Assembly (NCBI GenBank): GCA_951813395.1
Contig: OX638356.1
Coordinates: forward strand, 1,653,340 to 1,717,339
Source of the DNA: Longimicrobiales bacterium
Lineage (GTDB): Bacteria; Gemmatimonadota; Gemmatimonadetes; Longimicrobiales; Gaopeijiaceae
DNA: 64,000 nucleotides
Direction: 5' to 3'
A program made the position numbers and the translations under genes. The notes beneath the pieces are model-generated. The model saw only the letters and a program-made list of their open reading frames with translations. It was not told where the DNA came from and ran no database searches. Shown here one piece after another: positions 1 through 64,000 of the stretch. How positions within the stretch are numbered: the stretch's first letter is position 1; each line of letters begins with the position of its first letter.

Positions 1-325
1 AGACGTCCACGGTCTGGGACGCGGCGCCGTAGCCGATCCTCTCCACCGTCACCGTTTGGGTCCCCTCCGGCACCTCGGTCACAAGGAAGCGGCCCTGGGA
101 GTTGCTCAGAACGCCCCTCCCGGTACCCTCGACCAGGACCTGGGCGTCGGAGACCGGATTGCCGGACTGGACATCGACCACCGTGCCGGTCACCGTGCCC
201 ATCTGCTGGGCCGCTCCCGGCGTTACGGCCCCGGCACCCACGAAAACGAGTGCTATGAGGCCTTGGAGGCCGGGACCGACATGCCTGACAATGCACCGGA
301 TTGCGCTGAACCACGTGCAGGTCAT
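1..325 (-). CDS. TonB-dependent receptor, N-terminal part (runs off the window)
   Basis: Only the first 108 codons are visible; the gene continues past the left edge. Translated from the ATG at 325 on the minus strand, it opens with a hydrophobic signal segment (LQGLIALVFVGAGAV, ending AAQQ). A carboxypeptidase-regulatory-like beta-sandwich follows: GTVTGTVVD, then GNPVSDAQVLVEGT, then SNSQGRFLV, then VERIGYG. That order is typical of the plug-proximal domain of SusC/RagA-type outer-membrane receptors and of related TonB-linked transporters in Bacteroidota and Gemmatimonadota. The plug and barrel are outside the window, so the transported substrate cannot be judged. A secreted protein with only the regulatory domain is a less likely alternative. 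Confidence 0.7.
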   Translation of the reverse strand, partial: MTCTWFSAIRCIVRHVGPGLQGLIALVFVGAGAVTPGAAQQMGTVTGTVVDVQSGNPVSDAQVLVEGTGRGVLSNSQGRFLVTEVPEGTQTVTVERIGYGAASQTVDV

Positions 326-759
326 CTCGCTCTCTCTTGCTTTGGGTTCGTTTCGATCGGAGTGAGCAGGGTTGGGATCACGGCATCGCATACGGTCCTC
401 CTCTATGCTTGTGACGGTAGGATCGGGCACATCTATGAGGTTTGGAGCGCCGGAAACCGGGCTCCCCATGCTCGCTCCGATGCACTGCGCGAAACGATGG
501 GCCCAGGACGGGATCGGTTCTCGCCACCGAGTTGGAAGCTGAGACCCAAGGAGGCGAAAGGGATGCTCCCGGAAGGGAGCGATCATGCTTTGAGAGTTGG
601 CCGGGAGGAAGCTGGGCCGCAAGCGTCGCCCTCGAAGGCGACAACTCACATCAATCCTGCACCCTGCCATCCTGCTTCCTTCCTACGCCGAATTCCATCC
701 GACTGCCTGGATGGAACGCCAACGGCTAATTATAGGGGTCGAATCCTGACTGCGCAAGC
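326..759. other. Gene-free stretch upstream of the receptor gene
   Basis: About 430 bases without a convincing gene on either strand. Open frames here have no ribosome-binding site or recognisable protein. It should hold the promoter of the minus-strand receptor gene, but I see no clear -35/-10 pair. Its right end abuts the target duplication of the insertion sequence. Confidence 0.5.
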
Positions 760-775
760 GTCGTTGCCAGTTCTG
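760..775. repeat. Left copy of the 16 bp target-site duplication
   Basis: GTCGTTGCCAGTTCTG lies immediately outside the left end of the insertion sequence. An identical copy lies immediately outside the right end (2323-2338). Identity stops exactly at both borders: the bases before the copies differ (C against A), as do those after (T against G). That is what a target duplication should look like. Confidence 0.85.
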
Positions 776-2322
776 TGTGAAACCAAAGTAGAAATGTCCG
801 GGGTTTGTCCAAAGTAAGAATGTCCGCCTCTAGAGTTGGGATTTTGGGGCCTTGGTGGGAGGGCGCGCGCGCCCTCCCACCAAGGTGACCCCCTCCGCGG
901 ATATCCCAGCCGCTTCACCGGTCCTTCCCAGCAGTCTCGTCGCGCTCCCGCGCCTTCCGCTTCGCGGCAGCCAGCCGGACATCGTTCTCGAAGCCCCGCC
1001 GCCAAGGGTGGTTCGGCCGGGGCTTCGGCGGCGAGGACTTGGCCCTCGCAGGCTTCTCGGGCGTGGGCGCCGGACGGGGCCTGGGCCGTGCTCGCCCCAA
1101 GCACTCGGCCTCCAGATACCGGTCTGCGGCGCGGATGCGGGTCTCCCCGTTGAGCCGCAGTTCCACGACGACCGAACTCCCGGGCGATACGTGCACGGCC
1201 TCCCGCTCCGGGATCTGCCAGTACACATTGCGGAAACGGATCGTGAAGTCGCGCTGGACCTCCCGTGTCTCCGTCTCCGCGAAGAGCGCCTCCAGGTCCA
1301 CCCCGGGCGGCAGCGGCCGGTGCGCGTCCATGGGATCGCGCGGCTCGACCGTGAAGCGGTCGTTCCAGAACGGTGTCCACCACTCGGTCAGGAAGCGGTT
1401 CGCCCCGCCGAGGGTGTCGATGCCTGCGACCCGCATCTCCTTGATCAGCCGGTCCTGCGCCGTCCCGAAGCTGCGCTCGACCCGGCCCTTCGCCTGGGGA
1501 GAACCTGCCAGGATCACCTCGACGCCCAACACGTCGAGCCCCCGCGCGATGATCGTGTCCGTCCGCTCCTCCTTCCTCGACAGCCACTGTCCGAAGTGCC
1601 CGGCATGGTCGGTGTAGACGGCCAGGGGGCGGCCGTGGCGGCGCAGATACCCGATGATCGCCCGCCGGTTCTCCGCTCCGTCGTCGCGCTCGACGAACCG
1701 CCCCATCATCAGGCGGCTCGTCGCGTCGTCGTGGATCGAGATCAGCACGCACTCCCCCGCCCGGTCCTCCAGCCACCGGTGCACCGAACTGTCCCACTGG
1801 CCCAGCTCCCCCAGCGCCGCCCGCCGCTCCCGCCGCCTGCGGTGCTTCGCACGCCTTCGCCGCCGCTCCCACAGACCATCGGCGAGCATCCAGTTCCGCA
1901 GCGTCTCCACGCTTACACGCACGCCGAAGGTCCGCTCCAGGTGCTCGGCAAGCAGCGTCGGCCCGAAGTCCCGGTACAGCGGATCTCTCGCGACGGCCAT
2001 CACCCGCTCCCGAACCTCGGTCGGCAGCGACCGGTTCGACGGCCGCCCGCGCAGACCGTGAACGACGGCCGCGTCGCCCTCGGTCTCGAACCTCCGCCGC
2101 ATCCGCCGAAAGTGCCGCCGCGTCACCCCCAGCCGTTCCGCCCCCGCCGCCGGTGTCAACACTCCCTCGCTCACCTGCCTCAACACCGAAATCCGGTCCC
2201 GCTCCTTCACACTCAGGTCCATACGCTCCTCTCTCGTCACGCGTTCGGCTACCAACCGAACATGATCCGAAAGAGGACATTTCTACTTTGCTAAGACCGG
2301 ACATTTCTAAATCGGTACGACA
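776..2322 (-). mobile_element. Complete insertion sequence, IS1202/ISNCY-type, 1547 bp
   Basis: The element starts with TGT at 776 and ends with ACA at 2322. The two ends form imperfect inverted repeats of about 50 bp: 20 of the first 26 positions match, including a shared TAGAAATGTCCGG. Each end carries a second inner copy of the (A)GAATGTCC-like box after AAAGTA, which are probably two transposase-binding sites. A perfect 16 bp direct repeat flanks the element. One transposase gene fills it on the minus strand. From memory, the ISTde1 subgroup of IS1202-like elements makes target duplications of about 15-18 bp, which fits. Clean ends, a perfect duplication and an intact gene suggest recent insertion. 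Confidence 0.85.
915..2222 (-). CDS. DDE transposase of the ISNCY/IS1202-like element
   Basis: Encodes 435 residues and catalyses movement of the surrounding insertion sequence. The N-terminus has a helix-turn-helix (LRQVSEGVLTPAAGAERLGV, then RRHFRRMRRRF). An RNase-H-like integrase core follows with three acidic residues in plausible places: the Asp in GQWDSSVHRW, the Asp in VYTDHAGHF and the Glu in KGRVERSFG. The tail is a basic, proline-rich DNA-binding region. I chose the ATG at 2222 because AGAGGAG sits 5 nt upstream; an in-frame ATG at 2255 would add 11 residues. No frameshift or internal stop is visible, so the enzyme may be active. Family assignment rests on domain order, length, element ends and duplication length. 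Confidence 0.85.
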   Translation of the reverse strand: MDLSVKERDRISVLRQVSEGVLTPAAGAERLGVTRRHFRRMRRRFETEGDAAVVHGLRGRPSNRSLPTEVRERVMAVARDPLYRDFGPTLLAEHLERTFGVRVSVETLRNWMLADGLWERRRRRAKHRRRRERRAALGELGQWDSSVHRWLEDRAGECVLISIHDDATSRLMMGRFVERDDGAENRRAIIGYLRRHGRPLAVYTDHAGHFGQWLSRKEERTDTIIARGLDVLGVEVILAGSPQAKGRVERSFGTAQDRLIKEMRVAGIDTLGGANRFLTEWWTPFWNDRFTVEPRDPMDAHRPLPPGVDLEALFAETETREVQRDFTIRFRNVYWQIPEREAVHVSPGSSVVVELRLNGETRIRAADRYLEAECLGRARPRPRPAPTPEKPARAKSSPPKPRPNHPWRRGFENDVRLAAAKRKARERDETAGKDR

Positions 2323-2338
2323 GTCGTTGCCAGTTCTG
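2323..2338. repeat. Right copy of the 16 bp target-site duplication
   Basis: Second GTCGTTGCCAGTTCTG copy, directly after the terminal ACA of the insertion sequence. Rejoining the two copies reconstructs an uninterrupted pre-insertion site between the receptor gene and the amidohydrolase gene. The element therefore probably landed in intergenic DNA and broke no gene. Confidence 0.85.
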
Positions 2339-2475
2339 GTCTTGTCGCCGGGTCCGCGCCGTCCCTGAGGGGAACGAAGCCGTGGACCGTCAAGGCATCG
2401 GCTTGATGGTCGACCTGTCGAGACACATACTCGGACAAACGCCCGAATGGTCCCTCACCAACGCTGCGGAGGCAC

Positions 2476-4071
2476 ATGACCATGCCGACCACGACCCGAA
2501 AGAACCCGGCTCCGACTCCCCACCCCCCCAGCAGCACGGCGAACCTCTCCCGCCGGGGATGGCTGGCCGCCACCGGGGCCGGCACGGCAGCCCTGTTGGT
2601 CAAGCCGGATCACCTGCAGGCGCACCTGCACCCCGACGCCCCGTTCGGCATGACCCCGGATGCCCAGGAGGCCACGGTCGTCTTCACAAACACCACTGTA
2701 GCCAACCCTGACGGCGTGCAAGACGATGTCGCACTGGCGGTCGAAGGCGACCGGATCGCCGCGATCGGTCCCACGGACGAGGTGCTCGCGCAATACCCGA
2801 GGGCCGAGCGGTACGACGGACGCGGCAAGGCGCTCTTCCCGGGCCTGATCAACACCCACGCCCACATGCGCGCCGTGATCGCGCGCGGCTTCAACGAGGA
2901 CTTCGGCTTCCCGAACACCGCGAACCTGGCGATCTCGCCCGCCAGTCTGCTGGAGGGCGAAGAGGGCAACCTGATGGTGCAGGTGGCGGCGCTGGAGGCG
3001 ATCCGCACCGGGACCACGACCATTGTCGAGTACACGGGTAACGTGCAGCGCCAGGCGGCGGTGCTTGCAGATTCAGGGCTCCGCTGCGTGCTGGCAGAGG
3101 GGATCCGTGACGCCGAAAACGTGCCCGGTCCGATGTCCACCAGGGCGATGGCGCGGACGGTCAGCGAGACGCCGCGGTTCTCGGAACGGCTCAGGAACGA
3201 GGGGCTCCAGCGCATCGACGACCTGTTCAGCACCTGGCATGGCGCCCGAGACGGCCGCATCTCGGTGTTTCCGGCGGCCGCGCTCACCGAGACCTCGTCG
3301 CCCGAACTGCTGCGCGCCGTGCGCGAGTTTGCCGAGACGCACGACCTCGGCTACACGATCCACCTGAACCAGAGCCGCGCCGAGTACGAGTTCATGGTCA
3401 TGCACCACCGCTTGCGGCCGGCGGAATACCTGGACCGGCACGATTTCCTCGGCCCCCGCCTCTTTGCGGCGCATGCCCGCTACGTGAACGACGACGAGAT
3501 CGCGTTGCTCGGCAGGTCCGGCACCATCATCGCGCACCAGGCGGGGATGGCGGCGAACCGCGGGATCAGCCCGCCGATCCCGGCGCTGCGGACTGCCGGC
3601 TGCCCCATCGCGCTCGGGACCGACAACAACACCAACGACGTCTTCGAGGTCATGCGGATCGCCCTCTTGACCGAACGGATCCGCCGCAACCGCGACGGCG
3701 ACGAGGTGCCCGGCCTCGCGCCTCAGCCGGAGGACATCCTGGCGGACTGCACGCAGGGCGGGGCGTTGGCGGTGCAGCAGCCCGACGAGATCGGCACGCT
3801 GGAAGTCGGCAAGAAGGCCGACCTCCTCGTGGTGGACACGTTGCGGGCCCACCTCGTGCCGGCGGGCCGGATCATCTCCGCGCTGGTGCACAGCGGGCAC
3901 CCGGGCGATATCGAGTCGGTCATGATCGACGGCCGGTTCGTCATGCGCGACCGCGAGGTGCTCACTATGGACGAGGCGGCGATCCTGCGCGAAGCCGACG
4001 CGGTCGGACGAAGGATCTGGGGCCAGGTGCTGGAGGCGAGCCCGCTCAGGGTGCCGAGGTTGCCGCGGTAA
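2476..4071 (+). CDS. Tat-exported amidohydrolase (SsnA/TrzA-like deaminase family)
   Basis: 531 residues. The N-terminus has a twin-arginine export signal (SRRGWLAATGAGTAALLV, residues 25-42), so the enzyme should act in the periplasm. The fold is the metal-dependent amidohydrolase barrel. Visible ligands are H128 and H130 (INTHAHM), H296 (IHLNQ), H333 (AAHARY) and D383 (GTDNN). The C-terminal KKADLLVVD strand is typical of the composite domain. This pattern matches the cytosine/atrazine/S-adenosylhomocysteine-deaminase-like branch that hydrolyses C-N or C-Cl bonds on heterocycles. The substrate cannot be told. The ATG at 2476 has GGAGG upstream. An exported member of this mostly cytosolic branch is slightly unusual. 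It stands alone, downstream of the insertion sequence. Confidence 0.8.
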   Translation: MTMPTTTRKNPAPTPHPPSSTANLSRRGWLAATGAGTAALLVKPDHLQAHLHPDAPFGMTPDAQEATVVFTNTTVANPDGVQDDVALAVEGDRIAAIGPTDEVLAQYPRAERYDGRGKALFPGLINTHAHMRAVIARGFNEDFGFPNTANLAISPASLLEGEEGNLMVQVAALEAIRTGTTTIVEYTGNVQRQAAVLADSGLRCVLAEGIRDAENVPGPMSTRAMARTVSETPRFSERLRNEGLQRIDDLFSTWHGARDGRISVFPAAALTETSSPELLRAVREFAETHDLGYTIHLNQSRAEYEFMVMHHRLRPAEYLDRHDFLGPRLFAAHARYVNDDEIALLGRSGTIIAHQAGMAANRGISPPIPALRTAGCPIALGTDNNTNDVFEVMRIALLTERIRRNRDGDEVPGLAPQPEDILADCTQGGALAVQQPDEIGTLEVGKKADLLVVDTLRAHLVPAGRIISALVHSGHPGDIESVMIDGRFVMRDREVLTMDEAAILREADAVGRRIWGQVLEASPLRVPRLPR

Positions 4072-4084
4072 TCGGTCTGGGCGT

Positions 4085-4112
4085 GAACACTAAACACAAT
4101 TGTTTAGTATTC
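4085..4112. promoter_or_regulatory. AT-rich palindrome, likely operator
   Basis: Two arms, GAACACTAAACA and TGTTTAGTATTC, are separated by CAAT. Eleven of twelve positions pair, with a perfect 8 bp inner core ACTAAACA/TGTTTAGT. The surroundings are strongly GC-rich, so an AT-rich palindrome without a T-run reads as a repressor-binding site rather than a terminator. It lies 14 bp after the amidohydrolase stop and about 140 bp before the RhuM-Fic gene. Confidence 0.5.
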
Positions 4113-4249
4113 AGTCTCGGGCCCCGACTGACACCACCGCTGGCACTTCTGCGTCGATTGCTCCCGACGCTGATCTCGGGCGAACTTCGGAAGGCTGATG
4201 CGGAATCGTTAGCTTCCAGCGTCTCGCGCGACGGAGTACGAATTCACGC

Positions 4250-5293
4250 ATGAGCGGGCGCCGGATCGAGGAAAGAGGAATCGACCAAGTGACTGACACC
4301 CCCGAACCCCGCCCGGACGGCGAGGTCGTCGTCTATGAGGCCCCGGACGGCGAGGTCACGCTGAACGTGCGGTTCGACCAGGACACCGTGTGGTTGACGC
4401 AACGGCAGATGGCGGAAGTCTTCGTCACATCGAGCGAAAACGTGATCATGCATCTTCGCAATGTGTTCGCGCAGAATGAGTTGGACGAGCTGGCAACTAC
4501 TAAGGATTTCTTAGTAGTTCGAACGGAAGGAGCACGCCGGGTCCGCCGCTCCCTAAAGCACTACAACCTCGACGCCATCATCTCGGTTGGCTATCGGGTG
4601 AACTCGAAGCGCGCCGTGCGGTTTCGCCGGTGGGCCACGCGCACACTTCGCGAGCACCTGGTCCGGGGCTACACTCTGAACGAACGCCGCTTGGCCGAGC
4701 GCGGCCTCCGTGAAGCCAGAGAGACGCTGGATCTGCTCGCGAGCACCCTCCGTAGCCAGTCGTTGGTGAGCGGCGTCGGAGAGGCCGTCCTGGAGCTGGT
4801 CACGCGCTACGCCGACACGTGGCGGCTGCTACTCGAATACGACGAGAACCGACTCGAGACTCCGCAGGGCACGCGGCCGCCGACCGCTGCCCTCGACCAC
4901 GAGCATGCGATCGCTGCGATTGCGGGCTTCAAGGCGGCGCTGGTCGCGCGCAAAGAAGCGTCGCACCTCTTCGGCATTCAACGTGGAGATGCGCTGGAAG
5001 CCATTCTCGGCAACGTCGAGCAGACCATGTTCGGCGAGCCTCTGTACCGCACCCGCGAAGAGAAGGCCGCGAATCTGCTCTACTTCCTGGTCAAGGACCA
5101 TCCGTTCACGGACGGGAACAAGCGGATCGCCTCGCTGCTCTTCCTGCTCTACCTTCGCCAGGAGGGGTTGCATCACGACCTGAACCCCCAGGCGCTCACC
5201 GCGCTCACTCTTCTCATCGCCGAGAGCGCTCCCGCCAACAAGGACCTGTTGGTCCGCTTGGTCGTCAATCTTCTGGCGGGCTCGGAGGCCTGA
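4250..5293 (+). CDS. RhuM-Fic/Doc fusion protein
   Basis: 347 residues with two parts. Residues about 25-145 form the RhuM (virulence) domain, recognisable by VTLNVRFDQDTVWLTQRQMA and YNLDAIISVGYRVNSKRAVR. Residues about 215-330 form a Fic/Doc domain with the active-site loop HPFTDGNKR (284-292), which has the catalytic His, the acidic metal ligand and the anion-binding GNKR. Fic/Doc enzymes move AMP or phosphate onto proteins; Doc-like toxins phosphorylate EF-Tu. The substrate here is unknown. An in-frame GTG at 4289 with AGAGGA upstream is an alternative start. No separate antitoxin gene is adjacent, so the RhuM half may act as the regulator or as a DNA-binding or partner-recognition module. 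RhuM-Fic fusions are typical accessory genes of unknown role. Confidence 0.85.
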   Translation: MSGRRIEERGIDQVTDTPEPRPDGEVVVYEAPDGEVTLNVRFDQDTVWLTQRQMAEVFVTSSENVIMHLRNVFAQNELDELATTKDFLVVRTEGARRVRRSLKHYNLDAIISVGYRVNSKRAVRFRRWATRTLREHLVRGYTLNERRLAERGLREARETLDLLASTLRSQSLVSGVGEAVLELVTRYADTWRLLLEYDENRLETPQGTRPPTAALDHEHAIAAIAGFKAALVARKEASHLFGIQRGDALEAILGNVEQTMFGEPLYRTREEKAANLLYFLVKDHPFTDGNKRIASLLFLLYLRQEGLHHDLNPQALTALTLLIAESAPANKDLLVRLVVNLLAGSEA

Positions 5294-5305
5294 CCCCCTT
5301 CGGAC

Positions 5306-6199
5306 TCAGCCCCGCAGGTGCTCGTTGAAGAACGCGATGGTTCGCTCCTGCGCGAGGCCGGCGGCTTCCTCGTCGTAACGTGGGGTAGTGTCGTTGTGGA
5401 ATCCGTGGTTCGCGCCCTCGTAGACGTGGACCACGAAGTCCTTCCCGTTTTCCTCCAGCGCCGCCTGGTAGGGCGGGTAGCCGGCGTTGATCCGCTCGTC
5501 CAGGCCCGCGAGCTGGATCATGAGGGGCGCCTGTATGGAGGGCACGTCCTCGAGGTTCGGCGCCGATCCGTAGAACGGCACCCCGGCGCCCAGATCCGGA
5601 AGCCGGACCGCGAGCTGGTTCACAACTCCGCCGCCGTAGCAGAACCCGACGGCCCCGACTCGCCCCGTGGTCGTCTCGTGGTCCCTCAGGAATCGGAACG
5701 CGGCGAGCCAATCCTCCATCATCACGGCCCTGTCGAGCTGCCGCTGCATCACCCGGCCCTCGTCGTCGTTGCCGGGATAGCCACCCAGGGGGGTGAGCGC
5801 GTCCGGCCCCAGCGCCACGAAGTCCGCAGCGGCGAACCTGCGCACCACGTCTTCGATGTAGGGGTTCAGACCGCGATTCTCGTGGATGACAAGAACGGCT
5901 GGCTTTGGCTCCGTCGCGTCGGCGGGCACGGCCATGTATCCCCGCATGGTCCCCGAACCGTCCGGCGAAGCGTAGGTGACGTACTCCTGGCGGATGCGGG
6001 CATCGTCGGGCGTCACCTGGCGCGCCCACGCGTAGTTGGGCCGAAGTGCCTCGAGGACCGCCGCGGCAGCCGCGCCGCCACCCAGCACCTTCCCGGCCCC
6101 TTCCAGAAAATCCCGACGCTGGATATGCCCGTGGACATAGCCGTCGAAGAGCGCCAGCACCTCCTTGGGGAAATCGCTTGCCTTCTTTCGTTTGGTCAT
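5306..6199 (-). CDS. Tat-exported dienelactone hydrolase family protein
   Basis: 297 residues, alpha/beta hydrolase. The N-terminus carries a twin-arginine-like signal (RRDFLEGAGKVLGGGAAAAA, about residues 28-47), so it is probably periplasmic. The catalytic set is that of dienelactone hydrolases: nucleophile Cys in VGFCYGGG, Asp in GLDERINAG and His in GANHGFHND. The first strand reads AVLVIHENRGL, the usual DLH pattern. These enzymes hydrolyse enol-lactones or related esters; an exported member may act on exogenous esters. The ATG at 6199 is preceded by GGAG at workable spacing; an upstream extension of this frame has no site. It converges on the RhuM-Fic gene with a 12 bp gap. Confidence 0.85.
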   Translation of the reverse strand: MTKRKKASDFPKEVLALFDGYVHGHIQRRDFLEGAGKVLGGGAAAAAVLEALRPNYAWARQVTPDDARIRQEYVTYASPDGSGTMRGYMAVPADATEPKPAVLVIHENRGLNPYIEDVVRRFAAADFVALGPDALTPLGGYPGNDDEGRVMQRQLDRAVMMEDWLAAFRFLRDHETTTGRVGAVGFCYGGGVVNQLAVRLPDLGAGVPFYGSAPNLEDVPSIQAPLMIQLAGLDERINAGYPPYQAALEENGKDFVVHVYEGANHGFHNDTTPRYDEEAAGLAQERTIAFFNEHLRG

Positions 6200-6328
6200 G
6201 GGTATTCTCCGCTGCTGACTTGTTCCTGCCGGGCGTCGCCCGTGATGACCTCTTGGGGCCTCCAGCATGCAGTTGGCGGCCGGAGCACGCAAGCAATGGT
6301 CAGACCTCTGGCACCGGCTGCCGGTAGC

Positions 6329-6388
6329 GTGTCCCATTCGAGCATGCGAGTGTCCCGGCTTTTGCCGCGGAACCGCGGGCGGTGGGGC
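6329..6388. repeat. Left copy of a 60 bp inverted repeat bracketing the HNH gene
   Basis: About 50 of 60 positions match the reverse complement of 8052-8111. The shared core includes GTCCCATTCGAGCATGC and TTTGCCGCGGAA. Read on the minus strand, this copy translates as PRFRGKSRDTRMLEWD; the right copy read on the plus strand gives PRFRGKSRDTGMLEWD. Most differences are silent, including a two-base change between serine codons TCC and AGC. This suggests a coding origin or an element under peptide-level constraint. Confidence 0.75.
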
Positions 6389-6464
6389 GGGCGAGGTCGG
6401 GTGGCCAGCCTCCGGTGCTGGCCTCCCCGCCATCGCCGGGCTCTCAGCCTCGCGTGCCGGCCGC

Positions 6465-7729
6465 TCACCCGCCAGCGCCTGCCTCGATGGCCTCCCGTGC
6501 CGCGGCCTCGACTTCCCACGGAACCGCGCCGTCCGCGAGCCGCGCCGCGCCGTTGTACATCTGCCCGGGCCGAAGCGGTGGGGCGGGGGGCAGCGCGGGC
6601 GTCAGCTTCGGCTCGTTCACCGGCGGCGGCACGCTCCCCAGCATCTTGCCGCCGCGCGTGAAGAACACCGCCTGACCCGTCGCGTCGAGCGCCATCCGCA
6701 CCCGCCCCTCGTGCACCAGCCGGTGGTGCCGCCGGCAGAGCAGTACGGTGTTCGCCAGACTCGTCTCGCCGCCGTCGGCCCAGTGCTTCACATGATGCGC
6801 CTCCGTGAACCGGCCCCCGCAACCCGGATACCGGCAGCCCCGGTCCCGCTCCTCGAGCGCGCGGCGTATGTGCGGCGGGATCGTCCGCGTCTTCCGCCCC
6901 ACGCTGACTACCTTCCCCTCCCGGTGCAGCATCCGCACCAGCGACGCATCGCACGCCATGCGCCGCGACGTCTCCGCGCTCACCCGCACCCCGTCGACCT
7001 CCGACCGGCCCCCCTCGCCGTGCTCCTCCAGCGTGGCCATCTCGGCATGCACCGTCACCTGGTACCGCTCGGCCCGCGTCCCGCTGTGCGCCGCCTTCAG
7101 CCCCGCCGCCAGCGCCCGCTCGGCCACCAGTCCCGCCGCATCGGCCCTGCGCTGGCGGCTCGTCGGCCGCGCCTCGGGGTCCTCGCCCCGGTACAGCGCG
7201 TCCGTTGCGGCCTCGATCGCCCGCATCAGCACGGCCCCCGCCTCGGGCTCGAGCCTTCCGCGCACCACGTACGTCCCGTCGGCGTCGATCACCACCGAGA
7301 ACGCGCGCCGCTGGTGCCGCACCTCCTCGGCCGTCAACTCGCCGTCACGCGACAGGTGCCGCCATCCCCGCACCCTCCGCTCGAGCTCGGCGGCGGAGAC
7401 CTGTCGGCCAATTCGAGCAGTTCACCTTCCGTTGCCTCCGTGGCCACCCGGGTGATCGCCCGCACCTTGGTGTAGGACAGCCGTCCGGCCTCCATCTCGG
7501 CCGAGGTCCTGGGCAGGTCCTGTAGCGCGTGGGCGACCCGCACGTTCTCGCGGCAGGTGCCGATCGTGCGGCCGGTGCTCCAGGCGAGCCACTCGGCGCA
7601 GGAGTTGAACGCGTCGGCCCACCCCTCGCGGCGGTCGAACTCGGCGATGAGGGTGAGCATCTCGTAGGTGGCGATGTTGATCCGTGCGGCGAGTTCGACG
7701 ATGCGCTCGCCAAGTTGGGCAATGGTCAT
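6465..7729 (-). pseudogene. DUF222-HNH endonuclease gene, frameshifted
   Basis: The gene is split over two frames. The first part (7729 down to about 7400; MTIAQLGERIVELAARIN to GELLELAD) is the N-terminal half of DUF222, with GAGGAG six bases before its ATG. The second part, one frame over, continues VSAAELERRVRGWRHL and runs to 6465. It contains the HNH nuclease: CRYPGC, then AHHVKHWADGG, then NTVLLCRRHHRLVHEG, with the zinc-binding Cys/His pairs intact. Adding one base in the CC at 7400-7401 restores a single reading frame of about 420 codons, the usual size for this family. These genes are often multicopy and selfish. Real frameshift or read error cannot be separated here. Confidence 0.85.
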
Positions 7730-7771
7730 GGCTGACTCCTCAAGTTCAAGTCCGGCAGATAGTTAGGTGCA

Positions 7772-7796
7772 GCGCGGGTCGTGGTTCGATCCGCGC
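7772..7796. repeat. GC hairpin in the HNH gene leader
   Basis: GCGCGG (7772-7777) pairs with CCGCGC (7791-7796) across a 13-base loop. Three outer pairs (GGT with ACC) form if three bases bulge out. It lies about 45 bp upstream of the HNH start. The loop includes GGTTCGATCC, which resembles a tRNA T-loop but does not fold into a tRNA arm. Confidence 0.35.
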
Positions 7797-8051
7797 ACCA
7801 GTAAGTTAACTACCGTTTTTCGGCCCTCTGTAATGGCCCAGGCCGCGAAAAGTCGCCTCAGGACGACTCGAATGGGTCGTGGACCGCCGATCGGCCCGCC
7901 CGAGGCTTCCTGCGGCCCCCGGGGGCCATTGTGGCAGAGGTCCGGGACCTTGCCGAAGCCGCGTTTTCAGAACCCGTCCATAGCTGGATGGGACTACGTT
8001 CCCGCGTTTTGGGACAGGCGTTGGCTTGAGAACCGGCCGACGGGCTCGTGG

Positions 8052-8111
8052 GCCACCCCCCACGTTTCCGCGGCAAATCCCGGGACACCGGCATGCTCGA
8101 ATGGGACGCGG
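8052..8111. repeat. Right copy of the 60 bp inverted repeat bracketing the HNH gene
   Basis: Mate of 6329-6388 in opposite orientation. It ends 25 bp before the stop codon of the M19 gene. Together the two copies define a 1.78 kb unit whose only gene is the DUF222-HNH nuclease. I see no target duplication outside them. Confidence 0.75.
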
Positions 8112-8136
8112 TTATCCGCGCCAGCCGTGCTTCCTC

Positions 8137-9291
8137 CTACCCCAGAATCTCCTCGTACACCCGCATGAAGTTGCCGCCCATGACCTGCGCGACTTCGGCC
8201 CCCGAGAACCCCCGCTGCTCCAGCCGCTCCGCGATGATGTGCATCTTCTCCGGGCGATCGAGTTCCTCGATGAAGGGCGGCCAGCGCAGGTCGACCTCCG
8301 GCTTGAACTCGAACTGGGCGTGGAAGTCCCAGAACGCCTGCTCGGTGGGGAACGAGGTGCGCCAGCCCCCGATGCTCGAGTCGGTGCCGATGCCGACGTG
8401 GTCGACACCCACCAGGTCGGCTACGTACGCGATGTGATCGATGTAGTCGTCCAGCGTGGAGCGAGGCTTCTTGCTCACAAAGAAATTGACGGTGGTGATG
8501 CCCATGACGCCGCGCCGCGCCGCCAGCGCCCTGATCTCCTCGTCGGTCTTGCAGCGGGGGTTGTCGCACAGGGCGCGACAGTTCGCGTGGGTGAACAGGA
8601 CCGGCGTGCTGGAGACCTCGATCGCGTCCATCGTGCTGCGCACCCCGGTGTGGGACACGTCGACCAGCATCCCCAGCTCGTTCATCTTCTGCACAACCTC
8701 GACTCCGAAGTCGCTGAGCCCGACATCGACCCGCTCCGTGCACCCCGCCCCCAGCGCATTCAGCGAATTGTAGGTCAGCTGCATCTGCCGGATGCCCAGG
8801 TTGTAGAAGAAATCGACATTGGCCAGGTCGCGCTGGAGGTGTGTCGCGTTCTGGAACCCGATCATGACCGCGATTCCGCCCGTGCGCTTCGCCTCCAGAA
8901 TATCCGCCGACCGCCGCACGTGGATGACGCGGCCCGGATACCGGTTGAAGATGCCGTGCCAGCTCGCGATGTCCTGCACGGCCTGCTCGTAGCCGAAGGG
9001 AGGATCGCCCGGAGCCCCCAGCGTCGTCTCGATCATGGTAAGGCCCGAGCGCTCGATCTCGTCGAAGCCCTCCGGCCCGAACCGGAGTCCGCCGAGCGCG
9101 TCGATCCAGATGTCGTCCTGGCGGGTGGGGGCGGAGTGGCGGGCCGGGTTGCCCGCGCCGGCGGGGTCGGGCTGGCGAGCGTTGGGGGTCAGCTCCGCCG
9201 CCCGGCCGATGACGTGCTTGCCCCCGCCGAGGCCGAGCGCGGCCCCAGCCATCCCTGCCTCCCAAACGAATCTCCGGCGTGAAACTGACAT
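8137..9291 (-). CDS. Exported M19-type (membrane dipeptidase-like) protein with altered metal ligands
   Basis: 384 residues with a twin-arginine signal at the start (SRRRFVWEAGMAGAALGLGG). The barrel is that of renal/membrane dipeptidases: VDVSHTG and LFTHANCRALCDNPR supply two of the family histidines, and VGIGTDSSIGG is the usual late Asp segment. Two expected ligands look changed. Where the family has an N-terminal His-x-Asp, this protein reads DIWIDALGG, keeping only an Asp; where a bridging Glu is expected it reads MIGFQNATHLQ. The binuclear zinc site may therefore be incomplete, or the protein may belong to a divergent exported clade with other ligands. Dipeptidase or beta-lactam-type hydrolysis should not be assumed. 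Confidence 0.75.
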   Translation of the reverse strand: MSVSRRRFVWEAGMAGAALGLGGGKHVIGRAAELTPNARQPDPAGAGNPARHSAPTRQDDIWIDALGGLRFGPEGFDEIERSGLTMIETTLGAPGDPPFGYEQAVQDIASWHGIFNRYPGRVIHVRRSADILEAKRTGGIAVMIGFQNATHLQRDLANVDFFYNLGIRQMQLTYNSLNALGAGCTERVDVGLSDFGVEVVQKMNELGMLVDVSHTGVRSTMDAIEVSSTPVLFTHANCRALCDNPRCKTDEEIRALAARRGVMGITTVNFFVSKKPRSTLDDYIDHIAYVADLVGVDHVGIGTDSSIGGWRTSFPTEQAFWDFHAQFEFKPEVDLRWPPFIEELDRPEKMHIIAERLEQRGFSGAEVAQVMGGNFMRVYEEILG

Positions 9292-9490
9292 GTCGGCCGC
9301 CTCCTGCCTGCTTGTCGTGCAATGACGTCCTGGGGGAGTCTACACGACGGATCTCGCATACGCCATGGACTTCTGGGGACCCAAACCCCGACTCTCGCTG
9401 TACCAGACTTCAGGTGGATGGCGTCTCACAGCGAAGGGGACTCCGGGTTCAGCCAATGGCACCTTCTTTCTTGAGTCGGACAGGGTAGCG

Positions 9491-10738
9491 ATGTGTCGCT
9501 TACGCCGATTCGGCCAGAGATTCCCCGTCGCACTCGCGGTGATGCTGTCGGTGTCTGCAGGCTGCGGCGGCGACGAAGGCGGTGGCCCCGACGCGCCCTG
9601 GCTGACGGAGTCCGACTATCAGTTTACGGACATGCCTGAGACCAATGTGGTGTTCCTGGCACCGTCCGTGCGCGCCGACCCTGTCCGCGACCGCTTGCTC
9701 ATAGTGGATCCTCCGAACTTTCAGGTAACAGCGTGGGCCCCGGATGGTTCCCTGATCTTCGCCGTCGGTCGAAGTGGAGGCGGACCCGGAGAGTTCACGT
9801 CCCCGCGTGATGTGCTCGTCGGGCCGGATGGTGCGTTTTCGGTGCTGGATGGCAATGGTTCTCGGTTCGCGCATTTCGATGCGAACGGTGAGCTCAGGAC
9901 CTCAATCCAGGGGCCCGGGACCAGCGTCGGGTATCAGGGATTCAGGGTCGCGCTGGCGTGGCCGGATGACGGTGTCCATTTGGGTGTCCCGCTGATCGCT
10001 CCAAGCGTCGAAGTGGGAACGACTGGTTTACGCCCGTTCAATCGACAACCGCTGTTGAGTGTGCGCCGCGGCGAGGGCGGATAGTGGCGAGATCCCGAGC
10101 CGGTGCTTTGGCTGGATGTCAGCAACAGGTTCAGGGCCACGCTTTTGCCCGACGATTCCTGGATGTACGGAGGTCAGTCGTTCTCCGATGCGGATCAGGT
10201 CAGGTTCGCGCGGGGTGCGGCTGTGGTCATGCGGCAGAAGGGCCCACCTGGCGCTGTCGACTTGATTGAGGTGAATGCCGACGGCGATACGCTCTGGCAC
10301 CGACAAGTGGAGTTCGAGCCCCGCAAACTGAGTGTCCGCATGATCGAGGAGGTGGTGGAGCGTCTGGTCGACACACGGGCGCCGGATCTGGCTTCGCGTG
10401 TGTCGAGACCACGGCTCCGCGAGCGGCTCTACGAATCGCTCTACAAGCCCGAGTACTTGCCTGCAGTAGAGAACTTCATTCTGACAGCTTCCGGCGAGGT
10501 GTGGTTGAGGACCCATGAGGTGTTGGATACGCTCAGGGTGCATCATGTGGTTGAACGAGGCGATATCGATGGGCCGCCTCACCGAGTGCTGCTGCCGGAG
10601 TCTTTCAGGATCACCGACGCGACAACAACGCATGTGTGGGGAATCTGGCGGGACGCACTGGATGTACCCCACGTCATCGGGCGGAGGCTGGCTCGGGAGC
10701 CGGGGTGGACATATGGGGATGTGATGCCAGGCGGATGA
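9491..10738 (+). pseudogene. Propeller lipoprotein 1, interrupted by an in-frame TAG
   Basis: First of three tandem paralogues. The start at 9491 gives a lipoprotein signal (LAVMLSVSAGC, lipid Cys about residue 25). Six-bladed propeller blades follow, including VTAWAPDGSLIFAVGRSGGGPGEF and FAHFDANGEL. A TAG at 10082-10084 stops translation after 197 residues. The same frame then continues WRDPEPVLWLDVSNRF to 10738 and matches the second half of the two paralogues (LWHRQVEFEP, THVWGIWRDAL). A single-base change, for example from a Trp codon, explains it. Either the gene is decaying, the stop is read through, or there is a base error. Its end overlaps the next gene by 4 nt (ATGA). Confidence 0.8.
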
Positions 10739-11973
10739 CTTTGTCTCGACACCTATCGAGGATCGCCCGGAGCATCCTCGCGGTCGGCGTTCTGAGTTGC
10801 GGTGGCTCCCCCGATCCTTCTCCCGAGCCCGATACCTGGGTCACGGAACCCGGGTTCGAAATCGGAGATGCCTTCGGGGGTGCCGCCGCGTTCGCGCAGG
10901 TCAGCGATGTCCGCGTTTCGGCAGACGGCGAGCGCGTCTTCGTGCTGGAGCCCTACCTCGCCCGGGTGAGCGTGTGGACGCCCGGGGGCGACCTTCTGAT
11001 CGACATGGAAAAGCCTGGCGAAGGCCCCGGCGAGTTCCGCACGCCGCTCCGCGTTGAACCCGACCGTGACGGTTTCTCCGTGCATGACACGCGGAGGTTC
11101 ACGTTCTTCGCGCATGACGGCACGCTTTTGCACACGGTTCCGAATCCACCGTCGGCGCTCAGCTTCCACGGATTCCGGCTGGAGCCGCACCTGTTGACCG
11201 AGAGCGGCGGCTACCTGGCTGTGCCGTCCATCCCGGGCACCGTCATGGCCGGGTGGACGGGGGACGATCCCTTTGACGAGTTGCCGGTGCTTCACGTCTC
11301 GGAGGAAGACGGTCGGTGGACCATGGACACGATCGCCGCCCTGGACGTCCAGAATCGGAACCTGGCACTCCGGCCAACCGGCTCGGAGTGGGAATTCACG
11401 TGGGAGTTGCACACCGGCCAACCCCTGGCGGACGACGACCTTACCTACTTTGATCCGGAAACCGGGACCGTCGTCATCGCACGCAGGAACTTTGGAGACG
11501 GCGCGATACAGATGCTCGAAATCTCCCCATCTGGCGACACCATCTGGCATCGCCGGTTCGCGGTCCAGCCGGTCAGCTTGCCCCCGGAGCTCCTGGAAGG
11601 CGCCATCGATGCCTTCACCGGGCACCTCGTCAACCAGTCGGCGATGGCTGGGCAGCCGGTATCCCGTGGAGAGGCCAGTGCTCTGGTCGAGGACGCCCTC
11701 TACGCGCCCGACCCGTTGCCCTCTGTTCAGTACTTGCGCGGGATGTCGACCGGGGACCTGTGGATGCAGACCTTCGAGGAGGCGGATACTCTGATGGTAT
11801 GGTATACGATCGGTCGCGGGGACACGGAGTCAGGACTGCGCAGGGTACTGCTTCCCGTCGGCTTTCGCGCGCGCGACGCCACCCCGACCCACGTCTGGGG
11901 CGTGCGCCGCGACTCGCTGGGGGTCGCCTACGTGACCGGTCGCAAGCTGGTTCGGAGGATCGAATCGGAGTGA
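10735..11973 (+). CDS. Propeller lipoprotein 2 (six-bladed beta-propeller)
   Basis: 412 residues, the only intact member of the trio. The start at 10735 overlaps the previous stop (ATGA) and gives a lipoprotein signal (SILAVGVLSC, lipid Cys about residue 22). NHL/6-bladed propeller repeats follow: VSVWTPGGDLLIDMEKPGEG, PGEFRTPLRV and FFAHDGTLLHTV. The C-terminal half has LEISPSGDTIWHRRFAVQP and THVWGVRRDSLGVAYVTGRKL, shared with both neighbours. Such proteins are probably anchored in a cell-envelope membrane and may bind ligands or other envelope proteins; none has a known role here. The tandem arrangement and overlaps suggest one transcript. Confidence 0.8.
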   Translation: MTLSRHLSRIARSILAVGVLSCGGSPDPSPEPDTWVTEPGFEIGDAFGGAAAFAQVSDVRVSADGERVFVLEPYLARVSVWTPGGDLLIDMEKPGEGPGEFRTPLRVEPDRDGFSVHDTRRFTFFAHDGTLLHTVPNPPSALSFHGFRLEPHLLTESGGYLAVPSIPGTVMAGWTGDDPFDELPVLHVSEEDGRWTMDTIAALDVQNRNLALRPTGSEWEFTWELHTGQPLADDDLTYFDPETGTVVIARRNFGDGAIQMLEISPSGDTIWHRRFAVQPVSLPPELLEGAIDAFTGHLVNQSAMAGQPVSRGEASALVEDALYAPDPLPSVQYLRGMSTGDLWMQTFEEADTLMVWYTIGRGDTESGLRRVLLPVGFRARDATPTHVWGVRRDSLGVAYVTGRKLVRRIESE

Positions 11974-13171
11974 TCTGTCAAAAGGGGCGCCTGGGGACAG
12001 GGGCAAGTGCGCTGTCCATCCCACGGGCGGGCTGGCTTGTCCTGGCCACTGTTGCTGTCCTGACTTCCGCCACGGCCCCGTTGGGGGCGAGCCAGAGCTG
12101 GACTACGGACCCCGACTTCGAGATCGGTGGATTCGGTCGGGTCGGGAGCGTGCGGGTCGGCCACGACGGTCTCCGGATCCATGTGGTCGAGCCCCTCGCG
12201 AGGCGGATAACGGTGTGGTCTCCCGGTGGTCAGCTTCTTGTCCGATTGGAGGGAGAGGGTCCGTTGAGTGCGCTGGGGCGTCCCTGGGACGTCCGCCTGC
12301 TGCCGGACGGCTTCTGGGCGACGTACGATCGGCATTTCGTTCGCTTTTCCGACGATGGCGACGTTCTTCAAATGCTGGAGTACTCGTTGTGGGGAGCCGA
12401 AACGGTCCTGGGAGATCACGGCATTCTGGCGCGGGCCAGGCTTCCTCAGTCGGCGGTCATGATGGGGTGGATGGAAAGTGAGCCGCCGCAGCATCAGGCG
12501 GTCCTGCACTATGCCGGAACCGGCTCGGATTGGGCTGCGGACACGGTGGCAATGCTGGATGTTCGGCACATGACCCTGGGCATCCGTTTCGACGACGATT
12601 CCTCACCGTTTCCCGAGGCAATGTTTGCGACCCAGCCCTTCTCGGATGCCGACCTGAGCTACTTCGACGGCGACAAGGGGAGCGTCGGGATCGTGGAGAG
12701 GAACGGCGCTCCCGGCGAGGTCGTCGTGACGGAGATCACGGCCCGCGGTGACACGGTCTGGGGGCGGACGCTTGCGCTTCCATCGGTGGCGATCGGGGCG
12801 GACCAGATCGAAGACACCGTGCAGCATCTGGCGAGCAGGGCGGCGGCGTCCGCTCAGCGCCTGGGTCATCCCACCTCGGAGGCGTCCGCGCGGCGGCTGG
12901 CCGAACAAGCACTCTACGTGCCCGAGTCGCTGCCTGCCGTGACCGAAGTGCGGGCCACCGCTTCCGGGGAGCTTTGGCTGCGATCTGGCGAGAGGTCGGA
13001 CACGTTGGCAGTCTGGTACACCGTGCCGCGGGGAAACGACGTTACCGCGCCGCGCCGCGTGTTGTTGCCAGCGTGGTTTGAGCTGCGTGACGCGACCGAA
13101 ACGCACGCCTGGGGGCTCCGATCCGACGCGGAGCAGGACTCCGCGTCTTGGGACGCAGGCTTGTCTCCTAG
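11970..13171 (+). pseudogene. Exported propeller protein 3, frameshifted near its end
   Basis: Starts with a GTG at 11970 that overlaps the previous stop (GTGA). It has an ordinary signal peptide (AGWLVLATVAVLTSATAPLG, cleavage near GAS) and no lipobox, unlike its two paralogues. Blades include ITVWSPGGQLLVRLEGEG and FSDDGDVLQMLEY. After THAWGLRSDA the paralogues continue to a GR-KL/RL-V end, but this frame departs and reads on to 13298 across purF antisense. Restoring one base near 13128-13130 gives [13 protein letters not shown] and a TAG at 13169-13171, sharing CTAG with the purF stop on the other strand. That neat junction supports a one-base deletion or sequencing slip. As read, the protein carries about 50 aberrant residues. 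Confidence 0.75.
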
Positions 13172-14624
13172 CGGCCTGCGGGGGCCTGAAATGCCAGATC
13201 AAACTGGCTGGCATTCTCGATCTTCTCCTCCAGATCCACCAGCGGAGCCGAGTACTCGCCCGAAAAACACGCTGAGCAAAACGGGCCGCCCTCGCTGACC
13301 GCTTCGACGAGCCCGTCCAGTGACAGATAGCCTAGCGAGTCCACGCCCAGGTCGGCGGCGATCTCGTCCACGGACATCCGGGCACCCATGAGCTCTTCCT
13401 TCGACGGCATGTCGATCCCGTAGTAGCACGGGAACCGCACCGGCGGGCTGGCCACGCGGAAGTGCACTTCGGCCGCCCCCGCGCCGCGGATGAACTTGAC
13501 CAGGCTGGTGGATGTCGTGCCGCGCACGATCGAGTCGTCCACCACGACCACGCGCTGGCCGGCCAGCACCTCGCGCACGGGGTTGTACTTGATACGCGCG
13601 CCGAAGTCGCGGTCGGCCTGCGACGGGCGGATGAAGGTGCGGCCCACGTAGTGGTTGCGCAGCAGTCCCAGTTCGTACGGAATGCCGCTCTCCTCGCTGT
13701 AGCCCAGCGCCGCCGAGTTGGCGCTGTCCGGCACCGCGATCACGCAGTCCCCCTCCACGGGGTGTTCGCGGGCCAGCTGGCGCCCGAACGACCGGCGGGC
13801 CCGGTCCACGCTCATGCCCCACAGGTTCGAATCGGGGCGTGCGAAGTAGACGAGCTCGAAGATGCAGGGCGCGGGGGTCTCCGGGTGCATGCCGGGGAGG
13901 CTCGTGGCCCGGCCGCCCTCGAGGCGCACCAGTTCGCCCGGCGCGATGTCGCGCACGTAGCGCGCGCCCATGATGTCCAGCGCGCAGGTCTCGCTCGCGA
14001 CCACGTGTCCGCCGTCCAGCTCGCCGAGCACCAGCGGCCGGAAGCCGCGCGGATCGCGCACCGCGTACATGGTGTCGCCCACCGTGAGGATCAGCGAGTA
14101 CGCGCCCTCCAGGAAGCTGAGCGCGTCGCGCAGCTGGGCCTCGACCGTCCGGTGCCGCGAGCGCGCGATCAGGTGCACGATGATCTCCGAGTCCGACGAA
14201 CTCTGGAAGATCGCGCCCTCTTCGACGAGTTGGCGCTTCATCCCGCGCGCGTTGGTCAGGTTGCCGTTGTGCACGATCGCGAGGTCGCCCTCGGCGTAGC
14301 GCACCACGATCGGCTGGGCGTTGACGCGCTGGCCGCCGCCCGCGGTCGAGTACCTCACGTGCCCGAGCGACGTATTCCCGGGCAGCGACGCGATCCGTTC
14401 CGCGTCGAAGACGTCCGACACCAGGCCGAGCTCCTTGTACAGCTTGGTGCGCGTTCCGTTGCCGGCGCAGATGCCCGCAGCCTCCTGGCCCCGGTGCTGC
14501 AGCGCGTACAGCCCCAGAAACGAGAGTTCCGACGCGTTCTCAACGTTGCTGATGCCGACAATGCCGCACTCCTCGCGGGGCCGGTCGTCGAGCAGCGGCA
14601 GGTGGATGTCGGTGGGACGGCTCA

Positions 14625-14628
<4 letters not shown>
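13168..14628 (-). CDS. purF: Amidophosphoribosyltransferase (4Fe-4S type)
   Basis: 486 residues; catalyses PRPP + glutamine to phosphoribosylamine, the first step of purine synthesis. It begins with a short propeptide, then the N-terminal nucleophile Cys21 (REECGIVG) of a class II glutaminase. The phosphoribosyltransferase domain has the PRPP loop [14 protein letters not shown]. Cysteines in APCIFEL, RFPCYYG and GPFCSACFS match the four ligands of the Bacillus-type enzyme, which holds a 4Fe-4S cluster and is matured by propeptide cleavage. It is the last gene of a ten-gene operon and its start overlaps the purL stop by 4 nt. Its stop shares CTAG with the repaired stop of the facing propeller gene. 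Confidence 0.96.
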
Positions 14629-16897
<2,269 letters not shown>

Positions 16898-16901
<4 letters not shown>

Positions 16902-17614
16902 GCCACCTCCCGCGTCCCGGCGCCCACGGCCACGTCCGCCGCCAGCAGCGACCGGAAGAGCGGCAGACCGTCCACGGACCCCAGTATGTCCTCGATGGCG
17001 CGGTCCGGGTGCGGCATCATGCCGAGGATGTTGCCCCGGGCGTTGACGATGCCCGCGATGTTGTTGAGCGAGCCGTTCGGATTCGCCTCGTGCGTCACGT
17101 TGCCGCGGGCGTCGCAATAGCGGAACAGGACGCGGCCGTCCGCCTCGAGCCCCGCCAGCGTCCCGGGGTCCGCGTAGTAGTTGCCGTCCGCGTGCGAAAG
17201 AGGCATGCGGATGACCTGCCCCCGGGCGTAGTCCGCCGTGAACGGGGTCCCGCTGCGCTCGACCCGCAGGTGGCAGTCGTGGGACTGAAAGCGCAGCGAC
17301 CGATTCCGCAGCAGCGCTCCCGGCAGCATCCCCGCCTCGCAGAGCACCTGGAATCCGTTGCAGATCCCGACGATCAGGCCCCCGTCGCGCCCGAAGTCGA
17401 TGACGGCGTCCATGATCGGGCTGAAGCGGGCGATCCCGCCCGGCCGCAAGTAGTCTCCATGCGCGAAGCCGCCGGGCACGATGACCGCGTCCGCGTCGCC
17501 GAGCGACGTTTCGCGGTGCCACACATAGCTGGGCGATCCCCCCGCCAGCTCTACCGACCGGACACAGTCCTGGTCGCAGTTGGACCCCGGGAAGGTGATG
17601 ACCGCGACCTTCAT
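16898..17614 (-). CDS. purQ: Phosphoribosylformylglycinamidine synthase, glutaminase subunit
   Basis: 238 residues, class I glutamine amidotransferase that feeds ammonia to PurL. The catalytic Cys lies in GICNGFQ and the His-Glu pair in [10 protein letters not shown]. The N-terminus [14 protein letters not shown] is the family signature. It overlaps purS and purL by 4 nt on each side, which keeps the three subunits of the complex translationally coupled. Confidence 0.96.
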
Positions 17615-17928
17615 CGGACGCCTCCGGCGGCTGCGGCCGGAGCCGGGTCAGTGCCCTCCGTGGCCGTCTCGGCGCCCTCCGTGGCCGCCGTCACCCGGAA
17701 ATCCTCGGTTACGGGGTTGGCCAGCAGCTTGCGGCACGCCTCTTCCACCCGCTCCGTGGCCTCGGCCGGCGATCCGGCGGCCACCTCCAGGTAGATCGCC
17801 TTGCCGACGCGAACGTCCTCGATGGTGTCGTACCCGAGCGAGGCCAGCGCGTGATGGATTGCCTTGCCCTGCGGGTCCAGCAGGCCGGGCCTGGGTGTGA
17901 CGAGGACTTCCACTGTGAATCGGCTCAA
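17611..17928 (-). CDS. purS: Phosphoribosylformylglycinamidine synthase subunit PurS
   Basis: 105 residues, the small dimeric subunit that bridges PurL and PurQ. The core is [20 protein letters not shown] followed by [12 protein letters not shown] place the start at the TTG at 17928: AAGGAG lies just upstream, it overlaps the pssA stop as TTGA, and the protein then begins near the family N-terminus. An ATG at 17946 would add six residues and put the strong Shine-Dalgarno inside the gene. The last 25 or so residues are an Ala/Thr/Glu-rich tail not needed for the fold. Confidence 0.92.
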
Positions 17929-18899
17929 GAGCGCCTCTCCTTCCATTGAATGATATCGGTATCGCGCGTGTCGCGTTGATCGGCGTCGTCCGCGGACGAA
18001 CTCCGCGTGGTGGCGTCGAGTGTCTCCGGCTCGTGGGTCAGCTCGTGGTAGTCCACTTCGCGGGGCTCGACGTCCGAGTCGTCATCCTCCGGCTCCTCGT
18101 CCAGCAGGGGATCCCGTTCGGGGAGCCGTTGCATCAGGCCGAGGAAGACCGACCTGACCAGGCCCCACAGCGCGTAGCCGACGATGGCCGGGAAGAACCA
18201 GTAGTAGGGAATCGTGACGGCGAGCACGAAGCAGCCCAACAGGAGGGTCGTCCTGACGATCCCGCGGCGGGTTTTGAAATCCAGCGGCGGCATCTTCGCA
18301 TAGGGGATGTGGCTGATCATGAGGATCGAGACCAGGACGGTCGTGATCACCATGATCTGCGGCCAGGGGAGCGCCGCCAGGTACTGCTGGAAGAACGCCG
18401 TGGTGGTGAACGGGTAGTGCGTCGCGAGCAGGACGCCGGCCGCGGGGCTGGGAAGGCCGTGGAAGTGGCTGCGGGCTTCGCCCCCCTGCTCGACGTTGAA
18501 GCGCGCCAGCCTGATCACGGCGGCCGAGACGTACGCGAAGCCGATCACCCAGCCCCAGTCGGCCTCGGGGAAGTAGAGGAAGATGAGGATCAGCGCCGGC
18601 GCCACCCCGAAGGAGATTGCGTCGGTGAGCGAGTCCAGTTCGGCCCCGAAGGCCGATCCCGTGCGGGTGACCCGCGCCACCCTGCCGTCGAGGTAGTCCA
18701 GGATCCACGCGATGACGATGCACCACGCCGCCCAGGTGAAGTCGCCACGGGATGCCGCGACCATCGCATAGAGCCCGAAGAAGAGGTTTCCGAGCGTGAA
18801 GGCCGAGGGAAGGATGATGACCCCGCGCCTGAGGTTCGGGCGGTGCCGTTCGCGGCGCAGTCGTCGCCAGCGGCCGGGCTTGCGGTCACGGGGCGTCAT
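17925..18899 (-). CDS. pssA: CDP-diacylglycerol-serine O-phosphatidyltransferase
   Basis: 324 residues, integral membrane enzyme that makes phosphatidylserine from CDP-diacylglycerol and serine. The CDP-alcohol phosphotransferase motif is complete: DYLDGRVARVT, then GAELDSLTDAIS, giving the four conserved aspartates. Several hydrophobic segments follow (for example IMVITTVLVSILMIS). The C-terminal 60 or so residues are acidic and look disordered. It is coupled to psd by a 4 nt overlap, so both steps to phosphatidylethanolamine lie together inside the purine operon. Confidence 0.94.
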   Translation of the reverse strand: MTPRDRKPGRWRRLRRERHRPNLRRGVIILPSAFTLGNLFFGLYAMVAASRGDFTWAAWCIVIAWILDYLDGRVARVTRTGSAFGAELDSLTDAISFGVAPALILIFLYFPEADWGWVIGFAYVSAAVIRLARFNVEQGGEARSHFHGLPSPAAGVLLATHYPFTTTAFFQQYLAALPWPQIMVITTVLVSILMISHIPYAKMPPLDFKTRRGIVRTTLLLGCFVLAVTIPYYWFFPAIVGYALWGLVRSVFLGLMQRLPERDPLLDEEPEDDDSDVEPREVDYHELTHEPETLDATTRSSSADDADQRDTRDTDIIQWKERRS

Positions 18900-19579
18900 G
18901 ATCGCTCTTGCGTCCGATCGATGCTGGCAACGGGAGTCTCGCCGCCCCGCACGCGGTCGCCCACGCCGACGGTCACCGTCCAGTCCGTGGGCAGGAACAG
19001 GTCCACGCGCGAACCGAAGCGGATCAGACCGATGCGCTCGCCCCGGACGAGGCTGTCGCCCTCGCGGGGATACGTCACGATCCGACGCGCCACCAGGCCG
19101 GCGATCTGGCGGACCACGACCGGTCCCTCAGCCGTCTCAAGCGCCAGCGACGCCTGCTCGTTCTCGCTGCTGGCTTCATCGCGCCAGGCGGGAAGGTAGC
19201 GGCCCGGCCGGCAGGCGTACGCGTCCACCCGTCCCCCGAGCGGTGCCCGCTGCACGTGCACGTTGAAGATGCTCAGGAAGATCGTCACGCGGGTCGCCGT
19301 CGCCCCCGTGAACGCTTCGCCCGCCGTCTCGCCCGCGACCTCGGTAACGCTCATGACCGTGCCGTCCGCCGGAGACACCACGATGTCCGGGTCCGGCGGG
19401 ATGCGGCGCTCGGGATCGCGGAAGAAGTACACCACGAAGAGGGTGAGCACGAGAAGGCTGACCGGCAAGGTCGAGCGGGCGCCCCATCCGCCGCTCCGCG
19501 CCCAGATGGCCGCGAGCACGGCCGCGACCAGGAAGGTGAGGATGAACGGGAGACCCTCGCGCGCCACGGGCAGGTTCAT
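18896..19579 (-). CDS. psd: Phosphatidylserine decarboxylase, short type
   Basis: 227 residues, matching the short bacterial/archaeal-type decarboxylase that makes phosphatidylethanolamine. After one or two N-terminal membrane helices come FFRDPER, SPADGTV and FNVHVQRAP. The self-cleavage Gly-Ser in RFGSRVDLFLP should generate the pyruvoyl cofactor. It overlaps purC and pssA by 4 nt each. Confidence 0.94.
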   Translation of the reverse strand: MNLPVAREGLPFILTFLVAAVLAAIWARSGGWGARSTLPVSLLVLTLFVVYFFRDPERRIPPDPDIVVSPADGTVMSVTEVAGETAGEAFTGATATRVTIFLSIFNVHVQRAPLGGRVDAYACRPGRYLPAWRDEASSENEQASLALETAEGPVVVRQIAGLVARRIVTYPREGDSLVRGERIGLIRFGSRVDLFLPTDWTVTVGVGDRVRGGETPVASIDRTQERS

Positions 19580-20547
19580 TGCGGGACCGTCGCGCCGGCG
19601 CGGAAGCGCGGCGGCTCGTACCGGTCGAGTTCCGTGCCGGTGAGCCTCCGGAACACGTCCCGGTAGCGCTGTGAAGTGGCCGTGACCACCTCCCTGGGCA
19701 GCGGAGGCGGCGGATATTGCTTGTTCCAGCCCGTCAGGGACTCCAAATAATCTCTTACGGGCTGTTTGTCAAGAGACGGCTGTCCCCGGCCCGTTGCGTA
19801 GTGTTCACGTGGCCAGAAACGCGACGAATCCGGGGTGAGGACTTCGTCGATGAGCAGGAGCTCGCCCTCGGGCGACATCCCGAACTCGAACTTGGTGTCG
19901 GCCAGGATGATGCCGGCTTCCGCGGCCGCCGCGCGCCCGCGTTCGTAGATGTCCAGCGACCGCTCCCGCAGACGACCGGCGAGTTCGGTGCCCAGCAGTT
20001 CGGTCACCTGCCCGAAGGTGATGTTCTCATCGTGGCCCTCCCGGGCCTTCGTCGAGGGAGAGAAGATGGCCGGCGCCAGGGCGTCGCTCTCGACCAGTCC
20101 GGGCGCGAGGGGCTCGCCGGCCAGCGTCCCCGTCTGACGGTATTCCTTCCAGGCGGAGCCCGACAGGTACCCGCGCACCACGCACTCGACGGGAAGCGGC
20201 CGTGTCCGCCGAACCAGTGTCGCCCGACCCTCCCACGCGCCGGGGCAGCCGGCCAGCTGCGGCACCAGGCGATGGATCTCGGCGGCGCGCACCGACACCA
20301 CGTGGTGGGGGATGTCCGCGAGATGCGTGTGCAGCCACCAGGCGGTGATCCGGGTGAGCACGCGGCCCTTGTCCGGCACCGGTTCGTTCATCACCACGTC
20401 GAAGGCGCTGACGCGGTCGCTCGCGACGAGGAGGAGGCGGTCGGTGTCGTCGGGCTGGCGGGGACTGCCGGCGTCCGGCACCGCGTATACATCGCGGACC
20501 TTGCCGCGGAAGAGCAGGGGAAGCGGGAGGGTCGCGTCGGCCGTCAC
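19576..20547 (-). CDS. purC: SAICAR synthetase
   Basis: 323 residues; ligates aspartate to CAIR in the purine pathway. Signature segments include FRGKVRDVYAV near the start, SDRVSAFDVVM, ECVVRGYLSGSAWKEY and LADTKFEFGM, followed by LIDEVLTPDSSRFWP. The length matches the longer form of the family. It overlaps purB and psd by 4 nt each. Confidence 0.96.
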   Translation of the reverse strand: MTADATLPLPLLFRGKVRDVYAVPDAGSPRQPDDTDRLLLVASDRVSAFDVVMNEPVPDKGRVLTRITAWWLHTHLADIPHHVVSVRAAEIHRLVPQLAGCPGAWEGRATLVRRTRPLPVECVVRGYLSGSAWKEYRQTGTLAGEPLAPGLVESDALAPAIFSPSTKAREGHDENITFGQVTELLGTELAGRLRERSLDIYERGRAAAAEAGIILADTKFEFGMSPEGELLLIDEVLTPDSSRFWPREHYATGRGQPSLDKQPVRDYLESLTGWNKQYPPPPLPREVVTATSQRYRDVFRRLTGTELDRYEPPRFRAGATVPQ

Positions 20548-21995
20548 ACCCGCACCTCGCCACTGGCCCGCACCTCGGAGTACCGCTCGAGCACGGGCGT
20601 CACGTGTTTCGCCAGGAACCCGTCCACCTGTTCGGGCGCCCGGCCGACCAGCTTCTCGGGCCGCGCCAACTCCTCCAGCTCCTCGGCGCTCACGCCCAGC
20701 GACTCGTCGGCGGCGATGCGCGCGAACAGGTCACCGTCCTCGCCCTCGGTCATGCGGCGGGCGGCCGCGAGCGTGTGTCGGCGAATGCGCTCGTGGGCGT
20801 CCTGCCGGTCCCCGCCCCCCGCGGTGGTTCCCATGAGCACCGACTCCATGGCCATGAACGGCAGGTGCACGGCGAGGTTGGCCGCGACCACCCCCGCGTT
20901 CACCCGCAGCCCCGAGCCGACGTTCTCGGCCAGGACGAGGATGGCGTCGGTGGCCATGTAGGCGTCCGGAATCGCGAGCCGCTTGTTGGCGGAGTCGTCC
21001 AGCGTCCGTTCCAGCCATTGCGTCGCCGCCGTGTGCGCGGGATCCGCGGCCAGGGCGATCACGTGGCGCGCAACCGCACAGATCCGCTCGCTGCGCATCG
21101 GGTTGCGCTTGTAGGGCATCGCCGACGAGCCGACCTGGTCCTGCTCGAAGGGCTCCTCCAGTTCGCGAAGGTGCGACAGGAGCCGGATGTCGTGCGCCAT
21201 CCTGGAGGCCGAGGCGGCCACGCCGGCCAGGGTGGCGAGGAACGCCTGGTCCACCTTGCGCGGATAGGTCTGGCCGGTGACGGGGTAGCATCGGTCGAAT
21301 CCCAGACGGCGGCAGACCGCCTGCTCCAGCGCGTCGACACGCGCGTGGTCGCCGCCGAGGAGCTGAAGGAACGAGGCCTGCGTGCCGGTCGTGCCGCGTA
21401 CGCCCCGCAGTCTCAGGTGCGCAAGCCGGTGCTCGATCTCCTCGAGGTCGAGAAGAAGGTCCTGAATCCACAGGGTGGCGCGCTTCCCGACGGTGGTGGG
21501 CTGGGCCGGCTGGAAGTGGGTGTAGGCCAGCGTCGGGAGCGCCCGGTGCTCGGCGGCGAAACCGGCCAGGGCGCGAATCGCGGCCACCACGCGGTCGCGC
21601 ACGATCGTCATGGCCTCGCGATGCTGGATCAGGTCCGTGTTGTCGCCGACGAAGGCGCTGGTGGCGCCGAGGTGCAGAATCCCGCGGGCGGCCGGCGCGA
21701 CATCGCCGAAGAGGTGGATGTGCGCCATCACATCGTGCCGAAAACGCCGCTCGTAGCGGGCGGCCGCCTCCAGGTCGATGTCGTCCAGCGCGGCGCGCAT
21801 CTCGTCGATCGCCCGCCGGGGGATATCCAGTCCGGCGTCGCGCTGGGCCTCGGCCAGTGCGAGCCACAGCCGCCGCCAGGTCCCGAAACGGAAGGCAGGG
21901 GCGAAGACGCGCTCCATCTCGCCGGACACGTACCGCGCGGACAGGGGGTGCGTGTAGCGGTCGGAGGTGGGGGTGGACACGGGGTCTATCTCCAT
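20544..21995 (-). CDS. purB: Adenylosuccinate lyase
   Basis: 483 residues; cleaves SAICAR and adenylosuccinate, so it acts twice in AMP synthesis. The fumarase-superfamily signature GSSAMPYKRNPMRSE is intact, and AHIHLFGDVAP with LGATSAFVGDN marks the purine-specific enzyme. The ATG at 21995 overlaps the protease gene by 10 nt; a GTG five codons later is an alternative start. Confidence 0.95.
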   Translation of the reverse strand: MEIDPVSTPTSDRYTHPLSARYVSGEMERVFAPAFRFGTWRRLWLALAEAQRDAGLDIPRRAIDEMRAALDDIDLEAAARYERRFRHDVMAHIHLFGDVAPAARGILHLGATSAFVGDNTDLIQHREAMTIVRDRVVAAIRALAGFAAEHRALPTLAYTHFQPAQPTTVGKRATLWIQDLLLDLEEIEHRLAHLRLRGVRGTTGTQASFLQLLGGDHARVDALEQAVCRRLGFDRCYPVTGQTYPRKVDQAFLATLAGVAASASRMAHDIRLLSHLRELEEPFEQDQVGSSAMPYKRNPMRSERICAVARHVIALAADPAHTAATQWLERTLDDSANKRLAIPDAYMATDAILVLAENVGSGLRVNAGVVAANLAVHLPFMAMESVLMGTTAGGGDRQDAHERIRRHTLAAARRMTEGEDGDLFARIAADESLGVSAEELEELARPEKLVGRAPEQVDGFLAKHVTPVLERYSEVRASGEVRV

Positions 21996-23401
21996 TCGAG
22001 CAGTCCGGTCCGCACGATTCGGCCGCCTCGTTCGAAGAGGAGGACGAAGGAGCGTCCGCTGCGCTGGGTGCGGCGCAGCTCGTCGGCGGCTTCACGGGCC
22101 GTGCGAAGGCGCGTGTTGTTCACGGCGAGCAGCACGTCCCCGGCCGCGATTCCGATGCGGCGCGCGAGCGCGTCCGAAATCTCCACCACGAGCGCGCCCT
22201 CGGCAGAGGCGAGGCCCCGCTCGGCCTGGATGCCCGGCGTCACGGTCACGACCTCCAGATCGCGCAGCAGCTCCACGCGGTCGGCCGCGGCGGAGGGGAG
22301 CGGCGCGGCCTGGAGCTGCACGGCCCCCATCCCTTCCAGCGCCAGCTCGATCCGGTCGCCGGCCCTCAGGTCGAGCAGCACGGCCGTGTAGTCGAGCGGG
22401 GTCGCCATGCGGCTCGATCCGGCACGGAGCAGCCGTGACCCCTCGCGGACGCCTGCGGCGGCGGCGGGGGAGCCGGGCGTCACGCGGGCTATGCGCACGC
22501 CCCGCGAACGACCGAAACCGTCGGCCTCCACCGCGTCCACGCCCAGGCCCAGCCACGCGCGCTGAGCCTCTCCGTGTTCGACAAGGTCGCGGGCCACCTT
22601 GAGCGCGCGGTCGATCGGAATGGCGAACCCCAGTCCCTCGCTCCCGCCCGAGCGCGACAGGATCGACGTGTTCATGCCGATCACCTCGCCCACGGCGTTG
22701 ACCAGCGGCCCGCCCGAGTTGCCCGGGTTGATCGACGCGTCGGTCTGGATCATGCCCAGGTAGAATCCGTCATCGTCCTCGCCGGGAATGATGTGGCGCC
22801 CGAGCGCGCTCACCACGCCCGCCGTCACGGAGGGCTCGGGGTTGGAGATCAGCCCCCCGAACGGATTGCCGATGGCCACGGTCCATTCGCCGATGAGCAG
22901 GTCCGACGCGGTGCCGAGCGGCGCGACCGGCAGGCCCGCGGCGCCCTCGAGCGTGAGCACCGCCACGTCGGTGGCCGGGTCGGAACCGGCGAGGCTGGCG
23001 TCGAAATCGCGCCCGTCGGGCAGGGTAACCAGGATCTCGGTCGCGCCGACGATCACGTGATGGTTCGTCAGGACCGTGCCGCGCTCGTCCACGATGAACC
23101 CGGATCCCAGGCCGCGGGTCTCCTGGAAGGGGAGGAAGTAGTCGTCGAAGAAGCTGCGGCGGCGGGCCCGTTCGCGTCTGCGCACCGAGACCGCGACCAC
23201 CGCCGGCGCCACGGTGCGCGCCGCGCGCACGATCGCGGTGGCGCGCGAATCGGAGAGGGACTGGCCGGCGGATGCGGCGACGGGAATCGGGGCCGATACC
23301 TGGACCGGGTCGGGAACGACCGCGCCGGGGGTCGATGGCTCGCATGCAGCCAGCAGCGCGGCCAACGCGGTTGGAGCGGCCCAGGATGTCAACTTTGTCA
23401 T
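21986..23401 (-). CDS. DegP/HtrA-like serine protease, predicted lipoprotein
   Basis: 471 residues. The start at 23401 gives a lipoprotein signal (TALAALLAAC, lipid Cys about residue 20), so the protein is probably membrane-anchored in the periplasm. The trypsin-like triad is complete: His in LTNHHVIVG, Asp in DPATDVAVL and Ser in NPGNSGGPL. One or two C-terminal PDZ-like domains follow (RIARVTPGSPAAAAG, GIAAGDVLLAVNN). It likely degrades or senses misfolded envelope proteins. Its place inside a purine operon is unexpected. It overlaps truA by 4 nt. Confidence 0.93.
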   Translation of the reverse strand: MTKLTSWAAPTALAALLAACEPSTPGAVVPDPVQVSAPIPVAASAGQSLSDSRATAIVRAARTVAPAVVAVSVRRRERARRRSFFDDYFLPFQETRGLGSGFIVDERGTVLTNHHVIVGATEILVTLPDGRDFDASLAGSDPATDVAVLTLEGAAGLPVAPLGTASDLLIGEWTVAIGNPFGGLISNPEPSVTAGVVSALGRHIIPGEDDDGFYLGMIQTDASINPGNSGGPLVNAVGEVIGMNTSILSRSGGSEGLGFAIPIDRALKVARDLVEHGEAQRAWLGLGVDAVEADGFGRSRGVRIARVTPGSPAAAAGVREGSRLLRAGSSRMATPLDYTAVLLDLRAGDRIELALEGMGAVQLQAAPLPSAAADRVELLRDLEVVTVTPGIQAERGLASAEGALVVEISDALARRIGIAAGDVLLAVNNTRLRTAREAADELRRTQRSGRSFVLLFERGGRIVRTGLLEWR

Positions 23402-24207
23402 CGGGAGGCGCTCCGACGCTCCGGCGCGGGCCGCGTCGGGATGGCACGGGCGTCCAGGTAGTCCACCCGGGTCAGACAAAGCCCCTGGGGCGGTGCGGGC
23501 GGGGATGTCGTCAGGTCCGTCTCTCCGCTGAGCAGAAGGGCCATCTCCTCCTCTTCGCGCCTGTGCCGCGCGATGTCCACCATTGTTCCCACCAAATATC
23601 GCACCATCCTGTGCAAAAAGCGGTTGGCCGTGATCTCGAAGACCGCGCCGAGGTCTTGCCAGGTGCGCCACCGCGCCCTTGTGACATGGCAGGTGTGCCC
23701 CCGTTGCGGCTGCCCCGACTTCGCGAAGGCGCGGAAGTTGCGCACGCCGACGAGCAGCTGCGTGGTCCGGCGGGCCGCGTCCAGGTCGAGCGGAACGCCG
23801 AGGGGCCAGCACGCGCGACGATGAAAGGGGGATGCCGCCAGGGCCGCGATCCCGACCCTGTACTCGTAGCTGCGCGACACCGCCCCGTACCTCGGATGAA
23901 AGTCGGCCGGTACGGGTTCTGCGCACTCGATCCACAGAGAATCCGGGACCAGCGCGTTGAGCGACCTGGCGAGCGCCCGAGCCTCCCAGCGCGCGGGCAT
24001 GGTTACGGCCGCCACCTGGCCCGTGGCGTGAACGCCGGTATCGGTGCGGCCCGCCCCGACGACCGGGCGGCGGTTGCCCGCGAGTTGTTTCGCGGCCGCC
24101 TCGAGCGCGCCCTGTACCGTGGGCTGGCCGGGCTGAAGCTGCCACCCGTGGAAGGCGGAGCCGTCGTAGTGCAGGGTCAGCTTGAAGCGGGTCTCGGGAT
24201 CGCTCAT
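23398..24207 (-). CDS. truA: tRNA pseudouridine(38-40) synthase
   Basis: 269 residues; isomerises uridines 38-40 in the tRNA anticodon stem. The catalytic Asp lies in AGRTDTGVHATGQV, and FKLTLHYDGSAFHGWQ and NRFLHRMVRYLVGTM are family hallmarks. I start at the ATG at 24207 because the family N-terminus follows directly. It is the first gene of the ten-gene operon; the promoter must lie in the 224 bp between it and trpD. Confidence 0.94.
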   Translation of the reverse strand: MSDPETRFKLTLHYDGSAFHGWQLQPGQPTVQGALEAAAKQLAGNRRPVVGAGRTDTGVHATGQVAAVTMPARWEARALARSLNALVPDSLWIECAEPVPADFHPRYGAVSRSYEYRVGIAALAASPFHRRACWPLGVPLDLDAARRTTQLLVGVRNFRAFAKSGQPQRGHTCHVTRARWRTWQDLGAVFEITANRFLHRMVRYLVGTMVDIARHRREEEEMALLLSGETDLTTSPPAPPQGLCLTRVDYLDARAIPTRPAPERRSASR

Positions 24208-24431
24208 GTCCGGCGGAGGCGGCGTCTGACCAGGTTGTTCAACCCCGGTGGGGATGGTGCGAAAGCTACCGGAGGGCCGTGTGCAGTCAACCGTGGGGGC
24301 GGCGGCGGAGCGGCTTCGGGTTCTCCCATGCCGCCGTCTGGTCCCGCAAACATCTGGCGCGTGGCTAGTTTTGTGGGCCGAGGGCCGCGGCCCCGACGAC
24401 ACGACACCAGCACGGTACGGACGATACGGCA

Positions 24432-25472
24432 GTGACCGACGCGACATTCAGCCTCGTTCCCCTCCTGGCGAAGGCGGTCCGGGGGGAGGACCTCTCCGCC
24501 GCCGAGGCCAGGGGCGCCTTCGGCCATATCGTCTCCGGCGCCGCCTCGCAGGTGACGACCGGCGCGCTGCTGGCCGCGCTCCAGACCAAGGGCCTCGCGC
24601 CGTCCGAGGTCGCGGGTGGGGTCGAGGCGCTCAGGGCCGCAATGATCCCCGTGGCCGCTCCCGACCCGGGCGGCCTGGTGGACACCTGCGGCACGGGCGG
24701 GGGCGGGGTCTCGACCTTCAACATCTCGACCGCGGCGGCGCTGGTCGCGGCGGCGGGCGGGGTGCGCGTGGCGAAGCACGGCAACCGTTCGTTCACGTCG
24801 AAGTGCGGGAGCGCCGATGTGCTCGAGGCGCTGGGGGTGGAGGTCGACCTCTCCCCCGAGGACATGGCCGCGGTGCTCGCGGAGGTGGGGATCGTGTTCA
24901 TGTTCGCGCCGCTGCTGCACCCGGCGATGCGCCACGTCGGCCCCGTGCGCCAGGCGCTCGGGATCACCACGATCATGAATCTGCTGGGCCCCCTCGCCAA
25001 TCCGGCGCGCGCGCGCCGCCAGGTCGTGGGCGTGGCCGATCCGGACTACGTCGACCTCGTGGTGCGGGGACTGGCCGAGCTGGGGCACGAACGCGCGCTC
25101 GTGGTGCATGGGGCGCCCGGAATGGACGAGATCAGCCCGTGCGGCGCCACGCGCGTCGCCGAGCTGCGGGGTGGCGTGGTGCGGTCGTACGAGGTGACGC
25201 CTGCGGCACTGGGGGTTGCAGCCGTCGACCCGCGCGACCTGGCCGGCGGGGAGCCCGCCCGGAACGCGGCGGTCGTCCGGGCGGTGGTCGCGGGTGAGGA
25301 GCGGGGTGCGGGCCGGTCGGCCGTGCTCGTGAACGCCGCGGCGGCCTTTCTTGTGGCGGGCAAGGTGGAGTCGCTCGCCGAGGGCGTTGCGGCGGGTGCC
25401 CGGGCGATCGATTCGGGCGCGGCGGCGGCGGTCCTGAACGGTCTGGTGCGGGCGAGCCGCGGGGCGCGGTGA
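24432..25472 (+). CDS. trpD: Anthranilate phosphoribosyltransferase
   Basis: 346 residues; transfers phosphoribose from PRPP to anthranilate in tryptophan synthesis. The PRPP/anthranilate loops are clear: DTCGTGGGGVSTFNIST, KHGNRSFTSKCGSADVLE and TTIMNLLGPLANPARA. The start is a GTG at 24432. It is divergent from truA across a 224 bp gap. It is separated from the rest of the trp genes by lexA on the opposite strand. Confidence 0.95.
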   Translation: MTDATFSLVPLLAKAVRGEDLSAAEARGAFGHIVSGAASQVTTGALLAALQTKGLAPSEVAGGVEALRAAMIPVAAPDPGGLVDTCGTGGGGVSTFNISTAAALVAAAGGVRVAKHGNRSFTSKCGSADVLEALGVEVDLSPEDMAAVLAEVGIVFMFAPLLHPAMRHVGPVRQALGITTIMNLLGPLANPARARRQVVGVADPDYVDLVVRGLAELGHERALVVHGAPGMDEISPCGATRVAELRGGVVRSYEVTPAALGVAAVDPRDLAGGEPARNAAVVRAVVAGEERGAGRSAVLVNAAAAFLVAGKVESLAEGVAAGARAIDSGAAAAVLNGLVRASRGAR

Positions 25473-25502
25473 GGCGAGTGCGGCGGACGCGGCGAACCCT
25501 GC

Positions 25503-26105
25503 TCAGTAGTTTCTGATCAGCCCCACCACGACGCCCTGAATCCGGACGTTGCCGGCGGGCTCGATCAACGGGGGCACATTTTCGTTGGCGGGCTGCAGAC
25601 GGATCTTGTTTCCCGGCTCGCGGTACAGCTTCTTGACCGTGGCGGCCTCGTCACCGACCAGCGCGATCACCATTTCGCCGTCCTCGGCGGTCTGCCGTGC
25701 GTTGACGATGATATGGTCCCCGTCGCGAATGTGCTCGTCGATCATCGACTGGCCGGACACGCGCAGCACATAGTGCTCGAATCCCTTGCGAACCATGTCG
25801 CCCGGGACCGAGAAGTTCTCGGTGTCCTCGACGGCCTCGATCGGCATTCCCGCGGCCACCGTGCCGAGCAGCGGCAGCGGCACCGTGGGCTCCTCCTCCG
25901 GGGGGAACTCCACCGACCGGCTTTCGCGGTAGGATCTGCGTATGTACCCCTTGCGCTGCAGGTTGCTGAGGTGCTCGTGGACGGTCGCCAGAGACGTGTA
26001 GCCGAAGGCCTCGCGGATCTCGTCGAAGCTCGGCGCGTAGCCGTGCTCGTCGATGAATTCCTTGAGGAAATCCAGGATCTGTTTCTGGCGTTTCGTCAGA
26101 GGCAT
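25503..26105 (-). CDS. lexA: LexA repressor
   Basis: 200 residues, SOS-response repressor. The winged helix-turn-helix covers residues 1-65 (PSFDEIREAFGYTSLATVHE). The self-cleavage site is Ala85-Gly86 (GTVAAGMP), with the Ser120 (VSGQSMID) and Lys158 (ATVKKL) dyad in place. AAGGAAAG precedes the ATG. The 114 bp between it and trpC should hold its promoter and perhaps its own operator. I see only weak repeats there (CGAATCTT twice, GAACAG twice), so its recognition site is not obvious. Confidence 0.95.
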   Translation of the reverse strand: MPLTKRQKQILDFLKEFIDEHGYAPSFDEIREAFGYTSLATVHEHLSNLQRKGYIRRSYRESRSVEFPPEEEPTVPLPLLGTVAAGMPIEAVEDTENFSVPGDMVRKGFEHYVLRVSGQSMIDEHIRDGDHIIVNARQTAEDGEMVIALVGDEAATVKKLYREPGNKIRLQPANENVPPLIEPAGNVRIQGVVVGLIRNY

Positions 26106-26219
26106 CGCTCTTTCCTTATCTTGGGAGGCGAATCTTCCTCGTGGGGGACTGGAACAGCGCTTGGCGACCGAACAGGCTCCGAATAATGATAACCGAATCT
26201 TGCCCGAAACACAAGCCGG

Positions 26220-27038
26220 GTGACTGACCCCGTCGTGACCGATCCCGGCATACTGGAACGCATCGTTGCGGGCAAGTCGGCCGAGGTTGAGGCGCTCAGG
26301 GCGGTCCGTGCGGACGTGTTCCGGGCGGCGGGCGACGCTCCCGCGCCGCGGCAGGTGCTTCGGCCAATGCGCCGGAGTGGCCGCGTGGGCGTGATCGCCG
26401 AGGTGAAGCGGCGGTCTCCGGGGGCCGGCGACATCGACACCGGGCTCGATCCGGTGGCGTTGGCGGGCGAATACGCACAGGGGGGGGCGCTTGCGATCAG
26501 CGTGCTCACGGATTCCCGGTGGTTCGGCGGCTCGCTCGACGATCTGCGGGCGGTGCGCGCGGGCGGCTCCGTGGCCGTGCTGCGGAAGGACTTCGTCGTC
26601 GATCCGGTCCAGGTCGCCGAGGCCAGGGGCGCCGGCGCCGACCTGGTGCTGCTGATCGTGCGCATCCTCGATCCGGTGCTGTTGCGCGACCTGCGGGCCA
26701 TGACACACGACATGGGAATGACGGCCCTGTTCGAGGCTCACGACGAGTGGGAGGTGGAGGCGGCGCTCGAGGCCGGGGCGTCGCTGCTCGGGGTCAACAA
26801 CCGGGATCTCACGGTCTTCCGCACCGATCTGGCGGTCACGGAACGCCTGGCGAAGTACGTGCCGGGCGAAGTGCTGCTCGTGTCCGAGAGCGGGATTGCG
26901 AGCGCCGCCGACGTGGCGCGCGTGGCCGACGCGGGAGCCGACGCGGTGCTTGTCGGAGAGGCGCTGGTGCGAAGCGGCGACCGGCGTGCTCTGATCGCCG
27001 CGATGGCGGGGGTGCGGCGCACGGGGGTGCGGGGCTGA
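26220..27038 (+). CDS. trpC: Indole-3-glycerol phosphate synthase
   Basis: 272 residues, a TIM-barrel enzyme closing the indole ring. Catalytic segments: VIAEVKRRSPGAG, VLRKDFVVD, ALFEAHDEWE, GVNNRDLTVF and VSESGI. The start used is a GTG at 26220 with no clear Shine-Dalgarno; another GTG 15 nt later is possible. It is divergent from lexA and overlaps trpF as TGATG. Confidence 0.95.
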   Translation: MTDPVVTDPGILERIVAGKSAEVEALRAVRADVFRAAGDAPAPRQVLRPMRRSGRVGVIAEVKRRSPGAGDIDTGLDPVALAGEYAQGGALAISVLTDSRWFGGSLDDLRAVRAGGSVAVLRKDFVVDPVQVAEARGAGADLVLLIVRILDPVLLRDLRAMTHDMGMTALFEAHDEWEVEAALEAGASLLGVNNRDLTVFRTDLAVTERLAKYVPGEVLLVSESGIASAADVARVADAGADAVLVGEALVRSGDRRALIAAMAGVRRTGVRG

Positions 27039-27889
27039 TGGCGCGGCGCGGGGGTGGGGGCGGGCGGGTGAGCGGCGGGCGGGTGAGCGGTGGGCGGGTG
27101 AGCGGTGGGCCTAGTGGGCGGGTCGAACGGGAGCGGCCGGTGGCGGCGAAGGTGTGTGGGGTGATGACGCCGGGCGACGCGGCGGTGGTGGGTGGGGCAG
27201 GGGCGGATTTCGTGGGCGTAATCCTGTCGCCGGGCTACGGGCGCAGCGTGGCGGCCGAGCGGGCGGGCGCGATCTACGAAGCCGCGTCCGCGCGCCGGGT
27301 CGGCGTCTTCGTGGACGCGGACGCGGATGACGTGATCCGGATCGCGGCGGCTCTGGATCTGGACGTCGTCCAGCTGGGGGGGCGCGAGACGGCCGACGCC
27401 GTCGCGCGGATCGGGGCGGCGGGGGGGTGGGGGGTGTGGAAGACGGTCCATGCCCGGGCGGGACTGTCGCCGGCGGACGCCGCGGGATCGTACGCGGGAG
27501 TCGCGAACGGCATTCTGCTTGACTCGTGGGACCCGCGGCGGCCAGGCGGCACGGGCAAGGCCTTCTCGTGGACCGGGGTGGGGGATGAAGTGCGGCGCGC
27601 CATCGGAGGCGCGACGTTCATCGCGGCCGGGGGCATGACCCCGGACAACGCGGCCGAAGCGGTCCGGGCCCTGCTGCCCGATGTGCTCGACGTCAGTTCG
27701 GGCGTGGAGGCGGCCCACGGTACCAAGGATCCCGACAGGACGCGAGCTTTCGTACGCGCGGTGAAGCGGGCCGGCCGGGAGGTGGGCGGCGACCGGGACA
27801 GGCAGGCGGGTGCGGTCCGGCGGGCCGCTGCCGAACTGCGCGCGACTGGCGACGACGCCCCCGACCCGTTCCAGGGAGGAGAACGTTGA
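27038..27889 (+). CDS. trpF: Phosphoribosylanthranilate isomerase with an odd N-terminal extension
   Basis: 283 residues as read from the ATG at 27038; the family is usually about 200-220. The enzyme proper begins at [13 protein letters not shown] and shows [17 protein letters not shown] and [10 protein letters not shown], then AAGGMTPDN and DVSSGVEA. The first 34 residues are a Gly/Arg repeat (RVSGG three times) that follows a DNA tandem repeat. A GTG at 27140 with GGGAG at good spacing would skip this and give a 249-residue protein; I think either start is possible. The C-terminus has a 40-residue charged tail running into trpB. Confidence 0.9.
27063..27112 (+). repeat. Tandem 15 bp repeat at the 5' end of trpF
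   Basis: About three copies of a GGGCGGGTGAGCGG(C/T) unit in a row, in frame with trpF and coding for RVSGG units. The last copies are nearly identical, so copy number could vary by replication slippage. It lies between the ATG at 27038 and the GTG at 27140. Confidence 0.8.
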
Positions 27890-29097
27890 CGACCCCTGCC
27901 GGCAGAGCCGGGCGGTACGGTCCCTACGGCGGGCGCTACGTGCCCGAGACGCTGATCCCGGCGCTGGACGAACTGACGGACGCCTACGCGGAGGCCAGGG
28001 CCGATCCATCCTTCCTGGCCGAGTTCGATGCGCTGAGCGCGGACTACGTCGGCCGTCCCACGCCCCTCTACCGCGCCCGGCGGTTCGAGACGGCGGCCGG
28101 GGTCGGGCCGGTCTACCTCAAGCGCGAGGATCTGAACCACACGGGTGCCCACAAGATCAACAACACCGTCGGGCAGGCGCTCCTCGCGAGGCGAATGGGA
28201 AAGCCCAGGATCATCGCCGAGACGGGAGCGGGGCAACACGGGGTCGCGACGGCCACCGCGTGCGCGCTCTTCGACATGGAATGCGTGGTCTACATGGGCA
28301 TGGAGGACGTGGAGCGGCAGTCCCTCAATGTCTACCGCATGGAGCTGCTCGGGGCCGAGGTGCGGCCCGTCAAGTCCGGGACCCGGACGCTCAAGGACGC
28401 CACCAACGAGGCGCTGCGCGACTGGGTCACCAACGTGCGCGACACCCACTACATCATCGGCTCGGTGGTGGGTCCCCACCCGTTTCCGATGATCGTGCGC
28501 GACTTCCAGGCGGTGATCGGCCGCGAGGCCCGGCGCCAGATCCTCGAGGTCGAGGGCCGGCTTCCCAGGTCGGTGGTGGCGTGTGTCGGGGGCGGCTCGA
28601 ACGCGATGGGGATGTTCCATGCCTTCGTCGAGGACGGGGACGTGGCCCTGATCGGGGTCGAGGCCTCGGGGCACGGGCTGGGGAGCGGCCACTCGTCGGC
28701 TCCCCTGAGCGAGGGCCGGCCCGGGGTGTTGCACGGGTCGCTGAGCTACCTGCTGCAGGACGCGGACGGGCAGGTCGCGCCGGCCCACTCGATCGCGGCG
28801 GGGCTCGACTACCCAGGGGTCGGGCCGGAGCACTCCCATCTCCTGGACTCGGGCCGCGCGACGTACGTCAGCGTGGGGGACGCCGCCGCGCAGCGAGCGT
28901 TTCGGGAGCTGCCCGGGCTGGAGGGGATCATCCCCGCGCTGGAGACGGCCCATGCGCTCGCCTGGGTGGCCGAAGCGGGGCGGCGGGGCGAGATCGCGCC
29001 GCCCGTGGCCATCTGCCTGAGCGGGCGGGGGGACAAGGACGTGGTGCACGTGTCCCGTCTGGCTGGGGTGGATGCCGGGAAGGGGTCGGCGCCGTGA
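27886..29097 (+). CDS. trpB: Tryptophan synthase beta chain
   Basis: 403 residues; joins indole and serine using PLP. The PLP lysine lies in [34 protein letters not shown] and CLSGRGDKD are hallmarks of the TrpB1 type that partners TrpA. The start is a TTG at 27886 with GGGAGGAG just upstream, overlapping trpF as TTGA. It overlaps trpA by 4 nt (GTGA). Confidence 0.96.
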
Positions 29098-29903
29098 GCG
29101 GGCGCATGCCGCCGGGACGCATCGGTGCCCGGTTCGAGAAGCTGGCCCGGGAGGGACGCCGTGGCTTCATCCCGTATGTGACGACCGGGTTCCCGTCGCT
29201 CGGTGACACGCGTGAGATGGTCGCCGGGTTGGCCGAACTGGGTGCCGACGTGATCGAACTCGGGATTCCGTTCAGCGACCCGATGGCCGACGGTCCCACG
29301 ATCCAGCGCTCCAGCCAGGAGGCGCTCGACAACGGGACGACCGTGGACGACATGTTCGAAGTGCTCAGGGACCTGCGGCGCGCCAGCGACGTACCCGTGG
29401 TCATCTTCTCGTACCTCAATCCGGTCTACTCGCGCGGCGTGGACGCGTTCATCCGCGAGGCGGTCGAGGCGGGGGCCGACGGAATCCTGCCCACGGATTT
29501 GCCCCTCGGCGCGGATTCGGAGCTCGAGTCCCGTATCCTGGAATCCCCGTTGGACCTGGTACGGCTGGTGGCTCCTACCACCACGCCGAAACGGATCCGG
29601 GAGATCGCGCTGTCCAGCCAGGGATTCGTGTACTACGTAGCGCGCACGGGAGTGACCGGCGCCCGCGAGGAGCTGAGGAGCGCTTTGGCGCAGGAGGTGA
29701 GCGCCGTGCGTTCCGTTTCGCCGCTGCCGGTGGCCGTTGGCTTTGGCGTCTCCACTCCGGGCCATGCCCGTGCGGTGGGCGCGGCCGCCGACGCCGCGGT
29801 CGTAGGGAGCGCGCTGGTCAACCGTCTGGCCGAAGGGGGCGTGGCCGCCGCGCTGGCGCTGGCGGGCGACCTGAGGAGGGCCCTCGACGAGGCCGGCCGC
29901 TAG
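29094..29903 (+). CDS. trpA: Tryptophan synthase alpha chain
   Basis: 269 residues; cleaves indole-glycerol phosphate and channels indole to TrpB. The catalytic Glu and Asp lie in [30 protein letters not shown] and [11 protein letters not shown] form the phosphate site. The GTG at 29094 overlaps the trpB stop. It meets the facing rqcH gene tail to tail with a 4 nt overlap. Confidence 0.96.
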
Positions 29904-31504
29904 CGCCGCAGCCGTTCCGGCAGCGTCGGATCCGGCGATACGAACACCGTCCGGACACGGTCCGGGATCACCGCGCCCGGCGCCGCGCCCCTGGGCTTGC
30001 GCACCCATTTGCGGCGCGTCCAGTCGACCGGCACCGTGGCGGAAGCCCGCGCGCTGCTGTTGTTGGCGGCCAGAATCGCGGCCTCCTCGAGATCGGCGGC
30101 CGGGGGGCGCTCCGGGTTCGCCCAGCGCAGGATGACATGGGCGCCGCTTCCGTGCCGCGCATGCAGCCAGACGTCGGCCGGTCGCGAGCAGCGGAAGGTG
30201 AGGTCGTCGTTGCGGCGGGCGCCGCGACCGACCCGGATCTCGAGACCTCCCGAACTCCTGTAGGACCGATACGGGAGCGCCGCGAAATCCGGTCGGGCGG
30301 CGGAGCGCGTGGCCGTCGCCGGCGTGAGGGCTGCAATCTCCCGGGATGTGAGTTCATCCTTCCGGGCGCGCTGCTGCAGTTCCTTGATACGGGCGAGCTC
30401 CTTCTCCGCCTGGCCTATCCTGTCGTGCAGCGTGACGGCGCCCCTCTCCAGTCTGCCGGCCCGCCGGAAGAGCGCGTTGGCATGCTCCTGTGGCTTGCTT
30501 GCGGGATCCAGCGATACCGTCTGTGGCCTGCCATCGAAGCCGACGAGTTCCGCTTCACTCGCACCGGTGTCGATCAGGTGAAGCGACGAGAGGATGAGGG
30601 CGGCTTCCTCTCGCATCCGTCCGGCGCTTGCCGTTCGTTCCAACTCCTGGCGCAGCCGCTTCAGCATTCGGAGTACACGACGGCGCTCACCGGCCAGCGA
30701 GCGGACAACCGCATCGGAGGCGTGGCCGGCGTCGGGATGCGCGGCGGCGAGCACGTCGTCCATTCCGTGCAGCAGGCTCTCGATCGGACGGGCGGACATG
30801 CCGGGCAAGGGCCAGGGATACGGCTGGAGTCCGGACGGCGTCTCCATGAGGTGAGGCGTCAGAGCGGCTTGCGCGACCATCTCCCGCCACCTGCGGAAGC
30901 CCTCTTCCCGGGTCGGCGCCTCCAGCAGGAATCGGGCGTTCAGGCTCGACGTGCAGGCGACCCCGGTCAGCAGCGCCCTGCGGGCATCCTTCGCTTCCAG
31001 TCCCTCGAACAGCCGCTCCCAGGCACCGACGTCCAGTTCGTCCGCCCTTCGGTCGCCGGGATGCGCGGACGGCGGCGCCCAGCGCTGCCCGACACCGTGT
31101 TTTCGGGATCCCGCGCCCGTCAGCCGTTTGCGCACACGCACCTCGGGGCCATCGGTCCACAACGCGTTCCAGCGGTTGGTCGCGAGCTCCACGATCAGCG
31201 ACGGATGCGGCTTCCTTCCCCGCACGCGCCGGAATCCGAGCACAATCACCCGCTCGTCCCGAATCGCCTCCACCCGGGCCAGGACGGCGGGAAGCGGCTC
31301 GGCGTCCGGACCCGGCTCCGACACCCCCCGCAACACGATCACTCCCGTTCCGGGGGACAGGTCCACCACCATCGTCACTTCACGAAAATGGACCGTGACC
31401 CGTCGGGCCTCGCGGCTGAATCGGATGGCGCGGGCCCGTGCGCCGACAAGCCGCTCCTCAAGCTCGGCGGCGACGGCGCGTGCCAGGCACGGGTCCCAGA
31501 TCAC
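29900..31504 (-). CDS. rqcH: Rqc2/RqcH-like NFACT protein (ribosome quality control)
   Basis: 534 residues. Domain order: NFACT-N (residues about 1-200), a helix-hairpin-helix and charged coiled coil (about 260-400, including RRVLRMLKRLRQELERT), and NFACT-R with DVWLHARHGSGAHVILRW. RqcH binds stalled 50S subunits and directs alanine tailing of the blocked chain. In Bacillus RqcH an Asp-Arg pair is needed for tRNA recruitment; by eye the matching place here reads Glu-Arg (AIRDERVIVL), so check this before assuming full activity. The start is a GTG at 31504; no ATG gives a better N-terminus. It is divergent from yqeK. Confidence 0.88.
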   Translation of the reverse strand: MIWDPCLARAVAAELEERLVGARARAIRFSREARRVTVHFREVTMVVDLSPGTGVIVLRGVSEPGPDAEPLPAVLARVEAIRDERVIVLGFRRVRGRKPHPSLIVELATNRWNALWTDGPEVRVRKRLTGAGSRKHGVGQRWAPPSAHPGDRRADELDVGAWERLFEGLEAKDARRALLTGVACTSSLNARFLLEAPTREEGFRRWREMVAQAALTPHLMETPSGLQPYPWPLPGMSARPIESLLHGMDDVLAAAHPDAGHASDAVVRSLAGERRRVLRMLKRLRQELERTASAGRMREEAALILSSLHLIDTGASEAELVGFDGRPQTVSLDPASKPQEHANALFRRAGRLERGAVTLHDRIGQAEKELARIKELQQRARKDELTSREIAALTPATATRSAARPDFAALPYRSYRSSGGLEIRVGRGARRNDDLTFRCSRPADVWLHARHGSGAHVILRWANPERPPAADLEEAAILAANNSSARASATVPVDWTRRKWVRKPRGAAPGAVIPDRVRTVFVSPDPTLPERLRR

Positions 31505-31591
31505 GGGTCTTGGTGCCGGGACCGGGGCCCGGTTACCGTTACGGTGACGTCTGAACTGAACATGCTTCAAGATCACATCCTTGGGGGAAAC

Positions 31592-32194
31592 ATGTCGGTG
31601 TGCGTGCGGACGAGGGCCCCGATCCACCCGATCGTCACCGCGGCGGCCGAGGGACGTCTCCCCGGATGGGCTGTTGCCGGAGCCCGCCGGCGGCGTCACA
31701 CGGAGAGGGTTGCGGGTCTGCTCGCAGGGTGGGCGCACGACATGGAGCTCGGGGAGGAGGAGATCGCGAGGTGGCGGGCCGCGGGCATCCTGCATGACGC
31801 GCTGCGAGACGCCTCTCCCGCCGACCTGGTCCGTATCCTGCCGGAGCGTCTGCGAAAGCTGCCGCCGAAGGCCTATCACGGTCCCGCCGCGGCGATCCTG
31901 CTGCGCGCCGACGGAGTGTCGGACCGCGGACTCCTGCGTGCGGTGCGTTGGCATACCCTGGGTTCGAAGAAATTCGGCAGGCTCGGGAGGGCCCTTTTTG
32001 CCGCTGATTTCCTTGAGCCCGGCCGCACCGCGAAAAGGCAGTGGCGAGAACGACTCAGGGTGCGCGCGTCCCGCGACCTGAACCCGGTAGTAACCGAAAT
32101 CGTGAGAAACCGGATAGATTACCGTGTACGTGCCGAACTGCCGGTCCATCCGCGCACGATCGGCTTCTGGAACTCCCTTGTAAGGGCTTCCTGA
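31592..32194 (+). CDS. yqeK: YqeK-like HD-domain hydrolase
   Basis: 200 residues. The HD metal site is visible as RRRHTERV, ILHDALRD, KAYHGPAAA and RWHTLGS, ending with LFAADFLEPGR, in the order typical of YqeK. YqeK proteins hydrolyse diadenosine tetraphosphate symmetrically to ADP. GGGGGA precedes the ATG at 31592; an ATG 30 nt upstream is in frame but less well placed. In many bacteria yqeK is followed by rsfS; here it is followed by a LytR_C gene and then lepB. Confidence 0.85.
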   Translation: MSVCVRTRAPIHPIVTAAAEGRLPGWAVAGARRRRHTERVAGLLAGWAHDMELGEEEIARWRAAGILHDALRDASPADLVRILPERLRKLPPKAYHGPAAAILLRADGVSDRGLLRAVRWHTLGSKKFGRLGRALFAADFLEPGRTAKRQWRERLRVRASRDLNPVVTEIVRNRIDYRVRAELPVHPRTIGFWNSLVRAS

Positions 32195-32203
32195 CGACAA
32201 CCG

Positions 32204-32740
32204 ATGGGGCGATACCTGAGAGTGGCGATCCTCGGCCTTGTGGCCCTGGGCGTGATACTGCTTCTCGGTTCGTCCGTCATGCAGTGGATTCCTGAGGAGA
32301 CAGCGTCGGGGGGACCCGTTTTTTCTCCCGCGCAGGATCCGCAGGACGCGCAGGACGCGCAGGAGGTGCGCATCACCGTGGACGTGCGGAACGCTGGCGG
32401 GATCGACGGCATGGCGCGCGCCGCGACCGACTACCTGCGTGGGGCGGGGTTCGACGTGGTCGGACTGGGCAATGCCCGGAGCTTTGACCAGGAGACATCG
32501 GTCGTGATGGACCGTGTGGGAGATCCGGATGCCGCCGCCCGGGTGGCGGAGGTGTTGGGGATCGACAGCGTGACCAGCGAGCCGGATCCGAATCTCTTCG
32601 TTGACGTTACCGTAAGACTTGGTGCAGCGTGGACGATTCCGAAAGAACCGGAACCGGTCGGAGTCGTAGCGGAGCCGGAACGGGTGGGGCTCATCGAACG
32701 GCTGCGAGGATTCCTGGCCGACCGGAGAGACGAAGGCTGA
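32204..32740 (+). CDS. Membrane-anchored LytR_C domain protein
   Basis: 178 residues. One N-terminal membrane helix (VAILGLVALGVILLLGSSVM) is followed by a short PQDAQDAQ repeat linker. The next domain, starting VRITVDVRNAGGIDGMARAA and ending with DPNLFVDVTVRLG, resembles the C-terminal domain of LytR-CpsA-Psr proteins; the catalytic LCP domain is absent. Such stand-alone domains often lie between yqeK and rsfS. Function is unknown; an envelope or cell-wall role is a guess. Confidence 0.7.
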   Translation: MGRYLRVAILGLVALGVILLLGSSVMQWIPEETASGGPVFSPAQDPQDAQDAQEVRITVDVRNAGGIDGMARAATDYLRGAGFDVVGLGNARSFDQETSVVMDRVGDPDAAARVAEVLGIDSVTSEPDPNLFVDVTVRLGAAWTIPKEPEPVGVVAEPERVGLIERLRGFLADRRDEG

Positions 32741-32742
32741 GC

Positions 32743-33528
32743 ATGGCCGCAAAACGGAAGCGGAAGGCCCGCCGTGCCTCCGCGGCGCCGGCGAGCCGCG
32801 GGCGAACGGCGAAAGGGTCCGCAAAGGGCGGACGGAAGGCGCAAAAGGGCGGGGGGGGCGGGGGAACGGGCGAATGGATCAAGTCGGTCTGCTACGCGTT
32901 CATCCTCTTCATTGTCATGAGGCTTTTCCTGATCCAGACCTTCGTGATCACCTCCGGGTCGATGGAGAACACCCTTCTCGTCGGTGACTTCCTTGTGGTC
33001 AACAAGGCGGCGATCGGCTCCCGCCTGCCCTTCACCGATATCCGGATTCCCGGATACTCCGAGCCCAGGCGGGGCGATGTTCTCGTCTTCGATCCTCATC
33101 ACGAGGAGGACATGACGCTCGTCAAGCGTCTTGTGGGCGTACCGGGAGACACCCTCCAGATGCGGGACAGGGTGCTCTACCTGAATGGCCAGCCGCAGGA
33201 GGAGCCGTATGTCGTGACGAGCGGACGCCCCGACGAATTCTCTCCCTCGATGCTGTGGCAGCTGAATCACCTCGTCGAAGCCTCGGGCGGAGACTATCAT
33301 CCGACGCGTGACAACTGGGGCCCTCTGCTCGTCCCGGATGGCTACTACTTCATGCTGGGCGACAATCGGGACTCGAGCCTCGATTCGCGCTATTGGGGAC
33401 TGTTGGAGGGATGGCGCTTCGAAGGGCGTGCGGCGCGCGTCTACTTCTCCTACAACCGCGATTCGGGCCGCCCCTTCCCCTGGATAAGGGAGATCCGGGG
33501 GAGCCGGATCGGAGACAGGATCCAGTAA
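32743..33528 (+). CDS. lepB: Signal peptidase I
   Basis: 261 residues; removes signal peptides from exported proteins. A basic, low-complexity N-terminus of about 40 residues precedes one membrane helix (YAFILFIVMRLFLI). The Ser/Lys dyad is Ser73 (ITSGSMENTL) and Lys128 (MTLVKRLVGVPGD), and GDNRDSSLDSRYWG completes the family signature. The ATG at 32743 follows the previous stop directly. Confidence 0.95.
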   Translation: MAAKRKRKARRASAAPASRGRTAKGSAKGGRKAQKGGGGGGTGEWIKSVCYAFILFIVMRLFLIQTFVITSGSMENTLLVGDFLVVNKAAIGSRLPFTDIRIPGYSEPRRGDVLVFDPHHEEDMTLVKRLVGVPGDTLQMRDRVLYLNGQPQEEPYVVTSGRPDEFSPSMLWQLNHLVEASGGDYHPTRDNWGPLLVPDGYYFMLGDNRDSSLDSRYWGLLEGWRFEGRAARVYFSYNRDSGRPFPWIREIRGSRIGDRIQ

Positions 33529-33544
33529 CGCTACCCCGTGGAGA

Positions 33545-33585
33545 CGTAGCCGCGGCCGGACGCCGCGAGACCCGGGGCGGCTACG
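33545..33585. terminator. Hairpin between the convergent lepB and rlmN genes
   Basis: Perfect 9 bp arms CGTAGCCGC (33545-33553) and GCGGCTACG (33577-33585) with a 23-base loop. It sits between the two facing stops and overlaps the last bases of rlmN. It has no T-run, so termination is plausible but not proven. Confidence 0.4.
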
Positions 33586-34651
33586 AACGCCCGCGACCCC
33601 GCCCGTGGCGGCTGGCCCGCAACTGACCGCATGCGGCGTCGATGTCCCGCCCCCGCGGTTCCCGGACCGCCGCCGGCACTCCGGCATCCTGCAGCCCGTC
33701 GCTGAAGGTACGCACCCGTTCCGCCCGGCTCGGCTTCCAGTCGACGTCGGGGATCGGGTTGAAGGGAATGAGGTTCACGAACGCCTGGACCCGTCTGGCC
33801 AGTTGCACCAGGTGCGGGAGAAGGGCCGGATCGTCGTTGACGTCCCGAATCATCGTGTACTCGAAGGTGATCCTGCGTCCCCCCTTGCGGTTGAATGCCT
33901 CGAGCGCCTGCATCACCTGGTCGAGCGGGTATCGTTTCTCGACCGGAATGAGCTCGGCGCGGAGCTCCGACACGGGCGCGTGCAGCGACAGCGCGAGGCG
34001 AAACTGCTCGGGCCGGTCAGCCAGTTCGGCGATCCCGGGAATCAGGCCGACGGTGGATACGGTGATCCGGCGGGCCCCGATCCCGTACCCTGCGTTGAGG
34101 ATGGAAAGGGCCGGAAAGACGTTGCGCCGGTTTGCCAGGGGCTCGCCCATGCCCATGAAGACGACGTTCGTGACGGCGCCGCGGCCGTTCCTGGCCGCCC
34201 ACCGGAGCGAGGCGCGGTATTGGCCGACGATTTCGGCCGGGGTGAGCTGACGCCCGAATCCGGACCAGCCGGTGGCGCAGAAGCGGCACCTGAGGGCGCA
34301 GCCGGCCTGTGACGACAGGCAAAGTGTCAGGCGGCCGCCCGACGGGATGAGGACGCTCTCGACGACCTCGCCGCCTCTCAGGGCCCACAGGTGTTTGACC
34401 GTTCCGTCCGCGGACTCCGAAACCGTATCCTCGGATGGCTCGTCCAGACGGAGGTTCTCCCGCAGCGCCCGGCGTTCGTCCACGGGCAGGTTGGTCATTT
34501 CCGTGAACGAACGTGCGTGGCGGCCGTAGAGCCACTCCTCGACCTGGCTCGTTCGGTACGAAGGCTGTCCGCGCTCGCGAAAATGGCCCTCCAGGGCATT
34601 GCGCAGGCGTTGGGGTGTCAGCCCCAGAAGATTCGGTTGGTCGCGGGTCAC
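33581..34651 (-). CDS. rlmN: Dual-specificity 23S rRNA A2503 / tRNA A37 C2-methyltransferase
   Basis: 356 residues, radical SAM methyltransferase. The cluster motif is CALRCRFCATG; GEPLANRRNVFPAL and RLALSLHAP follow in family order. The N-terminal helical domain (PSYRTSQVEEWLYGRHARSF) is the RNA-binding part, and a C-terminal Cys (DIDAACGQL) matches the methyl-carrying Cys. The GTG at 34651 gives the family N-terminus; the frame stays open upstream without support. Confidence 0.94.
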   Translation of the reverse strand: MTRDQPNLLGLTPQRLRNALEGHFRERGQPSYRTSQVEEWLYGRHARSFTEMTNLPVDERRALRENLRLDEPSEDTVSESADGTVKHLWALRGGEVVESVLIPSGGRLTLCLSSQAGCALRCRFCATGWSGFGRQLTPAEIVGQYRASLRWAARNGRGAVTNVVFMGMGEPLANRRNVFPALSILNAGYGIGARRITVSTVGLIPGIAELADRPEQFRLALSLHAPVSELRAELIPVEKRYPLDQVMQALEAFNRKGGRRITFEYTMIRDVNDDPALLPHLVQLARRVQAFVNLIPFNPIPDVDWKPSRAERVRTFSDGLQDAGVPAAVREPRGRDIDAACGQLRASRHGRGRGRS

Positions 34652-34674
34652 GGTCCTGGGTCGTCTTTCTTGAA

Positions 34675-34693
34675 AGCCCCTTGAAGCGGGGCT
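34675..34693. promoter_or_regulatory. Small hairpin in the rlmN-aspS divergent region
   Basis: AGCCCC and GGGGCT pair across TTGAAGC. It lies in the 148 bp divergent leader, 24 bp upstream of the rlmN start and about 105 bp before the aspS start. It could act in the rlmN leader RNA; nothing more can be said. Confidence 0.25.
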
Positions 34694-34799
34694 TAAGTTT
34701 ACCGCGAGAACACGTCCGGCGCTCCTGCCGTCGGCCGGGAACCCCTCATGGCTCACCGGAGACGGTTTGGTGTCGACAAATGTAGAGAGTGGCACGACG

Positions 34800-36554
34800 A
34801 TGCGTACCGCGGGTGCCGGCCTGGTCACGTCGGAGATGGCGGGCCGGGAAGTACGGGTCGCGGGCTGGGTGCATCGCAGGCGGGATCTGGGCGGGCTGGT
34901 CTTCCTCGATCTGCGCGACCGCTCGGGCATCCTCCAGGTGTCGGTTGGGCCGGATTGGTCATCGGCGCAGGCGGTGGAAGCGGTGCGGGGCCTGGGTGTC
35001 GAGGACGTCGTCCTGGTGCGGGGCGTGGTCGCGCCCAGACCCGAGGCCGCGCGCAACCCCGACATGGTCACGGGAGATGTCGAGGTGCAAGCCTCCGGGC
35101 TGGAGGTCCTGAACAAGGCGCGCACGCCGGCGATACCCGTGTACCTCCCGCCCGAAGAGGAACTTCCGTCGGAGAAGCTCCGGCTCCGCCACAGGGTCCT
35201 GGACCTGAGGCGCCATGAGCTGCAGGCGAGGCTGCAGCTGCGCCACCGGTTGGTGCTGGCCGTACGGAACTACTTCGACAGCCAGGGCTTCCAGGAGATC
35301 GAGACCCCCATACTGACCAAGCCCACGCCGGAGGGCGCGAGGGACTTCCTCGTGCCGAGCCGCGTTCACCCGGGCGAGTTCTTCGCGCTCCCGCAGAGCC
35401 CGCAGATCTACAAGCAGCTGCTGATGATCGCGGGGTTCGACCGCTATGTGCAGATCGCGCGCTGCTTCAGGGACGAGGATCTGCGCGCGGATCGGCAGCC
35501 CGAATTCACCCAGATCGACGTCGAGGCGTCGTTCGTCCAGCCCGACGACATCTACGGGTGGTGCGAGGGACTGATGGCGGAGCTGGCCGAGGTGGCCGGC
35601 ATCGACGCCGCGCCGCCCTTCCGGCGGCTGAGCTACCACGACGCCATGGAGCGGTACGGCAGCGACCGTCCCGATCTGCGCTACGACCTCGAAATCCGCG
35701 ATTTCACGGACGTGCTGGGCGCGCTGGAGTCAGGCATCCTGCGCGGCGCGGTCGCCGCGGGCGGGCGGATCCGGGGCCTCGCGCTGGCAGGAGGCGCCCG
35801 CCTCACGCGGAAACAGATCGTCGCGCTCGAAGACGCGGCCAAGGCGGCCGGGGCACCCGGCCTGCTCTGGGCCAAGGTCACGGAAGGCGGCGCCACGGGT
35901 CCGCTTGGCCGCTTCTTCCGGGACGATACGGGCGCGAGGCTGGGTCTGGCCGCAGGCGACCTCCTGGCCGTGGCCGCGGGGGCCGACCGCGTCACCTCTC
36001 CGGCGCTGGACGCGGCGCGCGCGGCCGCCATCGGGGCGCTGCAACTTCCGAAGGTCACAGAGCACGCGTGGCTCTGGGTGACCGGCTTCCCCGTTTTTGA
36101 GGACGCCGGAGACGGGGCGCTCGGGGCGAACCATCACCCGTTCGTCCAGCCCGACCCCGCGGACGCTCACCTCCTCGACTCGGACCCGCTGGCGGTGCGG
36201 GGCCTGGCCTACGACCTCGTGTACAACGGCGCCGAACTGGGCTCGGGCAGCATTCGTATCCACGATGCCGATCTGCAGACCCGCATACTCGCGCTGCTGG
36301 GGCTCGACCCCGATGAGATCGCGCGCAAGTTCGGCTTTCTACTCGAGGCCCTCCGCTCTGGCGCTCCGCCGCACGGAGGGATCGCCCTGGGCGTGGACCG
36401 GCTCGCCGCGCAATTCTCCGGTGGATCGAGCCTGCGCGACGTGATCGCGTTTCCGAAGACGACCGCGGCGCGGGCGAGCTTTGAGGGGGCGCCGTCGCAG
36501 GTGTCTTCCGGGGAGTTGGCAGCGCTCGGGATTGCGATTGGAGAGCGCGAATGA
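34800..36554 (+). CDS. aspS: Aspartyl-tRNA synthetase
   Basis: 584 residues, bacterial-type enzyme. Order: OB-fold anticodon-binding domain (VAGWVHRRRDLGGLVFLDLR), class II core (FLVPSR, LPQSPQIYKQLLM, RCFRDEDLRADRQPEFTQID), inserted GAD domain (about residues 280-410) and motif 3 (GIALGVDRLAA). I use the ATG at 34800 because MRTAGAGLV aligns with the usual start; a TTG at 34767 or a GTG at 34770, with GGAG upstream, would add about 10 residues. Whether it also charges tRNA-Asn cannot be told from the sequence. It overlaps phoH by 4 nt. Confidence 0.95.
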   Translation: MRTAGAGLVTSEMAGREVRVAGWVHRRRDLGGLVFLDLRDRSGILQVSVGPDWSSAQAVEAVRGLGVEDVVLVRGVVAPRPEAARNPDMVTGDVEVQASGLEVLNKARTPAIPVYLPPEEELPSEKLRLRHRVLDLRRHELQARLQLRHRLVLAVRNYFDSQGFQEIETPILTKPTPEGARDFLVPSRVHPGEFFALPQSPQIYKQLLMIAGFDRYVQIARCFRDEDLRADRQPEFTQIDVEASFVQPDDIYGWCEGLMAELAEVAGIDAAPPFRRLSYHDAMERYGSDRPDLRYDLEIRDFTDVLGALESGILRGAVAAGGRIRGLALAGGARLTRKQIVALEDAAKAAGAPGLLWAKVTEGGATGPLGRFFRDDTGARLGLAAGDLLAVAAGADRVTSPALDAARAAAIGALQLPKVTEHAWLWVTGFPVFEDAGDGALGANHHPFVQPDPADAHLLDSDPLAVRGLAYDLVYNGAELGSGSIRIHDADLQTRILALLGLDPDEIARKFGFLLEALRSGAPPHGGIALGVDRLAAQFSGGSSLRDVIAFPKTTAARASFEGAPSQVSSGELAALGIAIGERE

Positions 36555-37549
36555 CGGGCGGCACGCTGGTCGAGCACAACCTGAACGCCGAGGGCGCGGA
36601 CCAGTTCATCCTCGCGGGGATCGGCGACGCCAACTTTCGTGAGCTGGAGACGCTCTTCCGCGTCCAGGTCGTGATGCGAGGCGACCAGGTGAGAATCGCC
36701 GGGACGGTCGAATCGGTTGCCGACTCGGCCCGCGTGGTCGAGCACATGATCGAACTCGCGCGACTGGGGAAGTCCTTTCCCGCTTCGGACATCGCCCGCT
36801 TCGCCGCAAGCCTCGATGCGCGGGACGGACCCGACATCCGCAGCGACGACGAACGCCTGAGGATTTCGGTGCCGGGCTCGCGGCGTACCATCGTGCCCCG
36901 CTCCGAGGGTCAGCGCGCGTATCTGCAGGCCATGGAGGACTCCGACATCGTGATCGGGATCGGCCCCGCGGGAACCGGCAAGACGTATCTCGCCGTGGCC
37001 CGGGCGGTCGCGGAGCTGTTCCGGAAGCGGGTGCGGCGCATCATTCTGGCCCGCCCCGCGGTGGAGGCTGGAGAGAATCTCGGCTTCCTTCCCGGCGACC
37101 TGCAGGAAAAGGTCGACCCCTACCTCCGCCCTCTCTACGACGCGCTCGAGGACATGATGCCGGCGGCGCGGGTCCGGCGCGGGATCGCCGAGCGCACGAT
37201 AGAGGTTGCGCCTCTCGCGTACATGCGCGGCCGAACCCTCTCCGACGCATTCGTCATCCTCGACGAGGCACAGAACTCCACTGCAGCGCAGATGAAGATG
37301 TTCCTCACGCGCATCGGTGTGAATTCCCGCGTGGTGATCACGGGCGACAAGACCCAGATCGACCTGCCCCGCGCCCAGGTCTCCGGTCTGATTCAGGTCG
37401 AGAACATCCTCGGCCACGTCGAGGGCATCGAGTTCGTGTACCTGGATGAGAGCGACGTTACTCGCCACCGCCTCGTGAAGCAGATTGTGCGCGCCTACGC
37501 GGCGGCGGACGAACGCCTCGGCGAGGGACGCGACCATGAGCGCAGGTAA
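36551..37549 (+). CDS. phoH: PhoH-like ATPase
   Basis: 332 residues. An N-terminal KH-like segment is followed by the P-loop GIGPAGTGKTYLAVARAVAE and Walker B VILDEAQNSTAAQMKMF. PhoH proteins are RNA-linked ATPases that sit next to ybeY in many genomes; the order phoH-pgpH-ybeY here is the classic arrangement. It overlaps aspS by 4 nt and pgpH by 14 nt. Confidence 0.93.
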   Translation: MTGGTLVEHNLNAEGADQFILAGIGDANFRELETLFRVQVVMRGDQVRIAGTVESVADSARVVEHMIELARLGKSFPASDIARFAASLDARDGPDIRSDDERLRISVPGSRRTIVPRSEGQRAYLQAMEDSDIVIGIGPAGTGKTYLAVARAVAELFRKRVRRIILARPAVEAGENLGFLPGDLQEKVDPYLRPLYDALEDMMPAARVRRGIAERTIEVAPLAYMRGRTLSDAFVILDEAQNSTAAQMKMFLTRIGVNSRVVITGDKTQIDLPRAQVSGLIQVENILGHVEGIEFVYLDESDVTRHRLVKQIVRAYAAADERLGEGRDHERR

Positions 37550-39716
37550 CGGCAAGCGCCGCCTGCTTTCGGGCGTCCCGGAGCGCCGATGGCCGGACGC
37601 AGCAGTTCACAACGGTGTGCGCTGGCTGCTTCTGGTGGTGCTGGCGGGGGGACTCGTGGTCCTCTATCCGTCGGATCCGGGAGTCGGGATCGGTCGATAC
37701 AGCGCGGGCACGGTCGCGCAGCGTGACATCATCGCCCAGGTCGGCTTCCCGGTTCCGAAGGACTCGGCCGTACTGAGACGCGAGAGGGCCGAGGCGGCCG
37801 CCTCGGTCATTCCCACATTCACCTATCGCGCGGCCGCCGTGGACTCGACACTCGCCGGCCTGGCCGCCTTCTTTGCGCGCGTGGATTCGGCGTCGGTGGT
37901 GGACGGCGTCGCGGGAATCGCCGGTGTCCTGGCAACGTCTGGAATCGACGCGGACGCCGCGCAGGTCGAGCTGCTCGCCGAGCCTGAACGCCTTGGCAAT
38001 TTGCACGAACAGGCGGCATCCGCGGTCCGGGCGCTGACGCCGGACGGACTGATGGCACCCGGCGCGGCCTCTCGAATCACGACCGACTCCATCCGCGTGA
38101 TCCGGAGCGGCGGGAGTTCGGTGGTGGCCCGAAACACGGTTCTCTCGGGCCGCGAATTCTACGACCGCGCGCTGGCCGGCATGGAGCCCGGACCCGAGAC
38201 CGACCTCCTGCGGGTCATCCTCGCACGGTACCTCTCTCCCAATCTGCTGCCCGACACGACCAGGACCGAGAGGGAGCGGGCCTTCGCGCGCGACACTATC
38301 CCGATCATGGTGGGGAGGGTGCTGGAGGGCGAGGCGATTGTCCGGGCGAACGACCAGGTCGGCGAGGAGCAACTGCGCAAGATCGAGGCGTACCGGGACC
38401 AGTTGCGCGCCGAGGGGATCAGCGTGGACGGCTCGAACCTCGCGGGCAATCTCGGCGGGCTCCTGCTGAACACGCTCCTGCTGACCGTGCTGGGCGTACT
38501 CGTCTTCTTCTTCCGTCCCGAGATCTATCATTCGTTCCGGTTCGTATTGGCGATACTGAGCATCTTCGCCCTCTATTTCGTCGCGGGCTTCGTGATCACC
38601 GGACTGGGCCTTCCACCCGCCGGGTTGCCCATCGTCTTTGTGGCCGTCTCGCTGTCGATACTGTGGGACGCACGTCTGGCGCTGCTCGCGGTCTTCGTGG
38701 TATGTGCGATGACGGCCGTGCAGGAGCCCTTCGGCGAGGTCCCGGTCGTGTTGACGCTTCTGACCGGCGGCTCCGCGGCAGCGCTCTCGGTCCGCACGTT
38801 CCGGCGACTGGCGCAGACCTGGGTCTTCATCGCGGTGACCGCCGGCGCGTACGCGCTGGTGCTCGCGGGACTCCAGGTGCGGGGCGCGGATTTCGCGTTC
38901 GCGCCATCGCTGATGTGGGCGCTACTCAGCACCGTGGCCGGCGTGATCCTGGCCATCGGGTTCATACCCGTCTACGAATGGGTCGCCGGAATCACCACCG
39001 ACCAGACGCTGATCGCATGGGCGGACGCCAATCGGCCGCTCATGCGCCGGATGGCCGTCGAGGCGCCCGGCACGTTCGCGCACACGCTGCAGGCCGCGAG
39101 CATGGCCGAAGCGGGAGCACGCGCGATCGGCGCCAACACCCTGCTTTGCCGGGCCGGGGTGTACTACCACGACATCGGGAAGATGCGCCGCCCCGAGTAC
39201 TTCATCGAGAACCAGCACGGTGCCAACCCCCACGAAGCCCTCGATCCGCTCGAATCCGCCAGGATCATTCGCGACCACGTGGTCGACGGAGTCAGTATGG
39301 CGCGCTCGGAGAAGGTGCCCGAGGTGGTGGTGGATTTCATTCGCGAGCATCATGGCGATCAGACCATCGGGTTCTTCCTCCACACCGCGCGTCAACTGGC
39401 CGAGCGCGAGGGGAGCGATCCCCCGGATCCTTCGGTCTTCCGGTACCCGGGTCCCCGGCCGCGAACCCGCGAGACCGGTATCGCCATGCTCGCCGACTCG
39501 ACGGAATCGGCCGCGCGGGCTCTGGACAGCCCGACGGAGGAGCGCCTGAGGGAACTCATCGACAAGATCTTTGAAACGAAGGCCGCAACCGGCCAGCTTG
39601 ACGACTGCCCCCTGACCTTTCGGGATCTGGCCCGGTTGAAGAAGCAGTTCGCTACGTACCTGAGCGGAAGTCACCATACGCGGATCCAGTACCCTCGGCC
39701 CGGAGATGCACGGTGA
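37536..39716 (+). CDS. pgpH: 7TM HD-domain phosphodiesterase, PgpH/YqfF family
   Basis: 726 residues. Order: one membrane helix, a large extracytoplasmic 7TMR-HDED domain (about 60-290), seven membrane helices (about 305-490) and a cytoplasmic HD domain with GTFAHTLQAAS, YYHDIGKM and DHVVDGVSMA. Family members cleave the second messenger cyclic di-AMP. No diadenylate cyclase gene is in the window. The ATG at 37536 lies inside the end of phoH; ybeY follows with a 4 nt overlap. Confidence 0.92.
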   Translation: MSAGNGKRRLLSGVPERRWPDAAVHNGVRWLLLVVLAGGLVVLYPSDPGVGIGRYSAGTVAQRDIIAQVGFPVPKDSAVLRRERAEAAASVIPTFTYRAAAVDSTLAGLAAFFARVDSASVVDGVAGIAGVLATSGIDADAAQVELLAEPERLGNLHEQAASAVRALTPDGLMAPGAASRITTDSIRVIRSGGSSVVARNTVLSGREFYDRALAGMEPGPETDLLRVILARYLSPNLLPDTTRTERERAFARDTIPIMVGRVLEGEAIVRANDQVGEEQLRKIEAYRDQLRAEGISVDGSNLAGNLGGLLLNTLLLTVLGVLVFFFRPEIYHSFRFVLAILSIFALYFVAGFVITGLGLPPAGLPIVFVAVSLSILWDARLALLAVFVVCAMTAVQEPFGEVPVVLTLLTGGSAAALSVRTFRRLAQTWVFIAVTAGAYALVLAGLQVRGADFAFAPSLMWALLSTVAGVILAIGFIPVYEWVAGITTDQTLIAWADANRPLMRRMAVEAPGTFAHTLQAASMAEAGARAIGANTLLCRAGVYYHDIGKMRRPEYFIENQHGANPHEALDPLESARIIRDHVVDGVSMARSEKVPEVVVDFIREHHGDQTIGFFLHTARQLAEREGSDPPDPSVFRYPGPRPRTRETGIAMLADSTESAARALDSPTEERLRELIDKIFETKAATGQLDDCPLTFRDLARLKKQFATYLSGSHHTRIQYPRPGDAR

Positions 39717-40144
39717 TCACGATTCATGTCAACGCCCCGGACGGGACCGGCATCCCGCGTGAACTGATCCGGCGTGCCGTGCGTGAGACGCTCCGGCGTG
39801 AGGGACACCGGCGTGCGGAGTTCTCGGTGACGTTCGTCGGGGACGCGGAGATCGCGCGCCTGCACGAACGGTATCTCGGCGGCGACGGCGTGACCGACGT
39901 TCTCTCGTTCGCGCTCCACGAGGACGGCGAAGCTCCGCTCGGCGACGTGTACATCGGACTCGCACAAGCGCGTCGTCAGGCGGCGGACGCGGGCGCCGAA
40001 CCCGGCGAAGAGCTGGTGCGGCTGGCGGTGCACGGCGCCTTGCACGTCCTCGGGTACGATCATCCCGAGGGCCCGGAACGGATCGGGAGCGAAATGTTCC
40101 GCCTGCAGGAGGAAGTCTTGGGCGGACCGGGGGCGAAGACATGA
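39713..40144 (+). CDS. ybeY: Endoribonuclease YbeY
   Basis: 143 residues, metal-dependent RNase involved in 16S rRNA maturation and ribosome quality control. The zinc site HGALHVLGYDH has its three His at 107, 111 and 117. TDVLSFALHEDGEAPLGDVYI is the family core. The GTG at 39713 overlaps pgpH, and the stop overlaps mgtE by 4 nt. Confidence 0.95.
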   Translation: MITIHVNAPDGTGIPRELIRRAVRETLRREGHRRAEFSVTFVGDAEIARLHERYLGGDGVTDVLSFALHEDGEAPLGDVYIGLAQARRQAADAGAEPGEELVRLAVHGALHVLGYDHPEGPERIGSEMFRLQEEVLGGPGAKT

Positions 40145-41511
40145 GCGCGGACGGCCCCTCCGTCGGGGCGAGCCCGGCCACGCTGCACGAGTTGACGCAG
40201 CTGGCCGAAAGGGGTGAGCTCTCCAGGCTGCCCGACCTGATCGACGGGATGCACCCGTCCGATATCGCCGATCTCGTTGCCTCGGTCGTCATCGAGGAAC
40301 ACAGGATCGAGATCCTGAAGGCCCTTCCGACCGAGGTGGCATCCGAGACTCTCGCCGAGATGGAGGAGGACGAGGATCGCGCGGAACTCCTGACCGGGCT
40401 GGATGAGCAGAGAGGCGCCGAGTTGCTGCAGGGGTTGGCGGACGACGATGCGGCCGACCTGCTGGGCGAACTGGACCCGCGTGATCGGGACCGGATGCTG
40501 GCGGCGCTGCCGACAGAGGAAGCCGGCGAGATCCGGGAACTGCTTCGCTACGGGGAGGAAACCGCCGGCGGGCTGATGACGACCTCGCTGGTGTCGGTCA
40601 CCACCGATGCCACGGCAGGCGAGGCGATCTCCGAGATACGGAAGCAGGGCCGCGAAGTGGAGGGTTTCTACACGGTGTTCGTGGTCGATGAGCGGAACCG
40701 GTTGCGCGGGACCGTCCCACTGGACGACCTGATTCTGGCCGAGCCGTCCGATGCCGTAGCGTCGCTGGTGGAGCCGCCGGTGGCCACGGTGCTGCCCGAC
40801 ACCGACCAGGAGGAAGTAGGCCAGTTGATCGGCCGCTACAATCTGGTCAGCGTCCCGGTTGTCAACCGGGAGGGCTCTCTGCTCGGTCGCATTACCTTCG
40901 ACGACGTCATCGACGTCATCGAGGCCGAGACCACCGAGGACATTCTCAGGCTCGCCGGTGTCTCGGACGAAGAGGAACTGAAGGCCGATTGGTTCGAGTC
41001 GGTCCGGGCCCGCCTGCCGTGGCTGGTTCTCAATCTGGCGACCGCGGCGCTTGCCGCGTCGGTGATCCTGGCCTTCCAGAGCACGATCGAGGAGGTCGCC
41101 TTCCTGGCCTTCCTCATGCCGGTAATCGCGGCCCTGGGGGGCAATACGGGGACCCAGGCGCTGGCTGTGACCATTCGTCGCATCGCTGTCGGCGGGGGAA
41201 TGAACGCAGGCCAGTTCCGGGTCGTGGGCAAGGAGGTGCTGGTGGGGCTCCTGAACGGCTTCGTTCTCGGCGTGCTGTTCGCGGTCTTCGCATATGTGTG
41301 GAAGGATGGCGACCCGCGTCTGGGACTGGTGGTGCTCCTTGCCATGTGGGCGAACATCATCGTTGCCGGATTCGCGGGTGCGATGATTCCCACGGTGCTG
41401 CACAGGCTCGGGGTCGACCCCGCGGTGGCTTCCTCGGTCTTCGTCCACACCCTCACGGATCTGATCGGTTTCGTCATGGTGCTCAACCTTGCCGCGGCCC
41501 TGCTCTTCTAG
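40141..41511 (+). CDS. mgtE: Magnesium transporter MgtE
   Basis: 456 residues. An acidic N-domain of helical repeats (ETLAEMEEDEDRAELLTGLD) is followed by two CBS domains (about 145-270). A five-helix membrane domain then carries the ion-pore segment GGNTGTQALAVTIRRIA. The N and CBS domains act as the Mg2+ sensor that gates the channel. No M-box or other riboswitch is possible here, as the gene overlaps ybeY. Confidence 0.94.
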   Translation: MSADGPSVGASPATLHELTQLAERGELSRLPDLIDGMHPSDIADLVASVVIEEHRIEILKALPTEVASETLAEMEEDEDRAELLTGLDEQRGAELLQGLADDDAADLLGELDPRDRDRMLAALPTEEAGEIRELLRYGEETAGGLMTTSLVSVTTDATAGEAISEIRKQGREVEGFYTVFVVDERNRLRGTVPLDDLILAEPSDAVASLVEPPVATVLPDTDQEEVGQLIGRYNLVSVPVVNREGSLLGRITFDDVIDVIEAETTEDILRLAGVSDEEELKADWFESVRARLPWLVLNLATAALAASVILAFQSTIEEVAFLAFLMPVIAALGGNTGTQALAVTIRRIAVGGGMNAGQFRVVGKEVLVGLLNGFVLGVLFAVFAYVWKDGDPRLGLVVLLAMWANIIVAGFAGAMIPTVLHRLGVDPAVASSVFVHTLTDLIGFVMVLNLAAALLF

Positions 41512-41517
41512 TCGAAG

Positions 41518-42603
41518 ATGCGAGCCTCGACGCGAGCCGAGAAAAACCGGCGCCTCGCCGCCGATTTCCGGACCGGGAAGCGTCCCGCGCTGGCTCGGGC
41601 CATTTCGATGGTGGAAGGCCGCCGTCCCGGCGTTGCGGATCTGCTGCAGGAGCTGCTCCTGGCACGGCCGCGGGCCCGGCGGTTCGGGATCACCGGCCCC
41701 CCGGGCGCGGGCAAGTCCAGCCTCGTTGCCGGCCTGGCGACCCTCCTTCGCGCTCGTGGCGAAAAGGTAGCCGTCGTCGCGGTCGACCCAACGTCGCCGT
41801 ACTCCGGCGGCGCACTGCTGGGCGACCGGATCCGAATGAACGACCTGGCAACCGATCCCGGGATCTTCATCCGCTCGATGGCCACGCGCGGGTCCCTCGG
41901 AGGGCTTGCCGCCACGACCCGCGAAGTGGTCGACCTGCTCGACGCTTTCGGCTTTCCGAATGTCCTCGTGGAAACCGTGGGCGTTGGGCAGACCGAACTG
42001 GAGATTGCGTCGGCGGCCGATTCGGTCGCCGTGGTGCTCGTGCCGGAGTCCGGCGACGGAATACAGGCCATGAAGGCGGGGCTCATGGAGATCGCGGATC
42101 TGTTCGTCGTCAACAAGGCGGACAGGATCGGCGCGGATCGCATGGTAAGGGAGATCCGGCAGGCGCTGGCGCTCAGGGCCGGGCGGGGAATGCAAGGGGT
42201 GCCGGCGCACCACGGGGTGGACCTGTCCCGTGTGGGCGAGGCGGACGAGGAGCCCGGCGCGGCCAATGTTCCGGCCTGGGACATACCGGTCCTCAAGACA
42301 TCGGCGGGCAGGGGCGAGGGATTCGAACAATTCCTGGACGGGCTCCTGGCGCACAACCGCTACCTTGCCGATTCGGGAGCGCTGGAGGAACGCCGCGAAC
42401 GCCGCGCGCGAAGTCGGCTGCGCGACGTGATCGTGGGCCGCTTGAGGGACAGCGCGGAGGGGGTTCTGGCGACTCATCCGGACCTGCCGGGGCGGATCGC
42501 GGACATCGCTGCGGGACGCGCCACGACGTACGGTGTGGCAGATGAGCTGATTCCCGCCATATTGAAGGGGGCGGCGAAGTCGGATCAGGGTCAGGAGGGG
42601 TGA
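41518..42603 (+). CDS. meaB: MeaB/ArgK-type GTPase, mutase chaperone
   Basis: 361 residues, SIMIBI-class GTPase that loads and protects the B12 cofactor of acyl-CoA mutases. Walker A is GITGPPGAGKSSLV (residues 57-70); VAVDPTSPYSGGALLGDRIRM, ETVGVGQTE and VVNKAD are the other nucleotide and switch motifs. It sits directly before the mutase subunit (1 bp gap), its expected client. The C-terminal helices form the dimer arm. Confidence 0.94.
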   Translation: MRASTRAEKNRRLAADFRTGKRPALARAISMVEGRRPGVADLLQELLLARPRARRFGITGPPGAGKSSLVAGLATLLRARGEKVAVVAVDPTSPYSGGALLGDRIRMNDLATDPGIFIRSMATRGSLGGLAATTREVVDLLDAFGFPNVLVETVGVGQTELEIASAADSVAVVLVPESGDGIQAMKAGLMEIADLFVVNKADRIGADRMVREIRQALALRAGRGMQGVPAHHGVDLSRVGEADEEPGAANVPAWDIPVLKTSAGRGEGFEQFLDGLLAHNRYLADSGALEERRERRARSRLRDVIVGRLRDSAEGVLATHPDLPGRIADIAAGRATTYGVADELIPAILKGAAKSDQGQEG

Positions 42604-42604
42604 C

Positions 42605-44323
<1,719 letters not shown>

Positions 44324-44337
44324 TGTCGTAGCGGCCC

Positions 44338-45720
44338 GTGGACAGAACCCCCCCGGCATCGCGCATTCTCATTGCCGACGACCAGGCCGATGTCGTCGAG
44401 GCGTTGCGTCTGCTCCTGGTTTCGGCCGGCTTTGAGCTGGAGGCCGCGGGCGGTCCCGAGGAGGCGTTGGCAAGGGTGGAGAGCAGTCTGTTCGACGCAG
44501 CGCTCATCGACCTCAACTACACGCGCGACACCACTTCGGGGCGTGAGGGCCTGGACCTGCTGAGGAGGCTCCACGAGATCGACAGCACTCTGCCTGTGGT
44601 CGTAATGACCGCGTGGGGCAGCGTCGAGAGCGCTGTCGAGGCGATGCGTCGCGGAGCCCGGGACTACATCGAGAAGCCCTGGGACAACGATCGCCTGCTT
44701 GCGACCCTGAGGGCCCAGATCCAGCTGGGCCGCGCGCTCCGCCGGTCGCAGAATCCGCAGAACGGGAATGCCGGCGCCCCGCGCCCGCCCTCGCATCCCC
44801 GCCTGATTGCTTCGTCGAAATCGATGAAACCGGTTCTGAAGGTGATGCGGCGCGTCGCTCCTTCCGACGCCAATATCCTCATCACGGGAGAGCACGGTAC
44901 GGGGAAGGAGGTCGTGGCGCGGTGGCTGCACGCCTCATCCGCGCGGCGGCTCGCCCCACTCGTCGCCGTGAACATGGGCGGCATCTCGGAGGGCGTGTTC
45001 GAGAGCGAGCTGTTCGGGCACGTGAAGGGGGCCTTCACCGATGCCAAGTCCGACCGCACCGGGTCTTTCGAGCTGGCGCACGGCGGGACCCTCTTCCTCG
45101 ATGAGATTGCCAACACGTCCGTGCCGGTACAGGCCAAGCTCCTTCGCGTTCTTGAAACCGGAGAGCTGCAGCGGGTCGGGTCTTCCGACGTCGTCCGGAC
45201 GGATGTTCGTCTCCTGTCCGCCACGAACGCCTCACTCGACCAGGCAGTCGCCGAGGGACGGTTCAGGGAGGATCTGCTGTACAGAGTCAACACCGTCGAG
45301 ATCGCGGTTCCGCCCCTCAGGGACCGCCCCGAGGACCTTCCACTCCTTGCCGCCCACTTTCTTGAGCGCTATTCGGTGCGCTACGACCGGCCCGGCCTCA
45401 GGTTCACGACCGACGCCTCCCGTGCGCTGCTGGACCACCCCTGGCCGGGCAACGTGCGTGAGCTGAAGCACGCCGTCGAGCGGGCGGTGCTGATGTCCGA
45501 CGATCTGGAAATCGGGGTGGAGGACCTGGCCTTGCGCACGCTGCCGGGCGGTGCGCTCCCGCTGGAGGAACTCAAGCTGGGTGAAGTGGAGCGCCTCCTG
45601 ATCGAGAGGGCGATGGATCGGCATGACGGCAACGTCAGCCGCGCCGCCGAGAGGCTGGGCCTCAGCCGAAGCGCGCTGTACCGGCGCCTGGCCCGCTACA
45701 GGATCGGCGGCGTCCGGTGA
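44338..45720 (+). CDS. Sigma-54-dependent response regulator (REC-AAA-Fis)
   Basis: 460 residues. Receiver domain 1-130 (IADDQADVVEAL, phospho-Asp in AALIDLNYT, EKPWDN); AAA domain about 155-385 with Walker A GEHGTGKEVV and Walker B GGTLFLDEIAN; Fis-type helix-turn-helix at the end (GNVSRAAERLGLSRSALYRR). The sigma-54 contact loop reads GAFTDA rather than the textbook GAFTGA, a variant I recall from several NtrC-like regulators. It likely activates sigma-54 promoters when phosphorylated by the kinase encoded next, with which it overlaps by 4 nt. The GTG start is at 44338. Confidence 0.92.
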   Translation: MDRTPPASRILIADDQADVVEALRLLLVSAGFELEAAGGPEEALARVESSLFDAALIDLNYTRDTTSGREGLDLLRRLHEIDSTLPVVVMTAWGSVESAVEAMRRGARDYIEKPWDNDRLLATLRAQIQLGRALRRSQNPQNGNAGAPRPPSHPRLIASSKSMKPVLKVMRRVAPSDANILITGEHGTGKEVVARWLHASSARRLAPLVAVNMGGISEGVFESELFGHVKGAFTDAKSDRTGSFELAHGGTLFLDEIANTSVPVQAKLLRVLETGELQRVGSSDVVRTDVRLLSATNASLDQAVAEGRFREDLLYRVNTVEIAVPPLRDRPEDLPLLAAHFLERYSVRYDRPGLRFTTDASRALLDHPWPGNVRELKHAVERAVLMSDDLEIGVEDLALRTLPGGALPLEELKLGEVERLLIERAMDRHDGNVSRAAERLGLSRSALYRRLARYRIGGVR

Positions 45721-47135
45721 CTTCCGAAGACGGATCGGCGGGGTCGGACGCCACCCCTTCCGGGCCGGTGTGCCGAGCGCCGCTGGTGGGGCGGTGGGCC
45801 CGCCTTGAATTCGACCTCCAGATCATCCTGTTGTCCAATCTGGCCGGACTGCCGGCCTTCGCGCTTGCAATGTATCTCCTCTGGACGGGAGATATCGCGA
45901 CATCGACACGCTGGCTCGCTACCGGGGGCATTCTACTCCTGTGCGGAGGGTTGACCGCGGTTCTGCGAGCGAGGCTGGTGCGCCCGATCCGGACGCTGTC
46001 CAGTGTCCTGCTGGCGTTGAGGGAAGGGGATTTCTCGATCCGGACGCGTGTTCCGAAAACGCTCAAGGGACCCCTCGCGCTGGCCTTCCAGGAAGCCAAC
46101 AGACTGGAAGCCATCCTGAGGGAACAGCGGCTGGGGGCCGTCGAAGCCACGGTGCTTCTGAGGAGGATTCTGGAGGAGATCGACGTGGCCGTGTTCGCCT
46201 TCGACGAGGACGAGAAGCTCCGCATCCTCAACCGGGCCGGTGAGCGGCTGCTGGGCCAGCCCACGGAGGCCGTTCTGGGCAGATCCGCCCACGACCTGCG
46301 ACTGCAGGACGGTCTGGCCGGCAGGGCGCCGCGGACCCTGGAGGTGAATCTGCCGGGCGGGCAGGGCAGATGGGAGCTCAAGCGCACGGTCATCCGTCAG
46401 GAGGGCGCACCGATGAAGCTCCTGGTGCTGTCGGATCTCTCCCGGGCCCTTCGCGAGGAGGAGCGGCTGGCCTGGAAACGCATCATCCGGGTGCTCAGCC
46501 ACGAGATCAACAACAGCCTGGCGCCGATCAAGTCGATCGCGAGCAGTTTGCGCAAGCTCCTGGGCCGGGATGCAATTCGGGGAAGGCTCAGGGACGATCT
46601 GTCTCGCGGACTCAACGTGATCGTGGGCCGCGCGGAGTCACTCGGCCGCTTCATGGCAGCGTATGCGCGCCTCGCTCGCCTGCCGGCGCCGACGCTCGTG
46701 TCGACGCCGGTAGGGCCGCTGATCCGGCGAAGCGCCGATCTGGAGACACGATTGAAGGTGGATGTGGTTGACGGGCCCGAGGTGAGCGTCATGGCGGATC
46801 CGGACCAGCTGGACCAGCTGCTGATCAACCTTGTGTGCAACGCGGCCGACGCTGTGCTGGAGTGCGGTGGGGGGGTCAGGGTCGGGTGGCGGGTGCCCGA
46901 CGAGGAGTCCATCGAGGTGGTAGTTGAGGATGAGGGGCAGGGCGTACAGGACACCGGCAACCTGTTCGTTCCCTTCTATTCCACCAAACCCGGAGGTTCG
47001 GGGATTGGGCTGGTGCTGTGCCAACAGATTGCCGAGGGGCACGGAGGCAGGCTGGCGCTGCGGAACCGCAATCCCAGGGGCGCGGTGGCGATCCTGTCCC
47101 TGCCCCTGGATACGCGCGGCCCGCCCTCGAGCTAA
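45717..47135 (+). CDS. Sensor histidine kinase (HAMP-PAS-HisKA)
   Basis: 472 residues. Two N-terminal membrane helices (IILLSNLAGLPAFALAMYLL and LATGGILLLCGGLTAVL) enclose only a short loop, so sensing is probably in or near the membrane or through PAS. HAMP (RLVRPIRTLSSVL), then PAS (VAVFAFDEDEKLRILNRAGE), then HisKA with the phospho-His in LSHEINNSLAPIK, then the ATPase boxes (LINLVCNAADAV, DEGQGV, GSGIGLVLCQQI). NtrY-like in order. Partner of the upstream regulator; the target genes are not evident. Confidence 0.92.
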   Translation: MTSEDGSAGSDATPSGPVCRAPLVGRWARLEFDLQIILLSNLAGLPAFALAMYLLWTGDIATSTRWLATGGILLLCGGLTAVLRARLVRPIRTLSSVLLALREGDFSIRTRVPKTLKGPLALAFQEANRLEAILREQRLGAVEATVLLRRILEEIDVAVFAFDEDEKLRILNRAGERLLGQPTEAVLGRSAHDLRLQDGLAGRAPRTLEVNLPGGQGRWELKRTVIRQEGAPMKLLVLSDLSRALREEERLAWKRIIRVLSHEINNSLAPIKSIASSLRKLLGRDAIRGRLRDDLSRGLNVIVGRAESLGRFMAAYARLARLPAPTLVSTPVGPLIRRSADLETRLKVDVVDGPEVSVMADPDQLDQLLINLVCNAADAVLECGGGVRVGWRVPDEESIEVVVEDEGQGVQDTGNLFVPFYSTKPGGSGIGLVLCQQIAEGHGGRLALRNRNPRGAVAILSLPLDTRGPPSS

Positions 47136-47305
47136 CAGGCCGTGGACAAAATCCCCCCGGCATTCGAACGGCGATGCATCCGGCCCGGGCCGCTTCGCTC
47201 TGCGTTGCTCCTTGGGCCCGTAGCGCTGCTACCGGCCCTTCGTCGCGCCTTGCCGGCCCGGCGCCTCGCCGCTCTCGGTGCTCGGGCGGCTTTATCCACG
47301 GCCTG
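47136..47305. repeat. 15 bp inverted repeat in the kinase-ompA intergenic region
   Basis: CAGGCCGTGGACAAA (47136-47150) and TTTATCCACGGCCTG (47291-47305) are inverted copies with one mismatch, about 140 bp apart. The left copy with its continuation ATCCCCCCGGCAT is similar to the start of the response-regulator gene near 44333-44360. The 200 bp gap contains no gene. It may be a small repeat element or the borders of a lost one. Confidence 0.5.
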
Positions 47306-47336
47306 CCAGGGATCCCGCGCCAGGAGCGCTCCCGCG

Positions 47337-48797
47337 CTAGCGCCCTATGTCGTCACCCCCGGCGGTGATGACGAACTCGACCCTGCGATTCTCCGCCCAG
47401 GATTGCTCGTCCGTGCCTGCAACGCGCGGCCGGTCCTCGCCGAAATACTCCACCGTGAAACGGGCCCCGTCGAGTCCGAGTCCGGTCAGGAAGTCCAGCA
47501 CCGCTTCGGCGCGCAACCTGGACAGGTCCATATTGTATGCCGGGTCCCCGCGTTGATCGGCGTGGCCTTCGATCCGGATCCGGACTCCCGAATTGTCGCT
47601 CAGGATCGCGGCCTTGGCACGCAGCCTCGCCTGGGCTTCTTCCCTGACTTCGGCCTCATCGTATTCGAAATAGATCATCTCCTGCAAGGTACGGCGGGCC
47701 TCCAGCGCACGGCGCTCCCGCTCCCGTTCGGCTCGCTCTCTCTCGGCCGCGAGGCGACGCTCCTCTTCCGCCTGCGCCCGTCGGATCGAGTCCTGGCGCA
47801 TCCGCTCCAATTCCTCCGCCGACGGGCCCGGATCGGCCGGCGGCGGTGGCGGCGGCGGCGGTGGCGGCGGCTCGTCGCCACAGAGCCCCATCCGTCCCGG
47901 ACACAACGCAAACGAGGCGAGGATGCCCAGCTTTCTCGTCCGGAACGTGGTGTGGTCATCACCCGCCAGACTCAGTGAAAAAGCCCCCACCCGAACCCCG
48001 CTGAAATCCATCTGCAGGCCGGCATTGAGGTCGAATCCATTGAACTCGGCCATCAGGTTCAGACCACGCCCGCCGGCCATGCCGACGTGTACCGTCGATC
48101 CGGCGAACAGCCCCCCGGAGCTCCTCTGCGCGTAGAAGTCGAGGTCGCCGCCCGCCGAGAACATGCCGGCTCCCCAACCCAGTGTAAGGCTGATGAAGCT
48201 CGCGTCGGAGGTGGGCAATATGGCCGTGCCGACCGCGTAGGGACTCAGGTTGCTGTTGAATTCGTCGCCCTGTCCCTGGGCCTGCCGGGTGCGGTAGTCC
48301 GGGTGTCCGAAGCGTGGCGGCTGCAGGTCATCGACCCAGCGGGCGCCGAACGAGGGTGACGACAGGTAGCGGGCCCCAACCGCGAGGCTGAGGTTCTCGA
48401 CGGTCGCAGGCAGAAGGGAGATGCGGCCGAATCCACCGAGGATGTTCCCGCCGTTCGTCTCGTCGTCGAAATGCTGAATCGTCGCGCCTATTTCGACGCG
48501 GTCGAAAAGCCCAAGCGTGAGCGACAGGTCGGACAGCCATTTGTTGTAGGCATCCCCCCTGCGCCTCACCTCTCCGTTCTGCTTCAGCAACAGTGTCTGG
48601 TCGATGTTGATGCCGAATCCCGAGTACGTCGCGACGAACGTCGAGTGGGGCAGAACGGTCGCCACCGGAATGTCCAGAATCCCGGAACCGTACCGGAGTG
48701 TACTGGGCATCTTCGTGGTCTGCGCCGAAACGTCCAGGGCCACGAGGAAGAGTGCGACAAGAGCGGACGCAGCAAAACGGAATCTGACCGGATTCAT
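47337..48797 (-). CDS. OmpA/Pal-family outer-membrane protein
   Basis: 486 residues. A signal peptide (SALVALFLVALDVSAQ) precedes a 280-residue region rich in alternating aromatic strands, probably a barrel. A run of eleven prolines, a charged coiled linker (RRLAAERERAERERERR) and a C-terminal OmpA domain follow. The peptidoglycan-binding part shows IYFEYDEAEVREEAQARLRA, RIEGHADQRGDPAYNMDLSR and NRRVEFVI. It probably ties the outer membrane to the cell wall. Confidence 0.88.
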   Translation of the reverse strand: MNPVRFRFAASALVALFLVALDVSAQTTKMPSTLRYGSGILDIPVATVLPHSTFVATYSGFGINIDQTLLLKQNGEVRRRGDAYNKWLSDLSLTLGLFDRVEIGATIQHFDDETNGGNILGGFGRISLLPATVENLSLAVGARYLSSPSFGARWVDDLQPPRFGHPDYRTRQAQGQGDEFNSNLSPYAVGTAILPTSDASFISLTLGWGAGMFSAGGDLDFYAQRSSGGLFAGSTVHVGMAGGRGLNLMAEFNGFDLNAGLQMDFSGVRVGAFSLSLAGDDHTTFRTRKLGILASFALCPGRMGLCGDEPPPPPPPPPPPADPGPSAEELERMRQDSIRRAQAEEERRLAAERERAERERERRALEARRTLQEMIYFEYDEAEVREEAQARLRAKAAILSDNSGVRIRIEGHADQRGDPAYNMDLSRLRAEAVLDFLTGLGLDGARFTVEYFGEDRPRVAGTDEQSWAENRRVEFVITAGGDDIGR

Positions 48798-48840
48798 AAG
48801 TGTTTACCCCGTGGTTAAGGAGGTGAAAACAGTCACGATT

Positions 48841-48868
48841 AATCTACCTTGCACTGGCCCGGGCGCAA
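48841..48868 (-). promoter_or_regulatory. Candidate promoter of the OmpA-family gene
   Basis: On the minus strand TTGCGC (48868-48863) and TAGATT (48846-48841) are 16 bp apart, a fair -35/-10 pair, about 45 bp before the start codon at 48797. AT-rich DNA around the -10 is rare in this window. Confidence 0.35.
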
Positions 48869-49148
48869 TGGTAAAGCGTCCTGCCGTAACGGGATTGGCC
48901 GTTCCAGCCGCCTTGTGGTCACACGTAGCGCGGCTCGGTCGCCGCCGGTGGTTGGGGGTCAGCCGCGTCCCGGGGGCGCGAACGACTTCTGCCAGCCGAC
49001 GGTCAGGAGCCAGTCGGTCTCCGATGGGCGCGTGCCCGTCCGGCCGTGACGATGTCCATTCGTACCGGGCGCGCAGGGGGGTGGCCATGGCTGCGACCCA
49101 CGACCAGGGACGCTGCGGCCGTGGCCGCAAGTACTCTGTGTGTTTGGC
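48869..49148. other. Gene-free part of the ompA-DUF5916 intergenic region
   Basis: I see no supported gene here. The stretch is GC-rich until about 49135 and then becomes strongly AT-rich where the shared palindromic motif and the candidate DUF5916 promoter begin. Confidence 0.4.
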
Positions 49149-49167
49149 TGTAAACCATAGTGTACAT
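49149..49167. promoter_or_regulatory. Candidate regulator site shared with the S9 peptidase promoter region
   Basis: TGTAAACCATAGTGTACAT matches 16 of 19 bases of TGTAAACTATACTTTACAT at 61719-61737. Both contain TGTA-N10-TACA. The site lies just upstream of a good promoter for the DUF5916 gene. Confidence 0.45.
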
Positions 49168-49171
49168 TTTT

Positions 49172-49201
49172 TTGTATAAAATCCCTGTATTATCGTATAG
49201 T
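49172..49201 (+). promoter_or_regulatory. Candidate promoter of the DUF5916 gene
   Basis: TTGTAT (49172-49177) and TATAGT (49196-49201) are 18 bp apart. The region is the most AT-rich in the window. A start near 49208 would leave a leader of about 180 nt before the GTG at 49391. Confidence 0.45.
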
Positions 49202-49390
49202 AGGATTCTTCCCAACGCGCTGCTCGACCGGCTCCATCACGGTTGCAGGAGCCCCACCGCGCCAGTCGCGGTCGCGCTCGAATCCCATCGGGCGCCGGAA
49301 CAGGCGGCGGACCGCAGGTGGTGATTCCGCGTCGGGCCGAATGGCCCGGAGAACTCAGGAAAGAGGCGGAGCGGTGGCGAAGGGAGGCGT

Positions 49391-51886
49391 GTGTGGGGCG
49401 CGGCCAGCGGGCGCATTCGGGCTGCGTCGCGTATATTCCTGTCTCGGACGTCTGTAACAGCGGGGAGACCCCCAATCTTGCTCAACGAGTTGGCCATCCT
49501 TGCCGCCCTGGCCGCGGCACCCGATCAGGAGGCGGGCACCGCACCCCCGCCGCGGACCGCAGTTGCTCCCGATCGGCCGGCTGCGGTTACCTACAACGGG
49601 TTCGAGGGCCAGACCGATGTGGTCGCCCCCCGCCTGGCCGACCCCGAAATCGACATCGACGGCAGCCTCGACGACGCCGCGTGGTCCGAGGCCGCCCTCC
49701 TGACCGGCTTCTCGCAGTACGACCCCTCCGAGGGGATTGCCGCCACGCAGAATACCGAGGTGCTGCTCCTGATCTCGGAGGACGCCATCTACTTCGGCGT
49801 GCGCGCCTTCGACGACAACCCGGGGGGCGTGCGGGCCACGCTGGGCGAGCGCGACACCTTCTACCGCACGGACGACTACATCCAGTTCATCCTGGACACC
49901 TTCGACGACCAGCGGCAGGCCTACTCCATTGTGGTGAACCCGCTGGGCGTGCAGCAGGACGGTCTCTGGATCGAGGGCAGGGTCGGGCGCTTCGGGCGCA
50001 ACTTCGGTCCCCCGATCGACTGGAACCCGGATTTCGTGTGGGACTCCGAGGGACGGGTGGAGGACTGGGGATACGCCGTCGAGGTGAAGATCCCGTTCAA
50101 GAGCATCCGCTTCCCCGAGGCCGCCGAGCAGGTGTGGGGGCTGCAGGTCTTCCGCAAGATCCAGCGGCTCGGATTCGACGAATCGTGGGCGCCGGTCACC
50201 AAGGACGTCGCCAACCGGCTCACGCTCTCGGGCTCGCTCAGCGGGCTGCGCGACCTCGAACGCGGCCTCTTCCTGGAGCTGAATCCGGTGCTCACCGGGA
50301 CGCGCCAGGGGACCTTCGATGCAGGCGCGAACGCATTCGAGCGGGAGCCGGTGAGCGGCGAATTCGGCTTCAATGCCAAGTACGGGCTTACCTCCAACCT
50401 TACGCTGGACGGGACGTACAACCCCGACTTCAGTCAGGTGGAGGCCGACGCCGGGCAGATCGCGGTCAACGAGCGGTTTGCGCTCTTCTACGAGGAGAAG
50501 CGGCCCTTCTTCCTGGAGGGGACCGAGATCTTCACGATGCCGAAGAACCTCGTGTACACCCGCAGCATTATCGATCCTGTGGCGGGGGTGAAGTTGTCGG
50601 GGAAGGCGGGGAATTTCCAGCTGGGATACCTCGGCGCGGTCGACGAGGTTGGCGGCTCCGGTGAGCCTGCCGAGAGGCCCGTGGTCAGTTTGCTGCGGGC
50701 CCGGCGGGATCTTGGGGCGGCCTCGACGCTGGGAGTCGTTTACACCGACCGCACCACAAGTGGCGACCAGTACAACCGCATGTTCGGCTTCGACGGACGT
50801 TTCGTGGTGGCGCGCCGCTACACGGTTACGGTGATGGGCGCGGGGAGCCGTACCGCGGCCCTCGGCTCCGATCCCGAGACGGGAAGCTACCTGTCGCTGC
50901 AGCTGCAACGCGCGAGTCCGACGCTCACCTTCAACCTCGACCTGGAGGACGTGGCCCACGGCTTCGACGCGGGCAGCGGCCTGATTCCCCGTGTCGGCGA
51001 CACGCGGTTGCAGTCGCGGCTCGAGTACAACTTCCGGGGCGAGCCGGGCGCTCTTGTCGAGCAGTTCCGCCCGGGGTTCGACGCCAGCGCGTTCTGGGAC
51101 CACGATTCGTTCTGGCGGCGCGAGGCGTTCGAGGAGGCGGAGGTCCGCTACGGGGTCACCACGTCGTTCCGCAACAACATCACCGTGCTGCTGGCGGCCA
51201 CCGCGAGGCGCTACGACTTCCGCGCCGCCGAGTACGACGGGCTCTTTGTGGATGACGGCCGGGGCGGAGAGGTTCCGTTCGTGGCCGATCAGGACCCGTT
51301 CGGGCTGCTGCACGGGGTCGGGGGGTTCTTCTGGGTGAACAGCTGGGATGTGCTGCGGGGCCGGGTGCGGTGGGGGTACAGCCAGGACGCGGTGTTCGAC
51401 CTGCGCTACGGGGTGCCCATCGAGGTGGGCCGGGGCTGGGATGCGGACATCGCCGTGTACGCCTACCCGTCGCGGCACCTGTCGGCCGAACTCGGGTTCC
51501 GCTACCAGAGCCTGGTCCGGGAGAGCGATGGCTCGGTCGCCCTGGAGGCCGTGATCCCGCGCATCAAGACCCAATACCAGTTCAGCCGGGCGCTCTTCCT
51601 GCGCGCGATCGTGGAGTACGGGGCCCAGATGCGCCGCGACCTCGTCGATCCCGTGACCGGAAGGCCCCTGCTGGGTTGCGGCTCAAGCGACTGCTCGCTC
51701 CGCAGCGGCTCCGAAGCCAACGATGTCGGGATCGAGACGCTGCTCAGCTACGAGCCCACGCCCGGCACGGTCTTCTTCGTGGGGTACTCGCGGCAGATGG
51801 AGGACACCGGACGGCTCCGATTCCGCAATGTGCGGCCGACCGCGGACGGGCTGTTCGCGAAGGTGAGCTACCGGTTCAGGCGGTAG
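49391..51886 (+). CDS. DUF5916 outer-membrane protein with CBM9-like N-terminus
   Basis: 831 residues. A signal-like segment (LNELAILAALAAAPDQ) leads to a CBM9-like sandwich: IDIDGSLDDAAWSEA, then FGVRAFDDNP and WGYAVEVKIPFKSIRFP. The larger DUF5916 part is built of amphipathic strands ending in a typical barrel C-terminus (LFAKVSYRFRR). Signatures include YNPDFSQVEADAGQIAVNER and LFYEEKRPFFLEG. Such proteins are common in Gemmatimonadota and Bacteroidota; the ligand is unknown, though a carbohydrate-like one is suggested by the CBM9 fold. The GTG at 49391 is used; a TTG at 49478 with GGGGAG upstream is an alternative. Confidence 0.88.
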   Translation: MWGAASGRIRAASRIFLSRTSVTAGRPPILLNELAILAALAAAPDQEAGTAPPPRTAVAPDRPAAVTYNGFEGQTDVVAPRLADPEIDIDGSLDDAAWSEAALLTGFSQYDPSEGIAATQNTEVLLLISEDAIYFGVRAFDDNPGGVRATLGERDTFYRTDDYIQFILDTFDDQRQAYSIVVNPLGVQQDGLWIEGRVGRFGRNFGPPIDWNPDFVWDSEGRVEDWGYAVEVKIPFKSIRFPEAAEQVWGLQVFRKIQRLGFDESWAPVTKDVANRLTLSGSLSGLRDLERGLFLELNPVLTGTRQGTFDAGANAFEREPVSGEFGFNAKYGLTSNLTLDGTYNPDFSQVEADAGQIAVNERFALFYEEKRPFFLEGTEIFTMPKNLVYTRSIIDPVAGVKLSGKAGNFQLGYLGAVDEVGGSGEPAERPVVSLLRARRDLGAASTLGVVYTDRTTSGDQYNRMFGFDGRFVVARRYTVTVMGAGSRTAALGSDPETGSYLSLQLQRASPTLTFNLDLEDVAHGFDAGSGLIPRVGDTRLQSRLEYNFRGEPGALVEQFRPGFDASAFWDHDSFWRREAFEEAEVRYGVTTSFRNNITVLLAATARRYDFRAAEYDGLFVDDGRGGEVPFVADQDPFGLLHGVGGFFWVNSWDVLRGRVRWGYSQDAVFDLRYGVPIEVGRGWDADIAVYAYPSRHLSAELGFRYQSLVRESDGSVALEAVIPRIKTQYQFSRALFLRAIVEYGAQMRRDLVDPVTGRPLLGCGSSDCSLRSGSEANDVGIETLLSYEPTPGTVFFVGYSRQMEDTGRLRFRNVRPTADGLFAKVSYRFRR

Positions 51887-51890
51887 CCCA

Positions 51891-52451
51891 ATGACGCTGG
51901 ACGTCCTCGGCAACCTCGGCGAGTTCATCGGTGCCGTCGGGGTCGTGCTGTCGCTGCTGTTTGTCGCCCGCCAGATGAAGCGCGGCGTCGAGCAGACCAG
52001 GCGCAACACGAGGAGCGTGCGCGCGGCGGCCTTCAACTCGATGGTCGAGAACAGCATCCGCCTCCTCGAACACGTCTTCCGCGGCCGCGAGCTGGCCGAT
52101 TTCCTCGCGCGGGCCGCCGACGATCCGGACAGCATGACGCCGGGAGAGCGCCTGCGCTGGGACGCTTACATGACCGCGATCTTCCGCCACTTCGGCAACC
52201 TGACGTATCAGCGGGAGACCGGGGCGATGGAGGAGAAGATGTGGGCCCCCTACCGCCGCTCCTTCAAGGATCACCTGGAGGAGGAGGCGTGGATGACCTG
52301 GTACCTCGACCACCCTCACCTCTTCGACCAGCGCCTCGCGGACGAGGTGCGCGGCATTCTGGAGGACCTGGCGAGTGAGGGGGTGCCGCACGCGGTGGCG
52401 TGGAAGGAAGGTGGGGGTCGGATAGGATTCAAGGCGTCGCTCAAAGCGTGA
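51891..52451 (+). CDS. Small membrane-anchored protein of unknown function
   Basis: 186 residues. One N-terminal membrane helix (LGEFIGAVGVVLSLLFVARQ) is followed by a helical soluble domain (QMKRGVEQTRRNTRSVRAAA, then RETGAMEEKMWAPYRRSFKD). It resembles a widespread family of hypothetical proteins with this layout. It starts 5 bp after the DUF5916 stop, so the two are probably cotranscribed. No catalytic motif is seen. Confidence 0.75.
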   Translation: MTLDVLGNLGEFIGAVGVVLSLLFVARQMKRGVEQTRRNTRSVRAAAFNSMVENSIRLLEHVFRGRELADFLARAADDPDSMTPGERLRWDAYMTAIFRHFGNLTYQRETGAMEEKMWAPYRRSFKDHLEEEAWMTWYLDHPHLFDQRLADEVRGILEDLASEGVPHAVAWKEGGGRIGFKASLKA

Positions 52452-52520
52452 CGGAGGGCTGACGCGCCCATCGGCGTTTTGGGCGCCCCTTGGCGTTCTC
52501 GACGCCTTGAGGGCCCGGTC

Positions 52521-52991
52521 TCAGCCGCCCGCTCCGGCCTTCCGCAGCCCCTCGATGTCGATCTTCCCCATCTTGAGCAGCGCTTCCATGACGCGCTTCG
52601 GGTCGGCGCTCATCAGTTCGCCCATGTTCGAGGGGACCACCTGCCACGAGACGCCGAAGCGGTCGTTGAGCCAACCGCAGTAGCCCTCGTGGCCCCCCTC
52701 CGACAGCGCGTTCCAGTATTGGTCGATCTCGTCCTGCGACTCGCAATTCACCACGAAGGAGATTGCGGGGGTGAATTCGAACATGGGACCGCCGTCGATG
52801 CCCTGGAACGTCCGCCCGGATAGTTCGAAGACCACGAACGAATTCCCCTTGGCCGGTCCGGCGCCGACCGTCGAGACGTTGACGATCCGGGAGTCCGGGA
52901 AGAGCGAGACGTAGAACTCGGCCGCCTCGATGGCACGGTCTTCGAACCAGAGGCAGGTGGCTATGTGGTCAGGCGTGGTTGTCATCGGCAT
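52521..52991 (-). CDS. VOC-superfamily protein, PhnB/3-demethylubiquinone-like
   Basis: 156 residues with paired beta-alpha-beta-beta-beta modules. LWFEDRAIEAAEFYVSLFP, GIDGGPMFEFTPAISFVV and GWLNDRFGVSWQVVP are typical of the PF06983 (3-dmu-9_3-mt) group. Members are metal-binding or metal-free small-molecule proteins; the substrate is not predictable. An ATG two codons downstream of the chosen start is also possible. Confidence 0.85.
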   Translation of the reverse strand: MPMTTTPDHIATCLWFEDRAIEAAEFYVSLFPDSRIVNVSTVGAGPAKGNSFVVFELSGRTFQGIDGGPMFEFTPAISFVVNCESQDEIDQYWNALSEGGHEGYCGWLNDRFGVSWQVVPSNMGELMSADPKRVMEALLKMGKIDIEGLRKAGAGG

Positions 52992-53090
52992 CTCCGTCGG
53001 TGGGGTGCCCGGCTGCTGTCCATGTCCGCCGGTGCGGATGCGAGTCGTGTGAAAGTTCGTCGCGCGCCGCGCTGACTCAAACCCCGTCCG

Positions 53091-53470
53091 GGGGTGTGAC
53101 GGTTCGGCGTTCGGGCATGGCTGACGGCGAGACGACCACCGACGACACCGGCCAGTATGCCTTCACGGGCCTGCGCGCCGGGACGTATTCGGTCGAGATC
53201 TCGAGCTTCGACTCCAACGAGATCAGCTTCTCGAGCACGTCTGCCGCGGCCACCGTCGGCGTGGGGCGAGACGAAGGTCGTGAGCTTCGACGGCACGTAT
53301 CTCCGCACCGCGGGGATCCAGGGCCAGGCAAGCGTGGACGGCGAGGGCCTTGGCGGCGTGACGGCGACGCTGGTGGGCGAGGGCGAGGATCGCACCGAGA
53401 CCACCAACGCGTCCGGCCGGTACGCGTTCTCGAAGCTCAAGAGCGGCACGTACCAGGTCGGGATCTCGGG
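53091..53470 (+). pseudogene. Truncated, frameshifted copy of two lipoprotein repeats
   Basis: This stretch aligns with 54368-54740 of the large lipoprotein gene downstream. From 53110 to 53211 it is identical to 54387-54488 (102 bp), then similar to the end. It covers most of repeat 2 and part of repeat 3 (GTYLRTAGIQGQ, YAFSKLKSGTYQV). An extra G in the GGGG at 53263-53266 breaks the frame. It has no start codon or signal peptide. The right border at about 53470 abuts a transposase fragment. Confidence 0.85.
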
Positions 53471-53668
53471 CTACAGTCCCTCGCGCCGAAGCAGCTCTCC
53501 GATCTCTCCCGCCGTATCGCAGGCGTCCGCCTTCTCCACGATCGAAAGCTTGTACGCCGCCGTGAACCGCCGCCTCGTCGCCTTCGCCGACACCTCCGGA
53601 TCCGCCGCCGAAGCTGCCGCGCTTCGCTTGCCCTCCCCCGAAGAGAGGGGCGTTCCGTTCACCTTCAT
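53471..53668 (-). pseudogene. Transposase OrfA fragment (IS3-like)
   Basis: 65 codons from an ATG at 53668 with AGGAG upstream. ATRRRFTAAYKLSIVEKAD, then GEIGELLRREGL, is the N-terminal helix-turn-helix of IS3-type OrfA proteins. It stops abruptly at the junction with the lipoprotein repeat copy, where the family normally continues YSSHL. The rest of the element is gone. It shows that a transposition or recombination event produced the neighbouring repeat remnant. Confidence 0.75.
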
Positions 53669-53686
53669 TCCTTCTCCTCGTTCCAT

Positions 53687-53961
53687 CCTCCATCTCTCTG
53701 CCTCGCCCTACTCCAATCTCTTCCTCCTCTCGTGTCTCGCGGGGGTTGGCAGAGAGGGTCCTCCTCCCGGCGAGCGGGGCTCATCCTGGCCTCCCTCCTT
53801 CTCCTTGTAGAAGAGGACAGCGGGGTGTAAATTCCCTCTCAAGACAGGACAGAGCGAAAGCTCCCGAGGGCTCTCAGAACCAGTCGGAGTCCACCTTAGC
53901 TTTGCCTTTCGGACTGTCCAACGAAGTGGGACCACTTTGCTACTTCTCCGGGACCAAGGAA
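53687..53961. other. Leader region of the large lipoprotein gene
   Basis: 275 bp without a supported gene. It may contain the outer end of the broken insertion element, but I could not identify a terminal repeat with confidence. The lipoprotein gene may therefore be expressed from partly element-derived DNA. Confidence 0.4.
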
Positions 53962-56900
53962 ATGCGAACGAAAAGGAACAGTCTCAGAAAGTACCTGGCG
54001 GCGGCAACGTTGCTGGTGCTCCCGGTCATCGCCGCGTGCGGAGAGGATGTCATGCCTCCTCCGCCGACGGGCTCCATCGTGGGCCAGGTGTCGATCGAGG
54101 GCATGGGGGTGGACGGAGTATCCGTCTCCCTTAGCAACGGCGCCTCCACTGCTACGGCTGGTGGCGGGAACTACCGCTTCGACAATGTGGAGCAGGGTTC
54201 CTACACGGTCACGATCAGCGGATTCCCCGCGGACGCCAGCTTCGACGCAACCTCAGCTCCCGCCAGCATCGGCGACACCGGCGAGACGGTCACCGTAGAC
54301 TTCCGCGGCACCTATATCCGCACCGCAGGCATTGTGGGGACGGTGACGGTAGAAAATATGGGTCTGGGGGGCGTCACTGTCAGGCTTTCGGGCATGGCTG
54401 ACGGCGAGACGACCACCGACGACACCGGCCAGTATGCCTTCACGGGCCTGCGCGCCGGGACGTATTCGGTCGAGATCTCGAGCTTCGATGCAGGCGAGGT
54501 CGGCTTCTCCAGCACCTCGGGTGCCGCGACGGTCGGCGTAGGCGAGTCGAAGGTCGTGAGCTTCGACGGCACGTATCTCCGCACGGCGGGGATCCAGGGC
54601 CAGGTAAGCGTGGACGGCGAAGGCCTTGGGGGCGTGACGGTGACGCTGGTGGGCGAGGGCGAGGATCGCTCGGAGACCACCAACTCCGCCGGTCAGTACG
54701 CGTTCTCGAAGCTCAAGAGCGGCACCTACCAGGTCGCGATCACGAACCCGGATCCGGACGACTACGAGTTCGAGACGACGTCGAAGACCGCGACGATCGC
54801 GACGGGTGAGGTTGCCAACGTGCCGTTCGAAGGCACGCTGCTGCGGACCGCCGGGATCGCCGGCCGGGTCAGCCTCGACGACGGCATGGGCCTTGACGGC
54901 GTGACGGTCACGCTTGCGGGCGCTGCCGAGGCGACGACCGCGACCTCGAACGGCGGACAGTACTCGTTCGCGGGTCTGGCGGCCGGCACGTACGTGCTGA
55001 GCATCGCCAACCCGAACCCGACGGCGTACAACTTCGCCGAAGACGAGATGCAGAAGACGGTCATGCTGGAGGACGACCAGTCGGCGATCGTGAACTTCAG
55101 TGGGACGCACACCCGGACCGCATCGGTGTCGGGGATGTTGTTCATCGACGAAGTGATGCAGGACAAGGAGTACAACGACGGCGAGCCTACGATCGTCGAG
55201 GCGATCGCGCCGCTGGTCGCGGCGGGCGCGCTGGACGCGGAGGTCGTGGCCGGCCTGCTGGCCAAGGCGACGGTGAAGCTGCGCGGTCCGGACCTGAACA
55301 CCGAGCAGGACATCGCCATCAACGCGGACGGCAGCTTCTCGACGGGCGAGACCCTGATGGCGGGTTCGTACCAGGTCGAGTTGCCGGTCAACGACGACGA
55401 CGTGGCGGCGGGACTCGCCGCAGCGGGCGTCGCGTTCGTGGGCGAGTCGGCCGTGGTGACGGTCGAAGCTGGCGGCAGCGAGACGGTCAACTTCCCGTTC
55501 CGGATCACGATGCAGACGGTGGCGACCGGTGCCCGCATGGGCGGCGACGGCCAGTACGGTGCTCCGGTCGAGGGCGTGAAGCTGGCGCTGTACGCGCGGG
55601 CCGACGGCACCGACATGCTGGGTGAGGCGACGACCAACGAGATGGGCATGGTCACGTTGAACTTCGCGCGGGCCGACAACACGGGTCCGGCGGGCAACGA
55701 CAACATCGTGTTCGTGAGAGCGATGGACACGGGCCATCCCGCGCTGGTGGTGAGCGGCAATGAGTACGTCGAGATCAACTATGCGTCGACGGCGCGTCTC
55801 TACGCGGCGGACCAAGAGAAGGAAGCGGCGACGCTGGTGAACATCTCGGTCGCGTTCGACTTCTGGGTCAAGAGCAACGAGACGGCCCGTGACGGCGACA
55901 TGGGACTGGGCGGCTGGAACACCGTGGTCTACATGGGTGATCCGGAGGACGGCAACACGGTCGACGCCACGATGCCGACGGACGACGGCGACGACCTGGG
56001 CAAGAGCTCGTTCGCGTACGTGGTCGACCCGACGATGTTGCCCGCGACGTTCACGGTCATGGCGGCCTCGGGCGACGATGCTGGCCAGCCCGACATGGGC
56101 GAGGCGTGGGAGCAGGGCGACGCGCTGACGTTCACGCATACGGGGCTCGAGCTTCCGACCGAGGAAGCGACCGACCTCGGTCCACTGCGTATCACCTTCA
56201 CGACGCAGACCATCTACATCGGCGTGCACCGTGAGCTGGACGACCGGACCGGGTTCACCGACTTCATCGGTGTTGGAGACGGAGACTCCCGTCCCACCGG
56301 CACCGCCGAGGACGAGATCGAGGTCAGCCTGATGGTCGCGGACAGCAGAGGGCGTCTCAGAGTCTTCGAGTACGACCACGACATGGATGCCGAGACGGAC
56401 GACGTCGAGGCTACCGCGACCTTCGACGACTCGGGCATCGTGTCCTTCGCCCACGTTCCGTCGGATACCGAGGTCACGGCCGTGGTCGATGCGCCGAGCG
56501 GCATGATGATCGTTCCGGATGATCGCGCCACGAGGGAGATCGACGCGTTCGGCGCTCAGCTGGACGACTATCCCGACGGCCTGATCGTCGGTGCGTTCGG
56601 CGAGGGCGACAGCGGTGCGCGGCCGGATGTCTGGCTTTGCCCGCTGGCGCGGCAGGAGGACGACGACCCCAACGCAGTATGCTCGACATACGCATACAAG
56701 TGGGCGACCGGGACGGTTTCGGGCTCGATCGCCCGCCTCCGCGAGGACGACGAGGACGTGGCGATCACCCTCACGCCGGTCAATAGCAACGACGACTACG
56801 CGGACGATCTTGAGGATGAGGTCAAGATCGACTACAACCAAGGCGGCACCACCTATTCGTTCACGGGCGTTGCGGACGGCAGGTACGAGGTCACGCTCGA

Positions 56901-58716
56901 ATCCAGGGAGGGAAGCTGGAAGGGAGATGTGGTCTCAGGCATCGAGGTCATGCACGACGAGGAGAATGACGACGACGATTACACCGGCGACGTCAAAAGC
57001 GGCAACGACTTGGAGGCCACCAACCTGCGCGGCGTGATCAAAGGCGTGATCGCGAATGATGTCAACTCCAGTGGTAGCTTGACGGGGAGCGAATCACGGG
57101 CGGGCGTTGTCGTCGAAATCTACTATGTATCGGGCTCACTGGCCGATGGATTTGTAGCGGGCGATGCATTGATCGATGAGAACGGCGATCCTGTGACGGC
57201 TGTGACGGACGAGGACGGTGTGTTCTCGTTCACCGGTCTCGAAAGAAGCACAACCGGCTCACTCAAGGTTTACCTACTGAGAGTTCCCGAAACGGATCTG
57301 TACGAGGTTGTCAAGAACCGCACACCAGGACTTAAGGACGACGAAGACCACGTGGTCAACTACGACCTCGCCACAACTGGCACAGCCGAGTATTTCGATG
57401 AGATGATAGCGAACACGCTTCCCCCGCGGTGGGACCACTCCACGAGCACTCTCATTAACGTGGCGCTCAATAACTTTGCACTCCTTTACAAGGACGGCGA
57501 AGTCGAGGGCGCAGTGTCGGATCCGAGCGTGCGGGCCGCGCACCAGCGTGCGACGGTCGAATTGCACCGCTGCCGGGTGTCGCACAACGTAGCGGACGGC
57601 TGTGTGGAGTTCGAGCCCGGTAGCCTGCATGAAGTCGATGTGGACGAGGACGGGGACTGGCTCGCCGAAGGTTTGACGGAAGGCATCTACGAGGTCGTCG
57701 TGGATCTGCCCGCCGGCTACGTCCATGTGGCCGAAAGTGGTAGTGAGACATCGGAGAGTACGATCAACGCCGTTGATGGCACTAACACCTACTTCACGCG
57801 TCAGGGCGTCCTGCTGCGCGGCGATCGGGCTTCCGGAGAGCCGGCTCTGAAGACGTTCCACATCAAGGACCGGAACGCGAGCAGCCTATCTGCGCTCGGC
57901 GACACCGATGCCGTCGAGATCAACGGCGATGTCTGCGCTACAGGCACTGCCGCAAACCCCGGTGACAACCAGTGCGGCCACGAAGCGGACGGATCGTTCT
58001 CCGTGGTGGTCACGGCGTCTTCCGGCGCGACGGTCCGGCTGAGCTCAAGTGGAAGGGATGCAGCGCCCATCGGAACGGGCACGTATTCGCAAGCGGTGAC
58101 CAACGGGAGAGCTACGACGGTAACGCTGCCCACGGCGGGCACCCGCAGGTACTGGGTCCACGTTACGTCTGAGGACGGCTATTCGACCAACGGGACGGCT
58201 GGTACCACCACCCCGTCCAACACCGCGTTCAATATCCGGCGCAACTCCGACACCCGGCTGGACATGCTCACGATTTCGTGGGGCGGCGACCGAATCGACT
58301 TGAGTCGGAGGGACCTTGGACTGGACCCGGGGAACCCGGACGGTGAGACGGGCCCGGTAACGGGAACGGTCACACTGAATGTGGAGGTTGACGAGGGCGA
58401 CAACGGTGAGGATGTGCCCGACGACGAGGCTCTGAACTTCGCGGTTGTCGGGAAGAACACGTCCTTCAACTGGGTGACTTTCTCGGATGCATTGACCGAC
58501 ACTGATGGTGTGTTCGGTGACTGCCCGGCCCCCACCGGCGGCATGCTTGCCAACGCGACGGGCTCGTTCACTCTGGAAGCGGACGCTACCGGCAATCCGG
58601 CTGAAGGTGCCATCTGCATCTTGATCACTGACAGCGACGTTGCCCCCAGGGAAGCCGCTTCAGATAGCAACCCTTCCAACTCCGACATGTACCGCCTGAT
58701 CCTCACCAGGAAGTAG
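53962..58716 (+). CDS. Giant repeat lipoprotein (SdrD-B/Cna-B-like domains)
   Basis: 1584 residues. The ATG at 53962 has AAGGA four bases upstream and gives a lipoprotein signal (LLVLPVIAAC, lipid Cys about residue 25). Four tandem repeats of about 86 residues follow, each with the pattern G-x-V-x-V ... G-x-Y-x-F ... G-x-Y-x-V ... F-x-G-T-x-x-R-T-A, i.e. prealbumin-like sandwich domains. The middle and end are acidic, with further similar units (QGGTTYSFTGVADGRYEV, DEDGVFSFTGLE). No sortase signal or enzyme motif is seen. It is probably surface-exposed and adhesive or structural. GC-rich codon use matches its neighbours. A strong terminator follows. Confidence 0.85.
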   Translation: MRTKRNSLRKYLAAATLLVLPVIAACGEDVMPPPPTGSIVGQVSIEGMGVDGVSVSLSNGASTATAGGGNYRFDNVEQGSYTVTISGFPADASFDATSAPASIGDTGETVTVDFRGTYIRTAGIVGTVTVENMGLGGVTVRLSGMADGETTTDDTGQYAFTGLRAGTYSVEISSFDAGEVGFSSTSGAATVGVGESKVVSFDGTYLRTAGIQGQVSVDGEGLGGVTVTLVGEGEDRSETTNSAGQYAFSKLKSGTYQVAITNPDPDDYEFETTSKTATIATGEVANVPFEGTLLRTAGIAGRVSLDDGMGLDGVTVTLAGAAEATTATSNGGQYSFAGLAAGTYVLSIANPNPTAYNFAEDEMQKTVMLEDDQSAIVNFSGTHTRTASVSGMLFIDEVMQDKEYNDGEPTIVEAIAPLVAAGALDAEVVAGLLAKATVKLRGPDLNTEQDIAINADGSFSTGETLMAGSYQVELPVNDDDVAAGLAAAGVAFVGESAVVTVEAGGSETVNFPFRITMQTVATGARMGGDGQYGAPVEGVKLALYARADGTDMLGEATTNEMGMVTLNFARADNTGPAGNDNIVFVRAMDTGHPALVVSGNEYVEINYASTARLYAADQEKEAATLVNISVAFDFWVKSNETARDGDMGLGGWNTVVYMGDPEDGNTVDATMPTDDGDDLGKSSFAYVVDPTMLPATFTVMAASGDDAGQPDMGEAWEQGDALTFTHTGLELPTEEATDLGPLRITFTTQTIYIGVHRELDDRTGFTDFIGVGDGDSRPTGTAEDEIEVSLMVADSRGRLRVFEYDHDMDAETDDVEATATFDDSGIVSFAHVPSDTEVTAVVDAPSGMMIVPDDRATREIDAFGAQLDDYPDGLIVGAFGEGDSGARPDVWLCPLARQEDDDPNAVCSTYAYKWATGTVSGSIARLREDDEDVAITLTPVNSNDDYADDLEDEVKIDYNQGGTTYSFTGVADGRYEVTLESREGSWKGDVVSGIEVMHDEENDDDDYTGDVKSGNDLEATNLRGVIKGVIANDVNSSGSLTGSESRAGVVVEIYYVSGSLADGFVAGDALIDENGDPVTAVTDEDGVFSFTGLERSTTGSLKVYLLRVPETDLYEVVKNRTPGLKDDEDHVVNYDLATTGTAEYFDEMIANTLPPRWDHSTSTLINVALNNFALLYKDGEVEGAVSDPSVRAAHQRATVELHRCRVSHNVADGCVEFEPGSLHEVDVDEDGDWLAEGLTEGIYEVVVDLPAGYVHVAESGSETSESTINAVDGTNTYFTRQGVLLRGDRASGEPALKTFHIKDRNASSLSALGDTDAVEINGDVCATGTAANPGDNQCGHEADGSFSVVVTASSGATVRLSSSGRDAAPIGTGTYSQAVTNGRATTVTLPTAGTRRYWVHVTSEDGYSTNGTAGTTTPSNTAFNIRRNSDTRLDMLTISWGGDRIDLSRRDLGLDPGNPDGETGPVTGTVTLNVEVDEGDNGEDVPDDEALNFAVVGKNTSFNWVTFSDALTDTDGVFGDCPAPTGGMLANATGSFTLEADATGNPAEGAICILITDSDVAPREAASDSNPSNSDMYRLILTRK

Positions 58717-58774
58717 GAGAGGACTTAACCCGTCGGGATTCCACACCAGGAATCGCGATGGCGCAGTAAGGGTA

Positions 58775-58802
58775 GCCCCCGTCCGGTTCGCCGGGCGGGG
58801 GC
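58775..58802 (+). terminator. Strong hairpin terminator after the lipoprotein gene
   Basis: GCCCCCGTCCGG pairs with CCGGGCGGGGGC (one G-T pair) around a TTCG tetraloop, about 60 bp after the stop. The UUCG loop makes it exceptionally stable. The downstream DNA (GACGTCCTTT) has only a short T-run. Confidence 0.7.
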
Positions 58803-58839
58803 GACGTCCTTTCGGACGCCGGTCGGTGACTCCACCTCC

Positions 58840-59241
58840 CTACGACCGCCCGTTCGAGTAAAACTTCGCGACGGCCCCACGACCCGCCGACTGCCCCCGT
58901 CTGAGCAGGGCGTCCCGCATGACCGATGCCAGGGCGATATCCACGTCGCCCCGGCGGCGCGCGGCCTCGACCCCTTCGGAGGCCATGGGCGTCGGATACC
59001 CGCGCTTGCCGTGGTGGTGGCTGATGGCCTTGCGGTCCATCGCCAGCGTGGAGAGAGAACGCCCGATGCCCGCCCTGTACGCCAGGTAGGCCGCCACGGT
59101 CAGCGGATCGGCCGAAAGCGCCTCCAGTCCCTCGGACGCCGCCCATGTCTTGAAGCGCTCCCAGGCACGCTCTTAGGCGCGCAGCGCCGCCGGCCGCCGA
59201 CTCTTGTCGAGTGCGGAAGCGATCGCGTCGATGTACGCCCT
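58840..59241 (-). pseudogene. Tyrosine-recombinase (integrase) remnant
   Basis: On the minus strand the frame reads AYIDAIASALDKSRRPAALRA, then a TAA (59175-59173), then ERAWERFKTWAASEGLEALS. TVAAYLAYRAGIGRSLST and AISHHHGKRGYPTP follow. This is the N-terminal core-binding (SAM-like) domain of phage-type integrases, where the stop replaces the Tyr of LRAYERxW. The catalytic domain is absent; the frame ends at 58840 in unrelated sequence. It marks an old integration event between the lipoprotein and the S9 peptidase genes. Confidence 0.75.
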
Positions 59242-59265
59242 CCGCCCCGCCGCTCGCGGTATGGG

Positions 59266-61605
59266 TCACCGGTCCGATGTCGCCGCCCTCCTTCCCCTCT
59301 CCTCACCGAAGTGCTCCGCAAACCACTCGAACATGCGCCGCCAATGGTCCGCGAAATCGGCTGCCGTGCTGGCGCGCCCGGCCCCGTGGCCACCCGACGT
59401 GTAGTGCACCCACACGACCTCCTTCCCCAGCCGCCGCAAAGCGTAGTACATCTCGCGCTGATTGGTCGCGGGCACGTTCCAGTCGCCCTCGCCCGACAGC
59501 ATCAGCAGCGGCGTCTCGATCCGGTCCGCGAACATCACCGCCGAGTGCTCGATGTACTTGTGCGGCTGCTCCCAGAGCGTCGCGCCGATCCGGTCCTGAC
59601 CCACCTCGGCCGCCGCGTAGTTGCGCGTCGTGATCTTCGGCGAGTCGCCGAGGAAGGAGATGATGTTGACCTTGCCCGACACGTTCGCCGCCGCCGCGAA
59701 GCGGTCCGTCTGCGTGATCAGCAGGTTCGTCGCGTAGCCCCCGTAGCTCTGCCCGTAGACGCCCACCCTGTCCGGATCGACGAGCCCGCGCTCGATGATC
59801 TTGTTGATCGCGTTCGGCACCGCCTTCAGCCACGCTTCGCCGGGAAAGCCCTCCTCGAAGCGCACGGACGGGCGGAACCCGAACCACCCCTGCGCGGTGA
59901 TCAGGTTCATGTTCTCGTTGAAGCCGTTGTCGAAGAACTGCTCGTAGATCTCGGCCACGAGCGGGTACTTGCGCCCGGGCTCGTAGTGGGCGGGGTAGTA
60001 GAGGATGCCGTAGAGGGTGTTGCCGTCGACGTCCAGGAATTCGACGAGCTCGCTCCTGGTGAGCGCGACGTCGTCCAGCCGGGGGTTGGAGGCGGTCAGC
60101 TGCCGGGCCGCCGAGAGGTCGCCGCGCGCGACGTGGATCTCGTCGGGGCGGTCGCCGTCCGACATGGTGTAGACGATGGTGCCGCCGTCGCCGGAGACGT
60201 TCCAGGAGCGGTAGAGGTTGCCGTCCAGCACCAGCGTCTCGACCTCTCCCGTGGCCACCTCGAGCCGCTTGAGCCCGCGCTGCCAGCGGTCCCGGGCCGA
60301 GAAGCTGAAATGGAGGTGGCGGCCGTCGTCGCTCCAGCCCTGGACCTGGCGGCGGGGTCGGGCGTCGTCGTCGTCCTCCAGTTCGAGCAGCGTGCGCATG
60401 TCGCCGCTGCCGAGGTCGAGGAGGTGCCAGGCATCCTGCGAGGCGAGCAGCAGCGCGTCGCCGGACGGACTCCAGCGCTGGACGGAGAAGCGGATGCCCG
60501 TGGAGTCGGCGCCGGGGTCCTCGTCTTCCGCCGCGTCGCCTTCCGTCCCGTCGCCTTCCGCTTCCGCCCCCTCCCCCCGATGACCCGCCGTCACGTCCAA
60601 CGCCTCTGCCTCATCCAGCCGACGCACGAAGACGGACCCATCCTCACTGTACGCGAACGCGTCGCGCGCGTCGTTCCACGTCACGTCCATCCGCTCCTCG
60701 CCGGTGTCCCGCAGCAGCTCGGGCTCGCCGCCGGCCGCAAGATCCAGCCTGAACAGCGCGTGCTCCGTCCCGTCGCGCCGCGTGTACGATGTCTTCGTGC
60801 GCGTGGCCGTCGAGTACGTCACATGCGAGCCGTCCGCCGAGAATCCCGGTCCCGCGGGCGTCACCCCGCCCAGGATCTCGCGCACGCTGCCGTTTTCGGG
60901 GGAAACAAGCGCGGTGATCTGCCGCGCCGCGATGTTCCTCACGCGGTCCCAGGCCAGGAAGTCGTCCCGGGAATCCTGCACGATGACCGGCGCCTCGGTC
61001 AGGGCGACGAACGCCGCGCGCGCCTCCGCGGCCCACCCGTCCGGCCGCAGCCCGATCAGCACGGTTGCACCATCGGGAGCCCACACGAGCGGCGACGACG
61101 ACGCGATCTCCCTGTCGGTGCCGAGCGCCACCGTCTCGGCCCGGCGCGCCTGCGCGTCGAAGACCCGGAGGCGGTACTCCCCGGCCTCGACCGCGAAGTA
61201 CGCCAGCCGCTCCCCGTCGGGCGACCACGCGAAGCCGCGCAGCTGCGCCGGCTCCTCGTGCACCCACGCGCGCTCCCCGCTCCGCGTGTCGATCACCATC
61301 AGCCGCGTGGAGGCGGGCGAGATGTACGTGGGGTCGCCGAAGCGCTCGTGGTCGACATCGGTGCGGTCGCGCCGGGTGCGCACCGTCGCGGCGACGCGCG
61401 TGCCGTCGTCGGTCACCGCCGCGACGCCCACCAGGTTTACGTCAAGGGCAATCCCGGTGGTGAAGGCGCGCTCCTGGGCGTGGGTGGGCAGTGCGGCGAG
61501 GGCAGCCGTCAGAGCTGTGGCCGCGGTCACGGCGGCACTCCGGAAGGCGCGCGGGAGGGTGGTCGCGACGAAGTTCGCGGGCGGGCGCGGAAGGGCGGCA
61601 CACAT
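59266..61605 (-). CDS. Exported S9 prolyl-oligopeptidase-family peptidase
   Basis: 779 residues. The ATG at 61605 is chosen because AAGGAG lies nine bases upstream; an in-frame ATG at 61635 lacks one. The signal peptide ends near PTHAQE. A WD-like beta-propeller (about 60-480; FAWSPDGERLAYF, VWAPDGATV) gates the C-terminal hydrolase. That domain has nucleophile Ser in YGQSYGGYATN, Asp in GEGDWNVP and His in TSGGHGAG. Likely a periplasmic DPP-IV/acylaminoacyl-peptidase-like enzyme feeding on oligopeptides. A Glu/Asp-rich insertion near residue 350 is unusual but sits in a loop between blades. Confidence 0.93.
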   Translation of the reverse strand: MCAALPRPPANFVATTLPRAFRSAAVTAATALTAALAALPTHAQERAFTTGIALDVNLVGVAAVTDDGTRVAATVRTRRDRTDVDHERFGDPTYISPASTRLMVIDTRSGERAWVHEEPAQLRGFAWSPDGERLAYFAVEAGEYRLRVFDAQARRAETVALGTDREIASSSPLVWAPDGATVLIGLRPDGWAAEARAAFVALTEAPVIVQDSRDDFLAWDRVRNIAARQITALVSPENGSVREILGGVTPAGPGFSADGSHVTYSTATRTKTSYTRRDGTEHALFRLDLAAGGEPELLRDTGEERMDVTWNDARDAFAYSEDGSVFVRRLDEAEALDVTAGHRGEGAEAEGDGTEGDAAEDEDPGADSTGIRFSVQRWSPSGDALLLASQDAWHLLDLGSGDMRTLLELEDDDDARPRRQVQGWSDDGRHLHFSFSARDRWQRGLKRLEVATGEVETLVLDGNLYRSWNVSGDGGTIVYTMSDGDRPDEIHVARGDLSAARQLTASNPRLDDVALTRSELVEFLDVDGNTLYGILYYPAHYEPGRKYPLVAEIYEQFFDNGFNENMNLITAQGWFGFRPSVRFEEGFPGEAWLKAVPNAINKIIERGLVDPDRVGVYGQSYGGYATNLLITQTDRFAAAANVSGKVNIISFLGDSPKITTRNYAAAEVGQDRIGATLWEQPHKYIEHSAVMFADRIETPLLMLSGEGDWNVPATNQREMYYALRRLGKEVVWVHYTSGGHGAGRASTAADFADHWRRMFEWFAEHFGEERGRRAATSDR

Positions 61606-61695
61606 CGGGGTCGACTCCTTGGCCGGAGGACGCAAGCCGGATGTTTCGGCGCCGCCAATATGGGGAAGTGCTCTCCCGGGGACAATACGCTGTTG

Positions 61696-61737
61696 TGTGT
61701 AACCCAGAGATTACACAATGTAAACTATACTTTACAT
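61696..61737. promoter_or_regulatory. Two back-to-back palindromes upstream of the S9 peptidase gene
   Basis: TGTGTAA-N8-TTACACA (61696-61717) is followed directly by ATGTAAA-N6-TTTACAT (61718-61737). Both have perfect 7 bp arms and related half-sites (TGTRWAA-like). They lie about 90-130 bp upstream of the peptidase start in unusually AT-rich DNA. They probably bind a dimeric repressor or activator. The second is closely similar to 49149-49167. Confidence 0.55.
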
Positions 61738-61743
61738 ATCGTC

Positions 61744-62205
61744 TCAGGACGGTTCGAGCGCGACCCGGGTCGATGCCAGCTCCTTCACCAGCATCCACAT
61801 CCCCGCGGCTACGCACAGGAACGAAGCGGCCCAGACCCAGTAGCCCGGCAGGAGGGACGAAACGTTGTCACCCTCGGTCACGAGCCAGATCGGCCAATAC
61901 GCGAGGTTCAGGACGCCTGCTCCCCCCACAAGCCACGGGAGCCAGCGGCCGCGTCCGCGCCAGGAGGTGCGGAGGATCACCAGGCTGCCCAGCATGATCA
62001 GGTTGGTCACGGCGCTGAGCTTGCCGAGCAGGTCGCCCCAGATCAGCGCGCTCCAGAACGCGTTCCATCCCGACATCTGGCCGGAGAGGAACCCGTCAGC
62101 CTCGTGATGCGCGGGCAGGACGAACGACACCGCGAACAGGACCCATCCAGCGTAGATCAGCCGCCGCCACCTCGGGCTTCCGGCCTTGGCGAATTCCCTG
62201 AACAT
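61744..62205 (-). CDS. Four-helix membrane protein of unknown function
   Basis: 153 residues. GGGGAGG sits just before the ATG at 62205. Four hydrophobic segments: LIYAGWVLFAVSFVLPAHH, AVTNLIMLGSLVILR, WLPWLVGGAGVLNLAYWPIW and YWVWAASFLCVAAGMWMLV. No motif points to a function. It ends seven bases before the palindromes of the S9 promoter region. Confidence 0.75.
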   Translation of the reverse strand: MFREFAKAGSPRWRRLIYAGWVLFAVSFVLPAHHEADGFLSGQMSGWNAFWSALIWGDLLGKLSAVTNLIMLGSLVILRTSWRGRGRWLPWLVGGAGVLNLAYWPIWLVTEGDNVSSLLPGYWVWAASFLCVAAGMWMLVKELASTRVALEPS

Positions 62206-62255
62206 GGCTGCCTCCCCAGGACATCTCGAGTGCGTCGTGCACGGTTCCTGCAGGA

Positions 62256-62522
62256 TTATACTACAATGTCTCCGCCCGGATCCCGGCGGCGCAACCGGTC
62301 GAGGGCCGCTTCCGCCTCGCGCATTCGGACCCTCCGCTGCTCTTCGTCCACCTTCGCGGCCTCCCAGAGCGGCGCCTCGTCCTCCTCCGGCACGCACCGC
62401 ACCGCACCCGCCCGGACGCCGGCCGGCAGGCTGGCCAGCGGCACGTCCACCTGACGCTCGTCGTCGTCCGCGACCACAATGGCCACCGGCGGCTCCACGC
62501 GGTCCACCACCCAGATCCGCAT
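62256..62522 (-). CDS. DUF3006 domain protein
   Basis: 88 residues. WVVDRVEPPVAIVVADDDER, then VDVPLASLPAGVRAGAV, is the small beta-domain of DUF3006. A charged C-terminal helix follows (REAEAALDRLRRRDPGGD). GGAGGC precedes the ATG at 62522. Family members often accompany ComEC/beta-lactamase-fold genes; none is next to it here. Function unknown. Confidence 0.8.
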   Translation of the reverse strand: MRIWVVDRVEPPVAIVVADDDERQVDVPLASLPAGVRAGAVRCVPEEDEAPLWEAAKVDEEQRRVRMREAEAALDRLRRRDPGGDIVV

Positions 62523-62866
62523 CGCCGCGTTGCCTCCGCTCCCGGGAACCCCGTCCTGCCCGCTCAATGGCTGTAGGCGATCACGACCGCCCCCCCCGCA
62601 GCGACCTGCTCCCCCCGAGTTGCCCTGACTGACACCTTCGCCGTGTTGCCAACGAATGGTTGGGAACGGCACGCGGGTCGCTCGCGCACCCGGCGCCGGG
62701 GTCGGTCCAGCGCCCGACAGCGGTGATTGACACCCCCGCCGGGCCGGGCCAACTTTAAGGGCTGGCGTCGGGGTGCACAACGCCCGTGACGCCATGATGT
62801 CGACCGCTTCCGGATGGCGAGCACCGCCCGCGGTCGCCGAGGGTTCACGAAGGGGTCAGGACGCAC
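62523..62866. other. Gene-free stretch before secD
   Basis: 344 bp separating the divergent DUF3006 and secD genes. Open frames here have no start site or recognisable product. It should hold both promoters; none stands out. Confidence 0.4.
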
Positions 62867-64000
62867 ATGCTAAAGTCATTTCGGGGCCGGATCATCATCA
62901 TTCTGGGGGTGATCGGTCTCTCGGTGGGTTATCTGTGGACGAGGGGTCTCAAGCTGGGCCTCGACCTTCAGGGCGGGATTCACCTGGTCCTGGAGATCGA
63001 CGACCCGGATGGGACCCTGACGCCGGAGCGGCGTGCGGACGCGATCGACCGGGCCGAACGGATCATCCGCACGCGGGTGGACGAGTTCGGCGTGGAGGAG
63101 CCGCTGATCCAGAAGAGCGGCGATGACCGGATCATCGTCGAACTCGCCGGTCTGGACGACGAGAGCCGGGCCAAGGAGATCATCAACCAGCAGGCGTATC
63201 TCGAGTGGAAGCTGGTCCTGGAGACGACCGAGATCGACCCGGCGCTGGAGCGTCTGGACCGGGCCGTCGTCGCCGCCATCGGGGAGGAGGGGCTGCGCGA
63301 GATGGGCCGGGCCACCGAGGTCACGGAGACCACCGCGTCGATCGAGCAGCTCCTCTTCAGCGAACCCGGCGATACCGTCGAGACGGCTGACAGCGCTGCG
63401 GTTGACGTGGCTGATGTCGTGGCGGCGGAGGGCGACGCGGCGACTGCCGAAGACGAGTCTCCCGACGGCGTCCAGCCCGAGGAGCAGGAACTGAACCTCC
63501 GTCCCTTTACGGGTCTCCTCAACCGGGGCGATGCGGGGACGTACACGGTCGACGCGGCGGATGCCGAGACCGCGAGCGACTTCATGGCGCTGCCCGAGTT
63601 CCAGCGCGCCATGCCCAGGAATGTCAGCCTGCAGTGGGGATGGGATTCGATCCCGATCGGCGGACGCTTCTATCGCGAGCTTTACGTCCTCGAGGAGACC
63701 GCGTTCCTGACCGGCGACCAGCTCGACGACGCCACGGCCAACCGCGACCAGCAGTTCAACCAGCCGCAGGTGCTCTTCGAACTCAACCGCCGCGGGGGAC
63801 GCGCGTTTCAGCAGCTCACCGGAGCGCACATCGGCGACCGCATCGCGATCGTCCTCGACGGCGAGGTCGTCAGCGCGCCGGTGGTGCGCGACCGGATCGG
63901 GTCCCGGGGCTCCATCGACCTCGGCACCGCCGACATGAACGAAGCGACGGATCTGGCCCTCGTGCTGCGGGCGGGCGCGTTGCCGGCGCCGCTCAGGATC
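62867..64000 (+). CDS. secD: Protein translocase subunit SecD, N-terminal part (runs off the window)
   Basis: 378 codons are visible and the frame stays open at the right edge. The first membrane helix (RIIIILGVIGLSVGYLW) is followed by LGLDLQGGIHLVLE, the SecD hallmark, then IRTRVDEFGVEEPLIQ. Further on come QFNQPQVLFELNRRGGRAFQ, GDRIAIVLDGEVVSAPVV and LVLRAGALPAPL, the segment just before the membrane bundle. SecD with SecF uses the proton gradient to drive late steps of Sec export. An acidic insertion of about 35 residues (DVADVVAAEGDAATAEDE) sits in the periplasmic head. AGGA lies seven bases before the ATG at 62867. Confidence 0.94.
   Translation, partial: MLKSFRGRIIIILGVIGLSVGYLWTRGLKLGLDLQGGIHLVLEIDDPDGTLTPERRADAIDRAERIIRTRVDEFGVEEPLIQKSGDDRIIVELAGLDDESRAKEIINQQAYLEWKLVLETTEIDPALERLDRAVVAAIGEEGLREMGRATEVTETTASIEQLLFSEPGDTVETADSAAVDVADVVAAEGDAATAEDESPDGVQPEEQELNLRPFTGLLNRGDAGTYTVDAADAETASDFMALPEFQRAMPRNVSLQWGWDSIPIGGRFYRELYVLEETAFLTGDQLDDATANRDQQFNQPQVLFELNRRGGRAFQQLTGAHIGDRIAIVLDGEVVSAPVVRDRIGSRGSIDLGTADMNEATDLALVLRAGALPAPLRI

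What the first reader, a model, noticed from the sequence alone, without database searches (positions are those of the whole stretch)
6329..8111. HNH nuclease gene bracketed by 60 bp inverted repeats that look protein-coding
Two near-identical 60 bp copies in opposite orientation enclose a 1.78 kb unit with only a DUF222-HNH gene. In one frame both copies read PRFRGKSRDTxMLEWD with mostly silent differences, including a two-base Ser codon change (TCC against AGC). This suggests either a nuclease-driven mobile unit with coding ends, or remnants of a duplicated small gene flanking a selfish HNH gene. I know of no named element with this layout.
Basis: partly seen in the sequence, partly recalled or inferred. 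Interest (0 to 1): 0.65.

Follow-up and report, generated by a model that had tools for sequence, protein, structure and literature searches.

The report
IS-like mobile element, HNH nuclease only
The window holds one dead copy of a 1.8 kb mobile element found eleven or more times in this Gemmatimonadota genome, whose only gene is a DUF222-HNH nuclease and whose ends are 45-bp inverted repeats; related repeats sit in-frame inside two host genes in sister species, and no known transposase is encoded, so an HNH enzyme may be driving the spread.

Summary
In detail: inverted repeats at 6328-6385 and 8053-8110 (50/58 identical) bracket only a DUF222-HNH gene. That copy is dead (1-bp deletion near 7402). 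The own genome has about 32 repeat copies. All 11 convergent pairs enclose a DUF222-HNH gene or its remains, and every close paralogue is bracketed, at about 1.8 kb per unit unless interrupted by another IS. Eight copies are intact, under purifying selection (dN/dS 0.14), and cluster by genome. Orthologous flanks in two relatives lack the element. So it is a mobile, IS-like unit. The repeats are its ends, with distinct left and right versions, not remnants of a gene.

Sister genera keep only 1-7 direct copies upstream of the gene; an unrelated Luteitalea copy has its own inverted repeats. In a sister clade the repeats sit in-frame in two host genes (polysaccharide deacetylase, galactokinase), which explains the 'coding' look. 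The model shows a ParB/Noc-like DNA-binding region plus HNH. No TSD was found and the right boundary varies, so I favour HNH cleavage at the repeats plus repair copying over cut-and-paste; this step is inferred. In one relative an IS630-like element may carry copies. Closest known: REP13E12 (family), REP/RAYT (layout).

The parts
8053..8110 (-). left (gene 5') terminal repeat, left-type version
   Evidence: nhmmer E 3.9e-15
7730..8018 (-). conserved 5' non-coding region between left repeat and start codon (promoter/leader; no RNA structure supported)
   Evidence: alignment; no covariation; no Rfam match in related loci
7334..7729 (-). N-terminal ORF of the frameshifted DUF222-HNH gene (ParB/Noc-like DNA-binding region)
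   Evidence: frameshift; fold (model of an intact paralogue)
6465..7373 (-). C-terminal ORF of the same gene: rest of DUF222 and the HNH nuclease domain
7400..7404 (-). approximate place of the 1-bp deletion that kills this copy
   Evidence: alignment to intact paralogue in L027
6386..6464 (-). 3' non-coding stretch between stop codon and right repeat
6328..6385 (+). right (gene 3') terminal repeat, inverted relative to the left one
   Evidence: nhmmer E 7.3e-14
5306..6200 (-). flanking host gene, dienelactone hydrolase family (not part of the element)
   Evidence: Pfam PF01738; orthologue without the element next to it
8137..9291 (-). flanking host gene, membrane dipeptidase M19 (not part of the element)
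   Evidence: Pfam PF01244

Best explanation
It is a degenerate copy of an insertion-sequence-like mobile element, about 1.8 kb, that carries only a DUF222-HNH nuclease gene and is delimited by about 45-bp inverted repeats with distinct left and right versions. The nuclease most likely binds the repeats through its N-terminal ParB/Noc-like helix-turn-helix region and cuts at or near them with its HNH domain; new copies then arise when the cell repairs the break with an element as template. The repeats are also duplicated on their own, as tandem arrays at the element ends and as solo or tandem inserts elsewhere, in two cases in-frame inside host genes. Shown here: multicopy unit, constant bracketing in this genome, presence/absence between species, lineage-specific amplification, purifying selection, no other gene inside, internally deleted derivatives that keep both ends. 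Inferred: binding, cutting, and copying by repair.
For: 32 repeats in the own genome, 11 convergent pairs, all with DUF222-HNH or its remains between them. The nine full-size own copies, and about ten of twelve close copies examined in five relatives, have repeats on both sides. Homology between own copies covers the 1.7-1.9 kb unit at 90-96%. Element absent between the orthologous flanking genes in G013 and G003. Copies cluster by genome in the tree; dN/dS 0.14 among eight intact copies. Left/right repeat versions consistent across the genus. Upstream direct repeats of the same architecture in sister lineages, so the repeat is an old partner of the gene. Independent 46-bp, 85% inverted repeat around a Luteitalea DUF222-HNH gene. 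Structure model: N-terminal ~100 residues match ParB/Noc (probability 0.98, rmsd 2.5), C-terminal HNH (IscB/McrA HNH by sequence). Short derivatives with both ends and different internal deletions in G018. No other credible gene in the element.
Against: No target-site duplication seen and no exact empty site for a whole element. The right boundary is not constant: three own copies share 68-75 bp and two share 200 bp beyond the right repeat. In sister lineages there is no downstream repeat, and copies stay alike only up to the stop codon. Several distant DUF222-HNH lineages are multicopy without any repeats found. The G018 copies sit inside an IS630-like element that could have moved them. Foldseek E-values are weak (none below 0.001) and pTM is 0.46. 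Binding and cutting are untested.
Confidence: 0.58

Rival explanations
1. Passenger model: the unit is a non-autonomous or nested passenger moved by another transposase in trans, such as the IS630-like element around the G018 copies or an unseen enzyme that recognises the repeats; the HNH gene is a selfish or defence cargo.
For: In G018 several copies lie inside an IS630-like element with ends TAGTGTCATGTCACAC. No HNH enzyme is known to me to act as a DNA transposase on its own.
Against: IS630-like ends were not found near the own-genome elements or the other loci scanned and own outer flanks mostly differ. None of the convergent repeat pairs read brackets a transposase instead of DUF222-HNH. 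The repeat follows the gene into sister lineages. Purifying selection on the gene.
Confidence: 0.2
2. Homing and gene-conversion model without true transposition: the HNH enzyme cuts allelic or paralogous sites that carry the repeat, and copies are homogenised and spread by homologous recombination; the inverted arrangement is incidental to array turnover.
For: No TSD, variable right boundary and shared right flanks, tandem arrays of varying number, clustering by genome. REP13E12, the mycobacterial DUF222-HNH repeats, rank among the most gene-converted loci of M. tuberculosis (PMC13061034).
Against: Gene conversion alone does not create copies at new, unrelated sites; most own-genome copies have unrelated outer flanks. 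Inverted ends cannot serve as the two arms of a simple split target site.
Confidence: 0.17
3. Remnants of a duplicated small protein-coding gene on both sides of the HNH gene.
Against: 31 copies show mostly amino-acid-changing differences, equal variation at codon positions 1 and 3, and a different frame is used in the deacetylase gene. No stand-alone gene with this peptide was found.
Confidence: 0.03

Closest known systems
REP13E12 / '13E12 repeat family' of Mycobacterium tuberculosis (DUF222-HNH; Gordon et al. 1999, cited in PMC10589994)
   Same: Same protein family as far as the literature names it (REP13E12/HNH endonuclease/DUF222), several similar copies per genome, function undefined, prone to gene conversion.
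   Different: Whether REP13E12 has inverted end repeats was not tested here; the papers I could search do not mention them. The host phylum differs.
REP/REPIN sequences with RAYT (TnpA-REP) genes
   Same: A nuclease gene bracketed by short inverted repeats that also occur elsewhere on their own; alike in layout (from established knowledge of RAYTs).
   Different: The RAYT enzyme is an HUH/Y1 protein acting on hairpins; here the enzyme is HNH and the repeats do not fold better than shuffled DNA.
Classical IS elements with terminal inverted repeats (DDE families)
   Same: About 1.8 kb, one gene, inverted ends with left/right asymmetry, internally deleted derivatives.
   Different: No DDE, DEDD, HUH, tyrosine or serine recombinase found; no TSD seen.
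Rickettsia palindromic elements (RPE)
   Same: Short repeats inserted in-frame into conserved protein genes (deacetylase, galactokinase).
   Different: Here the same repeat type also forms the ends of a nuclease element; RPEs have no known enzyme (own knowledge).
Free-standing HNH homing endonucleases
   Same: Selfish spread by DNA cutting and repair would fit the variable right ends.
   Different: No intron or intein, and inverted repeats at the ends.

Membership tests
DUF222-HNH (REP13E12-type) protein family | DUF222 domain followed by HNH motif | tested here: met
   Pfam PF02720 and PF01844 above cut-off for window and intact copies
DUF222-HNH (REP13E12-type) protein family | several similar copies dispersed in the genome | tested here: met
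   16 DUF222 matches in own genome, 8 intact close copies
DUF222-HNH (REP13E12-type) protein family | same ends as REP13E12 | not tested
   no mycobacterial genome was fetched
Classical IS (DDE/DEDD/HUH/Y/S transposase) | encodes a known transposase | tested here: not met
   only DUF222-HNH found in the element
Classical IS (DDE/DEDD/HUH/Y/S transposase) | terminal inverted repeats | tested here: met
Classical IS (DDE/DEDD/HUH/Y/S transposase) | target-site duplication | tested here: inconclusive
   none seen by eye next to the ends, but exact empty sites are lacking
REP/RAYT | Y1/HUH protein | tested here: not met
   Pfam gives DUF222 and HNH only; NCBIfam only a sub-threshold HNH match
REP/RAYT | imperfectly palindromic, hairpin-forming repeat | tested here: not met
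   z-scores -0.1 to -1.4
IscB (RNA-guided HNH/RuvC) | RuvC domain and conserved guide RNA next to the gene | tested here: not met
   only the HNH part matches, 20 bits against cut-off 175; upstream region shows no covariation
RPE | repeat inserted in-frame in host genes with repeat-free orthologues | tested here: met
   deacetylase and galactokinase in sister species; not for the window copy itself

The most novel reading that the evidence does not exclude
An autonomous bacterial mobile element whose mobility enzyme is an HNH nuclease with a ParB-like DNA-binding region acting on specific terminal repeats, a mobility chemistry outside the known DDE, DEDD, HUH, tyrosine, serine and Cas1 classes, which also seeds its repeat into host proteins.
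Probability: 0.33. Interest if true: 0.88.

Novelty: new variant of a known kind. Interest (0 to 1): 0.63.

Why it matters
DUF222-HNH proteins are annotated in many genomes, and the M. tuberculosis REP13E12 members are described as lacking defined function (PMC13061034). Defined ends and a partner repeat turn that into a testable system: a candidate enzyme, a candidate DNA target and a candidate mobile unit. If the HNH protein moves the element, it would add a nuclease class to DNA mobility. The in-frame inserts in galactokinase and a deacetylase give an example, outside Rickettsia, of mobile repeats feeding into proteins.

Tried and rejected
Structured guide-like RNA in the conserved upstream region: no covariation, no Rfam match. 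Repeats as REP-like hairpins: no excess folding. Repeats as coding remnants: rejected by substitution pattern. Exact empty sites: window flanks are empty in G013 and G003 but the intergenic DNA does not align to the base; joined flanks of four other sites gave no junction-spanning hit that settles the boundary. Target-site duplications: none seen. IS630 as general carrier: found only in G018. Defence system: no PADLOC match. Plasmid collection: only four distant DUF222-HNH matches. The first structure model (8 sequences) was too poor and was replaced by one from 64.

Full report
Observation. Between them lies one gene on the minus strand, DUF222 followed by HNH. In the window it is broken: aligned to an intact paralogue it lacks one base near 7402, which gives the two ORFs 7334-7729 and 6465-7373.

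The same genome. A 121-bp query around one arm finds 32 places in the 4.09 Mb own genome; a core pattern finds 31 against 2 for the reversed control. Read with the DUF222 and HNH searches these form 11 convergent pairs, and all 11 enclose a DUF222-HNH gene or its remains: eight intact copies, the window copy and two internally deleted ones. Only four repeats stand alone, two of them near scraps of the element. The unit is about 1.7-1.9 kb, 90-96% identical between copies; four copies are longer because other DNA, including IS110-family elements, is inserted in them. Left ends often carry two direct copies of the repeat, right ends one. Left and right versions differ at fixed positions and keep this kind of difference in other species.

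Mobility. In G013 the same two flanking genes (dienelactone hydrolase and M19 dipeptidase) are separated by 411 bp with no element, and in G003 by other genes. Copies cluster by genome in a tree of 30 genes. Among eight intact own copies dN/dS averages 0.14, so the protein has been kept functional. Contigs of several relatives end inside element copies, as expected of repeated DNA. In G018 there are derivatives of about 0.36-0.56 kb that keep both ends but lack most of the gene, each with different deletion points. I first took these as proof of end-dependent movement, but they and other G018 copies lie inside an IS630-like element with outer ends TAGTGTCATGTCACAC, so in that genome IS630 may have carried them. 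No such ends were found near the own copies or the other loci scanned.

Wider distribution. The repeat was found in 17 of 59 searched genomes, counting the own genome, all in the same genus. Of twelve close copies that I could examine in five relatives, about ten have repeats on both sides. In sister lineages with 53-60% identical protein, the gene has one to seven direct repeats upstream, period about 80 or 100 bp, with consensus CCCGAATTCACATNCGCGTGTCCCATTCTGCCATTGACG. It shares the architecture CCC-N-CAT-N4-GTGTCCC-N4-TGCC with the window repeat, by eye, but not enough letters for a solid model match; no inverted copy lies downstream. A de novo search for inverted repeats around related genes found strong ones only in this genus and, independently, in one Luteitalea copy (46 bp, 85%). 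So the upstream repeat looks like the old feature and the inverted downstream copy like a feature of this genus. Contig lengths tie G009, G016, G018 and G022 to Gemmatimonadota MAG records.

Repeats in host genes. In G011, G007, G004, G020 and G022 a polysaccharide deacetylase gene carries one to four in-frame copies of the repeat right after its start (read as HSSMPVTRRLPRK and variants); 14 other orthologues, the own genome's included, start without them. This explains how such repeats can look protein-coding.

The protein. With 64 related sequences AlphaFold gives pLDDT 81.6, pTM 0.46. The N-terminal ~100 residues match ParB and Noc structures (probability up to 0.98, rmsd about 2.5 over 104 columns, but weak E-values), which fits a DNA-binding region; the C-terminus is HNH, nearest by sequence to IscB and McrA HNH. 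NCBIfam gives only a sub-threshold IscB HNH match, PADLOC none. The conserved 290 bp upstream of the gene show no RNA covariation and no Rfam family, and the repeats do not fold better than shuffled sequence, which speaks against an IscB-like guide RNA and against a RAYT-like hairpin mechanism.

Mechanism. No target-site duplication was seen. Right boundaries vary: E029, E031 and E034 (named after loci L029, L031, L034) share 68-75 bp beyond the right repeat and E032 and E035 share 200 bp, while left outer flanks show only partial sharing; in other lineages similarity between copies stops at the stop codon. This fits copying by break repair, anchored on the repeat side and loose on the other, better than a cut-and-paste reaction. 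I therefore propose that the DUF222-HNH protein binds and cuts at the repeats and that repair spreads the element and multiplies the repeats. Binding, cutting and copying are inferred. The main rivals are carriage by another transposase and pure gene conversion.

Known relatives. The nearest named thing is REP13E12 of mycobacteria: DUF222-HNH repeats described in 1999, listed as a repetitive element in PMC10589994, among the most gene-converted loci of M. tuberculosis and without defined function (PMC13061034). I found no open paper that joins DUF222, HNH and inverted repeats, and a search for an HNH element with terminal inverted repeats led only to casposons and unrelated papers. Library limits apply: most subscription papers are missing, and I did not test REP13E12 ends.

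Noticed in passing
own genome near 572.9, 1256.6, 2797.6, 3526.8, 3702.6 and 3787.9 kb (L027, L038, L029, L033, L034, L035): Six repeats carry DNA inserted at one and the same point (GCGGAA|CCTCCATGG...); where read, the insert encodes an IS110-family transposase (Pfam DEDD_Tnp_IS110), as if that IS targets this repeat the way some IS110 elements target REPs.
   Followed up: partly
L155-L159 (deacetylase) and L317-L319, L309 (galactokinase): In-frame tandem copies of the repeat inside conserved host genes of a sister clade, absent from most orthologues.
   Followed up: yes
L039, L040, L041 (own genome near 1055, 491 and 3112 kb): A second DUF222-HNH subfamily, three copies 95-97% identical without these repeats; L040 has a near-perfect 15-bp direct repeat at its borders (AATGTTTAGTATTGG / AATGTTAAGTATCGG).
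   Followed up: partly
left flanks of own copies near 84.5, 2669, 2820 and 3702 kb; right flank of the copy near 3533 kb: Palindrome ACCCTGACGTAACGTTAGGGT (or close variants) about 100-200 bp outside the element ends, within partly shared 42-86 bp blocks; possibly a separate small repeat or an operator.
   Followed up: no
G018 loci L146, L288, L289, L290, L298: DUF222-HNH copies and derivatives nested in an IS630-like element with ends TAGTGTCATGTCACAC.
   Followed up: partly
window 4250-5293 (+): RhuM-type protein with a C-terminal Fic domain (Pfam Virulence_RhuM and Fic), next to the region studied.
   Followed up: no
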